Assembly: GCA_016185305.1 (NCBI GenBank)
Contig: JACPNV010000001.1
Coordinates: 97,906-161,905, forward strand
Direction: 5' to 3'
Source: Actinomycetota bacterium
Lineage (GTDB): Bacteria; Actinomycetota; Acidimicrobiia; Acidimicrobiales; Acidimicrobilacustridaceae
DNA: 64,000 nucleotides
Part shown: positions 1 to 64,000 of the stretch, in pieces
How the letters are laid out: the number at the start of each line of letters is the position of its first letter
Numbering within the stretch: the first letter of the stretch is position 1
The notes under the pieces: model-generated
The model's input: only the letters and a program-made list of their open reading frames with translations
Databases searched by the model: none
Told to the model about the DNA's origin: nothing
Program-made: the position numbers and the translations under genes

Positions 1-2
1 TC

Positions 3-593
3 AGCTACCGCAACGACGGGCCGCTCGACATGCGGATGGATGAGCGCCAGCCGCGCACGGCCGCCGACGTGGTGAACGGCTACGAGGAAGGCGAGCTGGC
101 CCGAGTGCTGCGCGAGTTGGGCGACGAGCGGTTCGCACCGCGCATCGCGAAGGCGATCGTCGCTGCGAGGCCCCTCGAGACCACGGGCCAACTCGCTGAT
201 GTCGTGCGCTCGGCCATCCCAGCCGGCGCGCGTCGCACCGGGGGCCATCCAGCCAAGCGCTCCTTTCAAGCCATCCGCATCGAGGTCAACGAGGAGTTGA
301 CAACCCTCGGCGACACGATCGATGGCGCCGTCGACCTGTTGCAGCCACGCGGCCGCATCGCCGTGCTCGCGTATCACTCCGGTGAGGATCGCATCGTGAA
401 GGACCGCCTTCGCAACGCCGAGACGGGCGGCTGTGTGTGCCCACCGGGCCTGCCGTGCGTCTGCGGTGCGACGCCGAAGGTGAAGCTGTTGCGCAAGGGC
501 GCGCGCAAGCCGACGGTGGCAGAGGTCTCGGCGAACCCGCGTGCGGAGAGCGCGAGGTTGCGAGCGGCCGAGCGGCTGGAGGATGCGGCGTGA
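3..593 (+). CDS. rsmH: 16S rRNA (cytosine1402-N4)-methyltransferase RsmH (MraW), C-terminal part, truncated by window edge
   Basis: Frame is open from base 3 (SYRNDGPLDMRMD...); FQAIRIEVNEEL and LAYHSGEDRIVKD motifs; first gene of a dcw cluster. Confidence 0.95.
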   Translation, partial: SYRNDGPLDMRMDERQPRTAADVVNGYEEGELARVLRELGDERFAPRIAKAIVAARPLETTGQLADVVRSAIPAGARRTGGHPAKRSFQAIRIEVNEELTTLGDTIDGAVDLLQPRGRIAVLAYHSGEDRIVKDRLRNAETGGCVCPPGLPCVCGATPKVKLLRKGARKPTVAEVSANPRAESARLRAAERLEDAA

Positions 594-1225
594 CCGCGGT
601 GCGCCCCGCCGCCGCGCCGGAACGAGCGCCCGCACCGCTCCGGCCCGATCTCACGATCGTGCGCCGGCGGCGGGCCCGCCGGTCCATGTTCACCAAGCTC
701 GGCACGGTCCTTCTGTTCGCCCTGTTCCTCGTGGTGTTCGGCGTCGTGGTCTTCCAGACCCTGCGCATGCAGAACCAAGCGAAGCTCGACGAGATCGACA
801 AGCGCATCGCGGCAGAGGAGGACTACGCCAAGTCGCTTCGCTTGAAGCTCGCCGATGCCGAGTCGCCGGACAAGATCGCCGAAGCGGCCCGAACCAGGCT
901 CGGGATGATCCAGCCCAACGACATCGCCTACCTGCAGCCCAAGCCTGACGACGAGGCAAAGGCTGCATGGGACCCGAACACGGACCCGTTGCCGTCTCCG
1001 TCAACGACCGCCCCGCCGCCGCCGCCGGCCACGCTGCCAGCACCGCCGGCCTCCGTCGTGCCCAAGACGTCGGCCGCGGCCGCGCCCACCACTGTTGCGA
1101 GAGCGCCGGTCCCGACCACCGCCCCCGCCAAGACGACGCCGACGACCAGGCCGACCACACCCACGACCAAGCCGGCGACGACACCGACGACCGCCGCGCA
1201 TCCGGCCACGGGAGCCAAGCGATGA
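590..1225 (+). CDS. ftsL: FtsL-like septum formation protein with Thr/Pro-rich C-terminal tail
   Basis: GTG start overlaps rsmH stop (GTGA); one TM segment followed by a coiled coil (AEEDYAKSLRLKLADAESPDKIAEAARTRLGMIQP); position between rsmH and ftsI. Confidence 0.85.
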   Translation: MTAVRPAAAPERAPAPLRPDLTIVRRRRARRSMFTKLGTVLLFALFLVVFGVVVFQTLRMQNQAKLDEIDKRIAAEEDYAKSLRLKLADAESPDKIAEAARTRLGMIQPNDIAYLQPKPDDEAKAAWDPNTDPLPSPSTTAPPPPPATLPAPPASVVPKTSAAAAPTTVARAPVPTTAPAKTTPTTRPTTPTTKPATTPTTAAHPATGAKR

Positions 1226-3732
1226 GCCCGATCGACGGCCGGACGAGGCGGGGAACGGCTACCGCTCCCCCCGACCGCGGTTCGCTGCGGCGCGTATCGG
1301 CGGCCGAGCGCCGACGGCGCCTCGAGGAGGAGACGCTTCGTGTTCGGCAGATGGCGGTCCGGAAGGCCGAACGCCGCCGCAGCCGCGAGTCGTCGCGAGA
1401 GCCGGCCGACGAGAGGTCCGCGCGTGTCGCTTCGACTGGTGCGGCCCGGTCTGCACCGCACCGCCGGCGAACGACCGCGAGTCGTTCCGCGGCGACCGCG
1501 CCGAAGGCCGCATCCCGTGCGGCCGCCTACGCCGGCGGGTCCCGCCGGGCCACGATCACGATCTCGAGCCGGCCCCCGGCTCGATCGGCGACGGCGAAGA
1601 CCGGCACCGCGCGCACGACGACGCCACGCCGGGCTTCGCGCCCGGTGGCCGCGGCGGTGCCGGCGAGCACGGCCTCGGTGCCAGCAACGGCCTTCGGGGC
1701 TCTCAAAGACATCGGCTTGGCTGTCGGCCGGTCGCTGCACGCGATCGTCGACATCTTCATCAGGCGCACCAGCCCGCCGAAGGGACCCCGCCTTCTCACG
1801 ACGCCACTCAAAACCTCCACCACCCATACCCGCCGCCGCCTCGTCGGTCTGGTCGTCATCTTCTGCCTGCTGTTCGCGACGGTGGTCGTGAAGCTCGCCA
1901 ACCTCCAGGTTCTCAACCCGAAGCAGTTCCAGGAGTTCGGGATGTCGCAACGAGTTCGGGAGGAGATCCTCGCCGCCGATCGTGGCACGATCTTCGACCG
2001 CAATGGCGTCGAGTTGGCGTTGTCGTTGCCGCAGAAGTCGGTCTTCGTCGACCCGAAGCTGATCGTCGACCCACCCGGTGAAGCGCAACAGCTCGGTTCG
2101 GTGCTGGGCATCGACCCGGCTGGCATCGAGGACAAGATGAGGAAGGACAACCGCTTCTCCTACGTCGCTCGCTTTCTCGACGAGAGCGTCGCTCGGCAGA
2201 TCGAGGCGCTGAGCCTGCCGGGCGTTGCGTTCGTGGAGGAGCCGAAGCGCTACTCGCCTTCGAGCGACATCGCGGGTGCGGTTGTCGGTGGCGTCGACCC
2301 CGAAGGCGTTGGCATCGCCGGACTCGAGAAGCTCTACACGACCCAACTGGCGGGCACGCCCGGCAAGCTCATGCTCGAGCAGTCGCCTTCCGGGCGCACG
2401 ATCCCGGTCGGCGACTACCAGTTCGTACCAGCGACCAAGGGTGACGATCTCGTGCTCACCCTCGATCGGTCGATGCAGTTCGAGGTGCAGCGGATGCTCA
2501 CCGACCAGGTCTCCTCGGTCGGAGCCAAAGGTGGCGTGGCCATCGTGACCAAGCCCGACACCGGTGAGGTCCTCGCGTCGGTCAGCGTCACCAAGAACGA
2601 GAACAACGAGGTGAAACCGGACGGCAACTTCGCCGCACTCACCACGGTGTACGAGCCCGGCTCGGTCATGAAGCTCGCGACCGTCTCGGGCGCGATCGAG
2701 GACAAGAAGGTTGATCCCGACACGGTGATCAACTTGCCGACCGAGCTCAAGATCGCCGATGCCACGTTCACCGATGCCGAGGAGCGGGGCGCCGTGGCGT
2801 GGCCGGTGAAGACCATCATCGAGCAATCGTCCAACATCGGCACGATTCTCATCGGCCAGCGCCTCGGCAGGGAACGCATCGTCGAGTACATGAAGCGGTT
2901 CGGCTTCGACGAGAAGACGGGAATCAACTTTCCCGGTGAGCAGAGCGGAGTTGTGCCTCCCCTCGACAAGTGGTGGGCCACGACCGCGGCCACGGTGCCG
3001 ATCGGCCAGGGTGTGTCGGTCACGCCGATGCAGATGCTCGCTGCGTACAACGTCATCGCCAACGGAGGTGTCTACATCTCCCCCAAGCTCGTGCAGGCGA
3101 GCGTCGACGCCAACGGCGTGAGGCGCCCGACACCCGACCCGCCGCCGCGGACTGTTGTCTCACTCGACACCGCCAACAAGCTCAACGTCATCTTGCGAAG
3201 CGTGGTGGCGCAGGGCACCGGCACCAAGGCCGCGGTACCGGGCTACACCGTCGGCGGCAAGACGGGAACGTCTCGCAAGCCCCAGCCTGGTGGCGGCTAC
3301 GAGGGACCCGACGGCGTCGTTCAGTACCAGGCGACGTTCGTCGGCTTCGCACCCGCCGAGGCACCCAAGGTGTCCGTGCTGGTCATGATCGACGAGCCCG
3401 CGGGTGGGCAGATCTTCGGCGGTCTCGTTGCTGCGCCGGTCTTCTCCAAGATCACCGAGTTCGCCCTCAAGCGCCTGGGGGTGCCCCCGCCGGTCACCGA
3501 CGCCCCGGCTGGCGGCGTTCCCGCGGACAGCGAAGCGCAGGCCAAGAAGGCGATGACGGGCGCCTCGAACCCGTCGCTGCCGGAGGACACGCTTGCGGTA
3601 GAGACCCTGCCCGATGGCCGGGTGCGAGGGGTGCCCGCCGGCTTGCCGCCGGGTGGCTTCATCCCGATGCCGTTGCTGCCGCCTGTTCCCGCGCCCGCAA
3701 CCACCTCCTCCGCGGTCGCGAGAAAGACCTAA
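1222..3732 (+). CDS. ftsI: Penicillin-binding protein 3 / peptidoglycan D,D-transpeptidase FtsI with long Arg-rich N-terminal extension
   Basis: ATGA overlap with ftsL; EPGSVMK (SxxK), SSN and KTGTS motifs. Confidence 0.95.
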   Translation: MSPIDGRTRRGTATAPPDRGSLRRVSAAERRRRLEEETLRVRQMAVRKAERRRSRESSREPADERSARVASTGAARSAPHRRRTTASRSAATAPKAASRAAAYAGGSRRATITISSRPPARSATAKTGTARTTTPRRASRPVAAAVPASTASVPATAFGALKDIGLAVGRSLHAIVDIFIRRTSPPKGPRLLTTPLKTSTTHTRRRLVGLVVIFCLLFATVVVKLANLQVLNPKQFQEFGMSQRVREEILAADRGTIFDRNGVELALSLPQKSVFVDPKLIVDPPGEAQQLGSVLGIDPAGIEDKMRKDNRFSYVARFLDESVARQIEALSLPGVAFVEEPKRYSPSSDIAGAVVGGVDPEGVGIAGLEKLYTTQLAGTPGKLMLEQSPSGRTIPVGDYQFVPATKGDDLVLTLDRSMQFEVQRMLTDQVSSVGAKGGVAIVTKPDTGEVLASVSVTKNENNEVKPDGNFAALTTVYEPGSVMKLATVSGAIEDKKVDPDTVINLPTELKIADATFTDAEERGAVAWPVKTIIEQSSNIGTILIGQRLGRERIVEYMKRFGFDEKTGINFPGEQSGVVPPLDKWWATTAATVPIGQGVSVTPMQMLAAYNVIANGGVYISPKLVQASVDANGVRRPTPDPPPRTVVSLDTANKLNVILRSVVAQGTGTKAAVPGYTVGGKTGTSRKPQPGGGYEGPDGVVQYQATFVGFAPAEAPKVSVLVMIDEPAGGQIFGGLVAAPVFSKITEFALKRLGVPPPVTDAPAGGVPADSEAQAKKAMTGASNPSLPEDTLAVETLPDGRVRGVPAGLPPGGFIPMPLLPPVPAPATTSSAVARKT

Positions 3733-3737
3733 CGCCC

Positions 3738-5198
3738 ATGCGGCTCTCCGAGCTGATCGCCGAGCTCGACCGTGTGCCGGCCGGGGCGGCGGTCGGTGAA
3801 GCGCCGCACGTCCGTCACGCCACCGGCGATCTCACGGTCGAGGTTCGCTCGGTCGCGTTCGATTCGCGCGCCGTCGAGCCCGGCGCGTTGTTCTGCTGCG
3901 TCCGTGGTGCGGCCGCGGACGGGCACGATTTCGCGTCGAGCGCGGTCGGCGCTGGCGCCGTGGCGCTCCTCGTCGAGCGCGAGCTCGATGTCGACGTGCC
4001 GCAGTTGACGGTCGCTAGTGCGCGGCTTGCGATGGGGCACGCCGCGGCAGCGGTGTACGGCTGGCCGGCCAACGAAGTCCGCGTTGTCGGCGTGACCGGC
4101 ACGAACGGGAAGACGACCGTCACGCAGCTCCTGCACACGATCTTCGCGACCGTGGGCCTCAGGTCTGCTCTGCTCGGGACGCTCACCGGTGTGCGCACGA
4201 CGCCCGAATCACCCGACCTCCAACGATGGCTGGCCGCGCGGCGAGGCGAAGGTGTCACCCACGTCGCGATGGAGGTGTCGTCGCACGCGTTGGCCTTGCA
4301 CCGAGTGGCGGGCACCCGGTTTGCCGTCGCGGTGTTCACCAACCTCAGCCGCGACCATCTCGATTTCCACGGCACGATGGACGAGTACTTCCGCGCCAAG
4401 CGAACGCTGTTCGAGCCCAGCTATGCCGATCGAGCCGTGGTCAACCTCGACAGCCCGTACGGCCGCATCCTGCGCGACGCGGCGGCGGTCCCGACGGTTG
4501 GCTACTCGCTCGACGATGCCACCGGGCTCGAGGTGCATGTGGACTCGAGCCGGTTCGAGTGGCGTGGCGCACCTGTCGAGCTCCAGCTCGGCGGCCGGTT
4601 CAACGTCTCCAACGCGCTGGCGGCCGCAGAGGTCGCGCTCGTGCTGGGCCTCGAGCCACCGGACATCGCCGCCGGCTTGTCGCAGCCGCTCACGGTGCCC
4701 GGTCGCTTCGAGCTCGTCGACGAGGGTCAGCCCTTCACCGTCGCGGTCGATTACGCCCACACCTCCGACGGGCTCGAACAGCTCTTGCGCGCCGCCGGGG
4801 AGGTCGTCGTCCCAGGTGGGCGCGTACATGTGGTGTTCGGGTGCGGCGGCGACCGGGACGCGTCGAAGCGCGGGCCGATGGGTGAGGTGGCGGCACGCCT
4901 CGCCGATCGAGTAGTCCTGACGGCCGACAACTCCCGAGGGGAGTCGACAGGAGCCATCATCGCTGCAGTGAAACAAGGTTTCGATCGCGTGCCCGACCGC
5001 CGGGCCGCCGAGCTCCTCCTCGAACAAGACCGTCGCCGCGCCATCGCCCTCGCTCTCGAAGGCGCTGCCGCGGGCGACATCGTCCTGCTCGCCGGCAAGG
5101 GCCACGAGACGACCCAGACCATCGGCGATGCGGTCGTGCCGTTCGACGATCGTGACGTCGCCCGCTCGCTTCTGCGCCGCGGGGCGGCGGCACCATGA
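3738..5198 (+). CDS. murE: UDP-N-acetylmuramyl-tripeptide synthetase MurE
   Basis: GVTGTNGKTT P-loop, SSHALALHRV, DYAHTSDGLE, GKGHE motifs. Confidence 0.95.
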   Translation: MRLSELIAELDRVPAGAAVGEAPHVRHATGDLTVEVRSVAFDSRAVEPGALFCCVRGAAADGHDFASSAVGAGAVALLVERELDVDVPQLTVASARLAMGHAAAAVYGWPANEVRVVGVTGTNGKTTVTQLLHTIFATVGLRSALLGTLTGVRTTPESPDLQRWLAARRGEGVTHVAMEVSSHALALHRVAGTRFAVAVFTNLSRDHLDFHGTMDEYFRAKRTLFEPSYADRAVVNLDSPYGRILRDAAAVPTVGYSLDDATGLEVHVDSSRFEWRGAPVELQLGGRFNVSNALAAAEVALVLGLEPPDIAAGLSQPLTVPGRFELVDEGQPFTVAVDYAHTSDGLEQLLRAAGEVVVPGGRVHVVFGCGGDRDASKRGPMGEVAARLADRVVLTADNSRGESTGAIIAAVKQGFDRVPDRRAAELLLEQDRRRAIALALEGAAAGDIVLLAGKGHETTQTIGDAVVPFDDRDVARSLLRRGAAAP

Positions 5199-6259
5199 TC
5201 CGCCTCTTGCTCGCGCTCGCGCTCTCGCTCGGCGTGTCGCTCGTCGGAACCCGGTTCCTGATCCAAGTGTTGACGGCGCGCCGGATAGGGCAGCCGATCC
5301 AGGAAGACCTGAACCAGGTGCAGCAGGAGAAGGCGGGCACGCCGACCATGGGCGGTCTCGCCATCGTGGCGTCCGCCGCCTTCGCCTACGTCGTGTCCGA
5401 TCTGCTGCTGAAGTTCACGGCGCGACCGGGCGTGTTCACCTACACCGGCATGTTCACGATGGCGGCCATCATCGGCGCGGGCATCGTGGGCTTCCTCGAC
5501 GACTACATCAAGGTCCGCCGGGAGCGGAACCTGGGCCTGAGCAAGCGAGCCAAGACCATCGGTCTGCTGCTGGTCGCCGTTGCGTTCTCGGTCGCAGTGG
5601 TCACGAAGACCGCTCAGAACACGACGCTCTCGTTCACTCGCTGGAACGTTCCCGGCTACGAGTTGGGCAAGGTCGGTTGGGTCATCTTTGCCGGCGTGTT
5701 GATCTACGCGTCCACGAACGCGGTCAACCTCACCGACGGTATGGACGGCCTTGCCGGCGGCGCCGCCACGTTGTGCTTCATGGCCTTCGTGTTCATCGGC
5801 TTCTGGTCCTTCCGCAACGAGTCGCTCTACGACACACCCCACGCCCTCGACCTCGCCGTCATCGCGGCATGCATGCTGGGCGCCTGCATCGGCTTCCTGT
5901 GGTGGAACGCTGCGCCGGCGCGAATCTTCATGGGTGATACCGGCGCGCTCGCGATCGGCGCGGCACTTGCCGGCCTCGCCCTGACGCTCAACACCGACCT
6001 GCTCCTCATCATCATCGGCGGCCTGTTCGTCATGGAGACGTTGTCGGTCATCATCCAAGTCGCGAGCTTCCGCTTGTTCAACGGTCGGCGACCCTTCCGC
6101 ATGGCACCGATCCACCACCATTTTGAGCTCAAGGGTTGGCCCGAGACCACCGTGATCATCCGCTTCTGGATCCTCGCCGGTCTCTCGGTCGCACTCGCGC
6201 TCGGCATCTTCTACTACGACTTCATCGGCACTGGCGCCCTCGACAAGCCATTGCCGTAA
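5195..6259 (+). CDS. mraY: Phospho-N-acetylmuramoyl-pentapeptide transferase MraY
   Basis: GTPTMGG, NAVNLTDGMDGLA, APIHHHFE motifs; ATGA overlap with murE. Confidence 0.97.
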   Translation: MIRLLLALALSLGVSLVGTRFLIQVLTARRIGQPIQEDLNQVQQEKAGTPTMGGLAIVASAAFAYVVSDLLLKFTARPGVFTYTGMFTMAAIIGAGIVGFLDDYIKVRRERNLGLSKRAKTIGLLLVAVAFSVAVVTKTAQNTTLSFTRWNVPGYELGKVGWVIFAGVLIYASTNAVNLTDGMDGLAGGAATLCFMAFVFIGFWSFRNESLYDTPHALDLAVIAACMLGACIGFLWWNAAPARIFMGDTGALAIGAALAGLALTLNTDLLLIIIGGLFVMETLSVIIQVASFRLFNGRRPFRMAPIHHHFELKGWPETTVIIRFWILAGLSVALALGIFYYDFIGTGALDKPLP

Positions 6260-6261
6260 TA

Positions 6262-6301
6262 CTCGGCGGCGATGATCCGCCGCCTGCCGTTGCACGGAGC
6301 C
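6262..6301 (+). repeat. 40-bp direct repeat, copy 1 (ctcggcggcgatgatccgccgcctgccgttgcacggagcc)
   Basis: Same 40-mer recurs at 6361-6400; lies in the mraY-murD gap. Confidence 0.95.
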
Positions 6302-6360
6302 GCTGCCGCGTTTCGGCTTGCTTCGCCTGGCGGCTCCGCAAGTTCCACAGTCCCTATCCG

Positions 6361-6400
6361 CTCGGCGGCGATGATCCGCCGCCTGCCGTTGCACGGAGCC
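6361..6400 (+). repeat. 40-bp direct repeat, copy 2
   Basis: Same 40-mer as 6262-6301. Confidence 0.95.
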
Positions 6401-6417
6401 CTGGCGGCTCCGTGCAA
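6389..6417. promoter_or_regulatory. Perfect 12-bp stem-loop upstream of murD (ttgcacggagcc-ctggc-ggctccgtgcaa)
   Basis: Exact 12/12 inverted repeat with 5-nt loop, 13 nt before the murD ATG. Confidence 0.8.
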
Positions 6418-6429
6418 AGTCCTACTGCT

Positions 6430-7785
6430 ATGAGTGATTCGCAAACCACCGCCTTGCCCCTTGGCCGATGTCTGGTGCTCGGTATGGGCATCACTGGTGA
6501 CGCCGTAGCGGCGGCGTTGGTCAGAAGGGGGTTCGCCGTCGTGGTCGTGGACGACCATCCCTCACCGGCGCAGCGCGCCCGAGCAGAATCTCTCGGTGTG
6601 GAGCTCGTGGAAGCGCCGACCGTCGACCGGTTGCGACACTTGGTAGAAGCGTCGACCGCGCTGTTCCCGAGCCCCGGCATCCCCGAGCACCATGCGCTCT
6701 TCGCGGCGTCGTCGAGCGCAGGCGTGCCGATCCTCAGCGAGTTCGATCTGGCTCGCGCATGGGATGACCGGCCGGTGCTGGCCGTCACCGGCACCAACGG
6801 AAAGACGACGGTGACGACGATGGTCACCGACATGGTCAACGCCGGCGGGCGTCGCGGGGTCATGGCGGGCAACACCGAACTTCCGCTCGTCAGCGCGATC
6901 GACGACCCGACTGCCGACGTGTTCGTCGTCGAAGCATCGTCGTTCCGGCTCGGGCACACCCAGCGCTTCGAGCCAGGGGTTGCAACCTGGCTGAACTTCG
7001 CCGACGACCATCTCGACGTCCACGCTTCGCTCCAGACCTACGAGCGCGCCAAGGCGCGCATCTGGGACCACTTGCCCGAGTTCGGGCTGGCGATCGCCAA
7101 CGCCGACGATCCTGTCGTCATGCGCAACGTCGTGCCCGCCAACCGGACGACATCGTTCAGCGTGCGGAAGCCCGTGGGTTACCACGTCGCCGCTGGCCTG
7201 CTCGTCACCGACGAAGGCGTCGCGCTCGTCCCCGTCGACGACCTTCCACGAAAACTCCCACATGACGTTGCGAATGCTCTCGCGGGGGCGGCGACCGCGA
7301 TCGCGGGTGGAGTTCCGGTCGATGTCGTTCGATCCGTCCTCAGAAGGTTCAATCAGCTGCCGCATCGTGTGCAGCTCGTAGCCGAGAGCGGTGGGGTTCG
7401 CTGGTACGACGACTCGAAGGCGACTGCTCCGCACGCGACCGAATCCGCGCTGCGAGGTTTCGACTCGGTCGTGCTGATCGCGGGTGGCCGGAACAAGGGC
7501 CTCGATCTTTCGCCGATGGGCCGAGAGCTCGATCGCATCCGAGCGGTCATAGCGATCGGCGACGCCGCGGGCGAGGTGCACGACGTGTTTGCGCCTCGCC
7601 GCCCCGTCGTGGTGGCCGCATCGATGCCTGAAGCGGTGGAGGCCGCCGAACAGCTGGCCCGGCCGGGCGATGCGGTTCTGCTGTCACCGGGCTGCGCGTC
7701 CTTCGACTGGTACGACAGCTACGCACAGCGGGGCGACGCGTTCGCGGCGGCGGTTCGTGACTTGCTGGAGGTGGGGCGACCATGA
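6430..7785 (+). CDS. murD: UDP-N-acetylmuramoylalanine--D-glutamate ligase MurD
   Basis: AVTGTNGKTT, EASSFRL, WYDDSKATAPHAT motifs. Confidence 0.95.
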   Translation: MSDSQTTALPLGRCLVLGMGITGDAVAAALVRRGFAVVVVDDHPSPAQRARAESLGVELVEAPTVDRLRHLVEASTALFPSPGIPEHHALFAASSSAGVPILSEFDLARAWDDRPVLAVTGTNGKTTVTTMVTDMVNAGGRRGVMAGNTELPLVSAIDDPTADVFVVEASSFRLGHTQRFEPGVATWLNFADDHLDVHASLQTYERAKARIWDHLPEFGLAIANADDPVVMRNVVPANRTTSFSVRKPVGYHVAAGLLVTDEGVALVPVDDLPRKLPHDVANALAGAATAIAGGVPVDVVRSVLRRFNQLPHRVQLVAESGGVRWYDDSKATAPHATESALRGFDSVVLIAGGRNKGLDLSPMGRELDRIRAVIAIGDAAGEVHDVFAPRRPVVVAASMPEAVEAAEQLARPGDAVLLSPGCASFDWYDSYAQRGDAFAAAVRDLLEVGRP

Positions 7786-9089
7786 GGGCCGTCTCCAAAC
7801 AAGGCCGAGGCAAAGAGAAAGGGAAGGGGAAGGTGCTCGTGTCCAGTCACCCGCGTCTGAACGTTCTCCAACTCGACCGCGTCGACGCGGCGGCCGCCGA
7901 CACGCTGTCCTCGCGCCGCCCGAACGGACGGCGCACGGGGACGTACCTCGCGCTCGCGGCGCTGCTCCTCCTCCTCAACCTCACGGGACTGGTCATGGTG
8001 CTGTCCGCGTCTGGGGTGTCCTCACTCGACGACACCGGCTCGCCATGGTCGCAGTTCACCAGACAGGCGCTCTGGCTCGGCCTGGGGACGATCGCGCTGT
8101 TGGTCGTCGTGCGCATCGACTACCGCCGTTGGCGGAAGGTCACAGGGCCGTTGCTGCTGCTCAGCATGGGGCTGCTCGCGCTCGTCCTCGTGCCAGGTCT
8201 CGGCGTGGAGGTGAACGGTGCCTCTCGCTGGCTGGGTTTCGGCATGTTCCGCGTGCAGCCTTCCGAGCTCGCCAAGCTCGCGGTTCTGCTGTTCGTTGCT
8301 GATCTGCTGACGCGCCGCGCCCACCGGATCGACGAGACGCAGTTGAGCCTTCGACCGGTGATGGTCGTCTTCGTCATCCTCGCCGGGCTGATCATGGCGC
8401 AACCGAACCTCGGCACGACGATGTTGATCTTCGCCATCATCTTCGCCCTGCTGTTCGTGGCTGGCGTTCCGGGATGGCGTCTCGGTCTCGTGCTCGGCGG
8501 AACTGCTGCGATCGGCGCGCTCTTCCTCTGGCTGACCCCGTTCCGCCGTCGCCGCCTCTTTGCGTTCACCGACCCTTGGGCCGATCCGCTCAACACCGGG
8601 TACCAACCACTCCAATCCCAGGTCGGTTTGGCGAACGGCGGCGTCTACGGAACCGGGCTGGGCGCCGGGCGGGCCAAGTACGGCTTCCTCCCCGAGGCGC
8701 ACACCGACTTCATCTTCACCGTCATCGGCGAAGAGCTCGGTCTCGTCGGTGCTTGTGTCGTGGTCGCGGTGTTCATCGCCTTCGGTGTCGTAGGCGCCCG
8801 CGTCGCGATGAAGGCGCCCGACCGGTTCGGCATGCTCGTTGCGACGGGCATCACGTCGTGGTTCCTCTTCCAGGCGTTCGTGAACATCGGGGCCGCGGTG
8901 GGCGTGCTGCCCATCACCGGCGTCCCGCTGCCGTTCGTCTCCTTCGGCGGGTCGTCGCTTGTGGTCAGCATGATCGCGATGGGGATCTTGTTGAACGTGG
9001 CCCGGCACACGGACGCGGCAGCCGCAGGTGACGGGGACGAGCCGGCACCGCGCCGTCATCGCCGGGCGAAGCTGCGTTCCGCCGGTTAG
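7782..9089 (+). CDS. ftsW: Lipid II polymerase FtsW (SEDS family)
   Basis: VNGASRWLGFG, VQPSELAKL, HTDFIFTVIGEELG, LPFVSFGGSS motifs; ATGA overlap with murD. Confidence 0.95.
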   Translation: MRAVSKQGRGKEKGKGKVLVSSHPRLNVLQLDRVDAAAADTLSSRRPNGRRTGTYLALAALLLLLNLTGLVMVLSASGVSSLDDTGSPWSQFTRQALWLGLGTIALLVVVRIDYRRWRKVTGPLLLLSMGLLALVLVPGLGVEVNGASRWLGFGMFRVQPSELAKLAVLLFVADLLTRRAHRIDETQLSLRPVMVVFVILAGLIMAQPNLGTTMLIFAIIFALLFVAGVPGWRLGLVLGGTAAIGALFLWLTPFRRRRLFAFTDPWADPLNTGYQPLQSQVGLANGGVYGTGLGAGRAKYGFLPEAHTDFIFTVIGEELGLVGACVVVAVFIAFGVVGARVAMKAPDRFGMLVATGITSWFLFQAFVNIGAAVGVLPITGVPLPFVSFGGSSLVVSMIAMGILLNVARHTDAAAAGDGDEPAPRRHRRAKLRSAG

Positions 9090-9107
9090 TGCCAGACTCG
9101 GCAGCAG

Positions 9108-10232
9108 ATGAAGAGAACACCTTCTCAGAAAGAAGTGCTGTTCGCGGGGGGCGGCACCGCGGGTCACGTGCTGCCGGGTGTGGCGGTGGCCAAGGAGCTG
9201 GTGGCACGCGGGCGACCCTCTGGCGTGATCCATTTCGTGGGCAGTGCGGTTGCCGACGATCGCACCTTGGTCGAAGAAGCGGGCTTCATGTTCACCGGAC
9301 TACCAGGGCGTGGCATCCAGCGCCGGTTCACCCTCGACAACGTCCGGGCGATCGCCGCCATCGTGGCGGGAGTCTTCCGGGGCATCGCCCTGGTGCGCCG
9401 GATGCGACCGAAGGTGGTGGTGGCCATCGGCAGCTATGCCGCGGTTCCCTGCGTCGTCGGTGCCGCGTTGTTCCGTGTCCCCATCGTCGTGCTCGCCCGT
9501 GATGCGCGTGCAGGCGCGGCGGACCGGTTGGCCGGCCGCTTTGCCAAGGCCTGCGCCGTGCCGTTCGAGTCGACCGACCTTCCTCGCGCTGTCGTCACGG
9601 GAAACCCAGTGCGCGCCGAGGTGCTGGCGGTCGATCGAGCTGCTGACGCCGGCGACGCGCGCGCCAAGCTGAACCTGCCTGACGACCGGGTCGTCGTCGC
9701 CGTCTTCACCGGTTCGCTGGGCTCGCGCCGCGTCAACACCGCCGTGCGCGGTCTCGTCGATCGATGGGCTGACCGAGCAGGCGTCGCCATCCGCCATGCG
9801 GTGGGGCGGCGGGACTGGGCGGAGTACGCGCGCGGTCTTCCCGAACTTCGAGCTGGTGGTCTCGTCTACCAGCCCGTCGAGTACGAAGACCAGATGGAGC
9901 TCCTCCTGGCGGCGGCGGACGTGGCGGTGACGCGAGCTGGCGGTGCGACGGTTGCCGAGCTGGCCGTGGTAGGCCTGCCGGCCATCATGGTTCCGCTTCC
10001 GATCGCAACCCGTGACCATCAGACGGCCAACGCGGACGCGCTGGTCGCCGCGGGCGCAGGAATACGGGTGCCGGACGACGAGCTCGACACCGACCGGCTC
10101 GAGGCCGAGCTCGCGCCGCTCGTCGACGATGCACAGCGCCGGCTGTCGATGAGCGCCGCGGCGCTGAGCGTTGCGAGGCGCGATGCCGCCGCCGCCGTCG
10201 CCGATCTCGTCGAGAGGTACGAGCTGCGATGA
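9108..10232 (+). CDS. murG: UDP-N-acetylglucosamine transferase MurG
   Basis: GGGTAGHVLPG motif; TRAGGATVAEL donor-binding motif. Confidence 0.95.
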   Translation: MKRTPSQKEVLFAGGGTAGHVLPGVAVAKELVARGRPSGVIHFVGSAVADDRTLVEEAGFMFTGLPGRGIQRRFTLDNVRAIAAIVAGVFRGIALVRRMRPKVVVAIGSYAAVPCVVGAALFRVPIVVLARDARAGAADRLAGRFAKACAVPFESTDLPRAVVTGNPVRAEVLAVDRAADAGDARAKLNLPDDRVVVAVFTGSLGSRRVNTAVRGLVDRWADRAGVAIRHAVGRRDWAEYARGLPELRAGGLVYQPVEYEDQMELLLAAADVAVTRAGGATVAELAVVGLPAIMVPLPIATRDHQTANADALVAAGAGIRVPDDELDTDRLEAELAPLVDDAQRRLSMSAAALSVARRDAAAAVADLVERYELR

Positions 10233-11347
10233 GCGAGCCGGGGGGCGCCCCCGTCGATCCGTACGCCCCCGTCGATCCGTACGCCACCGCGGCCGATTCT
10301 GACGCGAGCGCCGACCTGTCGAGTACCCGGCGGGTGCACATCGTCGGCGTCGGTGGCGCGGCGATGAGCGCCATCGCCCGCGTGCTCGTGGCGATGGGCC
10401 ACACCGTGACAGGGAGCGACCAGCGCGACTCGTCCGGCCTGGCTGCGCTGCGAGCGCACGGGGTCGACGTCGCGGTCGGCCACGACGCCGCGAACGTGCC
10501 TGCGGGTGCAGAGCTCCTGGCGGTGTCGACGGCGATACCCAGCGACAACCCCGAGCTCGAAGAAGCGAGGCGGCGCGGCATCCCGGTCTGCAGCCGCGAA
10601 GCGGTCATGGTGGCAATCCTCGCGACGAGATCGGCCGTCGCCGTGGCCGGCACCCACGGGAAGACCACCACATCGTCGATGCTCGCACTCGTGCTTCGCG
10701 AGGCCGGTTTGCAGCCGTCGTTCATCATCGGCGGCGAGCTCAACGACGTCGGTTCGGGCGCGTCATGGGGGGCCGGAGAGCTGTTCGTGGTCGAGGCCGA
10801 CGAGAGCGACGGCTCGTTCCTTGCCCTTCCGCGGCAGGCTGCCATCGTGACAGCGGTCGAGCCCGACCACCTCGACCACTACGGCGGGTTCGAGCAACTC
10901 GAGCAGGCGTTCCGGTCGTTTCTCGAAGCGACACCAGGGCTGCGCCTGGTGTGCGCCGACGATCCTGGTGCGTCGCGCGCGGGGTCCGGGCTCGGTGCGC
11001 TGACCTACGGTACGGCCGAGGGTGCGGACTACCGCATGGTCGATGTCGAGCGCTCGGGTCGGGGGGTGCACTTCCGTGTCGACCGGGGCGGCGGCGGTCG
11101 AGATCGAGCTGGATCTCCTCACTATGCCGCGGGTGAGGCCCCGCGGCTGGGCGTCTCCGGCAAGCTCATCCTGCAAGCAGTGCTTGACGCCCACCCGCGG
11201 CAGCACGTTGCGTACCTCCCGCAACGTGCCGACGTCCGCAACTACCTTGTGAACACGTTGCGACGCGGAGACCTCTGCCTGACGCTCGGCGCCGGCGACC
11301 TCACCACGATGCCCGACGAGGTGCAGGAACGACGGCGCGATCGATGA
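10229..11347 (+). CDS. murC: MurC-like protein (UDP-MurNAc--L-alanine ligase) lacking the central segment
   Basis: VGVGGAAMSA, GTHGKTTTSSM, VVEADESDGSF, VEPDHLDHYG are present; C-terminus YAAGEAPRLGVSGKL...LTLGAGDLTT is present; no GxHNxxNAxAA or DDYAHHPxE motif; only 372 aa. Confidence 0.85.
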   Translation: MSEPGGAPVDPYAPVDPYATAADSDASADLSSTRRVHIVGVGGAAMSAIARVLVAMGHTVTGSDQRDSSGLAALRAHGVDVAVGHDAANVPAGAELLAVSTAIPSDNPELEEARRRGIPVCSREAVMVAILATRSAVAVAGTHGKTTTSSMLALVLREAGLQPSFIIGGELNDVGSGASWGAGELFVVEADESDGSFLALPRQAAIVTAVEPDHLDHYGGFEQLEQAFRSFLEATPGLRLVCADDPGASRAGSGLGALTYGTAEGADYRMVDVERSGRGVHFRVDRGGGGRDRAGSPHYAAGEAPRLGVSGKLILQAVLDAHPRQHVAYLPQRADVRNYLVNTLRRGDLCLTLGAGDLTTMPDEVQERRRDR

Positions 11348-12348
11348 AGGCGGCAGCGATCGAGCAGGCGGCTGACCGCCTCAGTGGACTCGCGCAGCGT
11401 GACGTGCCTCTGGGGCCGTTCACTACCTACCGGGTCGGCGGTTCCGCTCGCCTCTTCGTGCGTATCGAGGATGACGACATGCTCGGCCGCGTGCGCGACG
11501 CCGTTGCCCGCACGTCGGTGCCGTTGCTGGTGGTCGGCAAGGGCTCGAACCTGCTCGTCGCAGACCGCGGCTTCGACGGGCTCGCGCTGATGCTCGGCGA
11601 CGCGTACGCGACCGTCACGATCAAGGGAACATCGGTCAGAGCCGGCGCCGCGGCCGCATTGCCGGTGGTCGCTCGCCAGACCGCCGCGGCCGGTCTGACC
11701 GGTTTCGAATGGGCGGTCGGCGTGCCCGGATCGATCGGTGGCGCGGTGCGGATGAACGCCGGCGGGCACGGCTCGGACATGGCGGCGACGCTGGCGAGGG
11801 TCCGCGTGCTGGATCTCCTGACCGGCGAGGATAGGGAGGTGACGCGTGCGTCTCTCGACCTCTCCTACCGCCACTCCTCGGTCGCACCGAATCACCTCGT
11901 GCTGCGCGCCGACCTCCAGCTTGCGGCCGGCGATCGTGAGAAGGCCGCGGCGGCCATCGCCGAGATCGTGCGCTGGCGGCGCGAGAACCAGCCCGGTGGG
12001 CCCAACGCCGGTTCCGTGTTCACCAACCCGCCCGGCGATTCGGCGGGGCGGCTTGTCGAGGAATGCGGGCTCAAGGGACATCGCGTCGGCACGGCCCAGG
12101 TGTCCACCAAGCACGCCAACTTCATCCAGGCCGACCCTGGGGGTTCGGCCGACGACGTGCTCGCGCTGATGGGCCAGGTCCGCGAGCTGGTGCGCGAACA
12201 GACCGGGGTCGAGCTCGTCCCCGAGACGCGTCTCGTCGGGTTCGCCGCCGCGGAGCCCGACGCGCCTTCGAGGCACCGGCCGGTCGACGGCGCGCCCGAC
12301 GAGGGCAGCGATGGTGGGGTTCCGCCGGGGCGGGAAACAAGAGGCTGA
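11344..12348 (+). CDS. murB: UDP-N-acetylenolpyruvoylglucosamine reductase MurB
   Basis: TTYRVGG, GKGSNLLVAD, GVPGSIGGAVRMNAG, SVFTNPPGDSAGRLVE motifs. Confidence 0.95.
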   Translation: MKAAAIEQAADRLSGLAQRDVPLGPFTTYRVGGSARLFVRIEDDDMLGRVRDAVARTSVPLLVVGKGSNLLVADRGFDGLALMLGDAYATVTIKGTSVRAGAAAALPVVARQTAAAGLTGFEWAVGVPGSIGGAVRMNAGGHGSDMAATLARVRVLDLLTGEDREVTRASLDLSYRHSSVAPNHLVLRADLQLAAGDREKAAAAIAEIVRWRRENQPGGPNAGSVFTNPPGDSAGRLVEECGLKGHRVGTAQVSTKHANFIQADPGGSADDVLALMGQVRELVREQTGVELVPETRLVGFAAAEPDAPSRHRPVDGAPDEGSDGGVPPGRETRG

Positions 12349-13280
12349 TGCCGACGTTGCTGCGTGATCGAGCGTCGGCCCCCCGCCAGGCGAAGCGGGA
12401 CAAGCCGAGCCGCCGAGAGCGGCGGGCCGAGCGAAAGCAGGCAGCCGAAGCGGGACAGCCCGCCAGCGATGCCGCCGCCCGCGCGTTCTACGTCGACGAC
12501 ACCGGCCAGCGCCGGATCGACCCGCGCATCCGCGCCCGACGCGACGCCGTCCAGCTCGGGCACAAGCGCAAACGGCTACGGCGCCTGGTCGTTCTTGTCG
12601 TGATCGTCTCGCTGGGTGCTGCCGGCTACTTCCTCGTCAACAGCAGCTTGCTGTCGGCTCGGTCGGTCGAGATCACCGGGGGGCCGAACACCTCGGTCGA
12701 CGACATCCGGGCTGCGGCCGCGATCGGGCCGGACGAGCGGATGCTCGATGTAAACGAGCGTGCCATCGCCCAGCGCGTCGAGCAGCTTCCGTGGGTTGAC
12801 ACCGCGACGGTGCAACGGCGCTGGCCGCGCTCGGTCACGATCAGCGTGACCGAGCGCAAGCTGGCAGCCCTCCTCCAAGACGGCGCCGGTGGCTGGCTCG
12901 CGGTGGACGGCACGGGACGCGTGCTCGGCCCGACGCCCGACATCTCGAACGTGTTCGTGACCCACATCGCCGGCGTGGCGCCGGTCCCCGCGGGCCAGAC
13001 CGTGGACGGACGCATTGGTGGTGCGCTGGCCGTCGCCGGAAAGCTCACCGCCCCGCTGAGCGGCCGCACCAGCATGCTCACCGTCACGCCGGAGGGCTCG
13101 GTCGAGCTCAAGTTGTTGCCTCGGGGAACGGTGAACCTGGGTCGGGCCGACGACAGCCTCGATGCCAAGGTCGGCGCCCTGCGAACCATGCTGGCTCAGG
13201 CCGACCTCCGCGACCTGTGCCGGCTCGATCTTCGGGTGCCGACCAGTCCGGTATTGACCAGGGATGCCGCATGCCTCTAA
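12348..13280 (+). CDS. ftsQ: FtsQ/DivIB-type cell division protein (POTRA)
   Basis: Basic N-terminus, one TM segment, SARSVEITGGPNTSVDDIRAAA POTRA pattern; between murB and ftsZ. Confidence 0.88.
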   Translation: MPTLLRDRASAPRQAKRDKPSRRERRAERKQAAEAGQPASDAAARAFYVDDTGQRRIDPRIRARRDAVQLGHKRKRLRRLVVLVVIVSLGAAGYFLVNSSLLSARSVEITGGPNTSVDDIRAAAAIGPDERMLDVNERAIAQRVEQLPWVDTATVQRRWPRSVTISVTERKLAALLQDGAGGWLAVDGTGRVLGPTPDISNVFVTHIAGVAPVPAGQTVDGRIGGALAVAGKLTAPLSGRTSMLTVTPEGSVELKLLPRGTVNLGRADDSLDAKVGALRTMLAQADLRDLCRLDLRVPTSPVLTRDAACL

Positions 13281-13878
13281 CGTTTCAACCGCTCGCAGAG
13301 GTTGATGTCAACCTCGACTTCATCTCGAGCCTCTACTTGAGGGTGAGGCCGGGCGCGCCGAGCTCGTTCGGCGGTCAGGTCTTCGGCGTCGTTCCGTTGC
13401 TCTTCGTTCTCTTCGTTGTCTGTGGTCTTGCCCCTCGGCTCGCCGTCGCGCCCGAGGACGGGCGACACCGATGACCGACCCTCGGCTCTTCGACATCACC
13501 AAGGTCGGGGGTTCTGCACCGGTCGAGTCGGCGCCACCCGGCTCAGCGCCCGGCGAGCAACCGACCTCCGCGAGCCCGCCGCCGCCCCCTCCGCCGCCGG
13601 CGCCCCGTCCGCGCCGACGGGCCGGCTCCGGCGCGCCCGGCACCGTTGCCTCTGGAGCTGCCCAACGGGCGGCATCGCGGCCGGCAGCCGAGGATCTGCC
13701 CGGCCCCGACCCACCCGCGGGAGACAACAAGACCCGGGCGGCGAAGGCGAAGGCCAAACGAAGTTCTGGTGCAGGGTCCACAAAGAAGTCGGGCGCACGT
13801 GGTCGAATAGAGGGTGACCACGGTCGCGCCGAACGAGTGCAGCAACCGCTTGACCCCCTACCGGAGGTAACGAACGAC

Positions 13879-14985
13879 ATGGCCGGCAATCCGCAGAACT
13901 ATCTGGCGGTCATCAAGGTCGTCGGTGTCGGCGGCGGTGGCTGCAACGCCGTGAACCGCATGATCGACGCCGGCCTGAAGGGAGTCGAGTTCATCGCGGT
14001 GAACACCGACGCGCAGGCCTTGCTGATGAGCGACGCCGACGTGAAGCTCGACATAGGTCGCGAGCTGACCCGTGGCCTCGGCGCGGGCAGCGATCCCGAG
14101 GTCGGCCGGCAGGCGGCCGAATCGCACAACGACGAGCTCGAAGAGGTGCTCAAGGGTGCCGACATGGTCTTCATCACCGCCGGCAAGGGGGGTGGCACCG
14201 GCACTGGGGCGGCGCCGGTCATCGCCGAGGTCGCCAAGAGCCTCGGTGCTCTCACCATCGGTGTGGTCACCCGCCCGTTCGGGTTCGAGGGTCGACGCCG
14301 TGCGGTGCAAGCCGAGCAAGGCATCCAGCGGCTGAAGGAGAAGGTCGACACCCAGATCGTCATCCCGAACGATCGGTTGCTCACGGTATCCAACGACAAG
14401 ACGTCGGTCCTCAACGCGTTCAAGATGGCAGACGAGGTTCTGCTCCAGGGGGTGCAGGGCATCACCGACCTCATCACGACGCCGGGTCTGATCAACACCG
14501 ACTTCGCGGACGTGAAGATGATAATGCAGGACGCGGGCTCGGCGCTGATGGGCATCGGCTATGGCTCGGGCGAAGGGCGGGCCCTCAGTGCGGCCCGCGC
14601 CGCGATCTCGAGTCCATTGCTCGAGGCGTCGATCGAGGGAGCCCGCGGCATCCTGCTCACCATCGCGGGCGGCAGCGATCTCGGCCTCTTCGAGGTGAAC
14701 GAGGCGGCCGAGGTCATCCACGGCGTCGCCCACCCCGACGCCAACATCATCTTCGGCACCGTCATCGACGACGAGATGGGCGACGAAGTCCGTGTCACGG
14801 TCATCGCCGCGGGCTTTGACCGCTGGGACGACAGCCGAGAGTCCCGCAGCGGTGCGTCGGCACTCACGACGACCGGCCGCATCCCACCGCCTGAGCCGGT
14901 CACCGACGTGTTCGCTGGCGACGACGACGACGTCGATCTCGACGAGGGTGACGACGACTTCGAAGTCCCCTCGTTCTTGAAGTAG
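13879..14985 (+). CDS. ftsZ: Cell division GTPase FtsZ (an in-frame upstream extension is open from 13471)
   Basis: [30 protein letters not shown] tubulin signature; GGAGGT at 13863-13868 before ATG 13879. Confidence 0.96.
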
Positions 14986-14995
14986 GCACGAGAGC

Positions 14996-15715
14996 GTGGC
15001 CATAGCGGACCCCGACGGTCCGGCGCATCTCTCCGAACGCAACATGGCATGCGTTGGCGATGCCGTCGTGTGCTTCACGACCACGACTCGGGCCGACGGC
15101 GATCTCGGCGTCGACGTCGACCGGGCCGCGCTGCAGCGTCGTCGTGACGCGGTGACGGGTCTTCCCTGGGCCTGGCTGCGCCAGGTGCATGGGGCCGACG
15201 TTCTCACCGTCCGATCAGATGGCCTCGAGACGCGGCGCGGTGCCGTCGCCGACGCGTTGGTGACCGACCAAGCCGGCATCGCGCTCGCGGTGCACACCGC
15301 CGATTGTGCGCCTGTGGTCTTGTACAGCCCGTCGGGAGTGATCGGTGTCGCGCACGCAGGTTGGCGTGGGCTGGAAGCGGGCATCATCGAGAATGTGGTG
15401 GCCGCGATGGAGTCACTCGGAGCGGCGGACATCGCCGCCTCCATCGGACCGTGCATCCACCACGAGTGCTACGAGTTCGGCCCGCCCGAGCTCGGGAGGG
15501 TCGCGAAGAAGTACGGTCCAGAAGTGCGCAGGCAGACCGCGAGTGGTGCGCCGGCACTCGACCTTCCCGGCGCGGTTCGGGCCGCGCTGTTGGGGGCGGG
15601 CGTTCGGTCGGGCCGATCTGGTCCGTGCACCGCGTGCCGCGCCGATGACTACTTCTCGCATCGCGCGCGACGAGAAGACGGGCGCATGGCCACGGTCGTG
15701 TGGCGAGAGCAGTGA
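14996..15715 (+). CDS. pgeF: Multicopper polyphenol oxidase/laccase-domain family protein (PgeF/YfiH)
   Basis: RQVHGADV, HTADCAPVVL, AHAGWRG motifs; located after ftsZ. Confidence 0.92.
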   Translation: MAIADPDGPAHLSERNMACVGDAVVCFTTTTRADGDLGVDVDRAALQRRRDAVTGLPWAWLRQVHGADVLTVRSDGLETRRGAVADALVTDQAGIALAVHTADCAPVVLYSPSGVIGVAHAGWRGLEAGIIENVVAAMESLGAADIAASIGPCIHHECYEFGPPELGRVAKKYGPEVRRQTASGAPALDLPGAVRAALLGAGVRSGRSGPCTACRADDYFSHRARREDGRMATVVWREQ

Positions 15716-16425
15716 TGGCGACCGCCGACCGACCGAGCCTCAGCGCCGCCGATGTCGGCGCCCGCGCGGAGCACGTGCGCGACCGCATCCGATCAGCGGG
15801 CGGCGATCCTGCCGCGATCACGCTCGTTGCGGTCACGAAGGCCTTCGATCTCTCGGTGCTGCGGGCGGCGCTCGATTCCGGGCTGCACGACATCGGTGAG
15901 AACTATGCGCAAGAGCTCGTGGGCAAGGCCGAAGCGATGTCGGCCGCCGAGCGCGACGTCGCTCGGTTCCACTTCGTGGGCCGTCTGCAACGGAACAAGG
16001 TCCGCGGCCTCGCCCCCTTCGTCCGGCTCTGGCACACGGTCGATCGCCCCGATCTGGGAGCCGAGATCGCTCGGCGCCTTCCCGGCGCGGCCGTGCTCGT
16101 CCAGATCAACGCGTCCGCGGAAGCGCAAAAGGGTGGGTGCGCGCCGGCAGCAGTCGGGACGCTGGTCGACGAGCTCCGCGGGCTCGGCCTTGACGTGCGC
16201 GGGCTGATGACGCTCGGCGTCGCCGGTGACCTCGCTGCCACCGCGCGCGCCTTCGCCGAAGTCTCGACGTTGGCCGACCGTCTCGACCTCACGGAGAGGT
16301 CGATGGGCATGAGCGCGGACCTCGAGACGGCGGTGCGGGAAGGGGCCACGATGGTCCGCATCGGCCGGGATCTGTTCGGTCCTCGACCGGGAATGCGGCG
16401 TGAACAGGAGGAACGCCTAAAGTAG
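15715..16425 (+). CDS. yggS: YggS-family PLP homeostasis protein
   Basis: VAVTKAF, IGENYAQELVGKAE, FHFVGRLQRNKVR, LMTLG, RIGRDLFGPR. Confidence 0.93.
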   Translation: MATADRPSLSAADVGARAEHVRDRIRSAGGDPAAITLVAVTKAFDLSVLRAALDSGLHDIGENYAQELVGKAEAMSAAERDVARFHFVGRLQRNKVRGLAPFVRLWHTVDRPDLGAEIARRLPGAAVLVQINASAEAQKGGCAPAAVGTLVDELRGLGLDVRGLMTLGVAGDLAATARAFAEVSTLADRLDLTERSMGMSADLETAVREGATMVRIGRDLFGPRPGMRREQEERLK

Positions 16426-16497
16426 GCGGGTTCGCCAGCCGCGTGCGCGGGGGAACGTGCCTGCCAGGACAGGCGGCCTGACCGGCCAGGAGACGAC

Positions 16498-17283
16498 ATG
16501 CCGACCATTTGGCGAAAAACGATGCTCTATCTGGGCCTCGGTCCCGACGACGAGTACGAGGAGTACGACATCGACGAGGGCTACGAGGCCGAGGAGCGTG
16601 CCGCGCCGAGCCGGCCCGCGCCCCGCCCGGCCCGAGCCGCCGCGCCCCGGCCGCCCGCCGTTGCGGCCAAACCGCCGCCTCCGAAGGCCGCGCCGCCGCC
16701 TTCCTCACGTCCGTCCCGGCCCGTCACGGCGGCGGCCAATCCCGCCCGACCGAAGCCGCCGGCAGCCAAACCGCCACCGCCGCCCGCCTCCAAGCCCGGG
16801 CGACCGCGACCGGCCGCAGCCAAGCCGCCACCTCCCACCAAAGCCGCTCCGGCGCCCCCGCCACCGGCCAGGGCGGCACCCAAAGCGCCGCGGCCGGCCC
16901 CGAAGCCCGCCCGGCCCGCTGCTGCCCACGAGCCGGCTGAGGTCCCCGCCCGAGCGGGTGCCGAAGCCCCATCACCGAAACCGAGGCCCGTGGTGCGAGC
17001 TGTTCCTGCCAACACGAAACCGCACATCGTGACGCCCGGCGACTTCGACGACGCCCAAGATGTCGCCGACAAGTTCTTGGGGAACCAGCCGGTCGTGATG
17101 GATCTCCGCATGGCCGATGGCAAGCTCGCTCGGCGGTTCCTCGACTTCTCCAGCGGTGTCTGTTACAGCCGGGGCGGCGGCATGGAGAAGGTGAGCGCGA
17201 AGGTCTATCTGCTGGTGCCCGAAGGCGTGACCGTGTCGGCCGATGAGCGTCGCCGGCTCCATGATCGTGGCCTCGCCGACTGA
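16498..17283 (+). CDS. sepF: Cell division protein SepF with long Pro/Ala/Lys-rich linker
   Basis: N-terminal MPTIWRKTMLYLGLGPDDEYEEYD; C-terminal SepF domain (DFDDAQDVADKFLGNQPVVMDL...RRFLDFSSGVCYSRGGGMEKVSAKVYLLVPEGV). Confidence 0.93.
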   Translation: MPTIWRKTMLYLGLGPDDEYEEYDIDEGYEAEERAAPSRPAPRPARAAAPRPPAVAAKPPPPKAAPPPSSRPSRPVTAAANPARPKPPAAKPPPPPASKPGRPRPAAAKPPPPTKAAPAPPPPARAAPKAPRPAPKPARPAAAHEPAEVPARAGAEAPSPKPRPVVRAVPANTKPHIVTPGDFDDAQDVADKFLGNQPVVMDLRMADGKLARRFLDFSSGVCYSRGGGMEKVSAKVYLLVPEGVTVSADERRRLHDRGLAD

Positions 17284-17346
17284 CGCCGCGACCGGCGGCG
17301 AGGCCGCTAGCGCTAGCGTCGCTCCAGCCATGAAGGTCTCCGAGTC

Positions 17347-17601
17347 ATGATTGCGATCGTCTGCGCCGCCCTCAGCATCTACATCCTCATCTTGTTGGCT
17401 CGCGCCATCTTCTCCTGGATCCCTGTCGACCCCCAGAGCGTGTGGCAGAGCATCAACTCGTTCTGCTTCCGGGCGACCGAGCCGGTGCTCGCACCGGTGC
17501 GAAGCATCATCCCCGTCGTGCAGCTCGGCGGCATGGGTCTCGACCTCAGTTTCATGGTCGTGTTCTTCGCGATCATCATCGTGTGGCAAGCGATCTGCTG
17601 A
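17347..17601 (+). CDS. YggT family membrane protein
   Basis: ILLARAIFSWIPVDPQSVWQ...ATEPVLAPVRSIIPVVQLGGMGLDLS pattern. Confidence 0.9.
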   Translation: MIAIVCAALSIYILILLARAIFSWIPVDPQSVWQSINSFCFRATEPVLAPVRSIIPVVQLGGMGLDLSFMVVFFAIIIVWQAIC

Positions 17602-17679
17602 GCGAGCGCCGGCCGGTGAAATGACATGACGTGATGGGTATCACCGAGTTGGCAAGAGGGGCTGACTAAGGTCGCTCCT

Positions 17680-18876
17680 ATGAGCGAATCGCCTCAACTT
17701 CTCGCCAACGTCGAGTTCGACATCGTCAAGAAGGGGTACGACCCCGAGCAGGTCGACAACTACTTGCGCCTCATCGACGGGCAGGTCAGCCAGCTCAAAG
17801 ACACAGCCCGGCAGGCCGTCGAGCAAGCCGAGGTGGCTCACTCGAGAGTGGCGGAAGCCAAGCGCGAGAAGGCGGCCTACCTCTCTGAGTCCCAGCAGGC
17901 GAAGGCCGAGCTCGAGCAGGTCAAGGTTCAGCAGGCCGAGGCGTCGGTGCCGGCGGCTCCCGCCGATGCCGACGACGGCACCGAGGCGCTCAAGAAGATG
18001 CTGCTGCTTGCCCAGCGCACCGCGGACAACCACGTCGAGGAGTCGCAGGCCTCCGCGAAGAACGTCGTTGCCGACGCGCGCACGAAGGCCGCAGAGATCG
18101 TTGCCGGCGCCGAGACCCGAGCCGAGCGCCTGCTCATCGAAGCCCAGAAGGTCGCCGACGAGCTGGTGCGCGAGCGGTCCGAGAAGATCACGGCAACGGT
18201 CTCCGAGCTCGAGCGCCGTCGCGATCTGCTGCGAGCCGACTCTGAGGTGCTCGAGAAGTACCTCACCGAGCATCGCCAGCGGTTGCAGGAGGGTGTCAAC
18301 ACGCTCGCCGCGCTGCTGAACGACGACAGCGGCCTGAAGGCCGATCCGATGCCGTCGCTCAAGGCCGAGCCCGACTCGGTGCCTCCCATCCCGAGCGCGC
18401 CGCAGCCGGCACTTCCGACGGTCGACGACGTGTCGCCCCAGCCCACCGTGGGTGCCACGCCGAGCTCGCCCCCGTCCTTGGCAGGTCCCGCTCCTTCCGA
18501 ACCAGCGCCGCGGGCAAAGCCAGACCCGACGGCACCGACGGCGCCGTCCAACAGTTCGCCGACGGTGGTGCGCGTGTCGAGCGGAACCACGACGGCCAAG
18601 CGCGATCCTGAGGCGGAGTTCCCGGTGGTGAAGATCCCCGAGCTCCTCGAGACGCCGTCGGAGATCCGTGATCGGGTCGACAACGACGGGCCACCCACGC
18701 TGCAGATCAGTGCGGCCGACCAGCAGAAGCTCCTCGGCGAGGGCCGCGAAGGCAGGGGAGATGAGCGAGGCGATCTCATGCCGCCGCTCGACCCGCTCAC
18801 CGACGAAGCCATGACCCGCTTCCTCGAAGAGGACTTCGACGAGAACGGCAGACCCCGCCGCTTCCGCCGCAAGTAG
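17680..18876 (+). CDS. divIVA: DivIVA-domain protein (Wag31-like)
   Basis: NVEFDIVKKGYDPEQVDNYL followed by coiled coil; end of dcw cluster. Confidence 0.88.
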   Translation: MSESPQLLANVEFDIVKKGYDPEQVDNYLRLIDGQVSQLKDTARQAVEQAEVAHSRVAEAKREKAAYLSESQQAKAELEQVKVQQAEASVPAAPADADDGTEALKKMLLLAQRTADNHVEESQASAKNVVADARTKAAEIVAGAETRAERLLIEAQKVADELVRERSEKITATVSELERRRDLLRADSEVLEKYLTEHRQRLQEGVNTLAALLNDDSGLKADPMPSLKAEPDSVPPIPSAPQPALPTVDDVSPQPTVGATPSSPPSLAGPAPSEPAPRAKPDPTAPTAPSNSSPTVVRVSSGTTTAKRDPEAEFPVVKIPELLETPSEIRDRVDNDGPPTLQISAADQQKLLGEGREGRGDERGDLMPPLDPLTDEAMTRFLEEDFDENGRPRRFRRK

Positions 18877-18881
18877 CGAAC

Positions 18882-19186
18882 GCAACTGGGCCGTGGTGCG
18901 CGCCGGAAACGGCGCGGTGGCGGGCCCGGTTCGGGACGGGAGGGCAACTGGGCCGCGGTGCGCGCCGGAAACGGCGCGGTGGCGGGCCCGGTTCGGGACA
19001 GGAGGGCAACCGGGCCGCGGTGCGCGCCGGAAACGGCGCGGTGGCGGGCCCGGTTCGGGACAGGAGGGCAACCGGGCCATGGCGCGCGCCGGAAACGGCG
19101 CGGTGGCGGGCCCGGTTCGGGACAGGAGGGCAACCGGGCCATGGCGCGCGCCGGAAACGGCGCGGTGGCGGGCCCGGTTCGGGTCA
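18882..19186. repeat. Tandem array of five ~62-bp units, each with a GAAA-tetraloop hairpin
   Basis: Core gcgccggaaacggcgc at 18900, 18962, 19024, 19086, 19148 (exact 62-bp spacing); flanks ccgggcc/gggcccgg can pair. Confidence 0.97.
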
Positions 19187-22100
19187 GGCCGGGGTGATCG
19201 TCACACGGACGGGGCGTCCGTCGATGCTGAGCATGGCGGTGCCGGGACCGAGCTCGAGGCTGGTGGCGAGCACTTCGCCGGCGATCCATTCCTTGTGAGC
19301 CACGATCGCGTCACGGATCTCGTCGTCGTCGCTCTCGATCGTGATAGCGATGCGATCGGTCACGGCGAGACCGAGGTCTTTGCGCTGCTCGTTGAGCTTG
19401 CGCACGACACCGCGAGCCAGCCCCTCGGCTCGCAGCTCCGGGGTGAGCTCGACGTCGAGCACGACGATGGCGTCGTTGGTACGCACGGCCGCAGACGCGT
19501 CACCGTCCTTCGACTGCAGCGTGAGGTCGAACTCGCCCTCGCCCAGCAAGAAGTCCTCGATGATGACGGTGCCGTCGCCGTTGTCGGTCCAGTCGCCGCG
19601 GCGTGCCGCCTTCATGACCCGTTGCACGTCTGCGCCGAGCTTGGGGCCGAGGACCTTGCCGTTGGGCTTGAGCTGGAAGGTGCCGTAGGCCGCCATCTGG
19701 TCGGTGAGCTCGACGGCTTTCACGTTGGCCTCTTCGGCGAGGAGCGGGGCGTAGGGCCGCAGCCGCTCGACATCGCGACCGGCGACCGTGAGCAGCGCGA
19801 GAGGCAGCCGGTTGGCGATGCCCCGATCTTTTCGCAGCGACGACGCGGTCGACGCGATGTCTTGGATGCGGTCCATCGCAGCCACGAGCTCGGGGTCGGC
19901 CGGGAACGCGGCGGCTGACGGCCAGTCGGTGAGGTGCACCGACTCGTCACCGGTCAAGGAGGTGTAGATCTCCTCGGCGAGGAACGGGAGCAGCGGCGCG
20001 GTGAGCTTCGAGAGCGTGAGCAGAACGGTGTAGAGCGTGTCGTAGGCGGCGCGCTTGGCCTGGGCGTCATTGGCGTCGTCACCGGCCGGCGCCCAGAACC
20101 GATCGCGTGACCGTCGGATGTACCAGTTGTTCAACGAGTCGAGGTAGGAGCGGACCTGTGCGCACGCGACCGCGATCTCGTAGTCGTCGAGCGACTGCTG
20201 CACGTCGTCCACCAACTGGCGGGTCTTGGCGAGGATGTAGCGGTCGAGCACGTCGGTGGAGTCGGCACGCATCGACGCGTGGTAGCCGTCGGCGTTGGCG
20301 TAGAGCGTGAAGAAGTTGAACGCGTTCCAGATCGGGTTGAGCACCAAGCGCACGACCTCGGCCACGCCCGCCGCGTCCTTGTCGATGCGGAAGTCGAGAC
20401 CCCGGAGGATCGGCGACTGCATCCAGTACCACCGGAAGGCGTCCGAGCCCATGGTCTCGAACACCGTCTCGGGGTCGGGGTAGTTGTTCAGCCGCTTCGA
20501 GAGCTTGCGGCCGGTGCTGTCGAGCACGACCCCGTGGCAGATGACGTTCTCGAAGGCGGGCTTGTCGAACAGCGCCGTCGCGAGCACGTGCAACGTGTAG
20601 AACCACCCCCGCGTCTGGGCGACGTACTCCACGATGAAGTCGCCCGGGAAGTGGTGCTCGAACCAGTCGGCGTTCTCGAAGGGGTAGTGCACCTGAGCGA
20701 AGGGCATCGAGCCGGACTCGAACCAGCAGTCGAGCACCTCGGGAACCCGGCGCATCATCGACTTCCCGGTCGGGTCGTCGGGGTTCGGACGCACCAGCTC
20801 GTCGATGAAGGGACGGTGGAGGTTGGTGGGGCGCACGCCGAAGTCGCGCTCGAGCTCGTCGAGCGAGCCGTACACGTCGATGCGCGGGTAGGCGGGGTTG
20901 TCGCTCTTCCACACCGGGATGGGCGCGCCCCAGAAGCGATTGCGGCTGATCGACCAGTCACGCGCCCCTTCGAGCCACTTGCCGAACTGGCCGTCGCGCA
21001 CGTTCTCGGGGATCCAGTTGATGCCACTGGTGTTCGCAGAGCCCCGGTTCAGCTCGACCATGCGATCGCGGAAGTCGGTCACGCGCACGTACCACGACGG
21101 CAACGCCCGGTAGATGATCGGCGTGTCGGTGCGCCAGCAGTGGGGGTAGTTGTGCTCGATGGTGTCGTGGCGTACGACCACACCCAACGCCTTGAGATGC
21201 TGGATGATCGCGACGTTGGAATCGAGCACGTTCTCGCCGGCCCATTCGGGGACGTCGTCGGTGAAGCGACCGCTGTCGTCGACAGGAACGACGAGCGGGA
21301 TGTCGTTCTCCTCGCCGACGCGCTGGTCATCCTCGCCGAAGCCGGGGGCGATGTGGACGATGCCCGTGCCTTCGCTGGTGTCGACGAACTCCGCGGGGAT
21401 GATGCGGAACGCATTGGTCGCGTCGGCGAAGAACGGCAGCAGCGGTTCGTAGGTGCGGCCCACCAGGTCGCGACCTTTCACGGTGCCGTGCAGCCTGGTG
21501 CCCTCGAGTTGCGCGTCGTACTTCCCGCGTGCTGCGTCGCCGATGATGAAGTGGTCGCCGTCCTCTTCAAGGATCGCGTACTCGATGTCGGGACCGACCG
21601 CGAGCGCGAGGTTCGACGGCAGGGTCCACGGTGTGGTGGTCCACGCCAGGATCTTCATGGGGCCGGGGTCGTTCGCCTGCGGCACCAGCGTGAACGACAC
21701 CGTGATCGCGGGGTCCTGCCGGGGCCGGGTGGCGTCGTCGAGCCGGATCTCGAAGTTGGAGAGGGGGGTCTCCGCGCCCCAGGAGTAGGGCATGACACGG
21801 TTGGCTTCATAGACGAGGCCTTTGTTCCAGAGTTGCTTGAAGGCCCAGATGACCGACTCCATGTAGTCGAGGTCCATCGTCTTGTAGTCGTTGTGGAAGT
21901 CGACCCACCGGGCCTGCCGGGTGACGTACTGCTCCCACTCGGCGGTGAACCGCAGCACCGACGTGCGGCAGTAGTCGTTGAACTTCTCGATGCCGTAATC
22001 GGTGATCGCCGCCCGCCCGGAGACCTCGAGCTCTTTCTCTGCCTGCATCTCGACTGGGAGCCCGTGGGTGTCCCAGCCGAAGCGCCGCTCGACCCGGCGC

Positions 22101-22357
22101 CCGCGCATGGTCTGGTAACGGGGCACGACGTCTTTCACGTAGCCGGTCAGCAGGTGGCCGTAGTGGGGGAGCCCGTTCGCGAACGGCGGCCCGTCGTAGA
22201 AGACGTATTCGTTGCTGCCGTTCTCGCCCGACGGCCGGTTCTCGACCGAGCGCTCGAACGTCTTGTGGTCGTTCCAGGTCTGGAGGATGCGCCGCTCGAT
22301 GGCGGGATAGTCGGCGCGTGGATCGACGGTCGGGTACGGCGTTTCGGCGGGCTTCAC
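19184..22357 (-). CDS. ileS: Isoleucyl-tRNA synthetase
   Basis: YDGPPFANGLPHYGHLLTG (HIGH-type), GRKLSKRLNNYPDP (KMSKS-type), about 1057 aa. Confidence 0.96.
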   Translation of the reverse strand: MKPAETPYPTVDPRADYPAIERRILQTWNDHKTFERSVENRPSGENGSNEYVFYDGPPFANGLPHYGHLLTGYVKDVVPRYQTMRGRRVERRFGWDTHGLPVEMQAEKELEVSGRAAITDYGIEKFNDYCRTSVLRFTAEWEQYVTRQARWVDFHNDYKTMDLDYMESVIWAFKQLWNKGLVYEANRVMPYSWGAETPLSNFEIRLDDATRPRQDPAITVSFTLVPQANDPGPMKILAWTTTPWTLPSNLALAVGPDIEYAILEEDGDHFIIGDAARGKYDAQLEGTRLHGTVKGRDLVGRTYEPLLPFFADATNAFRIIPAEFVDTSEGTGIVHIAPGFGEDDQRVGEENDIPLVVPVDDSGRFTDDVPEWAGENVLDSNVAIIQHLKALGVVVRHDTIEHNYPHCWRTDTPIIYRALPSWYVRVTDFRDRMVELNRGSANTSGINWIPENVRDGQFGKWLEGARDWSISRNRFWGAPIPVWKSDNPAYPRIDVYGSLDELERDFGVRPTNLHRPFIDELVRPNPDDPTGKSMMRRVPEVLDCWFESGSMPFAQVHYPFENADWFEHHFPGDFIVEYVAQTRGWFYTLHVLATALFDKPAFENVICHGVVLDSTGRKLSKRLNNYPDPETVFETMGSDAFRWYWMQSPILRGLDFRIDKDAAGVAEVVRLVLNPIWNAFNFFTLYANADGYHASMRADSTDVLDRYILAKTRQLVDDVQQSLDDYEIAVACAQVRSYLDSLNNWYIRRSRDRFWAPAGDDANDAQAKRAAYDTLYTVLLTLSKLTAPLLPFLAEEIYTSLTGDESVHLTDWPSAAAFPADPELVAAMDRIQDIASTASSLRKDRGIANRLPLALLTVAGRDVERLRPYAPLLAEEANVKAVELTDQMAAYGTFQLKPNGKVLGPKLGADVQRVMKAARRGDWTDNGDGTVIIEDFLLGEGEFDLTLQSKDGDASAAVRTNDAIVVLDVELTPELRAEGLARGVVRKLNEQRKDLGLAVTDRIAITIESDDDEIRDAIVAHKEWIAGEVLATSLELGPGTAMLSIDGRPVRVTITPA

Positions 22358-22675
22358 CCGGTCAGCCTAGTGGTGCCGCTCACTGGGCCAGAAAGTGGTT
22401 GCGACCAGGTATGGCGGGACGGGCGCCGTCCTCGGGGCATCGTTGCGACGGCGTCGCCTTCGACACCGACGCGCTCGCGCTGGTGCTCGCGCCCGTCGAA
22501 GAGCTGGTCGTGTTCGGCGACGATGACGGAGCGCCTGGGACAGCGGGGCATCGGGCCATCGTGCGCCGGCCCGCCAGCGGTGTCGTCGTACCGAGTGCGA
22601 TCGGGCGAGCAATTGACGGCTTCCTGCCAAGGGCATACTCTCCGGCACCCTTTCGGGGTGGGAAAGGAGCTGTAC

Positions 22676-23461
22676 ATGGTTCGAGCCACCAAGACCTCGA
22701 CGACTCGCAGCTCCCGCGGCAAACCGGCCGCGGGGAAGTCGCCGACCGCGAAGTCGGTGGCGAAGAAGTCGCCAGCCCGATCTCGTTCCAGCGCCCGGAA
22801 GGCGCCTGCTGCGTCCACGGCCACAAAGAAGGCCGCAGCGAGGGGGGCACGCAGCAAGACCCCCGCGAAGATCGCGAAGAAGCCCAACAGAACGACAGCA
22901 ACATCGAGGGCATCGACCAACGTGACTGCCAAGAAGACGACCACCGCCAAGAAGGCGGCAAAGAAGACCAGCGCCAAGAAGGCGCCCGCGAAGGCAGCGG
23001 CCAAGAAGGCGCCCGCGAGAGCAGCGACCAAGAAAGCACCCGTGAAGGCCACAACGACCAAACCGGCCGCCAAGGCGGCACTCAAGAAGTCACCGTTCGA
23101 CAAGAAGTTCCTGGATTCACAAAGAGAGCTCTTGCTGGCCGAACGGGCGACCTACACCCAGCAGGCCGACGCGTTGCAGGCCGAGGCGGACGAACTGGCG
23201 GCCGAGCGTGAGCCGGGCGACGTCCAGTTCGACGAGGAATCGGGGGAAGGCGACACGATGGCTGTCGAGCGCGACTTCGATCTCGCCCTCTCCGCGCAGG
23301 CTCGGGCCAACATCGAAGACATCGACTTGGCGCTGGAGAAGATCTTCAAGGGCACCTACGGCATCTGCGAGGCTTCCGGGCTCGCGATCCCGAAAGAGCG
23401 CCTCAGGGTCATACCCTGGGCCCGTGTCCGGGTCGAGTACAAGGTTGGCGGCTTCAGCTGA
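22676..23461 (+). CDS. DksA/TraR-like protein with Lys/Ala-rich (histone H1-like) N-terminal tail
   Basis: C-terminal FDKKFLDSQRELLLAERATY...ALEKIFKGTYGICEASGLAIPKERLRVIPWA; tail of KKAPAKAAAKKAPARAATKKAP repeats. Confidence 0.85.
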   Translation: MVRATKTSTTRSSRGKPAAGKSPTAKSVAKKSPARSRSSARKAPAASTATKKAAARGARSKTPAKIAKKPNRTTATSRASTNVTAKKTTTAKKAAKKTSAKKAPAKAAAKKAPARAATKKAPVKATTTKPAAKAALKKSPFDKKFLDSQRELLLAERATYTQQADALQAEADELAAEREPGDVQFDEESGEGDTMAVERDFDLALSAQARANIEDIDLALEKIFKGTYGICEASGLAIPKERLRVIPWARVRVEYKVGGFS

Positions 23462-23470
23462 TCGGCGGAT

Positions 23471-24034
23471 GTGGCGCCAGCAGGAGCGACACCGGTGACA
23501 GCCGCCGATGCCCGCCGTCCCCACTGGACCCTGCTCGGTGCCGTCGTCGCGGCCGTTCTCGTCATCGACCAGCTCTCGAAGAACTGGGCACTGAGCGAGC
23601 TGGGCGGCCGCCGCACGATCGAGGTGCTGTGGACCCTGCAACTGCGCCTTGCGTTCAACACGGGCATGGCGTTCAGCCTCGGTGGCAATCGGGGCCAGCT
23701 CATCGCCGCGATCGCGGTCGTCGTGGTCGGTTGGGTGCTCTTCAGCGAGCGCCGCGACACGACCAGGCTCGGCGCAGTGGCGCGCGGACTGATCGTGGGG
23801 GGAGCGGCGGGCAACCTCATCGACCGGTTGCTGCGAGATCGCGACCTCGGCGGGGGCTTCCTCGCCGGACGCGTCGTGGACTTCATCGACTTCCAGTGGT
23901 GGCCCGTGTTCAACGGCGCCGATGCCGCGGTCGTGGTCGGCGTGGTGCTGCTGATCGTCACCATGCTCTTTTGGAGCCCCGAGGATGAACGACGACCAGC
24001 GGGAGCCGATCGACAAGCCGATCTCAGCGGTTGA
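23471..24034 (+). CDS. lspA: Lipoprotein signal peptidase LspA
   Basis: VIDQLSKNWA, NTGMAFSLG, GGAAGNLIDRL, GRVVDFIDF, FNGADAAV motifs; true start may be GTG near 23495. Confidence 0.93.
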   Translation: MAPAGATPVTAADARRPHWTLLGAVVAAVLVIDQLSKNWALSELGGRRTIEVLWTLQLRLAFNTGMAFSLGGNRGQLIAAIAVVVVGWVLFSERRDTTRLGAVARGLIVGGAAGNLIDRLLRDRDLGGGFLAGRVVDFIDFQWWPVFNGADAAVVVGVVLLIVTMLFWSPEDERRPAGADRQADLSG

Positions 24035-24941
24035 GGTTCCCGCCGCCCTGGCCGGCGAGCGCATCGACCGCGTCGTGTCGATGCTCACAGGCTGCAGCCG
24101 CTCAGAAGCGACCACGCTGATCGAGGCGGGCTCGGTCACCATCAACGGCGAGGTGGTGTCCACGAGGTCACGGCGGCTCGAAGAAGGTGACGAAGTCGCC
24201 GCGGACCGGCCGGCTCGAGCACCGGCGAACCCGATCGTCGGCGACCCGTCGGTCGCACTTGCGGTCGTCCATGCGGACGAGCTGGTGATCGTGGTCGACA
24301 AGCCCGCTGGCCTCGTCGTACATCCCGGTGCCGGTCATGCCGAAGGCACGCTCGTGAACGGCCTTGTCGGCCGCTTCCCCGATCTCGTGGGCGTCGACTG
24401 GCCCGACGCGAGCCGTCCCGGCATCGTGCACCGCATCGACCGGGGCACCTCTGGGCTGCTCGTGATCGCTCGCACGCTCGATGCGTACGAGTCGCTCGTC
24501 GGCCAACTGTCCGCGCGCACCGTCGAGCGCCGCTACGTCGCGCTGGTGTGGGGTCGCTTCGACGCGCCCGCCGGCGAGATCGACGGGCCGATCGCCCGCT
24601 CGCATCGCGACCCGACCAAGATGACCGTCGCCGCGGGAGGCAAGGACGCACGTACCGGCTATGTCGTCGAGCACGAGTACCACGATCCTGCGGAGGTCGC
24701 GTTGGTCTCGTGCCGGTTGTTCACGGGCCGGACCCACCAGATCCGCGTGCACATGCGGTCCATCGGCCATCCGGTCGTGGGCGATGCGCGCTACGCGGGT
24801 TACCGGCAGTCGCTGCCGATGCGGCGACCCTTCCTCCATGCCGCGACGCTCGGCTTCGACCATCCCTCGACCGGCCAGCGCTTGGTGTTCGAGTCACCGC
24901 TTCCCGCCGACCTGGCATCGGTTCTTGCCCGCCTGTCATGA
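23985..24941 (+). CDS. rluD: Pseudouridine synthase RluA/RluD family
   Basis: S4 domain; GIVHRIDRGTSGLLVIART; GRTHQIRVHM. Confidence 0.93.
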   Translation: MNDDQREPIDKPISAVEVPAALAGERIDRVVSMLTGCSRSEATTLIEAGSVTINGEVVSTRSRRLEEGDEVAADRPARAPANPIVGDPSVALAVVHADELVIVVDKPAGLVVHPGAGHAEGTLVNGLVGRFPDLVGVDWPDASRPGIVHRIDRGTSGLLVIARTLDAYESLVGQLSARTVERRYVALVWGRFDAPAGEIDGPIARSHRDPTKMTVAAGGKDARTGYVVEHEYHDPAEVALVSCRLFTGRTHQIRVHMRSIGHPVVGDARYAGYRQSLPMRRPFLHAATLGFDHPSTGQRLVFESPLPADLASVLARLS

Positions 24942-24969
24942 ATCGCCGCATCCGTGCCGAGGAACCGGG

Positions 24970-25416
24970 TCAACGAATCGTCACCGGCCAGTCGGCCTCG
25001 CCGCGGGCCATGAGAACGATCTCGTCGAGCGTCATCCGACCCAGGTAGCGCCGCATGTGCTCGCCGACCTCGCTCCAGATGGCGATGAGGACGCATTGGC
25101 CCTCGTGGTCGCAGGCGCCGTTCTGGTGCGGCTCGCCGAACTCGCCGGCGACGATGGGACCCTCGACTGCGCTCAAGATGTCGGCCAGGGTGATCTCCGA
25201 CGGCGGCCGGGCGAGGACGTACCCGCCGCCCACTCCGCGCTTGGACCGCACCAGGCCAGCTCCTTTGAGCGCGAGAAGGATCTGCTCGAGGTAGGGCTGG
25301 GGGAGCGCGGTCCGATCGGCGATGTCGCGAACCGAGGTCGGGCCCTCGGTGTCGGCGTGCAAGGCCAGCGAGAGCAACGCCCGGCAGGCATAGTCACCTC
25401 GGGTCGAAACCTTCAC
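24970..25416 (-). CDS. Rrf2 family transcriptional regulator
   Basis: MKVSTRGDYACRALLSLA, IADRTALPQPYLEQIL, GVGGGYVLARPP; CDHEGQC cysteines. Confidence 0.9.
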   Translation of the reverse strand: MKVSTRGDYACRALLSLALHADTEGPTSVRDIADRTALPQPYLEQILLALKGAGLVRSKRGVGGGYVLARPPSEITLADILSAVEGPIVAGEFGEPHQNGACDHEGQCVLIAIWSEVGEHMRRYLGRMTLDEIVLMARGEADWPVTIR

Positions 25417-25524
25417 GCTGCCTCCGTGCCGGACATTCGCCCATCGTACGGTGCCGGCTCGGCCGGTCTCGACCGCCGGTGAGAACGACCGACGAAGCGG
25501 CTAGGTTCTGCTGGGCGCGAAAGG

Positions 25525-26631
25525 ATGCCGGTGGACGACCAACCGCTAGTGCCGGACTACGGCGGAGCATGCATCTCGAACCTGATGCCCGCGCTGCTCG
25601 ATCCGACCATCGAGACCCCGACCTGGCTTCCGCCCGAAGTGGTGGGGGCCGACCAGGTCGTGCTGTTCGTGCTCGACGGTCTCGGGTGGAACCAACTGCA
25701 GAGCCGGCTCGATGTCGCACCGACGCTGGCGGCGATGGCGGGCCGTGCGATCACGACGATCGCGCCGTCCACGACCGCGTCGGCGCTGACGTCCATCACC
25801 ACCGGCCTGACTCCCGGCCTCCATGGAATCGTCGGGTACCGGATGGACGTCGACGGCGAGATCCTGAACGTGCTCCGGTGGTCGATCCACAGCCGTGATG
25901 CCCGCGAGCTGCACCCGCCGGAAAAGGTCCAGCCGGTCGAGCCGTTCCTCGGGCAGCGACCGGCCGTCGTCACCAAGGCCGAGTTCAAGCGGTCGGGGTT
26001 CACCATTGCCCACCTCGAAGGGGTGCGCTTCGACGGTTACCGCGTCGCGTCGACCATGGTTGCCGAGGCCACCCGGCTGCTGCGGGCCAACGAGCCGTTC
26101 GTCTACTGCTACTACGAAGGCATCGACAAGGTGGCGCACGAATACGGGCTCGGCGCTCACTACGACGCCGAGCTGCGGGCTGCCGACCGTTTGGTGGCGG
26201 ACCTGATCGAGGCGCTTCCGCCGGGAGCGGCGCTCGTGGTGACAGCAGATCACGGTCAGGTCGACGTGGGCGAGCGGATCGTGCGGATCCATCCCGATCT
26301 GCTCGCGACGTCGTCGATGCTGTCTGGCGAGGGCCGGTTCCGCTGGTTGCACGCCAGACCCGGGCGCATCCAGCAGATGCACGAGCTCGCCACCCGCCAC
26401 CATGCGCACGAGGCATGGGTGGTCACCGCCACCGGGGCGATCGAGGCCGGCTGGTTCGGCCCGACCGTGACCGAGACCGCCCGCCAACGGCTGGGGGACG
26501 TGGCGCTGGTGGCCCGTGACCCGGTCGCCTTCTTCGACCCGGACGACACCGGCCCGTACGTGCTGGTGGGCCGGCACGGCTCGCTGACCGCCGACGAGAT
26601 GCTCGTCCCCTTGCTGGCCGCTCGCGCGTGA
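25525..26631 (+). CDS. Alkaline phosphatase superfamily / nucleotide pyrophosphatase-like protein
   Basis: VLFVLDGLGW, STTASALTSITTGLTPGLHG, VVTADHGQVDVGE motifs. Confidence 0.85.
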   Translation: MPVDDQPLVPDYGGACISNLMPALLDPTIETPTWLPPEVVGADQVVLFVLDGLGWNQLQSRLDVAPTLAAMAGRAITTIAPSTTASALTSITTGLTPGLHGIVGYRMDVDGEILNVLRWSIHSRDARELHPPEKVQPVEPFLGQRPAVVTKAEFKRSGFTIAHLEGVRFDGYRVASTMVAEATRLLRANEPFVYCYYEGIDKVAHEYGLGAHYDAELRAADRLVADLIEALPPGAALVVTADHGQVDVGERIVRIHPDLLATSSMLSGEGRFRWLHARPGRIQQMHELATRHHAHEAWVVTATGAIEAGWFGPTVTETARQRLGDVALVARDPVAFFDPDDTGPYVLVGRHGSLTADEMLVPLLAARA

Positions 26632-26653
26632 GTCGGTAGGGTGTACCGCGACT

Positions 26654-27142
26654 ATGGCTGACGACGCGACCTTGAACGGACCGCAGATCGAGCACGGCGA
26701 GCTCATCGTCCCCACCGTCGCCACAAACGGCGACGCCGCGAGCGAGGACGACAAGGAGTTCGTATCCGAGCCCGCCAAGGTCATGCGCATCGGCTCGATG
26801 ATCAAGCAACTGCTGGACGAGGTGCACAACACCACGCTCGACGAGCCTGGGCGGGCTGCGCTGCGAGACATCTATGACCGCTCGGTGGAGGAGTTGGGCT
26901 CGGCGCTCTCACCCGATCTCAAAGAGGAGCTGGCCCGGCTCGCCCCGCTGTTCAACGGCTCAGAGGCACCGACCGAGGTCGAGCTGAAGATCGCGCAGGC
27001 CCAGCTCGTGGGCTGGCTCGAAGGCCTGTTCCATGGCATCCAGGCGACCCTGTTCGCGCAGCAGATGGCCGCACGCCAGCAGCTCGAGAAGATGCGCGGC
27101 CAACTGGCACCGGGCCAGGCGGCGCCGGGCACCTACCTCTGA
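26654..27142 (+). CDS. bpa: Bacterial proteasome activator Bpa/PafE-like (DUF2587)
   Basis: AKVMRIGSMIKQLLDEVHNTTLDEPGRAALRDIYDRSVEEL...; C-terminal GTYL resembles the proteasome-docking GQYL tail. Confidence 0.85.
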   Translation: MADDATLNGPQIEHGELIVPTVATNGDAASEDDKEFVSEPAKVMRIGSMIKQLLDEVHNTTLDEPGRAALRDIYDRSVEELGSALSPDLKEELARLAPLFNGSEAPTEVELKIAQAQLVGWLEGLFHGIQATLFAQQMAARQQLEKMRGQLAPGQAAPGTYL

Positions 27143-27159
27143 GAGGCTCGGCACGGCTG

Positions 27160-27435
27160 ATGTGGCGCCGGTTCGTGTACACCCTCGTCGGGGCGCTCAG
27201 TGGCTACCTCCTCGGTGCCGTCGCCGGGATGACCGCCTTCGCCGCCATCACCGGTTACCGCTCGGTGTCGGTTCTGGAGGAGTCGAACCGGAACCGGTGG
27301 ACCTTCGTGGCGGCGTCGGCCGCGGCGGTGTTCGGTGGCCTCATCGCCTGGTGGCGGTCCTACAAGGACATCCCGATCTCGCCGCGTGGCGGCGAATCGG
27401 AAGAGCCGCACGACGAGCATCCCGAGCCCGCGTAG
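27160..27435 (+). CDS. Small membrane protein, unknown function
   Basis: Two predicted TM segments; compact spacing after bpa. Confidence 0.6.
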   Translation: MWRRFVYTLVGALSGYLLGAVAGMTAFAAITGYRSVSVLEESNRNRWTFVAASAAAVFGGLIAWWRSYKDIPISPRGGESEEPHDEHPEPA

Positions 27436-27495
27436 CTCTCCCTCGAGCGCCGCCTCGACCGCGCGGCGCGCGGCCATGCCTGGAAGACTCGCGGC

Positions 27496-28311
27496 GTGGC
27501 TGGCCTCGCCGTCGATCTGTTGCTCGATCCGTTCGGTGCGCACTGGGAGGAGGTGAGCGACGCGGCGATCGCTGCCGCCGACGTCGGGATCGACGGCATA
27601 TGGCTGTGGGACCACCTCGCCGGGTCCGCGCACGGTGAGGATCGCGTGCTCGAATGCTGGACGACCTTGACGGCGATCGCCGCCACCGTGCCACGGGTGG
27701 TCATCGGACCGAACGTGCTCAACGTCGCCAACCGTCGACCCGGCGTGCTCGCGGTGATGGCCGCGACGTTGCAGGAAGTCAGCGCCGGCCGGCTCATGCT
27801 GGGCATCGGTGCGGGGGGCGGGAGGGGCTTGCCGTACCCGGCCGAGCAGCAGGCCCTCGGCTACGCGACGCCCGGCGATCCGGTACGCCGCCGCCAGGTG
27901 ATCGAGGCGATCCACGTTCTCCGCCAGATCTGGACGGGTGCCGCGGAGCCGTACGCCGGCGAGTTCTATCCGTTGGATCGCGCGACGGGCTTCTTGCGGC
28001 CCGAGCCGCCGCCTCCAATCGTCGTCGGCGCGTTCGGGCCGAAGATGGCCGCGCTGGCAGGCGAGCATGCTGACGGCGTCAACATGCACGCCGCCAGCTC
28101 ACAGCTCGAAACGCTGTTGGCGATCGCTCGGCAAGCACACGCCCGGGCAGGCGGTGATCCTGATCGTTTCCTGGTCACCGTGAACAGCGCGCTCTCGCCT
28201 GCGACGTTCAGCGACGCCCAGCGCGAGGAGTACGAGCGTCTCGGCGTCGATCGAGTCATCATGCTCAGCCGCCCTCCCTACGATCTCCGCGCCCTGCGGG
28301 GGTTACGGTGA
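27496..28311 (+). CDS. LLM-class (F420/FMN) oxidoreductase
   Basis: LLLDPFGAHWEEV, GIDGIWLWDHLAG, GVLAVMAATLQEVSAGRLMLGIGAGG. Confidence 0.85.
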   Translation: MAGLAVDLLLDPFGAHWEEVSDAAIAAADVGIDGIWLWDHLAGSAHGEDRVLECWTTLTAIAATVPRVVIGPNVLNVANRRPGVLAVMAATLQEVSAGRLMLGIGAGGGRGLPYPAEQQALGYATPGDPVRRRQVIEAIHVLRQIWTGAAEPYAGEFYPLDRATGFLRPEPPPPIVVGAFGPKMAALAGEHADGVNMHAASSQLETLLAIARQAHARAGGDPDRFLVTVNSALSPATFSDAQREEYERLGVDRVIMLSRPPYDLRALRGLR

Positions 28312-28315
28312 GCCC

Positions 28316-28765
28316 GTGTCGTACGCCGACCGGCGGGTGACGCCGCTGTGGCTCTCGCATCACTACCCCGACGACTACGGCCGCTGCGTTCGAATCGGTC
28401 GCTCGCACGTCTGCAGGCGCTGCCTGGCGCTGTACCCGCTGACCTTCGTGGCGATGATCGCCGGCCTCGCTGTGGGTCCGAGCTTCACCAACGACAGCGT
28501 CGTGCTGGTGGCCGTGATCGTCGTGCTACCGCTGCCCGCCGTGGTCGAGTTCGTCCTCGAGCACATCGGCCTCATCGGCTACAACCCGCGCCGCCAGATC
28601 GCCGTCACGTTGCTGATGGCAGTCGCGCTCGGTCTCGCGTTTGCCCGCTACCTCCGCGATCCCGGCGACATCGTGTTCTGGTTGGCCATCGCGGTCTATG
28701 GCGGTGCGTGCCTCGCGTCGGCACTGTCTGGCCGGCGTGAGCCGAGCGGTGTCGGCGGTCGGTAG
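28316..28765 (+). CDS. DUF2085-like membrane protein
   Basis: RCVRIGRSHVCRRCLALYPLTF followed by TM helices. Confidence 0.6.
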   Translation: MSYADRRVTPLWLSHHYPDDYGRCVRIGRSHVCRRCLALYPLTFVAMIAGLAVGPSFTNDSVVLVAVIVVLPLPAVVEFVLEHIGLIGYNPRRQIAVTLLMAVALGLAFARYLRDPGDIVFWLAIAVYGGACLASALSGRREPSGVGGR

Positions 28766-28826
28766 GCGCTTGCGGCCACGGATCGGCAATTTTGTTGTGG
28801 ATGGGGCGCAGCCCCCCAGGCAACTA
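28763..28826 (+). repeat. Dispersed palindromic repeat, partial/permuted copy
   Basis: ggcgcttgcggccacggatcg[g/a]caattt and ggggcgcagccccccaggcaacta also occur at 58.9-59.1 kb. Confidence 0.9.
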
Positions 28827-28838
28827 GATTTGCTCGGC

Positions 28839-29192
28839 ATGGCAGTCAAGCTCGTGCTCTATCACAACCCCAGCTGCAGCAAGTCTCGCGGTGCCGACGG
28901 AATCCTCAAGGCGCGGGGCGCCGACTACCAGACCGTTCGCTATCTCGATGACCCGCTGACCGAGGACGAGTTGAAGGAGCTGCTCGACATCCTCGACGAT
29001 CCGCCGGCGGCGCTGGTCCGGAAGGACCCGCACTTCAAATCGCTCGGGCTGGACGCGGCCGACTACACCGACCGCGACAGCGTTGCTGCGCTGCTGGCCG
29101 CGCATCCCCGTCTGATGGAGCGGCCGGTGGTCGTGAAGGGCGACCGCGCCGTGATCGGCCGGCCGCCCGAGCGGATCGAAGCGCTGCTGTAA
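28839..29192 (+). CDS. arsC: ArsC/Spx-family arsenate reductase-like protein
   Basis: LYHNPSCSKSRGADGILKARG; LMERPVVVKGDRAVIGRPPE. Confidence 0.88.
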   Translation: MAVKLVLYHNPSCSKSRGADGILKARGADYQTVRYLDDPLTEDELKELLDILDDPPAALVRKDPHFKSLGLDAADYTDRDSVAALLAAHPRLMERPVVVKGDRAVIGRPPERIEALL

Positions 29193-29202
29193 CCGAGCCG
29201 AC

Positions 29203-31662
29203 CTACGAGGTGGGCGCCGCGACCGGCTCGCCGTCGGTGTCGTCGCCATCGCCATCGCCGACTTGCGCTCCGATCGGCTCGTTTGGAGCGTCGACGTTGA
29301 TGTGCGGCATGACCTTGTCGAGCCAGTGCGGGATCCACCACGCCCCCTTGCCGGCGAGCTCCATCGCGGAGGGCACCGCGATCATGCGGACGATGGTCGC
29401 GTCGATGAACACTGCCGCGGCCATGCCCAACGCGAGCATCTTCACGACGACGCTGGGGTTGAAGGCGAACGTCAAGAACACCGAGATCATGATCAGCGCT
29501 GCGGCGGTGATCACCCGAGCGGTCGAGCCGATGCCGTTGACGACGGCGGCGCGGTGGTCTTTGGTCAGCAGCCACTCCTCGTGGATGCGGCTCAAGAGGA
29601 AGACCTCGTAGTCCATCGAAAGACCGAACAGGACCGCGAACATCATCACCGGGATGAACGCCACGATGGCGAGCGTCTCGTTCACGCCGAACACCCAGTT
29701 GAGCCAGCCCCACTGGAACACGGCGACGAGGAAGCCGAGCGCGGCGCCGATCGAGAGCAGGTTCATGATCACCGCCTTGACCGGGACGAACACCGACCGG
29801 AAGACCATCATCAGCAGGAAGAAGCTGAGGATCAGCACCGCGCCGACGAAGTACGGCATGCGCGTGGAGATGGTGCTGGTGAGGTCGATGAGAATCGCGG
29901 TGGCGCCACCGATGTACACGTTGGACGGGCTCAGTCCGGTCCCCTGTACGGCTTTGGGGATCACGTTCTGGTTGAGGGTGTTCACGAGCTCGGTCGTCGC
30001 CGGGTCGCTCGGCCCGGTCGTGGGCACGACGATCGCCACGCCGAGCTGGCCGGTGCACGGCACCGGGGTCACGGACTTCACGCCCGGCGTGCCGAGCAGG
30101 ACGTTGGCGGCCTGGATCACGTTCTTGAGGCTCGTCTGCGTCTCGGCGGGAAGCGTCTTGACGTAGGCGGCGACTGCCGCCGGCGGGATCGGTGTCGCGG
30201 GTGCCGGGGCGGTCGTGGGAGCGGGGGCCGAGGCGCTCGGCTGGCCGGTCGAGCAATTGTTCGCGGCGGCGTAGGACGGCCCGAGATCGGCGACGATGAG
30301 GAGCGGCCCGTTCTGACCGGCGCCGAACGCCTGGCTGATCTCGTCGACCGCCTTGGTTTGGGTCAGCTCGCCGGGTTGCACGCTGTCGTCGGGGATGCCG
30401 AGCTGGATGCGGAGGAGGGGCACCGAGATCAGCAGCAGGAGACCGACGCTGACCACCGCGAAGATCACCGGGTGCTTGCAGATCTCGCGGCCCCACTTGG
30501 CCGACAGGTTGTTGTTCAACTTGTCGGGCGTCTCCTCTTCGGCTGGCTTGTGCCACGGCAGCCGGAGGGCGTCGATCTTGCGGCCGAGCAGGCCGAGCAG
30601 CGCGGGCAGCACGGTGAGCGCGGCGGCCACGGTCACGGCGACGAACATGGCGGCCGCGATCCCCAGCGTCGACACGTACGGGATGCCGATGAGGGTGAGG
30701 CCGACCAGCGCCAGGCAGACCGTGATCGCGGCGAAGAGCACGGCCGACCCGGAGGTGCTCACTGCTCGCCCGACCGCGGTCTCGACGTCCATGCCCTCGC
30801 CCAGGTTCTGGCGGTACCGGTTGACGATGAACAGCGAGTAGTCGATGCCGACACCGAGGCCGATCATGAGACCGAGCTCGGGAGCTGCCGAGCCGATGGA
30901 CCAGCGACCCTCGGCCAGAGCCAGCAGCGAGCTCGAGATGACGATGCCGAAGACCGCGACGCCGACCGGCACGACCATGGCGGTCAGCGAGCCCAGCGCG
31001 ATCAGCAAGATGATGACGGCGAACAGCAGGCCGATCTCGTCGGCGTACTGCGATATGCCCGGTGGCGGAGGGTTCTGGAGATCGACCAGCGCACCACCGA
31101 GCTCGGCGGTCATGCCCGGCGGCAGCGCGGTGCGGGCCGCGGCCTGAACCTGCTCGAAGCTGTCCTTCGGCAGCTCGGTTGCAGGCTGGTTCATCTGCAC
31201 GCTGACGAGCGCGGTCTTGCCGTCGGCCGAGAGGGAGTTGGGGAAGATCCGGTCGGCCTTGACGTCCGGTGATGCCCCGAGTGCTTGCACGAACGCGTCG
31301 AAGTTCTGGGGCGTCATGCTGCCGGTGAGGATCGGGGTGAACGGGTCGCTGACGTTGGCGACGTTCGGGATGGCCTTGAGCGCGGTGATCGCGTTCTGGA
31401 TGGCCGCCTGGTTGGCGGGATCGGTCACTGATCCCGTCGCGACCTGGTACACGACGTTGACGTTGGCGTTGCCAAGACCGGGCGCGTTCTGCTGGAGCAG
31501 GTTCTGCGCGGCGTCGGAGGTGGTGCCGGGGATGGCGAAGTTGTCGTTGGTCTTGCCGCCGTACTTCCCGGCCAGCGTCACGACCACGAGGCCGATGACG
31601 ATCCAGGCGATGATCACCCTCCAGTGCCGCCTTGCCGCCATGCGGCCGAGACGTTCGAGCAT
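29203..31662 (-). CDS. MMPL/RND superfamily transporter
   Basis: MLERLGRMAARRHWRVIIAWIV; GVGIDYSLFIVNRYR and GLSMDYEVFLLSRIHEEW. Confidence 0.92.
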   Translation of the reverse strand: MLERLGRMAARRHWRVIIAWIVIGLVVVTLAGKYGGKTNDNFAIPGTTSDAAQNLLQQNAPGLGNANVNVVYQVATGSVTDPANQAAIQNAITALKAIPNVANVSDPFTPILTGSMTPQNFDAFVQALGASPDVKADRIFPNSLSADGKTALVSVQMNQPATELPKDSFEQVQAAARTALPPGMTAELGGALVDLQNPPPPGISQYADEIGLLFAVIILLIALGSLTAMVVPVGVAVFGIVISSSLLALAEGRWSIGSAAPELGLMIGLGVGIDYSLFIVNRYRQNLGEGMDVETAVGRAVSTSGSAVLFAAITVCLALVGLTLIGIPYVSTLGIAAAMFVAVTVAAALTVLPALLGLLGRKIDALRLPWHKPAEEETPDKLNNNLSAKWGREICKHPVIFAVVSVGLLLLISVPLLRIQLGIPDDSVQPGELTQTKAVDEISQAFGAGQNGPLLIVADLGPSYAAANNCSTGQPSASAPAPTTAPAPATPIPPAAVAAYVKTLPAETQTSLKNVIQAANVLLGTPGVKSVTPVPCTGQLGVAIVVPTTGPSDPATTELVNTLNQNVIPKAVQGTGLSPSNVYIGGATAILIDLTSTISTRMPYFVGAVLILSFFLLMMVFRSVFVPVKAVIMNLLSIGAALGFLVAVFQWGWLNWVFGVNETLAIVAFIPVMMFAVLFGLSMDYEVFLLSRIHEEWLLTKDHRAAVVNGIGSTARVITAAALIMISVFLTFAFNPSVVVKMLALGMAAAVFIDATIVRMIAVPSAMELAGKGAWWIPHWLDKVMPHINVDAPNEPIGAQVGDGDGDDTDGEPVAAPTS

Positions 31663-31776
31663 CTCGTTCCCCTTCCATCCCGCCGTTGTCCATCCCGCCT
31701 TCGGTTTGAGCAGGGTATAGCTCGTTGTCGTGGCACGCGTGGACGCTGCCGCCGCCGCCGGGCTGGGTATGGAAGC

Positions 31777-32373
31777 ATGTCGGGCATGGCCTACGTGCTT
31801 CCCGGCACCACCAAGGCATCGAGGGCGAAGGTCAACTGGCAGCTCGGTGTCGTCGTCGTCGCGGGCGCGGCGGTCTCGCTCTTCCTCGGGGTGTACGCGT
31901 CCCGGCACCCGCCGGCCGGCCAGCCGACGTTCGGCTTCTCGCCGGGCTCGATGCTCGCGTTCAAGTCGTGGATGACGACGCTGGCGGTCTTCTTCGCGGT
32001 GCTGCAACTCCTGTCGGCGTTGCGCCTGCGGGACAAGATCCGCTGGCCCGCGACCGTTCCCCCGTGGCTCACCGATGCGCACCGGATCGTAGGCACGCTC
32101 GCACTGGTGTCCAGCCTGCCCGTCGCCTACCACTGCCTCTGGTCGCTCGGGTTCCGCTTCGCCGATCAGCCGCTCCGCAGCCCGCGGGTGCTGATCCACG
32201 CGGCGGCCGGCGCGTTCTTCTACGGCGTGTTCGTCACGAAGATGCTGGCGGTCCGCATCACGTCGGTGCCGCGCTGGCTGGTTCCCGTCGCCGGCGGCCT
32301 GGTCTTCACCGCGCTGATGACCGTCTGGTTCTCGAGCGCGGTGTACTTCTTCACCGGTCAGCTCGGCGGCTGA
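31777..32373 (+). CDS. Multi-TM membrane protein (DUF6529-like), with cytochrome c next door
   Basis: Multiple TM helices; conserved HRIVGTLALVSSLPVAYHCLWSLGF. Confidence 0.65.
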   Translation: MSGMAYVLPGTTKASRAKVNWQLGVVVVAGAAVSLFLGVYASRHPPAGQPTFGFSPGSMLAFKSWMTTLAVFFAVLQLLSALRLRDKIRWPATVPPWLTDAHRIVGTLALVSSLPVAYHCLWSLGFRFADQPLRSPRVLIHAAAGAFFYGVFVTKMLAVRITSVPRWLVPVAGGLVFTALMTVWFSSAVYFFTGQLGG

Positions 32374-32383
32374 CGCGACGGCC

Positions 32384-32776
32384 GTGTTGCGGCGGGTGGC
32401 CATCGTCGTGGAGGTGCTCGGCCTGCTCGCGGTGGCGGTGTTCGTCGCCATGCTGTTCACCAACCAGCCGTCGGTCACGCGCCCGCAGCCGGAAGCCACC
32501 GGCGGGGCCAGCACCCCAGCCACGCTGTCGCCCGCACACGCCAAAGAGCTCTACAGCCAAGCCTGCGCGTCGTGCCATGGTGAGGAGGGGGAGGGGATCT
32601 ACGGCCCGGCCATCGCCGGCGAGAGCTCGACGAAGAGGTTCGCCAGCGAGCAGGACGAGATCGCCATCGTCACCGCGGGTCTCGGCCAGATGAAGTCGTT
32701 CTCCGCAGAGCTGACACCCGACCAGATCAAGGCGGTCGTCGCGTACGTGCGGTCGCTGCCGACCACGGGCGGCTGA
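32384..32776 (+). CDS. Membrane-anchored cytochrome c
   Basis: N-terminal TM, CASCH haem motif, MKSF ligand region, IKAVVAYVRSL. Confidence 0.9.
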   Translation: MLRRVAIVVEVLGLLAVAVFVAMLFTNQPSVTRPQPEATGGASTPATLSPAHAKELYSQACASCHGEEGEGIYGPAIAGESSTKRFASEQDEIAIVTAGLGQMKSFSAELTPDQIKAVVAYVRSLPTTGG

Positions 32777-32829
32777 CACCGGGCACGACGGCACTCGTCG
32801 GCGCCGCACGATGACCGGCGCGTGCCGGC

Positions 32830-33597
32830 TCAGACCCAGTGCGCGAACCGGCCGATCGGGCGAAAGCCGAGCTTGCGGTACATCGTTTCGGCCTGCTGGG
32901 AGGGTTGCAGCGTCGCCGGCAACTCCGTCTCGCCGTCGAGGATGTGGCGCACCATGGCGGTGGCGTAGCCGTTCCCGCGATGGTCCGGCACGGTGCCGAC
33001 GCCGTACACGCCGAGCACGCCCCGAGATCGGTACGTCATCGCGATCGACACGGCTTCGGTGCCGACGCGGCCGAGCAACACCTGCATGGACGGATCGTCG
33101 AGGATCGGCGGCGCGTGCACGCCGAACGGGGGGATGAGCACGGGCACCTCGAACGCCTGAGCCATCGTTCGCTCGAAGACCAGCAGGGTGCCGCGATCGC
33201 GCACGACCTCGATGGCGAGCGCGGCGGCAGCGTCGCCGTCGCCGATCTGTGGCGGAGGCCGTGCTTCGCGGGCGCACCACGGGCTCACCGCCTGACGGGA
33301 AAGGCCGAGGCGAGTGAGGTCGAGCTCGTTCCACGAGTCACAGACCGACCGATGGTTGGCCTCGGGTTGAGCGAGGACGTCGCGCAACTCGGCGAGGTGG
33401 CGCCGCCGCACCCACCACCTTCGATGCGAGCTCGGCCGGAGGGAGATGGCCGAGTGGAAGATCGTCGGCCCGGGCAGCGCGCACGTCCACCATCGTTCGC
33501 TGGTCGTGCTCGCGAGGCCGAGAGCCGCGACCGAGGACGTATGCCACGCGGCCAGGTTCGCGGCGGCTGCGCCGAGCAGCCGGTCGTCGCCCGTCAT
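32830..33597 (-). CDS. GNAT-family N-acetyltransferase
   Basis: GVYGVGTVPDHRGNGYATAMVRHIL acetyl-CoA binding motif. Confidence 0.85.
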   Translation of the reverse strand: MTGDDRLLGAAAANLAAWHTSSVAALGLASTTSERWWTCALPGPTIFHSAISLRPSSHRRWWVRRRHLAELRDVLAQPEANHRSVCDSWNELDLTRLGLSRQAVSPWCAREARPPPQIGDGDAAAALAIEVVRDRGTLLVFERTMAQAFEVPVLIPPFGVHAPPILDDPSMQVLLGRVGTEAVSIAMTYRSRGVLGVYGVGTVPDHRGNGYATAMVRHILDGETELPATLQPSQQAETMYRKLGFRPIGRFAHWV

Positions 33598-33938
33598 CTG
33601 GTCATGATCTTGGCCCCTGTTCGCAACACGTGCGCGCCTGCTGTAGGGGCCCCGGCGGTGCGGCGCCGCGGGGCTGTCGCGGGAGGAGATGGGGCTTGAC
33701 CTGCGGCTTTCGGCTCCATTGCCGACGATTCGCCCTCCGTTGCGGTCACCTGTCTAAGGTGTTACGGAATCATGTCGAAGTCGTGGCGACCTTTCGGACG
33801 GGGTCCCCGGCTGCCGAAAGGCACGCAGGGAATCGGATCCTCGGGAACAACTGGACCGACCGGGCGGACCCGCCACCCTCGCCGGCCGCGCCGGCGGGCG
33901 GGCGGCATGTCCCTGCCCGCCGTGTGCCCGGAGGTCCA

Positions 33939-36900
33939 GTGAAGCGAACCCGGCTGGTCCTCGCCCTCCTGTTGATGGTCGCCCCCGTCTTCGCCCTCCC
34001 GCCCGCTGCTCGCGCCGCCGGCATTGCCGCGGCGCCCGGCGCCACCGAGCCCTCCACCTCGGTCGGATCGACGGGGGTGTCCGCGCCGGCCGAGCCGTCG
34101 TCGACGACGACGGCGCCTGGCGCGCAGTTTGCGCCTGGCTCGACCGAGTCTGCGAGCACTCCTGATCGTGCGAGTGCCGATGAGATCGAGACGATCTCGC
34201 CGGAGAAGCGTGCCGAAGTCGAAGCGCGCTCGCAGGCCTACCTCGAAGAGGTGCGCCAGCAACGGGCCCAGCAACCGGCGTCTCGCGCGGCAGAGTCTTC
34301 GCAGCCGGCGAGCTTCGGTTCGGCCTCGGCGATCGAAACGCCCGACTTCATGCCGTGGGTCGGCAACGCGCAGACCTGGTGCACGTACAGCAATCCTGGG
34401 AGCCCGGGCAACTACTGCGCGGGCTACCACGCCTATGCGGCGCTCGACATCGGCATGCCCGTGGGCACGAGCGTGGTCGCAGCCGGCAGCGGCAGAGTCG
34501 TCGATGTCGCCTCCGGTTGCGTCAACGGCAACACCTCGTGCGGGGGCGGAGCGGGCAACTACGTCTCGATCATGCATGTCGACCCGTCCACGAACGTCGT
34601 GCGGTACACGCGCTACATGCACATGGCGTCGGTCTCGGTGGCGGTGAACCAGAACGTCACCAAGGGCCAGCAGATCGGGGCGTCGGGATGGTCGGGCAAC
34701 GTGCAGCCGACCAATGTGTCCGCGGCGCACCTCCATTACGAGGAAGACCTCGCTCGCTACGGCACGCCCACCGAGCCCGGCGAGATGTATGCCTGCGCCG
34801 GGGGCTCGCCGGTCGCCGCCCTCGGTTCGCGCGGGTACACCTCGTGGAACCAGATGCCGTGGGGCACGATGCTCCCGAACGAGAACGCCGCTTGCGTGGG
34901 TGCCGACGCCGATGGCGACGGTGTCGTCGACGGCATCGACAACTGCCCCGACGTCGCCGGCCCGCCAGCGGCCGACGGTTGTGACTACGACCAGATGAGC
35001 GCGGCGCGGACCAAGGCCGACTTCAACGACGACGGCCGCGGTGACGTCGCGTTCCTGTCCGGTCCGGGAGCATCGGGAAGCCAGCTCCTCATCTCCTACG
35101 GCCAGGCCGGTGGCGGCATGTCCGCCGCGTCGCTGGTGTGGGACAGCGGCGGGTTCGGCTGGGAATGGGATCGCCTCAAGCTCGCGGCGGGCGACGTGAA
35201 CGGCGACGGCAACAGCGACCTGCTGCTGCTGTACTCGCTCGACGGCGGATCGACGATGGTCTTCCTGGCTGCGGGTTCCGGCGCCGGGCTGAGCGCGCCA
35301 AGCCTGGTCTGGCGGAGCGATCCCGGCGCGCTCGACCTCACCAAGACCAAGGTGACCGTGGGTGACTACAACGGCGACGGGTACGCGGACCTGGGTCTGG
35401 TGACCACCGGGATCTTCGCCATCGTGGCCATCTGGATCGGTGCCGGCGGCCCGGGCGGCCTCGCCGCGCCGGCGCCGGTGTGGCAGTCAGCGGTTGGTTT
35501 CGCGAACGGCGACACGACCCGCGTGGTGGCGGGCGACTTCGGCGGCGACGGCCGGGGCGACGCGGGGCTCTTCGTCCAAGTCGATCCGTCCAGGGCCCAG
35601 CTCTGGGTCGCGGCCGGCACGACGGGCGGCAGCGGTGAGCCGTCGATCTCGCCACCCCAGATGGTGTGGGACAGCGGCGCGGGCGGCTGGGACGCCGAGC
35701 GCACCAAGGTCTCCGCGGCCGACTACGACGGCGACGGGCGCAGCGACTTCGCGTTGCTCCGCGGCTATGGGGGGCTGCGCACGACGCTGTCGATCGCGTA
35801 CGGCATCGGCGTCGGCGTCGACCCGCCGCAGCAGGTTTGGGACAGCGGCCCCGGGCTCTGGGACTGGCAGCTCACGAAGATGGCGAGTTGCGACTCATCG
35901 GGTTCGGGCCGGGCTCGGGTCGGGCTGTTCGTCGGCGGCGCTGACAACGTCAGCCGCCTGTACTTCACGGGCGGCGACGGGTCCGGGGGGTGGGTCGCTC
36001 CCCAGCAGGCGTGGATGGCCGAGGGCTGGGACGCCCGGCGCACCCTGACCACCGGTTGCGACCTCGTCACGCCCGTGGCGCCGAGCAAGTACCACGCCCT
36101 CGCGCCAGCGCGGCTGCTCGACTCGCGCGACGGCACCGGCGGGTACCGCACGCCGTGGGGACCCGGCGAGCGGCGAGACGTCACCGTGCTCGGGTCGGCG
36201 GGCATCCCGTCCACCGGGGTCAGCTCGGTCGTGCTCAACGTCACGGTGACCGCTCCGACCGAGCCGTCGTTCCTGACGGTCTGGCCCGCCGGTCTGGCCA
36301 AGCCGTTGCTCTCCAGCCTCAACTACGTGGGCGGCCAGACCGTCGCGAACCAGGTGATCGTGAAGGTCGGCGCCGGGGGCAAGATCTCGATGTACAACGC
36401 GGCTGGCACGGTGCAGGTGATCGCCGACGTGCTGGGCTACTACGACGGTGGCACCGGTGACACCTACAACCCGGTCGTTCCGTCCCGCATCCTCGACTCC
36501 CGCGACAACACCGGCGGCTACGACACGAAGTGGGGACCCGGCGAGTCCCGCGACGTGCAAGTCACCGGTGTCGGCGGTGTTCCCGCCTCGGGCGTGTCGG
36601 CGGTGCTCGTCAACGTGACCGCGACCGACGCGACCGCGCCGTCGCACCTCACCGCGTGGCCTTCCGGCCAGTCCCGGCCGATGGCGTCGGTGCTGAACTT
36701 CGCCCCGGGCACGACGGTTCCCAACCTCGTGCTCGCCACGGTGGGCGCCAACGGGAAGGTCTCGATCTTCAACAACCAAGGCTCGGTCAACGTGGTCGCC
36801 GATGTCGTCGGGTGGTTCGGGCCGGGTGCGGGAAGTCGCTACGCCGCGCTCGCCGGCAGCCGCATCGTCGACAGCCGCTTCGGCATCGGCGGTCCGGCCG

Positions 36901-37199
36901 CGCCGTGGAGTGCGGGCGAGACCCGCGACGTGCAGGTGACCCAAGTAGGGGGTGTGCCGGCCACCGGCGTCACCGCGGTGGTCCTGAACGTCACGGTCGA
37001 CGGGCCGACGGCGGCCTCGCACGTGACGGCGTGGCCGGCGGGGCAGGGCATGCCGGTGGCCTCCAACCTGAACTTCGTCGCGGGCCAGACCGTTCCGAAC
37101 CTCGTCGTCGTGAAGGTAGGTGCCGGGGGGAAGGTGTCGCTGTTCAACAACGTGGGCAGCACGCACATGATCGCCGACGTCGTCGGCTACTACAGCTGA
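33939..37199 (+). CDS. Large secreted protein: M23/LytM-like domain, FG-GAP repeats and three C-terminal ~120-aa repeats
   Basis: Signal peptide after GTG; LDIGMPVGTSVVAAGSGRVV...AAHLHYE; five D.[NG]GDG.[SG]D repeats; RLLDSRDGTGGY / RILDSRDNTGGY / RIVDSRFGIGGP repeats. Confidence 0.85.
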   Translation: MKRTRLVLALLLMVAPVFALPPAARAAGIAAAPGATEPSTSVGSTGVSAPAEPSSTTTAPGAQFAPGSTESASTPDRASADEIETISPEKRAEVEARSQAYLEEVRQQRAQQPASRAAESSQPASFGSASAIETPDFMPWVGNAQTWCTYSNPGSPGNYCAGYHAYAALDIGMPVGTSVVAAGSGRVVDVASGCVNGNTSCGGGAGNYVSIMHVDPSTNVVRYTRYMHMASVSVAVNQNVTKGQQIGASGWSGNVQPTNVSAAHLHYEEDLARYGTPTEPGEMYACAGGSPVAALGSRGYTSWNQMPWGTMLPNENAACVGADADGDGVVDGIDNCPDVAGPPAADGCDYDQMSAARTKADFNDDGRGDVAFLSGPGASGSQLLISYGQAGGGMSAASLVWDSGGFGWEWDRLKLAAGDVNGDGNSDLLLLYSLDGGSTMVFLAAGSGAGLSAPSLVWRSDPGALDLTKTKVTVGDYNGDGYADLGLVTTGIFAIVAIWIGAGGPGGLAAPAPVWQSAVGFANGDTTRVVAGDFGGDGRGDAGLFVQVDPSRAQLWVAAGTTGGSGEPSISPPQMVWDSGAGGWDAERTKVSAADYDGDGRSDFALLRGYGGLRTTLSIAYGIGVGVDPPQQVWDSGPGLWDWQLTKMASCDSSGSGRARVGLFVGGADNVSRLYFTGGDGSGGWVAPQQAWMAEGWDARRTLTTGCDLVTPVAPSKYHALAPARLLDSRDGTGGYRTPWGPGERRDVTVLGSAGIPSTGVSSVVLNVTVTAPTEPSFLTVWPAGLAKPLLSSLNYVGGQTVANQVIVKVGAGGKISMYNAAGTVQVIADVLGYYDGGTGDTYNPVVPSRILDSRDNTGGYDTKWGPGESRDVQVTGVGGVPASGVSAVLVNVTATDATAPSHLTAWPSGQSRPMASVLNFAPGTTVPNLVLATVGANGKVSIFNNQGSVNVVADVVGWFGPGAGSRYAALAGSRIVDSRFGIGGPAAPWSAGETRDVQVTQVGGVPATGVTAVVLNVTVDGPTAASHVTAWPAGQGMPVASNLNFVAGQTVPNLVVVKVGAGGKVSLFNNVGSTHMIADVVGYYS

Positions 37200-37223
37200 C
37201 CCGCGGCGACTACAACTGATGCC

Positions 37224-37919
37224 TTGACCGACAGCGACCCGCGCACGCGGGACGGATCACCGAGAAGGGCTGGCGTGCCCGAGAGCACCCAGGGCCGCGT
37301 GCTGCTCAGCGTAGGAATCGCCGGAGTCGCCGTCGTCGGTGTGTTCGCCGGCCTGGCCGCCGCCGGGCTCACGGGAGGCAAGGGACCGCGCGAGCTGGCG
37401 CGGGCGCCCCTCGCGACCACGACGCCCACGACCGTCGCGCCGTCATCGGTGCCGGAGGTGACATCGCTGCCACCGCCGCCGGAGTCCTCGACGTCGGCCT
37501 CGTCGTCTTCGTCGTCGACCTCGTCCTCCACGAGCTCGAGCTCGTCGTCGACGACGAGCAGCACGAGCGTTCCCACGACCTTCGTCACCGAGACGATCAC
37601 CGTGCCGCCGAGCGAGACGGTCCCGCTGGTGCCGGCGGCGATCAACGTCGTCTACTCCCAAGGGTCGTCGGGAGCGCTGCTCGTGCCGCGCAACGGCAGC
37701 GCGCAGATCCAGTTGACGAACGCAGGCGAACAGGCCGGCCAGTGGACGCTGACCCTCCAATCGAGCGGCTACCGGGTCACGCCCACGACCGGGTTGCTCG
37801 GCGGCGGCCAGACCATCAACGTGATCGTCACCGACACCATGCGCAGCCCCCACACCGGTCAGATCAACGCGATCGTCGCGCCGGGCGATCGCTTCACCAT
37901 CGCCCTCCGCACACCTTGA
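37224..37919 (+). CDS. Membrane-anchored protein with Ser/Thr-rich linker and small C-terminal domain
   Basis: One TM segment, SSSSSSTSSSTSSSSSSTTSS linker, then a beta-rich domain. Confidence 0.65.
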   Translation: MTDSDPRTRDGSPRRAGVPESTQGRVLLSVGIAGVAVVGVFAGLAAAGLTGGKGPRELARAPLATTTPTTVAPSSVPEVTSLPPPPESSTSASSSSSSTSSSTSSSSSSTTSSTSVPTTFVTETITVPPSETVPLVPAAINVVYSQGSSGALLVPRNGSAQIQLTNAGEQAGQWTLTLQSSGYRVTPTTGLLGGGQTINVIVTDTMRSPHTGQINAIVAPGDRFTIALRTP

Positions 37920-37946
37920 CGTGCGAGGCGTGTAGGTTCGGCCCCC

Positions 37947-39071
37947 GTGACCAGGCTGCAGATCCACTGGTTCCTGCCGACCGGCGGTGACGGTCGCGAT
38001 CTCATCCCGACGGCCGAAGGTGCCCATGCCCGGGCACCGGACATCGACTACCTCGCGCAGGTGGCGCGTGCCGCGGACCGCCTCGGTTTCGACGGGATGC
38101 TCACGCCCACGGGCACCTATTGCGAGGATGCGTGGCTGGTGACCGCGGCCCTGGTGCGCGAGACCGAGCGCGTCAAGTTCCTCGTCGCGTTCCGCCCCGG
38201 CTTGCTGTCGCCGACACTCGCCGCCCAGATGGCGGCGACCTACCAGCGGATGTCGCGCGGGCGCATCCTCCTCAACGTCGTGACGGGTGCCGAACCCGCG
38301 GAGTTGCAGCGGTTCGGCGACTGGCTCGACAAGGATCAGCGCTACGAACGAACCGGGGAGTTCCTGCAGATCGTCCGGGGCGCGTGGAGCGGCACGCCGT
38401 TCGACTTCGAGGGCAACCACTACCGCGTGGCCGCCGCTACGGTCCGCGCCGCGCCCGATCCGCAACCTCCGATCTACTTCGGGGGAGCGTCACCGACGGC
38501 CGAACAGATCGCGGCGCGGTTCGTCGACGTGTACCTGGCGTGGGGCGAGCCGCCGGCGATGGTCGCCGAGCGGGTCGAGCGCATGCGGAAGCTGTCGGCC
38601 GAGCACGGTCGAACGCTGTCCTTCGGCATCCGTTTCCACACGATCACTCGGCCCACCGCGGCGCAAGCATGGGCCGAGGCCGACCGCCTGCTGTCGACCA
38701 TCCCCTCCGAAGCGGCCGCCGAGGCCCAGGCCGAGTTCGCCCAGGCGCACTCGGTCGGGCAGCAACGCATGGCGGCGTTGCACGGGGGCGATCGGGCCAA
38801 GCTCGTCGTTCACCCCAACGTGTGGGCCGGCATCGGCCTGGTGCGAGGCGGCGCGGGCACCGCGCTCGTCGGCAGCCATGAAGAGGTCGCCGATCGCATC
38901 GTGGAGTACGCCGAGGTCGGCTTCGACGAGTTCATCCTCTCCGGGTACCCGCACCTGGAAGAGGCGTACTGGTTCGGCGAGGGCGTGCTGCCGATCCTGC
39001 GCGACCGGGGCCTGACCGGCGACCTTCCTTCCGGTGCTTCCAGCGAGGGTCCGGCGGCCACGTTCCGCTGA
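37947..39071 (+). CDS. LLM-class flavin-dependent alkanesulfonate monooxygenase-like (SsuD-like)
   Basis: VKFLVAFRPGLLSPTLAAQMAATYQRMSRGRILLNVVTG; DFEGNHYRV; YFGGASPTAEQIAARFVDVYLAWGEPP. Confidence 0.88.
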   Translation: MTRLQIHWFLPTGGDGRDLIPTAEGAHARAPDIDYLAQVARAADRLGFDGMLTPTGTYCEDAWLVTAALVRETERVKFLVAFRPGLLSPTLAAQMAATYQRMSRGRILLNVVTGAEPAELQRFGDWLDKDQRYERTGEFLQIVRGAWSGTPFDFEGNHYRVAAATVRAAPDPQPPIYFGGASPTAEQIAARFVDVYLAWGEPPAMVAERVERMRKLSAEHGRTLSFGIRFHTITRPTAAQAWAEADRLLSTIPSEAAAEAQAEFAQAHSVGQQRMAALHGGDRAKLVVHPNVWAGIGLVRGGAGTALVGSHEEVADRIVEYAEVGFDEFILSGYPHLEEAYWFGEGVLPILRDRGLTGDLPSGASSEGPAATFR

Positions 39072-39093
39072 CCCGCCGGCGGTCATGCGCGAG

Positions 39094-39129
39094 GCGCGGG
39101 GAGCCTCCACGTCGGGAGGTTCCCCGCGC
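39094..39129. terminator. Strong stem-loop between convergent genes, likely bidirectional terminator
   Basis: gcgcggggagcctccacgtcgggaggttccccgcgc; ~15-bp stem with one G-U pair. Confidence 0.75.
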
Positions 39130-39143
39130 TGTCGTGCGTCGCG

Positions 39144-40073
39144 CTAGGCCATGTAGGCGATCATGATCCCCATCACGTCGTTCTGCACGGTGGGGGAGTC
39201 ATAGACGCTGTGTATTCGGACCTTCTGGCCCGAGCTCACCGTCGTGACCGGATTGGCGATGCAGCTCGACATCGACGAGATCCACGGCATGCCCATCATG
39301 TCGATGTAGGGCGGGCTGGCGCCGTAGGTCGCCACCGAGTTGCAGATGCTCTTGCCGGTGGAGTCGTTGGTCGCCTCGATGCGCACGCCGTCGTTGTGGA
39401 CGTGCCCACCGATCGCCACGACCTTCCCCGGAACGTTCACGTTCCAGGTCCAGTGCGAGTCGGACTGGCCGGTCGGGATCGTGTACTCCGAATCACCGCA
39501 CTGGTCGACGTCGAGCCAGACCGGCTTCACCGATGTCTGTGTGCTCGTCGTGTACGTGTACTTCATGTCGATGTACACGTCCTTCTTGACGGTGTCCATG
39601 TTCATGAGGTCGACGATCATGTTCCAACTGTCGAAGTAGCTCGTGTAGTAGCCGAAGCCGGGCGGGAAGGTCACGAGCGTTCGCTCGTTGCCGGATGCGA
39701 AGAAGCGCTGACCGATCAGGCCGAGCAGGTTGCCCGAGCACGTCGGATCGGAGCGGAACGCGCTCGACATCACCATGTGGTGCAGCGCCGGCCCGGTGTC
39801 CACGTTCGCCGTCGTGCCGTTGGCGTAGGTGAGGTTGGCCTGGATGCCGGTGATGTAGCAGCCGCCGCAAGGCTTCGCCACGGCGATGTTGAGCTTGTTG
39901 TTGATCGCGCCCATCGCCGTGGCCGTGGCGGCCGGGATCGAGAACGGCCCGTACCGGACCGTCTTGGTCGAGGTGGCGGCGCTGGCCGGGCTGGCGCCCA
40001 CCCCCAATCCCACCCCGACGGTGGCGATGACCATCGCGGCCGCGACGGCTACGCGTACTCGTTTCCCCAACAT
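39144..40073 (-). CDS. Secreted protein of unknown function with metal-ligand-like HHM and HxH motifs
   Basis: Signal peptide (...GVGASPASAA); PALHHMVM, AIGGHVHNDG, GIMIAYM. Confidence 0.65.
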   Translation of the reverse strand: MLGKRVRVAVAAAMVIATVGVGLGVGASPASAATSTKTVRYGPFSIPAATATAMGAINNKLNIAVAKPCGGCYITGIQANLTYANGTTANVDTGPALHHMVMSSAFRSDPTCSGNLLGLIGQRFFASGNERTLVTFPPGFGYYTSYFDSWNMIVDLMNMDTVKKDVYIDMKYTYTTSTQTSVKPVWLDVDQCGDSEYTIPTGQSDSHWTWNVNVPGKVVAIGGHVHNDGVRIEATNDSTGKSICNSVATYGASPPYIDMMGMPWISSMSSCIANPVTTVSSGQKVRIHSVYDSPTVQNDVMGIMIAYMA

Positions 40074-40139
40074 GTGAACCCCCTTGTGGTTGTGTTCGGG
40101 GTGGCAGCGTTCGCTGCCACCCCCCTCGGGGCCTCGCGG

Positions 40140-40805
40140 CTAAGCAGCGCCGCCGGTGCGGTCGCCGGCCGGGTTGAGCCCGAAGGTCGTGTAGACGCGG
40201 AGGAAATGCTCGATCTCCTCGCGCGGTTGTCGCGCACCGGTCTCCCCCCAGTGCGCGGCGATGTGTTGGATGACCCCGACCAGAGCCTGCGACAGGAGGC
40301 CAGGATCGGCTGGCGCGATCTCGCCGGCAGCGATCGCCTCCTCCAGCAGTGGTCGCACGTCGTCGGCGTGGACGTCGAGGGCCCACAGCTCGAGTGGCCC
40401 GAGGTTGGTGTCGAGCGCGCCGCCTTTGCGGAAGTGCAAGAACCCGTCCATGTTGTCCTCGACGAAGTCGAGGTAGGCGGCCAGCCGCCGCGAGAGCCGC
40501 TCCAGCGCCGGGCCTTCGCCACCGTCGGCGTCAGACATGCGCTGCCGCAGCCGCTCGGTGAACTCCTTCACCAACTGGATGAACAGGTCGTCCTTGCCGT
40601 CGAAGTACAGGTAGACGGTGCCGACCGAGACGTTGGCTTCGCGGGCCAGCTCTTCGATCCTGAGCTGGCCGAGCCCCTGGCGCCGGAGGAGCTCCGCCGC
40701 GGCCTCCATGAGCCGCACGCGCATGGCGGGGTTGGGATTCTGCAAGCGCCGCCGTTGCGGGCGCTTTCGGGGCGCCGGCTTGATCTCACCGGAGACGGCC
40801 GTCAT
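40140..40805 (-). CDS. TetR-family regulator
   Basis: MRVRLMEAAAELLRRQGLGQLRIEELAREANVSVGTVYLYFDGKDDLFIQLV. Confidence 0.92.
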   Translation of the reverse strand: MTAVSGEIKPAPRKRPQRRRLQNPNPAMRVRLMEAAAELLRRQGLGQLRIEELAREANVSVGTVYLYFDGKDDLFIQLVKEFTERLRQRMSDADGGEGPALERLSRRLAAYLDFVEDNMDGFLHFRKGGALDTNLGPLELWALDVHADDVRPLLEEAIAAGEIAPADPGLLSQALVGVIQHIAAHWGETGARQPREEIEHFLRVYTTFGLNPAGDRTGGAA

Positions 40806-40979
40806 TCGCTCCTCCCCGTCCCGGCGCAACCGAGAGGCCAGCACGAAGCTGGGCCTCTCGCCGGGAGGTGAGGGGACCTCCCGTGCAACCGGGTCGATGA
40901 CTCGTTGTGAATAGAAACACATTCAGCGGAGAAGTCAAGCGTTTCGCGCGTCCCCGAAACCGAATCTGACCACATGCGG

Positions 40980-42425
40980 TCAACGGTGACGGGCGTGCTC
41001 GTGGAGGATCTGGGCCACGGCGAGGGTGACGCCCTTGGCGTAGGGGACGTGGAGGAACTCGTTGGGTCCGTGCGCGTTGGATTGGGGGCCGAGCACGCCC
41101 GTGACCACGAACTGCGCCCCCGGGAAGCGACGGCCGAGCATCGCCATGAACGGGATGGTGCCGCCCTCGCCCATGGCCCGCGCCGGCGTGCCGAAGGCGG
41201 CCATCGAGGCCCTGTCGATGGCGGTGGCCAGCCAGGGGGCCGTCGCCGGAGCCGCCCACCCCGCCTCCGACGCCTGCACGTCGACGCTGACCTCAGCACC
41301 GAACGGCGGATGGTCAACAAGGGCGTGGACGAGCGCATCGGTGGCTTCGTCTCGATCAACTGCCGGCGGCAGCCGGAACGACAGCAGCAACGCCGTCGAC
41401 GGGCGCAGGACGTTGCCGCCCTTCCCGATCTCGGGGATGCCGCCGGCCGCGACGACCTCCAAGGAAGGACGCCAGGTCCGGTTGAGGAGGAGCTCGACCG
41501 GATCGGCGCCGAGCGGCCTCGTCGTCCCCGCGAACGGCAGGTCGGCGGCCGCGCCGTCACCCAGCTCGGCGGCGGTCGCTCGTGCCTGCTCCACTCGTTC
41601 GTCGGGAACCTCCGCGTTCAGCACCGGGACGAGCACCTCGCCGGTACGTGGATCTTCGACACGGTCGAGCAACTGGCGCAGGACATCCATCGTGGACGGG
41701 ACGATGCCCCCGGCCGTGCCGGAGTGCACGCCCTCGGTCAGCACGCGCACGTCCACGCGCAGGTTCACCAGGCCGCGCAGCGATGTCGTGACCCAGAGCC
41801 GGTCGTAGGTCGCGGCACCGGAGTCGAGGCAGACGACGAGGTCGACCTCACCGATGCGGTCTGCGAGCGCGTCGACGTGCGCGGGCAGGTCGGGGCTGCC
41901 ACTCTCCTCGCTCGCCTCGATGAGCACCAGGCAGCGGCGGTGCTGGCCGCCCACGGCCTCGACCGCCTGCAACGCCGTCAACGCGGCGAAGCTCGCGTAG
42001 CCGTCGTCGGCGCCTCCCCTCCCGTACAGCCGGTCGCCGTCGATCACCGGCGTCCACGGGCCGAGGCCGTCGCGCCAGCCGGTCATCTCCGGTTGCTTGT
42101 CGAGATGCCCGTAGAGCAAGACGGCGGGCCCATCGGTGGCGTTGGTCGCGGGGACCTCGCCGAACAGCACGGGGGTGCGATCGCCAAGGTCGAGGCGCTC
42201 GAGCTCGAAGCCGTCGACCGGGCGGCTCGCACACCACTCGTGGACGAGCGTGACGGCGGCATCCATGTGCCCGCGCGCCTTCCAATCAGGATCGAACGCG
42301 GGCGACACGTTCGGGATTCGGATGTAGCGGCAGAGCGCGGGGATGATCTCGCGGTCCCACACCTCATCGATGAGGGCGCGGGCACGGTCGTCGTCGAAGC
42401 GCACGTCGGCGGAGTGTACGCGCAC
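40980..42425 (-). CDS. M20-family peptidase/dipeptidase
   Basis: VLLYGHLDKQPEM, GRGGADDGYASFA, EASEESGSPDL, MGEGGTIPFM. Confidence 0.92.
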   Translation of the reverse strand: MRVHSADVRFDDDRARALIDEVWDREIIPALCRYIRIPNVSPAFDPDWKARGHMDAAVTLVHEWCASRPVDGFELERLDLGDRTPVLFGEVPATNATDGPAVLLYGHLDKQPEMTGWRDGLGPWTPVIDGDRLYGRGGADDGYASFAALTALQAVEAVGGQHRRCLVLIEASEESGSPDLPAHVDALADRIGEVDLVVCLDSGAATYDRLWVTTSLRGLVNLRVDVRVLTEGVHSGTAGGIVPSTMDVLRQLLDRVEDPRTGEVLVPVLNAEVPDERVEQARATAAELGDGAAADLPFAGTTRPLGADPVELLLNRTWRPSLEVVAAGGIPEIGKGGNVLRPSTALLLSFRLPPAVDRDEATDALVHALVDHPPFGAEVSVDVQASEAGWAAPATAPWLATAIDRASMAAFGTPARAMGEGGTIPFMAMLGRRFPGAQFVVTGVLGPQSNAHGPNEFLHVPYAKGVTLAVAQILHEHARHR

Positions 42426-42446
42426 GGCAACAGAGCTCAGGAACGC

Positions 42447-43514
42447 TCAGCAGAGGTTGGGCACGGTGGGGGTCACCGACACGATGCCCTCGGCCACGCT
42501 GTTCACGAAGGCCGGGTCGTCCCACGCTTCGGTCGGGTGGCCGAGCGCCGTGAACCATGATCGGCCCTTGCCGATCGTTCGGCACCAGATGATCGGATGG
42601 TCGGCGCCCATCCGGCCGTCGCGATAGGTCGACTCGTCGACCGTGGCGAGCACGCGCACGCATCGGCGCGGGTTGGACCGGAAGTCGTACCACTCGTCGG
42701 ATCGCGTCCACCGGTCTGGGAGCGCGGCCGTCGACGGGTGCTGCTCGTCCTCGACGACCACCACACCCTCTTGGACCTCAGGGTGCCGGTCGAACCGCGC
42801 GCCGAGCAAGGTCTCGTAGAACGGCCACTCGTACTCGGTGTCGGCGGCGGAGTGGATGCCGGCCCAGCCGCCCCCGCCCCGCACGTACTGCTCGATGGCG
42901 AGCTGCTGCTCGTCGTTCACGACGTCGCCGGTCGTGTCGAGGAAGACGATGGCACTCAGCCCTTCGAGCGCATCGGCGGTGAAGACTTGGGGATCGTCGG
43001 TCGTGATCACGGTGAACCCTCGGTTCTGCAGCTCTTTGGAGAGCGCGTCGGCTGCCTTCGGGATCGAGTCGTGCTGGAAGCCGGCCGTCCTGGTGAACAG
43101 GATGACTTTGGCCTGATCGTCCGCGGGCGGTCCGGGCGGCGCGGTGGAACCATCGGGCACGCAGCCTTCCGGGACGGTGCCAGGTGATGAGGCTCGCGGG
43201 CCTGCCGTCGTGCCCGGCGGCGCGGGGTACTTGATGGAGAGCGAGCCGGCGTCGTCGGTCTGTGTGACCTGGACCGATCCCGAGAAGCCGCCCTCCGCGG
43301 TGAAGGTGCAGGTGAAGCTGGCACCCTGCTCTGCGCGCACGTCGGGGGGACACGCGAGTGCCAATTCCGAGAGGCCAGGTTGCTGTGAGCGCATCTTGGC
43401 CGCGATCTTCTCGTTGAGGTCCGAGGCAGACAGCGCACGGGTGGCACACGCGGTGCCGAGGACGGCCACGATCGCTGCGATGGCGAGGGCGCGACTCGGC
43501 ACTCGTCCGTTCAC
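42447..43514 (-). CDS. Lipoprotein with DUF4333-like N-terminus fused to a ThuA-like domain
   Basis: Lipobox LGTACAT; CPPDVRAEQGASFTCTFTAEGG; VILFTRTAGFQHDSIP...GGGWAGIHSAADTEYEWPFY. Confidence 0.85.
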   Translation of the reverse strand: MNGRVPSRALAIAAIVAVLGTACATRALSASDLNEKIAAKMRSQQPGLSELALACPPDVRAEQGASFTCTFTAEGGFSGSVQVTQTDDAGSLSIKYPAPPGTTAGPRASSPGTVPEGCVPDGSTAPPGPPADDQAKVILFTRTAGFQHDSIPKAADALSKELQNRGFTVITTDDPQVFTADALEGLSAIVFLDTTGDVVNDEQQLAIEQYVRGGGGWAGIHSAADTEYEWPFYETLLGARFDRHPEVQEGVVVVEDEQHPSTAALPDRWTRSDEWYDFRSNPRRCVRVLATVDESTYRDGRMGADHPIIWCRTIGKGRSWFTALGHPTEAWDDPAFVNSVAEGIVSVTPTVPNLC

Positions 43515-43906
43515 TCGCCGGTGGTGGTGGATGGGGACGAAGCCGGTTCGGTCTCTGGTCTGATGTCGAACGTTCCCTGATCGTCGGTCTGGGTGTTGAC
43601 GACGTTGAAGGTCGTGCCGTCGGCACCGGTGACGCTGCAGGTGAACGTGGCGCCTTGCTTGGCGGTGATGTCGGGCGGGCAGGTCACGGTGTAGGGGGCG
43701 GCTTCGGGGTTGAGCGATTGGAGCTTGGCGGCGATGGCGTCCTCCGCGCTCGGGGTGTTGATGGTGTTGCTGACCCGGCAGCCGCTGGCGAGGAGCGCGA
43801 GCGCGGCCGCCGACGAGAGGATGACGGTGAACCTTCGCTGGACCGAACCCGCCTGCATCGAGCGCATCTCCTGGTCGACCGCTGGTTTGCTGTCGCCGCC
43901 AACCAT
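43511..43906 (-). CDS. DUF4333-like lipoprotein
   Basis: LLASGCRVS lipobox; CPPDITAKQGATFTCSVTGADGTTFNV; overlaps the downstream gene by 4 nt. Confidence 0.75.
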   Translation of the reverse strand: MVGGDSKPAVDQEMRSMQAGSVQRRFTVILSSAAALALLASGCRVSNTINTPSAEDAIAAKLQSLNPEAAPYTVTCPPDITAKQGATFTCSVTGADGTTFNVVNTQTDDQGTFDIRPETEPASSPSTTTGE

Positions 43907-43919
43907 AGTTTCGCGGTGG

Positions 43920-45380
43920 CTAGGTGTCGGCCACCGGGGGCTCGTGCTCGCCGTGGTGGGGGTCGCCGAGCTTGGCGACGGCGGGTGCCTTGTCGCCGGA
44001 AGTGTGCGCGTCGGGTGACGGCACGACGGGATCGTGCGGCGAGCCCGGTTCGCTGGCTTCGAGCCCCGGCCGCGGTAGCGGTGGTGGCTCCGCGAACGGC
44101 GTGGCGCCAGATGGGTCGAGGCAATCGAGGAGGTTGCTGGCGTTCGCGTCTCGGCGGGTGAACGCGCCGAGGTTCCACTTGGTCGACAGCAGCCGCAGCA
44201 CCGAGGTGTGGTCGTGGATGATCGGTGACACGTAGTCATGCTTCGCGAACGGTGACACGACGACGCAGGGAACGCGGAAACCGAGACGGTCCCATCCACC
44301 CGGTTCGTGGGTGCCTTCGAGCAGAGCGGGCGCCACGTCGTCGGGAGGGACGGCTTCGGGTGGCGGCACGTGGTCATAGAACCCGCCGTGCTCGTCGTAG
44401 GTCCAGACCAGGAGCGCGCGCGGCCAGCACGGGCTCTGCAGCACGGCGTTGATGATCGACGCGGCGAACGCCTCGCCGTCCTGGATGTCTTGCGGGTTCT
44501 CTTCGCTCAGGTCGGTGCGGGGTGTCACGAGCGCGAACGGCGGGAGCGTGCCCGCCTTCGCGTCCGCGTAGAAGTCGTCATAGGTGCGACCCATGCTGTC
44601 GTTGGCGAACCACACGGGTGGGTAGAGCGCCGGCTCGGGCAGGTCACCGAAGTAGTTGCGCCATTCGACGCTGTAGTCGTTGAGCCTGTCGAACAGCGTC
44701 CCGTTCGGGGGCACCTCGGCCAGGTCGGGCATGTCGGTGACGATCATCCCCATCGACGTGCCGCTCCAGAGGAACCGCCGGTTGGGGAACGTCTGGGTCA
44801 GCGCCGAGCAGAAGTAGCGATCGCACAGCGGGAAGGTCTTGGCCAGGCCGTAGTAGAAGGGGATGTCGGCTTCGGTCCAGTACCCCATGGCCGTGTAGCG
44901 GCTGCGGCTGCGCACGAACCCGTCGTTGGCTCCGCCGTTGTGCTGGATGTGGCAGGCGTTCCAGTCGGGGCAGGGTTCGAGCTCGGGCTGGGTGGTCGCG
45001 GGGAAGTGGAACGCGCGCACCGGCTTGCCGTCGAAGTCGGGATTGGCGTTGGTGGGCGAGCCGTCGCCGTCGAGCGTGAAGCCATCGCCGCGGCCGAGCA
45101 TCCCGAAGTAGTTGTCGAACGAATGGTTCTCCATCACCAGCACGACGATGTGCTCGATCTGGGGCAGCAGGTCGGTGCCCTCGGCTTGGGACGGATCGGG
45201 GCGATCACCCGGTTCGAAGATCGGCCCGTCGGGGTGGATCCACGACGTCTCGGTGCTTCCGAGCACCGGTGCCCTGCCGAATCGCTCCATCGGCTGGAGG
45301 TTAGGGGATGCGCCGAGCGGCGTGTCCGTGGGGGGACTTGAACCCATGATCGGGCTGTTCCGACCAGTACCAGCGGGCAC
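43920..45380 (-). CDS. Phosphoesterase / phospholipase C-like protein (start may be near 45290)
   Basis: IEHIVVLVMENHSFDNYFGML; LLVWTYDEHGGFYDHVPPPEAVPPD; FGRAPVLGSTET. Confidence 0.88.
   Translation of the reverse strand: MPAGTGRNSPIMGSSPPTDTPLGASPNLQPMERFGRAPVLGSTETSWIHPDGPIFEPGDRPDPSQAEGTDLLPQIEHIVVLVMENHSFDNYFGMLGRGDGFTLDGDGSPTNANPDFDGKPVRAFHFPATTQPELEPCPDWNACHIQHNGGANDGFVRSRSRYTAMGYWTEADIPFYYGLAKTFPLCDRYFCSALTQTFPNRRFLWSGTSMGMIVTDMPDLAEVPPNGTLFDRLNDYSVEWRNYFGDLPEPALYPPVWFANDSMGRTYDDFYADAKAGTLPPFALVTPRTDLSEENPQDIQDGEAFAASIINAVLQSPCWPRALLVWTYDEHGGFYDHVPPPEAVPPDDVAPALLEGTHEPGGWDRLGFRVPCVVVSPFAKHDYVSPIIHDHTSVLRLLSTKWNLGAFTRRDANASNLLDCLDPSGATPFAEPPPLPRPGLEASEPGSPHDPVVPSPDAHTSGDKAPAVAKLGDPHHGEHEPPVADT
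45323..45350 (-). other. tRNA 3'-end fragment (T-loop plus acceptor 3' strand), candidate att remnant
   Basis: Minus strand ...ATGGGTTCAAGTCCCCCCACGGACA; no matching 5' acceptor strand (GTCCGTG) about 75 nt upstream. Confidence 0.55.
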
Positions 45381-45513
45381 CCGTCAGTGCAGGTCAGGGC
45401 CATTTTCGCTAGGTCGCCTTGACCGCCAGTACCCGCCCGTACCACCCAGTACCCGGGACTTTCGCGGACATTCTGATGACAAGCGACAGGGCCTGTCGGA
45501 GGGAGGGTGAACG

Positions 45514-46350
45514 CTATGCACCCAGCGCGTCGATGAAGCCGGTGCACACAGCGCGGATCCGGTCCTCGGGCACGGCGACTCGAAGCGACCGCACGGCCAA
45601 CTCCACTCCGGGGGCGCGTCGCACGCCGAACTGCGCTCGGAGCATCTCGATCCCTCGCTGCGCCGGACCGGCGACACGCTCGTCATCGAGCAGGCTCGAC
45701 ATGACCTCTGCCACGCGACCCGGCGGGGTTGTGAGGAAGATCCGGTAAACGTCGGACGCGTCCTTTTCCTTCAGCCGGTCTGGCCGAGCGTCCTCGGCGA
45801 GTCGGTCGTTGATCTTGTGCGCCTTGGCGATCAGCAGCGCCGTCGGTCCGGCGACCCGTGCGTCGACCGTTCGGTGATCGTCCTGGTCAAGGGCACCGAT
45901 CAGCAGGAAGTCGTTGTCGATGGTCGCGGCCTCCAGTCCGGCCGCCTTGCGGGCGGCGCGCTTGCCATGCACCCCGAGCCGAGCACCTCGCGTGCCACCT
46001 GGCGGCGCGACGCCCGCAGGGACGATGAGGTCGACGGCGACCTCGATTTGGTCGCCATCGATCTCGACGGTCTGCGTCCAGACACCCGGCTCCTCCGCGC
46101 CCGCCCGACCGGCGTGGCTGAAGCGCGCGCGCATGGCGTCCTCGAGGAGGGGCGAGTTCGCCAGGCGATCGCTGGCCAGGGCGAGGTCGCCATCGGTCGT
46201 GTATTCGGCGACACCCGATAGCTCCACCCGCGTACGTAGGTACACGGCTTGTGCGCCGACGACGATGACGGCGTCCCGGTGCTCGGCGAGGTCCTCCAAG
46301 GCGTCGAGCAGCACGCGCCGAGCCGCAAGGTGTAGCGGGTCGACGGTCAT
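45514..46350 (-). CDS. Nucleotidyltransferase-fold protein, AbiEii-like putative toxin
   Basis: VVGAQAVYLRTR...YTTDGDLAL (G[GA]xAxxxR...DxD); ATGA overlap with the upstream wHTH gene. Confidence 0.7.
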   Translation of the reverse strand: MTVDPLHLAARRVLLDALEDLAEHRDAVIVVGAQAVYLRTRVELSGVAEYTTDGDLALASDRLANSPLLEDAMRARFSHAGRAGAEEPGVWTQTVEIDGDQIEVAVDLIVPAGVAPPGGTRGARLGVHGKRAARKAAGLEAATIDNDFLLIGALDQDDHRTVDARVAGPTALLIAKAHKINDRLAEDARPDRLKEKDASDVYRIFLTTPPGRVAEVMSSLLDDERVAGPAQRGIEMLRAQFGVRRAPGVELAVRSLRVAVPEDRIRAVCTGFIDALGA

Positions 46351-47477
46351 CGTCGTGCTCGTTCTCGGTAGTCAGCGAGCGACTTCCATCGCCACGTCTC
46401 GGGGTTCTGTTGCATCCACTCGATGAGCGCTTCTCCCTCGGCGGGCATCCGCCCGCTGCCACCGAGGCAGTCGACGACGAGCTGGGGCAAGTTGACGAGC
46501 TCGACCCGGTCGACCGGCCGTGTGTCTTCGACGACTCGATCGTTCGGTGGCCAGAGCAGCACGACATCGGCGCCCTCATCCGTGGGCAGCAGCCCGAGCT
46601 TCGACTGGATCTCGTCGAAGTACGGAAGTCCTCCTTGGGGCTTGAGGTAGAGGACCAGCAGCGCGGGCGCCGCGACCGGAGCCGTCTGGACGGCGGCGAA
46701 AGATCCCGTCACAACCACACGCGGTGCCACCTTCGACGTGGCCAACGCCTCGAAGGCGCCGCGCGCGCCGTTCGGGGCGACGAAGCCTCTCATCGTGTTG
46801 ACGCCGAACAGATCGACGGACTGACCGCGTAGCCGGAGCATGGCCGGCCAGTCCGCTTCCTCGACCGGACCGCGGGGCTCACGGCGGATCAAGGCTTCAT
46901 CAGCCAGACGGTCGAGGATGCGGCTGACGTAGCCGCGGCTGATCCCGGTTTGCTTCTCGATGTCGATGACGCCGTACGGGGGCTCGATCTCGGCGAGGAA
47001 CCGGATTACTCGCCCGGCTTCGACGCCGCTGACCCCTGCGCTTCGCCTCGATGTCGATGAGCGGGGCCGGCGATCGGCGCCAGCGGTCTCCACGAACATC
47101 GGTGGGTTGCGCATGACGAGTCGGGTGTTGCCCGTGAGGTCGAGGTAGCTGATGTCCTCCTCCGCAAGCAGCTCACGTGTGCGCGACGAGAGGAACTCGC
47201 TGACTAGCAGGATGGGGCGGTCGCCTGATGCCTCACGGAGCCGGCGTGTCAATCCGCCCAGCAGCCGCTCGACATCGGCGGCCGCGAAGCTCGGCCTCGC
47301 CTCGACGATGACACTCCCGAAGGTCCCGCTGAACTGCGAGTTGAACGTGAACAGGGCGTCGCCCTCGCCCGACCCCGCCCCTTGGCCCTCGGCGCGCTCG
47401 ACCGACCATCCCGGTGGTAGCCGCTCGGCGAGCAACTCCAGTGCTGCCTCGATCAGTTGCCCCTGTGTCTGTGACAT
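46347..47477 (-). CDS. Winged-helix protein, AbiEi-like putative antitoxin/autoregulator
   Basis: EDISYLDLTGNTRL, IDIEKQTGISRGYVSRILDRLADEALI wHTH, C-terminal LLVLYLKPQGGLPYF...VNLPQLVVDCLGGSGRMPAEGEALIEWM. Confidence 0.7.
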   Translation of the reverse strand: MSQTQGQLIEAALELLAERLPPGWSVERAEGQGAGSGEGDALFTFNSQFSGTFGSVIVEARPSFAAADVERLLGGLTRRLREASGDRPILLVSEFLSSRTRELLAEEDISYLDLTGNTRLVMRNPPMFVETAGADRRPRSSTSRRSAGVSGVEAGRVIRFLAEIEPPYGVIDIEKQTGISRGYVSRILDRLADEALIRREPRGPVEEADWPAMLRLRGQSVDLFGVNTMRGFVAPNGARGAFEALATSKVAPRVVVTGSFAAVQTAPVAAPALLVLYLKPQGGLPYFDEIQSKLGLLPTDEGADVVLLWPPNDRVVEDTRPVDRVELVNLPQLVVDCLGGSGRMPAEGEALIEWMQQNPETWRWKSLADYRERARR

Positions 47478-47493
47478 GCCAGCCATTGTATGT

Positions 47494-47562
47494 GGAAACT
47501 CGCTCTTAGTTTTCCATTTATACGAGTTTCTCAGTTCGGGAAACTTGCCAATCTGGGAAACT
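47494..47562. promoter_or_regulatory. Candidate operator cluster upstream of the AbiE-like operon
   Basis: Perfect inverted repeat gaaactcg (47495-47502)/cgagtttc (47523-47530), plus gggaaact at 47538-47545 and 47555-47562, in AT-richer DNA. Confidence 0.5.
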
Positions 47563-47780
47563 GCGTGGGGAACAGCCCCTCTGGTCGTCAGCGAACGGCC
47601 GTCGGAGGGTTGTAGCGATCGGGTCGGAGGGTGCGCGAGGATGAGGGCCTTGCGTGTCGAGGTCTTGCCTCGACCGTCGGGCCAGCGACGACCACCGCTC
47701 AGGGTCGTCCTTCCGCCGCCGTCGAGCGCGTCCCCTCTTGTGTGAGGCACTACGTCGGCCGAGTGCCGAAGGAGGGCCCG

Positions 47781-48210
47781 ATGCCATCGTCGAGCCGCAA
47801 CAACGTCCGCAAGCGCGGCAACACCTGGACCTACTACGTCTACGTCACCGACGGAGCCGGCGACCGCAAGCAGGTGTCCAAGGGGCGGGTTCCGCACCCG
47901 CAAGGAAGCCGAGGCCGCCCGCATCGAGGCGCTGGCCGCGCTCCAGTCAGGCACGTTCGTGCGTCCCGATCGGTTGACCGTGGCCGACTTCCTCGTCGAC
48001 GAGTGGCTGCCCACCCAGCTGCCGCCGACGCTAGAGGAGAGCACCTACGCGTCGTACGAGCGGTACATCCGCCTGCACGTGGTGCCGTACGTCGGCGGGT
48101 CCTGCTGCAGAAGCTGACACCGATGGACCTGAATGGCCTCTACCGCACCCTGACTCGACACTGGCCGGCGGACGCCGGGGCCGCCGAAGCGCCAGCACGA
48201 TCCCGCGGTC
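47781..48210 (+). pseudogene. int: Tyrosine-recombinase integrase remnant, two frameshifts, no catalytic domain
   Basis: Three frames in order: KRGNTWTYYVYVTDGAGDRKQVSKG | GFRTRKEAEAARIEALAALQSGTFVRPDRLTVADFLVDEWLPTQLPPTLEESTYASYERYIRLHVVPYVGG | VLLQKLTPMDLNGLYRTLTRH. Confidence 0.85.
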
Positions 48211-48414
48211 ACAGGGACCGGCGGGTAGAGAATGACTGGGCCATCACGGCCTTCTCGCCTGGTCGCGGTGCTGTGGGCCCAAGGGGCCGAGGTGCCGGGA
48301 CGCGAGCGACCGGCGCTGCGTTCGAGTATCCCCACCCCCTGTGACAAGAAGGGCCCCGCTCGTCACCGGCGCACGACATCACACGACGTTGCACGCGCGA
48401 GTGACGACAGAGCG

Positions 48415-48972
48415 ATGACAACTGCCGCTCTCGAAGTCCGCCGCACCACCATTTGCCAGCGAACTTTGCGTGTCGGAGGCCCGAGCGGCCCGGCGCGCCG
48501 CGCCGCTCTCCGCAAGTTCGGCAGGATGGTGGGCTTGAATCTGCCGTTGCGTCGCGTCGTCGCGCTGGTGCTCGTCACCGTTGCCGCGCTCGGGTTCGTG
48601 GTGTTGCGATGGTCGGGCCAAGCCGGACCGGTCATCGTGCCGGCTACGGGGACGACTCGCGCCACCATCAACCCGAATGCGACGGGCACCTCCCTCTCGC
48701 CGGTCGCGGCGGAGCAAGCGCAGGTGCTCGCGTGCCTGCGCCAGAACGAGAGCGGGGATGAGTACGACGCCGTCTCGGCCAGCGGCGAGTTCTTCGGGGC
48801 GTACCAGTTCGATCAGCAGACATGGAACAACACGGCCGAGCACGCCGGTTACTCGAACCTCGTCGGGGTGCAACCCAACCTGGCAGCACCAGCCGACCAG
48901 GACGCGGTCGCGCTGGCCTTGCTCGAGTGGCAAGGTACGTGGCCATGGAACGGCGACCCGTGCGTGAGCTGA
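48415..48972 (+). CDS. Secreted/membrane-anchored transglycosylase-like (Rpf-like) domain protein
   Basis: TM segment; LRQNESGDEYDAVSASGEFFGAYQFDQQTWNNTAEHAGY; start uncertain. Confidence 0.7.
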   Translation: MTTAALEVRRTTICQRTLRVGGPSGPARRAALRKFGRMVGLNLPLRRVVALVLVTVAALGFVVLRWSGQAGPVIVPATGTTRATINPNATGTSLSPVAAEQAQVLACLRQNESGDEYDAVSASGEFFGAYQFDQQTWNNTAEHAGYSNLVGVQPNLAAPADQDAVALALLEWQGTWPWNGDPCVS

Positions 48973-48976
48973 GCCC

Positions 48977-50020
48977 GTGAGCTGGTTCAAGCGGAGCGGG
49001 GGCCGCGTGGCGCCAGACGGCGAAGCGATCACGACCCCGGGCGAGCGCGCCGTCGAGGCATGGCGAGCGCTGCACGACAACTGCCTGTTCCGCATCAAAG
49101 ACGCCTTCTGCGCCCTCGACGGGCCGGCGCGGGGCTCGGCCGGCGCATCGCTGTGGCCCGTGAGCCAGGTGCTCGCGGCGGCGATCGATGTTGCCGGGCT
49201 CACCGGTGACCAGGGTCCGGTCGGCGCATTGCTGACCGGTCTCAAGCGGTACCGCATCGGCGGGGCCTACGGACCCAACCCCAGCGTCATGACGCGCTAC
49301 TACGACGACAACTGCTGGATCGCCCTCGATCTGCTGCGGCTCCACGACCGAACGAGAGATCCGGCCCATCTCGCTCACGTCGAGGAGATCTTCACGTTCA
49401 TCGCCGAAGGTGAGGGATCCGAAGGTGGGGTGTTCTGGGTGGAGGAGCCGAAAGAGAGCCTGCACACGTGTTCGACGGCACCCGCCGCGCAGATCGCACT
49501 CGGGCTGTTTCGCTCGACCGGCGACGAGCGGTATCGCTCGTTCGCGGAACGGTGCGACGCGTTCCTCGCGTCGCGGCTTCGCTCGCCGACCGGACTCTAC
49601 TGGGACAACATCCGCACGACGGGTGAGGTCGAGCCGACGCACTGGAGCTACAACCAAGGCACCCCGATCGGCGCGGACGTCCTGTGGTACGAGCTGGACG
49701 GCGACGTGGGTCGGCTCGACCACGCGGGGGTCACCGCGCGCGCGGCCCTCGACTTCTACGGCCACGACGACGGGCTTTGGCGCCAGCCCGCCGCGTTCAA
49801 CGGCATCTTCTTCCGTGACCTTCTGGCATTGCACAATCGAAGACCGGACGATCGGATCGTCGACGCGCTCGATTCCTATCTCGAACGGGCGTGGACGACC
49901 GCCCGCGATCCGCGGACGGGCATGCTCCTCGGTGGAAGCATCGGCCGTTACGACGGCGGCGGCACCATCGACCATGCCGCCCTCGTCCAGTTGCTCGCAC
50001 TGCGCGCCGGATTGGGATAG
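48977..50020 (+). CDS. GH76/AGE-like (alpha/alpha)6-barrel protein
   Basis: YYDDNCWIALDLLRLHDRT; GGVFWVEEPKESLHTCSTAPAAQIALGLF; HWSYNQGTPIGADVLWY. Confidence 0.75.
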   Translation: MSWFKRSGGRVAPDGEAITTPGERAVEAWRALHDNCLFRIKDAFCALDGPARGSAGASLWPVSQVLAAAIDVAGLTGDQGPVGALLTGLKRYRIGGAYGPNPSVMTRYYDDNCWIALDLLRLHDRTRDPAHLAHVEEIFTFIAEGEGSEGGVFWVEEPKESLHTCSTAPAAQIALGLFRSTGDERYRSFAERCDAFLASRLRSPTGLYWDNIRTTGEVEPTHWSYNQGTPIGADVLWYELDGDVGRLDHAGVTARAALDFYGHDDGLWRQPAAFNGIFFRDLLALHNRRPDDRIVDALDSYLERAWTTARDPRTGMLLGGSIGRYDGGGTIDHAALVQLLALRAGLG

Positions 50021-50037
50021 CTGGCCGTCGTGGGTTC

Positions 50038-50087
50038 CGAACCGGGCCGTGGGCCGCGCCGGAAACGGCGCGCGGGCCGGCCCAGTT
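50038..50087. repeat. Single dispersed copy of the GAAA-hairpin element (same core as the 18.9-kb array)
   Basis: accgggccgtgggccgcgccggaaacggcgcgcgggccggccc; core gcgccggaaacggcgc at 50056-50071. Confidence 0.92.
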
Positions 50088-50098
50088 CGTCGCGCGGT

Positions 50099-50953
50099 TC
50101 AGGCGCGCGCACGGCGGGCGCGTTCGAACTGGTCGTCGAAGCGGCGGGGGAGCGGGAGGACGCGGTGGCGGTCGCCGAGCCCGAGGGCGCTCGCCTGGCG
50201 CATGGTGTTGAAGCCGGCGGCGGTGACGACGCGGTCAGCGAGCGGGAAGAGTGGCCAGACCGGGTAGGTGTCGATGGTTGCGAGGCCGTCGACGGCAGTA
50301 GGCGCGGCGACGACGAGCGAGGCGTCGAGGTCCTCGGCGTCGGCCATGTCGCGCGCGAAGGCGACGATCTCGAGGACCTCTTCTCGCGTGCCCGCGTGGG
50401 CAACGAGCCAGCGGGGTCGTGGTGTCGCCTCGAGCGCAGACGCGGCGAAGAGATCCGCGGTGGCGGGCGGATCGTGGAGCACCAGATCAGCGACCGCGGT
50501 CGACAGGCTCTGCACGGTCGCGAGGTGCTCGGGTTGGAGCCGCTCGACCACGTAGGTCTGATCGAAGTGAAGCGGGTCTGGTGCCATGAGCCGCGCGTAC
50601 CTCGTCCAGCGCAGCGACCGGGCGAGGTGAACGATGCGCACGTCTGACCGGACGACCGCGGCGTGCAACTCGCCGAACAACCCGCTCGGGAACGCGTCGA
50701 TCCAGAGCTCGTCGGGTTGAACCGTATCCAGCGCGGACGCGAGCCAGTCGCCGAGCTGCCACGGATCGGGCGTCGCGTCGAGCGGCGCCGCCGGGGACAG
50801 GACCGTCCACGCTTGGACCACCCGCCGATCGCCGGCGAACGACGACGCCGCGAGCACCGTCACGTCGTCATCGGCGCGGCCCAGCGTGTGCAGCGCAGCG
50901 CGAACCCGCGTGAGATGTCCGAGACCGCCTCCCGTGGCGTACACGGCGATCAC
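50099..50953 (-). CDS. Glycosyltransferase-like protein (GT-B fold, MurG-type N-terminus)
   Basis: VIAVYATGGGLGHLTRVRAALHTLG; LADRVVTAAGFNTMRQA. Confidence 0.7.
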   Translation of the reverse strand: MIAVYATGGGLGHLTRVRAALHTLGRADDDVTVLAASSFAGDRRVVQAWTVLSPAAPLDATPDPWQLGDWLASALDTVQPDELWIDAFPSGLFGELHAAVVRSDVRIVHLARSLRWTRYARLMAPDPLHFDQTYVVERLQPEHLATVQSLSTAVADLVLHDPPATADLFAASALEATPRPRWLVAHAGTREEVLEIVAFARDMADAEDLDASLVVAAPTAVDGLATIDTYPVWPLFPLADRVVTAAGFNTMRQASALGLGDRHRVLPLPRRFDDQFERARRARA

Positions 50954-52095
50954 GACGAGGCACCGCGAGCTGTCTGCCCGAGCACCTCGAGGTACCCAAG
51001 CGTCTCTCGCTCGACGGTGAACCTGTCCGCCACGCGTGCGGCGGCGGCCGAGCCTTTGGCATCGAGCTCGTCGCCGGACGCGGACGCGACGGTCACGAGG
51101 GCCGCCCTGCACGCGTCCTCGTCGCCCGCGCGGAACGACCAGCCGATCATGCCGTCCACCAGGTCGCCGAGGCCGCCGGCGTCGGATGCCAGCAACGGGA
51201 TGCCGAGCGCGGCCGCTTCGAGGGCGACGTTAGGAAGCCCGTCGTAGAACGACGGCAGCGCCACGACATCGCAGGCCGGAAGGATGCCGAGCAGCTCGTA
51301 GCGATCGAGGAACGGCAGCGCGGTGTGGGTCATCGCCTTTGGTCGATCGCGGTCCGAGAGCCAGTCGTCGATCGCGGGCTCGAGGTCGCCGACCAGCACG
51401 GCGTGGAAGCGATCGGCGAGACCCGTGCGCGCCATCGAGTCGAGGAGGAACAGCGCGCCCTTCTTGCGCTTGAGCTGGCCGATGAGCCCGATCGTGCGCC
51501 GGCCCGCGGGCACGTTCTCGTCGCGCCACGCGGCTGCCTTCTCGACGTCTGATGGCAGCGCGCTCCATGCCGAGGTGTCGATGCCGTTCGCGATGTGGAC
51601 GACCTCGGCGCCCGGCATGAGCGAGCGGACCCGGTCGACGTTCGCCCGGCTCACGACACAGACGCGAACGGACGCCTGAAGCGCCGCGAGAAGAGACGAT
51701 CGGCGGCGCATCGAGAACACGCCGGCATCGAAGTCGTTCCCGCGCAGCAGGGTGACGAGCGGAACGCCGAGCCAGGCGGCGTAGATGGGTGCTGCCAGCA
51801 CCGGATAGGCGCCCCCGAACGCGACGATGTGGGTATAGGGATCGGTCTGGTGTTCAGCGGCCACTGCCGTCCAGAGTCGATGCAGCGCGTGCTCAGCGTC
51901 GTCGTCCAGCGGCGCTGTGAGAAGCCGGCCACCTTGTTTCGGTACGGACGACCAGACGGCCGCCGATGACCGGCTGAGATGGGCGATGTCGGCAGTCACG
52001 CCCGCGGCGCGCAGCCCGCCGACGATCCGATCGCACGACTGCGCCATCCCGCCCCGGCTCGGCGGGTAGTTCTCCGTGAGCCAGAGCACACGCAT
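50950..52095 (-). CDS. Glycosyltransferase family 4-type protein
   Basis: MRVLWLTENYPPSRGGMAQSCDRIVGGLRAAG; GLIGQLKRKKG; PSFYDGLPNVALEAAALGIPLLASDAGGL. Confidence 0.9.
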   Translation of the reverse strand: MRVLWLTENYPPSRGGMAQSCDRIVGGLRAAGVTADIAHLSRSSAAVWSSVPKQGGRLLTAPLDDDAEHALHRLWTAVAAEHQTDPYTHIVAFGGAYPVLAAPIYAAWLGVPLVTLLRGNDFDAGVFSMRRRSSLLAALQASVRVCVVSRANVDRVRSLMPGAEVVHIANGIDTSAWSALPSDVEKAAAWRDENVPAGRRTIGLIGQLKRKKGALFLLDSMARTGLADRFHAVLVGDLEPAIDDWLSDRDRPKAMTHTALPFLDRYELLGILPACDVVALPSFYDGLPNVALEAAALGIPLLASDAGGLGDLVDGMIGWSFRAGDEDACRAALVTVASASGDELDAKGSAAAARVADRFTVERETLGYLEVLGQTARGASS

Positions 52096-52102
52096 GACAA
52101 GC

Positions 52103-52501
52103 TCAGCTATCGAAGAACGAGCCGTCGTCGCCGGTGTCGTCGGCGAACTCGTCACCGCCGTACAGCTCGGGGTCGAAGGCCATCTGGTCGTACGAGTCGA
52201 ACTCGGACCAGAACAGCGTGTCGCCCGTCGCTTCCGACGCGCTCCAGTAGTAGTTGCGGCGAAAGCCGACGGTCCAGTACTCGTCCATCGGGTCGTCGAC
52301 GAACCCTCGCGCCGCCGCATAGCACTCCGGGCACACCGGCACCGGTTCGTTCGGGAGCTGCAGCATGTGGCGGTTGCAGATGGATCGCGTGCAGCGATTG
52401 CAGGCGATCCGCGCCGGACGTTCGCACCGGGCCAGAACGAAGAAGCCCGTCGTGGTGGTGCACACGCGCACCGCCACGCGCCCGCCTCCCGCGGGACTCA
52501 T
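52103..52501 (-). CDS. Cys/His-rich zinc-binding-like protein with acidic C-terminus, unknown
   Basis: CERPARIACNRCTRSICNRHMLQLPNEPVPVCPECY; C-terminal DPELYGGDEFADDTGDDGSFFDS. Confidence 0.6.
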   Translation of the reverse strand: MSPAGGGRVAVRVCTTTTGFFVLARCERPARIACNRCTRSICNRHMLQLPNEPVPVCPECYAAARGFVDDPMDEYWTVGFRRNYYWSASEATGDTLFWSEFDSYDQMAFDPELYGGDEFADDTGDDGSFFDS

Positions 52502-52541
52502 GGATGCCGCACCCCCTCGTCGGTGCCCAGCGCGCGGCGCG

Positions 52542-53318
52542 TCACGATGCCACCTGCTGGGTCTTGGGTATCCAGCGGAAGACCTCGCCGATCAGCAGCA
52601 AGACGTTGTTGAGCTGGCCCTGGGTGGGCGCGCCCGGCACCTGCGGGGATGCGGCGGTGAAGATCCCGTGCTTCCGGTCGGGGACGACGATCGGGTACTT
52701 CGAGCGACCGTCGAGCACGATGCGGTCGCCTTCCCGTTCCATCGTGATGCGGCACCAACCCGGCACGCCGCTGGCCGGCGCAACCACCGCCCAGCTCGCC
52801 GGGACGGAGAGGCGAACGCGAACCTTCTGGATCGACTTCCGCTTGAACTTCGTCTTCATCTTGCCGCTGCTGCCGCGCTTGTGGATCTTGCGGACGCGCA
52901 CGAGATCGGCCACCCACAGGTCGAGCTTGGCGCGGTTGGCGAGTTTGGCCTCGAGCGCCAACCACGGATCGAAGTGATACGTCTGCTCGATGCTCTTCAC
53001 GCCTCGATTGATCGGCGGGATGTTCTGCGCCTGGCCGACCTTGCCCGGCGCGTCGTCGCCCCGGAGGTCGGCGCGCAAGCCCAGGTAGCCGTCGCGTGGC
53101 ACGTCCTCCAAGAGGATGCGGAGCAACGGCAGGACGAAGTCGAGCGAGCGGGGCGGCAGGCGGTGCTTCTTCACCAGTTGGTCGTGCTGCTTCAAGCTGA
53201 CGAGTAGGCCGTGCCAGTCGTTGCGCGACAGCGAGGCGACGAGCTGCTGCTCGTTGACCAGCGCTTGGTGGTGGGGCGGGAAGTTGGCGATCGCCTTCTT
53301 GTCCTTGCGATCGAACAT
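52542..53318 (-). CDS. Conserved-looking protein of unknown function in a glycosyltransferase operon
   Basis: 258-aa ORF in operon context; MFDRKDKKAIANFPPHHQALVNEQQLVASLSRNDWHGLL; no family recognised. Confidence 0.6.
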   Translation of the reverse strand: MFDRKDKKAIANFPPHHQALVNEQQLVASLSRNDWHGLLVSLKQHDQLVKKHRLPPRSLDFVLPLLRILLEDVPRDGYLGLRADLRGDDAPGKVGQAQNIPPINRGVKSIEQTYHFDPWLALEAKLANRAKLDLWVADLVRVRKIHKRGSSGKMKTKFKRKSIQKVRVRLSVPASWAVVAPASGVPGWCRITMEREGDRIVLDGRSKYPIVVPDRKHGIFTAASPQVPGAPTQGQLNNVLLLIGEVFRWIPKTQQVAS

Positions 53319-53327
53319 GGCGGGACC

Positions 53328-54518
53328 CTACCGCGCTGGCACGCGCAGATCGTCGTACACCGCATCGAGGCGTTGCCGGTTGTGGTCCCACGTCAAGGTG
53401 GATGCCACATGCTCGCGTGCCGCGTCGCCCATGGCTCGCGAACGTTCGGGGTACTCGAGCATCACCCGGGTGGCGCGGGCCAGCTCGGCCGGTCGATCGG
53501 GGCGTACGAGCCGGCCGTGCTCGCCGTCGACGACGAGCTCGCGCACCGCCGGGAGATCGGACGCCACCACGGGTGTGCCCGCCGCCATCGACTCGAGCAC
53601 CTTGAGCGGGCAGCAACCCTGCTCGACGTTGCGCGGGCAGTCTGCCAGCGGCGCCACCGAGAGCTCGGCGTGCGCGAGCCACGCGGCGATCTCGTTGTGG
53701 CGCAACCCGAAGCGCCAGTCGACACGCCCGTCGACGCCGAGGCGCCGCGCGAACCGGAGGAACGGTCGCGCTCGCTTGCGCCGGGTCGCCGAGCAGATGA
53801 CCAGGCCCAGGTCGTCGAGGTCGGCGAGACGTGCGAACGCGCGCAACAACTGGTCGACGCCCTGCCAGGTCTGCAGCGCGCCGACGTACACCACATAGCG
53901 ACTGGGGGCGCCGTCAGGTCGAGCGGGTCGCTGCTCGGGTGCCACGACGTCAGCGCCGTTCGGCACCACCGCGAGGCGTTCCCCATCGACCCCGAGCGAG
54001 AGCAGCTTCGCCTGCAGCACACCCGAGACCGTCACCACGCGGTCGGCGTGCTGCAAGCAGAACTGCTCGAGCTCGCGGACCTTGGCGATGGTGGACGGCA
54101 GCATCGCCGGGTACGCGGCCGGTAGCTCGATCGACGGCAGCGCGTTGGCTTCGTACAGCACGCGGTAGCACCGGTTCGGGTCGTGCAGCGCGGCGATCGC
54201 GCTCCAGGGATCGCGCACGTGCACCACTTCGAGCGTGTCCGCGTGCATGGCGACGGTCGCCGCCAGCCGCCGGCTGAACAGCTCGGCTCGCTGCAGGAGG
54301 TTGGGGACCTCGTCCGTGAAGCGGACGATCTCGATGCCGTCCTCGAACTGGTAGGGCGGCAGTGACCCGCCCCCGATCACGTAGAGCAGACCGCCGCCGA
54401 ACCTCTCGAACAACGCTTGCGACGAGTGGAGGATGTGGACCGCCGCGCCCTTCGGTGACGGGAACTGGTCGAAGGCCGCGAACATCGCCCGGTGCGGGTG
54501 CGCTGGCGGCGGGCGCAC
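53328..54518 (-). CDS. Glycosyltransferase family 4-type protein
   Basis: FDQFPSPKGAAVHILHSSQALFERFGG; YVGALQTWQGVDQLLRAFARL; LKVLESMAAGTPVVASDLPAVRELV. Confidence 0.9.
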   Translation of the reverse strand: MRPPPAHPHRAMFAAFDQFPSPKGAAVHILHSSQALFERFGGGLLYVIGGGSLPPYQFEDGIEIVRFTDEVPNLLQRAELFSRRLAATVAMHADTLEVVHVRDPWSAIAALHDPNRCYRVLYEANALPSIELPAAYPAMLPSTIAKVRELEQFCLQHADRVVTVSGVLQAKLLSLGVDGERLAVVPNGADVVAPEQRPARPDGAPSRYVVYVGALQTWQGVDQLLRAFARLADLDDLGLVICSATRRKRARPFLRFARRLGVDGRVDWRFGLRHNEIAAWLAHAELSVAPLADCPRNVEQGCCPLKVLESMAAGTPVVASDLPAVRELVVDGEHGRLVRPDRPAELARATRVMLEYPERSRAMGDAAREHVASTLTWDHNRQRLDAVYDDLRVPAR

Positions 54519-54521
54519 AGC

Positions 54522-55577
54522 TCAGTCGATCGCGAACACGTCGGCCGCGCACCGGCCGTCAGAGGTCGCCGTGAGGATCTCCGCGCCGTCGGCTGTGACC
54601 AGGATGGTGTGCTCGTACTGGGCGCTGCGGCTGCCGTCGTTGGTGACCGCGGTCCAGGCGTCGTCCCACAGGTGCAGCCGAGGCGAACCGAGGGTCAGCA
54701 TCGGTTCGATGGTGAAGGTCATGCCCTCCTCGATCACCGTCGTCGCCGCGGGCACGTAGTAGTGGGGGATCTGCAACGACGTGTGGAACGCGGGGCCGAT
54801 GCCGTGACCGACGAACTCATCGACGACACCGATGCCGTTTCGGTGCGCGTGCTGCTGGATGGCTTTGCCGATCACGTTGATGGGCTCGCCCGGCCTCACC
54901 GCTTCGATGGCGCGGTACATGGACTCGCGTGTGACCCGGCAGAGGCGGCGCGAGTCTTTGTCGACATCGCCGACGAGGAACATCGCGTCGGTGTCACCAT
55001 GGACCCCGTTCGCGTACACGGTCACGTCGACGTTGACGATGTCGCCGTCCTTCAGCACCCGGCTGTCGGGGATGCCGTGGCAGATGACCTCGTTGACCGA
55101 CGTGCAGATCGCCTTGGGGAAGCCCTTGTAGTTGAGGGGGCTGGGGTACACGCCGAGCCGGATGCACTCGTCGTGCGCGACCTCGTCGAGATGGTCGGTG
55201 GTGACGCCGGGCCGCACCTCGTTACCGACGCGGAGCAACAACTGTGCCGCGAGGTCGCCCGCGACTCGCATCCTCTCGATCTCGTCTGCCGTGCGCGTGT
55301 TCGGGCCCTTGAACGCGGGCGGCATCCCGTCCGCCTTGTCGGCATACGGTGGCCGATCGATGGTCGCGGGCAGCTCGCGGCGAGCGCTCACCAATCCCCG
55401 TTCGACGCGTGCGCCGATGCGTCGCGACGTGACGCTCGTGCGGGCGGGGATGCCATGGGGCAGCCCATGGCCGCGGTCGAGGGTCGCGGTGGCCCGTCCT
55501 GAGGACGACGAACCGCCCTTGGGTGTGACGCGGCCGCCACCCGACTTGCGGCCGCCTGGCCCTCGGTTCTTCTTCAT
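54522..55577 (-). CDS. map: Methionine aminopeptidase type I with N-terminal extension
   Basis: YKGFPKAICTSVNEVICHGIPDSRVLKDGDIVNVDVTVY; GHGIGPAFHTSLQIPHY; EEGMTFTIEPML. Confidence 0.95.
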   Translation of the reverse strand: MKKNRGPGGRKSGGGRVTPKGGSSSSGRATATLDRGHGLPHGIPARTSVTSRRIGARVERGLVSARRELPATIDRPPYADKADGMPPAFKGPNTRTADEIERMRVAGDLAAQLLLRVGNEVRPGVTTDHLDEVAHDECIRLGVYPSPLNYKGFPKAICTSVNEVICHGIPDSRVLKDGDIVNVDVTVYANGVHGDTDAMFLVGDVDKDSRRLCRVTRESMYRAIEAVRPGEPINVIGKAIQQHAHRNGIGVVDEFVGHGIGPAFHTSLQIPHYYVPAATTVIEEGMTFTIEPMLTLGSPRLHLWDDAWTAVTNDGSRSAQYEHTILVTADGAEILTATSDGRCAADVFAID

Positions 55578-55761
55578 CGGGGGAAGTCTATGAGACGCGT
55601 AGGTGGGCGAGGCCCTGGATCGAGCCAGTGATGTGCCGGGATGGACGTGGGGCCGCACTCGCCCCGCAGGGCGCTGCACCGTGTCCGTCCTCGATGTTGC
55701 TCCGTTCGTGCCGCTCTGGATGCACGACTCGACGAGCCGGCTGTGCAACGCTGGCCAACCT

Positions 55762-56938
55762 GTGTTCGGTATCGCGAAGCCCTGCCGCCATGTCCTCGGG
55801 CCGGAGTTGCAGAAGGAATGGATGGGCCACCTGTGCGGCCTCTGCCTCGCGTTGCGTGACGGCCATGGGCACGCGTCCCGCGTCACCACGAACGTCGACG
55901 CGGCCGTCCTCTCGATCCTCGTCGACGCCCAGCGCGATGGGGCGCTCGAACGTAGCCGAGCCGCTCCATGCCCGCTGCGAGGCATGCGGACCGCGAACGT
56001 GATCGCCGCCGCCGAGCCTGCCGCGCAACACGCGGTCGCGGTGTCCCTGACCATGGCGGCGACCAGCTCGATGACCACGCGCTCGACGGCGACGGGTTAC
56101 CGGGCAAGGTGCCGTCGTTGTCCCGCGGCGTGAGCCGAAGGTGGAGCGCGGCGGGCGAGCGCGCCGGTCGCCGAGCGAACTTCCAGACGAGCACGCTCCG
56201 GTCAGCGGCCGCCGACTCGACGGCACGCGAGCAACCGCCGCCGCGGCAGTGGCACACACGGCGGTGCTGGCCGGCCAACCCGACAACCACGAGCCCCTCC
56301 TCCGACTCGGGCGGGCGTTCGGCCGCATCGCCTACGTCCTCGATGCTGTCGATGACGAAGTGGATGACGTCGCCGCCGGACGGTTCAACCCGCTCGTCGC
56401 CACCTGCGTCGAGCCCGCTGATCGTCGCGCCGTTGCGCGAGCGATCTTCCTCGATGCCCACCGGGAACTGGCGAACGCATTCGACGACCTGTCACTCGTG
56501 CGTCCGGTGTTGGCGCGAGCCGTGCTGGTCGACCAGCTGTGGCGCGCGGGCGACGCTCGCTTCCACCTCCACCACACTCGCACCTGTTCAGTTCACGACC
56601 ACCGGCACGGCCACCGCCATGAACCGCGCGAGGGCGGCCGTCGCCGGCGGGTGCGGCTGTACCGACCACATGTCGACCTTCGTGGGACCACGGGCGCGTT
56701 GAGGCTCCTGGGCCGGTTCGCGGTCCTCGCCGGCCTGGCGACGGCCGCCGCGTCGACGACGTCGCTCGGCATGACCGGCTTCGACTCGGACGCAGGCGGG
56801 GCGTTTTCCCAGGGTCCGATGGGGGCACCGATCCCGGACCCGAACCAGAAGCAGCACTGGTGGCAGAACTGCGACTGCTGTGACTGCTGCTGCTGCTGCG
56901 ACTGCTGCGACTGCTGCGACTGCTGTGATTGCGGCTGA
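55762..56938 (+). pseudogene. DUF5685-like protein split over three frames, with Cys-rich C-terminus
   Basis: VFGIAKPCRHVLGPELQKEWMGHLCGLCLALRDGHGHASRVTTN (frame 1) -> DQLDDHALDGDGLPGKVPSLSRG (frame 3) -> LLRLGRAFGRIAYVLDAVDDEVDDVAAGRFNP...CDCCDCCCCCDCCDCCDCCDCG (frame 2). Confidence 0.75.
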
Positions 56939-57086
56939 GCGGCGTTGCGCCCAGAGGCCCCCGAACGCGCTCGTCAAAATCGTTCAAGGTGCTCCCTCGA
57001 TCCGTCGATTGGTTGATCGGGCGGCATAGGCCATTTGGCCCAGGTAGCGTCTCATCCAATCTGGTCGGAACGTTCGGGGGACTGCG

Positions 57087-58721
57087 GTGCGAGGAGCACG
57101 ATGGTGGAAGCCGGCGGTCACGCTGGCCGTTGCTGGCTCGGTCGTCGCCATGAACGCCTGCACGGTGCCTCCACCGCCGCCGCCCCCGATCACGCCGGGT
57201 GACCCGGGTGCCTCCGACGTCTCCTTCACGATCACCTCGAACCAGGGCGTGCACCCGATCTCGCCGTTCATCTACGGCGCCAACAGCACCCGCAACATCG
57301 CCGCCAACAAGCAGACGCTGGTTCGCCAGGGCGGCAACCGGTGGACCGCCTACAACTGGGAGAACAACGCGTCGAACGCCGGCAGCGACTGGTGCTTCCA
57401 GAACGATGGCTACCTCTCCTCATCGAACACGCCTGGTGCCGCGGTCAAGCCGACCATCGATCTCGCGACGGCCAATGGTGCGGCGAACCTCGTGACGATC
57501 CCGATCGTCGACTACGTGGCGGCCGACAAGAACAGCCCGAACGGGTGCGACGACGTCCGCAACTCCGGGGCCAACTACCTGTCGACGCGCTTCGAGCAGA
57601 ACCGCGCGGCCAAGCCGGGTGGCTCGTTCACGACCAACCCGCCGCCCGCGGATGACTACGTCTACCAGGACGAGTACGTGAACTGGCTGAAGGTCAACGC
57701 GCCCAACGCCAACATCATGTTCAGCCTCGACAACGAGCCCGACCTGTGGTCCGCGACGCACGCCGAGGTCCATCCGAGCAACGCCAGCTATGCCGAGCTC
57801 GCCAACCGCAACATCCAGTTCGCGACAGCGATCAAGAACGTCATGCCGGGCGCACCCGTGGTCGGCCCGGTGAACTACGGCTTCTACGGCTTCGAGACCT
57901 TGCAGGGTGCTCCCGACGCTGGCGCGAACGGCAACTTCCTCGACTGGTGGCTCGACCAGATGAAGGCGGCCGACACCGCCGCGGGCCGGCGGCTGGTCGA
58001 CGTCATGGACCTGCACTGGTATCCCGAGGCCACCGGTGGGGGCCAGCGCATCACGGTCGCCGACGGCGGCGCAAGCGTCGCCGCCGCCCGCGTGCAGGCG
58101 CCCCGGTCGTTGTGGGACCCGACGTTCGTCGAGAACTCGTGGATCTCCAACCCCGACCAGTACAACTACGGGGCGATCAAGCTCATCCCCCGCATGAAAG
58201 ACCGGATCGCCGCCCGCGACCCCGGGATCGGCCTCGGCTTCTCCGAATGGAACTACGGGGGCGGCGATGTCATCAGCGGCGCCATCGCGACCGCCGACGT
58301 GCTCGGCATCTTCGGCCGCGAGAACGTCTCATTGGCCAACATGTGGGAGCTCAACGGCAACGAGAGCTACACCTACGCCGCCTTCCGCGCGTTCCGCAAC
58401 TATGACGGCTCTGGCTCGTCGTTCGGCAACGTGTCGGTCAGCGCGGTCGCGTCGGACAACGCCACCGGCTCGGTGTACGCGAGTACCGACTCGACCAATC
58501 CGAACCGGGTGGTGATCATCGCCATCAACAAGGCCACCACCGCCAAGAGGGCGGGCATCCGCCTCGCCCACCCGAACGCGTTCACGGGCGCGAAGGTCTA
58601 CACCCTGACCGCCGGCGGGGGAGCGAACATCGTCGCCCAACCCGACATCAGCACGGTCGCCACCAACGCCTACAACTACACGATGCCGGCATCCTCGGTC
58701 TCGATAATCGTCCCGCAGTGA
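57087..58721 (+). CDS. Secreted lipoprotein glycoside hydrolase family 44-like (endoglucanase/xyloglucanase type)
   Basis: Lipobox MNACTV; RQGGNRWTAYNWENNASNAGSDW; SLDNEPDLW; DVMDLHWYPE; GFSEWNYGGG. Confidence 0.9.
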   Translation: MRGARWWKPAVTLAVAGSVVAMNACTVPPPPPPPITPGDPGASDVSFTITSNQGVHPISPFIYGANSTRNIAANKQTLVRQGGNRWTAYNWENNASNAGSDWCFQNDGYLSSSNTPGAAVKPTIDLATANGAANLVTIPIVDYVAADKNSPNGCDDVRNSGANYLSTRFEQNRAAKPGGSFTTNPPPADDYVYQDEYVNWLKVNAPNANIMFSLDNEPDLWSATHAEVHPSNASYAELANRNIQFATAIKNVMPGAPVVGPVNYGFYGFETLQGAPDAGANGNFLDWWLDQMKAADTAAGRRLVDVMDLHWYPEATGGGQRITVADGGASVAAARVQAPRSLWDPTFVENSWISNPDQYNYGAIKLIPRMKDRIAARDPGIGLGFSEWNYGGGDVISGAIATADVLGIFGRENVSLANMWELNGNESYTYAAFRAFRNYDGSGSSFGNVSVSAVASDNATGSVYASTDSTNPNRVVIIAINKATTAKRAGIRLAHPNAFTGAKVYTLTAGGGANIVAQPDISTVATNAYNYTMPASSVSIIVPQ

Positions 58722-58873
58722 GCGACCCGCGCTCGCATCCGGACAACGCGTAATCGTTCGGCTGTTGGTGCGTCAGGAGGTTCGTGGTCGAGCTCTCCTC
58801 TGACGTCGAAGGCCAGTGGGGCCACCAGAGCTCGAGATGGCGGGGCGCCGGGTGCTATGACGGTACGCCGGCC

Positions 58874-58964
58874 GGCGGCGCGACCGCCAGGGAGCCTGCC
58901 GGTGATGGGGAGCGCTCGGAGCGTCAACGGAGCGTGCGTGGGGGCGCAGCCCCCCAGGCAACTA
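58874..58964 (+). repeat. ~90-bp repeat, copy A
   Basis: ggcggcgcgaccgccagggagcctgccggtgatggggagcgctcggagcgtcaacggagcgtgcgtgggggcgcagccccccaggcaact recurs 144 bp downstream. Confidence 0.95.
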
Positions 58965-59013
58965 GGCGCTTGCGGCCACGGATCGACAATTTGTCGGCTA
59001 TGCGGCAAGCGCC
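58965..59013. repeat. Palindromic spacer element: ggcgcttgc ... gcaagcgcc with inner cgacaatttgtcg
   Basis: 9-bp terminal inverted repeats (58965-58973/59005-59013) enclosing a perfect inner palindrome (58984-58996). Confidence 0.85.
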
Positions 59014-59017
59014 GGTC

Positions 59018-59108
59018 GGCGGCGCGACCGCCAGGGAGCCCGCCGGTGATGGGGAGCGCTCGGAGCGTCAGCGGAGCGTGCGTGGGGGCGCAGCCCCCCA
59101 GGCAACTG
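59018..59108 (+). repeat. ~90-bp repeat, copy B
   Basis: Near-identical to 58874-58964. Confidence 0.95.
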
Positions 59109-59179
59109 GGCGCTTGGCGGGGGGCGCCGTATCATCGGACGTTCCCGGTGCTGCTGTCAGCGGCGAAGCCAGGTATCCC

Positions 59180-60604
59180 TTGACGTCCGACGATCACACG
59201 CAGGCCTATGACCCGTTTGCGCCGCCTCCGCCGCCGGCCGATGATCAGGTCTGGAGCCAACTCGACCGTTTGCCCACCATCGACGACGAGCCGGTGGTCT
59301 ATGACCATCGTGCCGGCGGGTTCGTGCGTGTCGACCAGTCGCAGTCGCCCAAGGCGCCCCGACCCGAGCAGACCCGAGCCGCCGACCCCGCGCATCCGCA
59401 GCGACCCGGAGCTGGCTACGACCCGACGCACGTCGCTCCCCGTGCGCCGCTGATGGCGTCAAAGCCGGCCGACGAGAGCCCCGTCGGGTGGCAGCGATCC
59501 GGAGCGCCCCCGAGTCGAGCCGGCGGGCCCCCCGGCGCCGCCCCGCCGGCGGCACCTCCGCCGCGCGCCTACCGCCCGGCTCCGCCCCCGCCGCCGCCGA
59601 TGGCGCGTCCGGCCGCGCCGAGGCCGGCGCCTGTCAAGGCCAAACCCGTCAAGGCCGGCAGATCCCGCCGCGGCGGCCTCGCCAAGCGCCTCGTGCTGGC
59701 GTTGCTGGCCTTTGCCGTGTTGCTCGGCAGCGGCCTGTTCGTGTTCGGCTGGTGGCAGTTCAACACGATTCCCCGCGTCGATGTGGCCAGCGCCCTCTCG
59801 CCGCAGACCGGCCCCGGTACCAACTACCTCATCGTCGGCACCGACTCGCGCGAGGGCATGACCGCCGCCGATCCGAACGCGGGAGCGTTCCTCGGCCCCG
59901 GCGATCCGACCGGCCCCAGCCGCACCGACTCGATCATGATCCTGCGCGTCGAAGGGTCGAGCTCGTCGCTGCTGTCGATTCCGCGCGACCTGTACGTCAC
60001 CAACCCGAAGTCCAACGAGAAGACGCGCATCAACGCCGTCTACCAGAGTGGCCCGGCCGCGCTCATCAAGGCCGTGCAGAACCTGGGCATCCCGGTGCAC
60101 CAGTACGCGGAGATCAACTTCGTGAGCTTTGCCGGTCTGGTCGATGCCGTCGGTGGCATCGACGTCAACTTCCCGTTCCCGACCCGTGATGTGAACTCGG
60201 GCCTCAAGGTCGACCAGCCGGGCGTGCAGCGTCTCGACGGCGTGCAGGGGCTCGCGTACGTCCGCTCGCGGTACTACGAGGAGTTGAAGAACGGCAAGTG
60301 GGTCGCCGACCCCCAGTCCGACCTGTCGCGCGTGGTGCGCCAGCGGACCTTCCTCGCCGCGCTGCTCCAGAAGATGACCGAGTCGAAGAACCCGTACACG
60401 CTGTTGCGCGTGGCGGGCGCGTTCGGCGGCGGGCTCAAGATCGACAACAAGCTCGGCTACCTCCAAGCGCTCGGCCTTGCCTGGCGCCTCCGCGGCTTCA
60501 ACCCGACCAGCAACACGATTCCCACCCGTCCCGTCACGATCGGCGGCGCCGCGGTGCTGCAGCTGGCGCCCGATTCGGCGCAGGTGCTCGGCCAGTACAA
60601 GTAG
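59180..60604 (+). CDS. LytR-CpsA-Psr (LCP) family protein
   Basis: NYLIVGTDSREGM, SRTDSIMILRV, LLSIPRDLYV, KTRINAVY, GVQGLAYVRSRYY; proposed TTG start, upstream ORF is repeat-derived. Confidence 0.9.
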   Translation: MTSDDHTQAYDPFAPPPPPADDQVWSQLDRLPTIDDEPVVYDHRAGGFVRVDQSQSPKAPRPEQTRAADPAHPQRPGAGYDPTHVAPRAPLMASKPADESPVGWQRSGAPPSRAGGPPGAAPPAAPPPRAYRPAPPPPPPMARPAAPRPAPVKAKPVKAGRSRRGGLAKRLVLALLAFAVLLGSGLFVFGWWQFNTIPRVDVASALSPQTGPGTNYLIVGTDSREGMTAADPNAGAFLGPGDPTGPSRTDSIMILRVEGSSSSLLSIPRDLYVTNPKSNEKTRINAVYQSGPAALIKAVQNLGIPVHQYAEINFVSFAGLVDAVGGIDVNFPFPTRDVNSGLKVDQPGVQRLDGVQGLAYVRSRYYEELKNGKWVADPQSDLSRVVRQRTFLAALLQKMTESKNPYTLLRVAGAFGGGLKIDNKLGYLQALGLAWRLRGFNPTSNTIPTRPVTIGGAAVLQLAPDSAQVLGQYK

Positions 60605-60644
60605 GCGAGTCGGCGCTGCCCTCAACCGTGGCGGATCTGCACCG

Positions 60645-61841
60645 TCACGCGTCGTCTCCACCACGGGAACGGCGAGCGACGATCGAGGGGTCGGCGAGCA
60701 GTGAGGTGAGTGCCCGCTGGGCCGCGCCATGCACGGCCGCAGCGCGCCCCAGCGACGACGTCACGACCGGGATGGGCGCCCACCGGTGGCCCAGGACCTG
60801 GTCGGCCAAACGACGCTCGATGACCGGCGCCAGCCACGGCGCGAGCGGCGCGAACGAGCCGCCGAGCACGATGGCTTGCGGGTCGAACAGGTTCGCGGCA
60901 GCCGCGAGCCCGAGGGAGAGCGCCTCGCCCACGTGCTCGAGGCCGTCCACGGTCCGTGGGTCGCCGCGGCGGGCGCGTTGCTCGATGCGGTCGAGCCCGG
61001 TGCCGCCGGCCCCGCGGCGTACGCCTGCGGCGCGCAGCAGGTTGCTCTCGCCGGCGATCGTCTCGAGGCATCCCCGGTTGCCGCACCGGCAGCGCCGGCC
61101 GCCGGGATCGACGACGAAGTGGCCGAGCTCGCCACCGAAGCCGTGCGAACCGCGGAAAGCCTCGCCGTCGATGACCACGCCGGCACCGACTCCCACGCCG
61201 CCGGAGACGGCGAGGAAGGAATCCACCTCGCGAGCGCGCATCGTCGCGACATGCGCCAGCGCGGCCATGGTGGCTTCGTTGTCGGTGGCGACGGGTCCGG
61301 CCTCGATGCTGCGTCGCCGGAACCGATCCCGCAGCATCTCGGTCAGCGGCAGGTCGGACCAACCGAAGTTGGGTGCCACGAGAACCCTGCCCTCCGGTTG
61401 GGACACGAGGCCGGGCACGGCCAGACCAGTCCCGATGACCCGGCGACCCTCGACGGCGAGCGCTCGCACCGCTCGAGCGGCGAGGGAGGCGAGGCGGGTG
61501 ACGACCATGCCCGGTGTGGCGCGATCGCGGTCGATCTCGACCAGCCGCTCATGGGCGACGCGCCCTTCGAGGTCGACCGTCGCGATGGCCAGGTAGCCCA
61601 CGTTCACCTCGAGGCCGATCGCCGCGGCCCGCTCGCCCGAGACCGAGACGAGCGTTGCCGGCCGGCCCGTTCGGCCCCCGACGGCCCCGTCGACCTCGCG
61701 CACGAGCCCGAGGTCGCTGAGCTCGCCGACGAGCGCGGAGACCGTGGCCTTGGTGAGACCGGTGGCGCGGGCGAGGTCGGCTCTCGATGCTGCGCCGGTC
61801 CCGTGCAGTTGCCGGAGGACGACCGCCAGGTTCTGGCGCAC
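60645..61841 (-). CDS. ROK-family transcriptional regulator (XylR-like)
   Basis: N-terminal wHTH (SRADLARATGLTKATVSALVGELSDLGLV) plus ROK domain; CRCGNRGCLETIAG zinc motif. Confidence 0.93.
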   Translation of the reverse strand: MRQNLAVVLRQLHGTGAASRADLARATGLTKATVSALVGELSDLGLVREVDGAVGGRTGRPATLVSVSGERAAAIGLEVNVGYLAIATVDLEGRVAHERLVEIDRDRATPGMVVTRLASLAARAVRALAVEGRRVIGTGLAVPGLVSQPEGRVLVAPNFGWSDLPLTEMLRDRFRRRSIEAGPVATDNEATMAALAHVATMRAREVDSFLAVSGGVGVGAGVVIDGEAFRGSHGFGGELGHFVVDPGGRRCRCGNRGCLETIAGESNLLRAAGVRRGAGGTGLDRIEQRARRGDPRTVDGLEHVGEALSLGLAAAANLFDPQAIVLGGSFAPLAPWLAPVIERRLADQVLGHRWAPIPVVTSSLGRAAAVHGAAQRALTSLLADPSIVARRSRGGDDA

Positions 61842-61845
61842 GACT

Positions 61846-63021
61846 TCAGCGCGCTCCGAGGAGCAGCTCGGTCACGAGCTGATCGAGGCGTTCGTGGCCG
61901 TAGCCCTGGCCGGCGAGCGCGGCGAGGTCGGTACCCGCCGCGGTGGCTCGGAGCGAGTCGATGGCGTCCGCACCGAGGCCGCCGGGCGAAGTCGTCTCGC
62001 GCAGCCGGTCGGCCTGGGCGGCGGCGAGCGCCTCGTGGATCTCCCGGTCGGCGTGGAAGCGACGCACCTTGTCGCGCAGGATCAGGTACGTGCGCATGCA
62101 GCCGCGGGCGAAGTCCCACACGCCATCGGCGTCCTCGGTGCGGTAGGCGTGCGCGTCGAAGTGGCGCATGCCGTCCCACGACGCGTCTTCGAGCAGCTTC
62201 ACGAGGTAGAAGGCGTCGCGGATGCCTTCGCTGCCGAATCGAAGGTCCTGATCGAACTTGCCGATGCGTTGCGCGTTCAGGTCGACGTGGAACAGCTTGC
62301 CGTGCCAGAGCGTCTGCGCGACGGCCTGGCTGAACGACAACCCGGACATCGTCTCGTGCGCGAACTCGGGGTTGAGACCGACCATCTCGGGCCACTCGAG
62401 CTCGTTGATGAACGCGAGCGCGTGCCCGACCGTCGGCAGGAGCAGGTCGCCGCGGGGCTCGTTGGGCTTTGGCTCGATGGCGAAGCGGAGGTCGTACCCG
62501 CGGTCGCGGACATACGAGCAGCAGAGGTTCACCGCCTCGGCGTAGCGGTCGAGGGCGGAGCGGGTGTCTTTGGCGGCTTCCGCCTCGGCGCCTTCCCGTC
62601 CGCCCCACATCACGAACACACGGGCGCCGAGCTCGCAGCCGAGGTCGATGCCGTCGAGCGTCTTGGCGACGGCGTAGCGGCGGACACCAGGATCGTTGGC
62701 GGTGAACGCGCCTTCCTTGAACACCGGGTGGCTGAAGAGGTTGGTCGTCGCCATCGGGACCTTCAGCCCGGTCCGGTCGAGTGCCTCGCGGAACCGTTTC
62801 ACGATGGCTTCGCGCTCGGTCGGTGAGCTGCCGAACGGCACCAGGTCGTCGTCGTGGAAGTTCACGCCGTACGCGCCGAGGTCGGCGAGCCGACGGACGG
62901 CATCGACCGGGTCGAGCGCCGGCCGCGTCTCGAAGCCGAAAGGATCGCGGCCCCGGTTTCCCACGGTCCACAGGCCGAACGTGAAGCGGTCGTCGGGCGT
63001 GGGGGTGAAGGCGTCGTTCAT
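61846..63021 (-). CDS. xylA: Xylose isomerase
   Basis: [69 protein letters not shown]. Confidence 0.97.
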
Positions 63022-63042
63022 GATACGGCTCCCGTTCGGCTG

Positions 63043-63067
63043 ACTTCGTTCAGTCTCCAAACGAAGT
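63043..63067. promoter_or_regulatory. Candidate ROK/XylR operator 1 (acttcgtt-cagtctcca-aacgaagt)
   Basis: Perfect 8-bp inverted repeat with 9-nt spacer, just upstream of xylA. Confidence 0.75.
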
Positions 63068-63134
63068 CGAGTGGTTGATCGAGTCCATGCGCTGGACGTG
63101 CCGCTCTCGGTTGAACGGCTGGCCCTTGACCAGA

Positions 63135-63155
63135 TTAGTTCAGTATCTAAACTAA
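63135..63155. promoter_or_regulatory. Candidate ROK/XylR operator 2 (ttagtt-cagtatcta-aactaa)
   Basis: Inverted repeat with the same 9-nt spacer and near-identical centre, 7 bp before the GH3 start. Confidence 0.75.
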
Positions 63156-63161
63156 GTCGGT

Positions 63162-64000
63162 ATGAGCATGATCGAGGCGTTCCGCCGGTCTGACCTGTCG
63201 ATCGACGAGCGGGTGGACGACCTGCTCGTGCGCATGACGTTGGGCGAGAAGGTCGCGCAGCTCACGTCGGTGTGGTTGACGCTCGATCCCGAGTCGGGGG
63301 AGGTCGCCCCGAGCCAGTTCTCGTTCGGGCCGGGCCGGGTCGACGATCCCTGGGAGCAGATGCAGCACGGGATCGGGCAGATCACCCGGCCGCTCGGCAG
63401 CCAACCCATCGACCCGATCGACGGTGCGCGGATGATCAACGGTCTGCAGCGCCGGCTCATCGAGGAGACGAGGCTCGGTGTTCCCGCGATCTGCCACGAG
63501 GAGTGCCTCACCGGCGCGATGTTCCAGGGCGCGTCCTCGTTCGCGTCACCGCTGAACTTCGCGGCGACCTGGGACCCCGAGCTCATCCGGCGGGTGGGCG
63601 ATGTCATACGGCGCCAGATGCGGTCGGTCGGCGCCACCCAGGGGCTGGCACCCGTGGCCGACGTGGCCCGCGACGCGCGTTGGGGCCGGGTGGAGGAGAC
63701 GCTCGGTGAAGATCCGTACCTCGTCGGCCGCTTTGTCACCTCGTACGTGCAAGGCCTGCAGGGCGACGATCTCACCGATGGCGTGATCGCGACGGTCAAG
63801 CACTTCGTCGGCTACTCGTTCAGCGAGGGTGGCCGCAACTTCGCGCCCGCGCATGTCGGGCCGCGCGAGTTGGAAGACGTCTTCCTGCTGCCGTTCGAGA
63901 TGGCGGTGAAGCTCGGTGGCGCGCGCTCGGTCATGAACAGCTACCAGGAGGTCGACGGCGAGGCGCCAGCCGGATCACGGCGGATGCTCACGGAGATCCT
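63162..64000 (+). CDS. Glycoside hydrolase family 3 beta-glucosidase/xylosidase, N-terminal part (runs off window)
   Basis: [72 protein letters not shown]. Confidence 0.93.

Follow-up and report, generated by a model that had tools for sequence, protein, structure and literature searches.

Gene organization and leader region of the operon

The 64-kb stretch of DNA analyzed here (the window) carries on its minus strand two overlapping genes. The upstream gene (46347..47486, with the ATG at 47486) encodes a COG4861/AbiEi_2-like protein of 379 amino acids, the putative antitoxin and autorepressor, and the downstream gene (45514..46350) encodes the putative toxin, a protein of 278 amino acids with a nucleotidyltransferase (NTase) fold of the AbiEii/COG4849/MenT-like type. 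The stop codon of the antitoxin ORF and the start codon of the toxin ORF are merged in an ATGA (46347..46350), as read directly from the sequence, and we propose that this overlap mediates translational coupling of the toxin to the antitoxin. The original prediction had placed both genes, their strand and the overlap correctly. Comparison with the nearest relative (L002), which is ~70% identical, yielded dN/dS values of ~0.21 and ~0.18 for the gene pair, with third codon positions being the most variable, indicating that both genes are real and under selection. Directly 3' of the toxin gene, a Phosphoesterase-family protein (PF04185, E 1.5e-69 in Pfam) is encoded at 43920-45380 (minus strand), and the product of another minus-strand gene (42447-43514) combines an N-terminal DUF4333 domain with a ThuA domain.

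The antitoxin gene is preceded by an AT-rich leader (47487..47565, minus strand) that contains an operator-like array. The GC content of positions 47487-47562 is 0.408, compared with 0.689 for the window, and only 0.006% of the 76-bp stretches are equally AT-rich, in line with the earlier description of this leader as AT-richer than its surroundings. The repeats noted in that description are all present, namely a perfect 8-bp inverted repeat, GAAACTCG/CGAGTTTC (47495-47502/47523-47530), and two copies of GGGAAACT (47538-47545 and 47555-47562). The two copies of GAAACTCG in the leader are the only ones in the 64 kb, and 5 of the 11 AAACT/AGTTT copies in the window reside there as well. Taken alone, these repeats could be a chance find. 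They are part of a set of half-sites with the consensus AGTTTCCC / GGGAAACT, located at 47565-47552, 47548-47535, 47535-47522 (reverse) and 47503-47490.

Analysis of the leaders of related operons revealed a new, family-wide operator signature. The 85 leaders (150 bp each) contain 186 TTGCC/GGCAA half-sites, compared with 36 +/- 5.5 in dinucleotide shuffles and ~26 downstream of the toxins, and the top hexamer, AGGCAA/TTGCCT, is found 94 times against 8.0. An operator motif trained on the leaders of the relatives, with the window and L002 left out, ranked the window leader 1st of the 851 window tiles, with the best sites at 47548-47535, 47552-47539, 47565-47552 and 47503-47490. Because this motif is loose (~759 expected sites, low information) and its score partly reflects AT content, which is extreme in the window leader, we take the ranking as support only and the single sites as no proof. 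Alignment of the whole leader with that of the nearest relative showed no convincing colinear footprint, and a simple promoter and terminator scan detected nothing on the minus strand, including no sigma-70-like promoter. On inspection by eye, repeats are also seen in some leaders of AbiEi_2 operons, where they take the form of GTTTCCCAG/GGGAAAC or GTTTCA/TGAAAC (L133, L132 and L136) or of several TGTTCA/TGAACA copies 5' of the antitoxin gene (L115-L121). Given the half-site signature shared across the leaders of the family, it is likely that the operon is autoregulated through these candidate operator sites. Autoregulation via promoter repeats, as in the AbiE system of Streptococcus agalactiae (PMC3985639), would be expected in the window pair as well.

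Relationship to the COG4861-COG4849 gene pairs

Searches of family and defense libraries missed the window pair. In Pfam, the toxin showed no match and the antitoxin matched only a MarR-like HTH model; neither NCBIfam nor PADLOC produced a match to the pair above the cut-off, and both proteins fell short of the curated cut-offs and were absent from the matches when their own genome was searched with PF08843 and PF09952. Sequence searches of the PDB seeded with the single proteins or with the toxin alignment resulted in chance matches only, and those seeded with the antitoxin alignment retrieved HTH regulators, a weak EndoMS match and nothing else. Because direct database searches with the window pair gave little, we collected relatives from whole genomes, genome contigs and plasmids. 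Two distant relatives serve as bridge members to named families: in L017, residues 216-356 of the antitoxin match PF09952 (AbiEi_2) at 1.1e-13, and in L019 the toxin passes the PF08843 (AbiEii) cut-off. Since these relatives do pass, the Pfam miss reflects a limit of model detection rather than a lack of homology.

Adjacent genes for the two proteins are the rule among the relatives. The antitoxin gene is next to the toxin match and on the same strand in 103 of the 105 loci records, some of which stem from the same locus retrieved more than once. Longer gaps separate the genes in two of these 103 pairs, and the commonest spacing is -4.

For comparison, we used AbiEi_2 proteins from the same phylum that were found by family search. 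These consist of an N-terminal domain ending in F/Y-[ILV]-D-x-x-G-N, a wHTH and the AbiEi_2 domain, in this order, and in most of the loci examined their genes are directly followed by an NTase-like gene. Profile comparison, which the original prediction had named as a check for both proteins, came out in its favor, with the antitoxin matching the AbiEi_2 proteins and the toxin matching their NTases. With the bridge members left out, hhalign aligned the antitoxins with the AbiEi_2 (COG4861) proteins at a probability of 100 and E 2.8e-42 over 338 columns, and the toxins with the COG4861-linked NTases at E 2.5e-15 over 226 columns; a deeper set including the bridge rows brought the latter value to E 6.8e-28. 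Furthermore, the N- and C-terminal domains of the antitoxins each matched the AbiEi_2 proteins when compared separately (E 1.2e-25 and 1.7e-26, respectively).

PF09952 corresponds to COG4861 and PF08843 to COG2253/COG4849 (PMC7251935), and the COG4861-COG4849 pair has been described, beside AbiE, as a second gene pair (PMC3985639). From the profile alignments and these family equations, we place the window pair in the COG4861-COG4849 wing of the AbiE/MenAT kind as a divergent member, a new branch within a kind already known and not an unprecedented system. The AbiE-like toxin-antitoxin layout that had been claimed for the locus is thus borne out by the end-to-end profile homology, the bridge members, the catalytic residues discussed below, the pairing of the genes and the operator signature. 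Overall, we consider an autoregulated toxin-antitoxin operon of this wing the most credible reading of the sequence evidence, with a probability of about 85%, and the operon is real and probably functional.

The window pair shares with the COG4861-COG4849 pairs the gene order, the small overlap or gap, the three-part antitoxin, the NTase toxin and the presence of half-site repeats in many leaders. It differs from them in motif I of the toxin (GAQA in the window, GGWA in those pairs), in scoring below the respective Pfam models (PF09952 and PF08843 / NTP_transf_8), and in the half-site, which is TTGCC/TTTCC in the window branch and TGTTCA in some COG4861 leaders.

Antitoxin domains and the predicted toxin active site

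The antitoxin is predicted to consist of an N-terminal PD-(D/E)XK-like domain (residues ~8-134), a wHTH (~155-211; MarR_2 match at 157-204, E 5e-6 in Pfam) and a C-terminal AbiEi_2-like domain (~215-379). The original prediction spoke of a wHTH protein with a YLDLxGN motif; the motif is indeed present (YLDLTGN, residues 114-120), but it closes the N-terminal domain and lies outside the wHTH (~157-204). The same prediction called the N-terminal domain additional, which holds relative to antitoxins of the COG5340 type, such as S. agalactiae AbiEi, but not relative to COG4861 antitoxins, in which this domain is standard. Accordingly, we rejected the N-terminal domain as a peculiarity of the window antitoxin, given that the AbiEi_2 proteins share it. 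The AbiE system of S. agalactiae (COG5340-COG2253) likewise encodes the wHTH antitoxin first and the NTase toxin second; by domain layout, however, COG5340 AbiEi is a two-domain protein that carries its wHTH at the N-terminus and lacks the nuclease-like domain predicted for the window antitoxin.

Structure models were built with AF2 from alignments without the plasmid-derived rows. For the antitoxin model (pLDDT 92.8), all Foldseek matches were weak and none reached E <= 0.001. The best E value (~0.01, probability 0.99) was obtained with EndoMS/NucS, and restriction enzymes were matched weakly too; presumably, these matches belong to the N-terminal domain, suggesting that in the model it resembles the PD-(D/E)XK nuclease fold. 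MenT1 was also matched (probability up to 0.99, E ~0.05), and we tentatively assign this match to the C-terminal domain of the model by its strand-helix order, the Foldseek output giving no aligned residues.

The resemblance to nucleases suggests an alternative in which the N-terminal domain has PD-(D/E)XK nuclease activity and the pair forms a two-enzyme, restriction-like defense system rather than a toxin-antitoxin. Apart from the EndoMS/NucS match, the NucS model weakly matches 3 of 20 antitoxin members, D43 is found in 65 of the 82 antitoxin rows, and E/D-x-K/R occupies positions 62/64 in most of them. However, Lys64 is replaced by Arg in the window antitoxin and in 27 of the 82 rows, the conserved Pro69-Arg70 is missing from the window copy as well, and the Foldseek E values reach 0.01 at best, so we regard this possibility as very unlikely. 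The D...ExK signature is partly conserved across the family, but with Arg in place of its Lys the window copy is unlikely to act as a nuclease.

Within the toxin-antitoxin reading, a more speculative scenario can be considered, to which we give limited credence. The pairs might form an uncatalogued, widespread sub-branch of AbiE whose antitoxin is made of two retired enzymes, the nuclease-fold N-terminal domain and a catalytically dead nucleotidyltransferase C-terminal domain resembling the class of the toxin, that would inhibit the toxin by mimicry or hetero-dimerization. Since a common origin of the C-terminal domain and the toxin found no support at profile level (probability 4% in direct comparison), this scenario builds on the weak structural match to MenT1. 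NTase resemblance of the same sort has been reported for COG5340 AbiEi (PMC7319586).

AF2 modeled the toxin with high confidence (pLDDT 95.3). The stretch GAQAVYLRTR...TTDGDLAL, originally assigned to the NTase-fold protein, is located at toxin residues 32-58. In the toxin alignment (n=80), G32, D53, D55, D107, K176, R183, K196, D197 and D200 are invariant, and position 51 is occupied by Thr in 78 and by Ser in 2 of the sequences. The protein fits the motif set of Pol-beta NTases (hG[G/S]...DhD, K, D) with some departures: the second residue of motif I is Ala (GA, not G[G/S]), the DxD spacing is 19, not 15, and the middle residue of DxD is Gly/Ala. MenT1 of Mycobacterium tuberculosis requires D41, K137 and D152 (PMC10435456), and auto-phosphorylation occurs at T39 of MenT1 and S78 of MenT3, two residues before the first Asp (PMC10435456, PMC11375011). 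By motif position, as opposed to structural superposition, T51, D53, K176 and D200 of the window toxin correspond to T39, D41, K137 and D152 of MenT1, a likeness to the T/S, D, K, D catalytic set of the MenT toxins of MenAT1/MenAT3 (PMC10435456). According to PMC11375011, members of COG2253 and COG4849 have a conserved Ser/Thr at the auto-phosphorylation position; the window branch has it too (T51), which makes T51 a predicted phospho-acceptor. The window pair differs from MenAT in the protein families from which the antitoxins are drawn, those of MenA being other ones (PMC11375011), and in that MenT is absent among the best 50 Foldseek matches listed for the toxin model; this search resulted in weak matches to other Pol-beta NTases and none at E <= 0.001. 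At the level of profiles, the COG4861-linked NTases match MenT1 in the PDB at 5e-5.

The same profile search retrieved lincosamide resistance proteins at E 0.4, and lincosamide and aminoglycoside adenylyltransferases have the Pol-beta NTase fold. Together with the fact that NTP_transf_8 carries no stated function in Pfam, this points to an alternative in which the operon is a non-toxic regulator-enzyme unit, with the NTase modifying a metabolite, a protein or an antibiotic and the HTH protein acting as its repressor. Likewise, any stable two-gene unit of an enzyme and its regulator would leave few toxins unpaired. Nevertheless, the antitoxin aligns end to end with AbiEi_2, including the C-terminal domain, the MenT catalytic set is kept together with the phospho-acceptor Thr, and the distribution of the operon is mobile and cassette-like, all of which make a regulator-enzyme unit unlikely.

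In type IV toxin-antitoxin systems, the toxin arrests growth and the antitoxin rescues the cell without forming a stable complex, and MenT toxins act by attaching nucleotides to the 3' ends of tRNAs. For the branch that includes the window pair, we infer toxicity, neutralization, DNA binding and a role in defense or stabilization. For the AbiE/MenAT-kind operon, we envisage that the antitoxin wHTH would occupy the promoter array of AGTTTCCC-type half-sites and hold operon expression at a low level, with the ATGA overlap coupling the translation of the two proteins. The toxin, as a putative Pol-beta-fold nucleotidyltransferase, would add nucleotides to 3' ends of tRNA, its supposed target by analogy with MenT1 and MenT3, and stop translation. 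The C-terminal domain of the antitoxin would bind the toxin and/or trigger its auto-phosphorylation at T51, and so neutralize it. The module would probably stabilize mobile DNA and/or provide abortive phage defense. The conserved operator half-site and the predicted phospho-acceptor T51 supplied here for the branch make it possible to address whether COG4861-type systems share the antitoxin-induced auto-phosphorylation known for MenT1 and MenT3.

Distribution and mobile-element context

The scan of genome contigs confirmed 397 relatives (80 of them fetched), mostly from Actinomycetota, with some in Myxococcota, Chloroflexota and other groups. In PLSDB, the toxin was identified on 20 plasmids, 15 of which come from Streptomyces; no toxin was found in phage records. 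Thus, at least several hundred pairs of a helix-turn-helix and a hypothetical protein, largely from Actinomycetota and also from Streptomyces and Rhodococcus plasmids, can now be placed in the AbiE/MenAT kind.

When the window was compared with the surroundings of the nearest relative (L140), DNA similarity was confined to 45531-47450, that is, to the operon without its flanks. Divergently oriented and adjoining the operon is a truncated and frameshifted N-terminus of a tyrosine integrase (47781..48200, plus strand, right edge approximate; Phage_int_SAM_3 at E 1.3e-6 and a weak Arm-DNA-bind_4 match). On the other side, 3' of the toxin gene, lies a relic of 23 bases (45323..45345, minus strand) that resembles the 3' end of tRNA-Leu(GAG), with 2 mismatches to the tRNA-Leu 3' end of the same genome, and is a possible remnant of an attachment site; the window contains no intact tRNA. 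In the nearest relative, an intact tRNA-Leu(GAG) gene ends ~640 bases upstream of the antitoxin gene. The broken integrase, the relic and the intact tRNA-Leu(GAG) of the relative suggest past integration at a tRNA-Leu gene, but comparing the window with the relative did not reveal attachment sites that form a matching pair. As judged from the sequences, the distribution of the operon is mobile and cassette-like.

With a broken integrase and a tRNA relic adjoining it, the operon itself might be viewed as the inactive leftover of an integrated element, retained by chance. Both reading frames are intact, however, dN/dS relative to the nearest relative is ~0.2, and every catalytic residue and the operator array have been retained, which renders such decay most improbable.

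The genome from which the window derives encodes five other AbiEii (PF08843) matches over the cut-off and one below it (C94, C90, C67, C41 and C22) and, by these matches, is rich in AbiE-type toxins. The Brevibacterium plasmid pAP13 (L034:4023-5837) encodes a toxin relative whose gene follows an Xre-type HTH_3 regulator and a 49-aa ORF rather than a COG4861-type antitoxin, which suggests exchange of the antitoxin partner.
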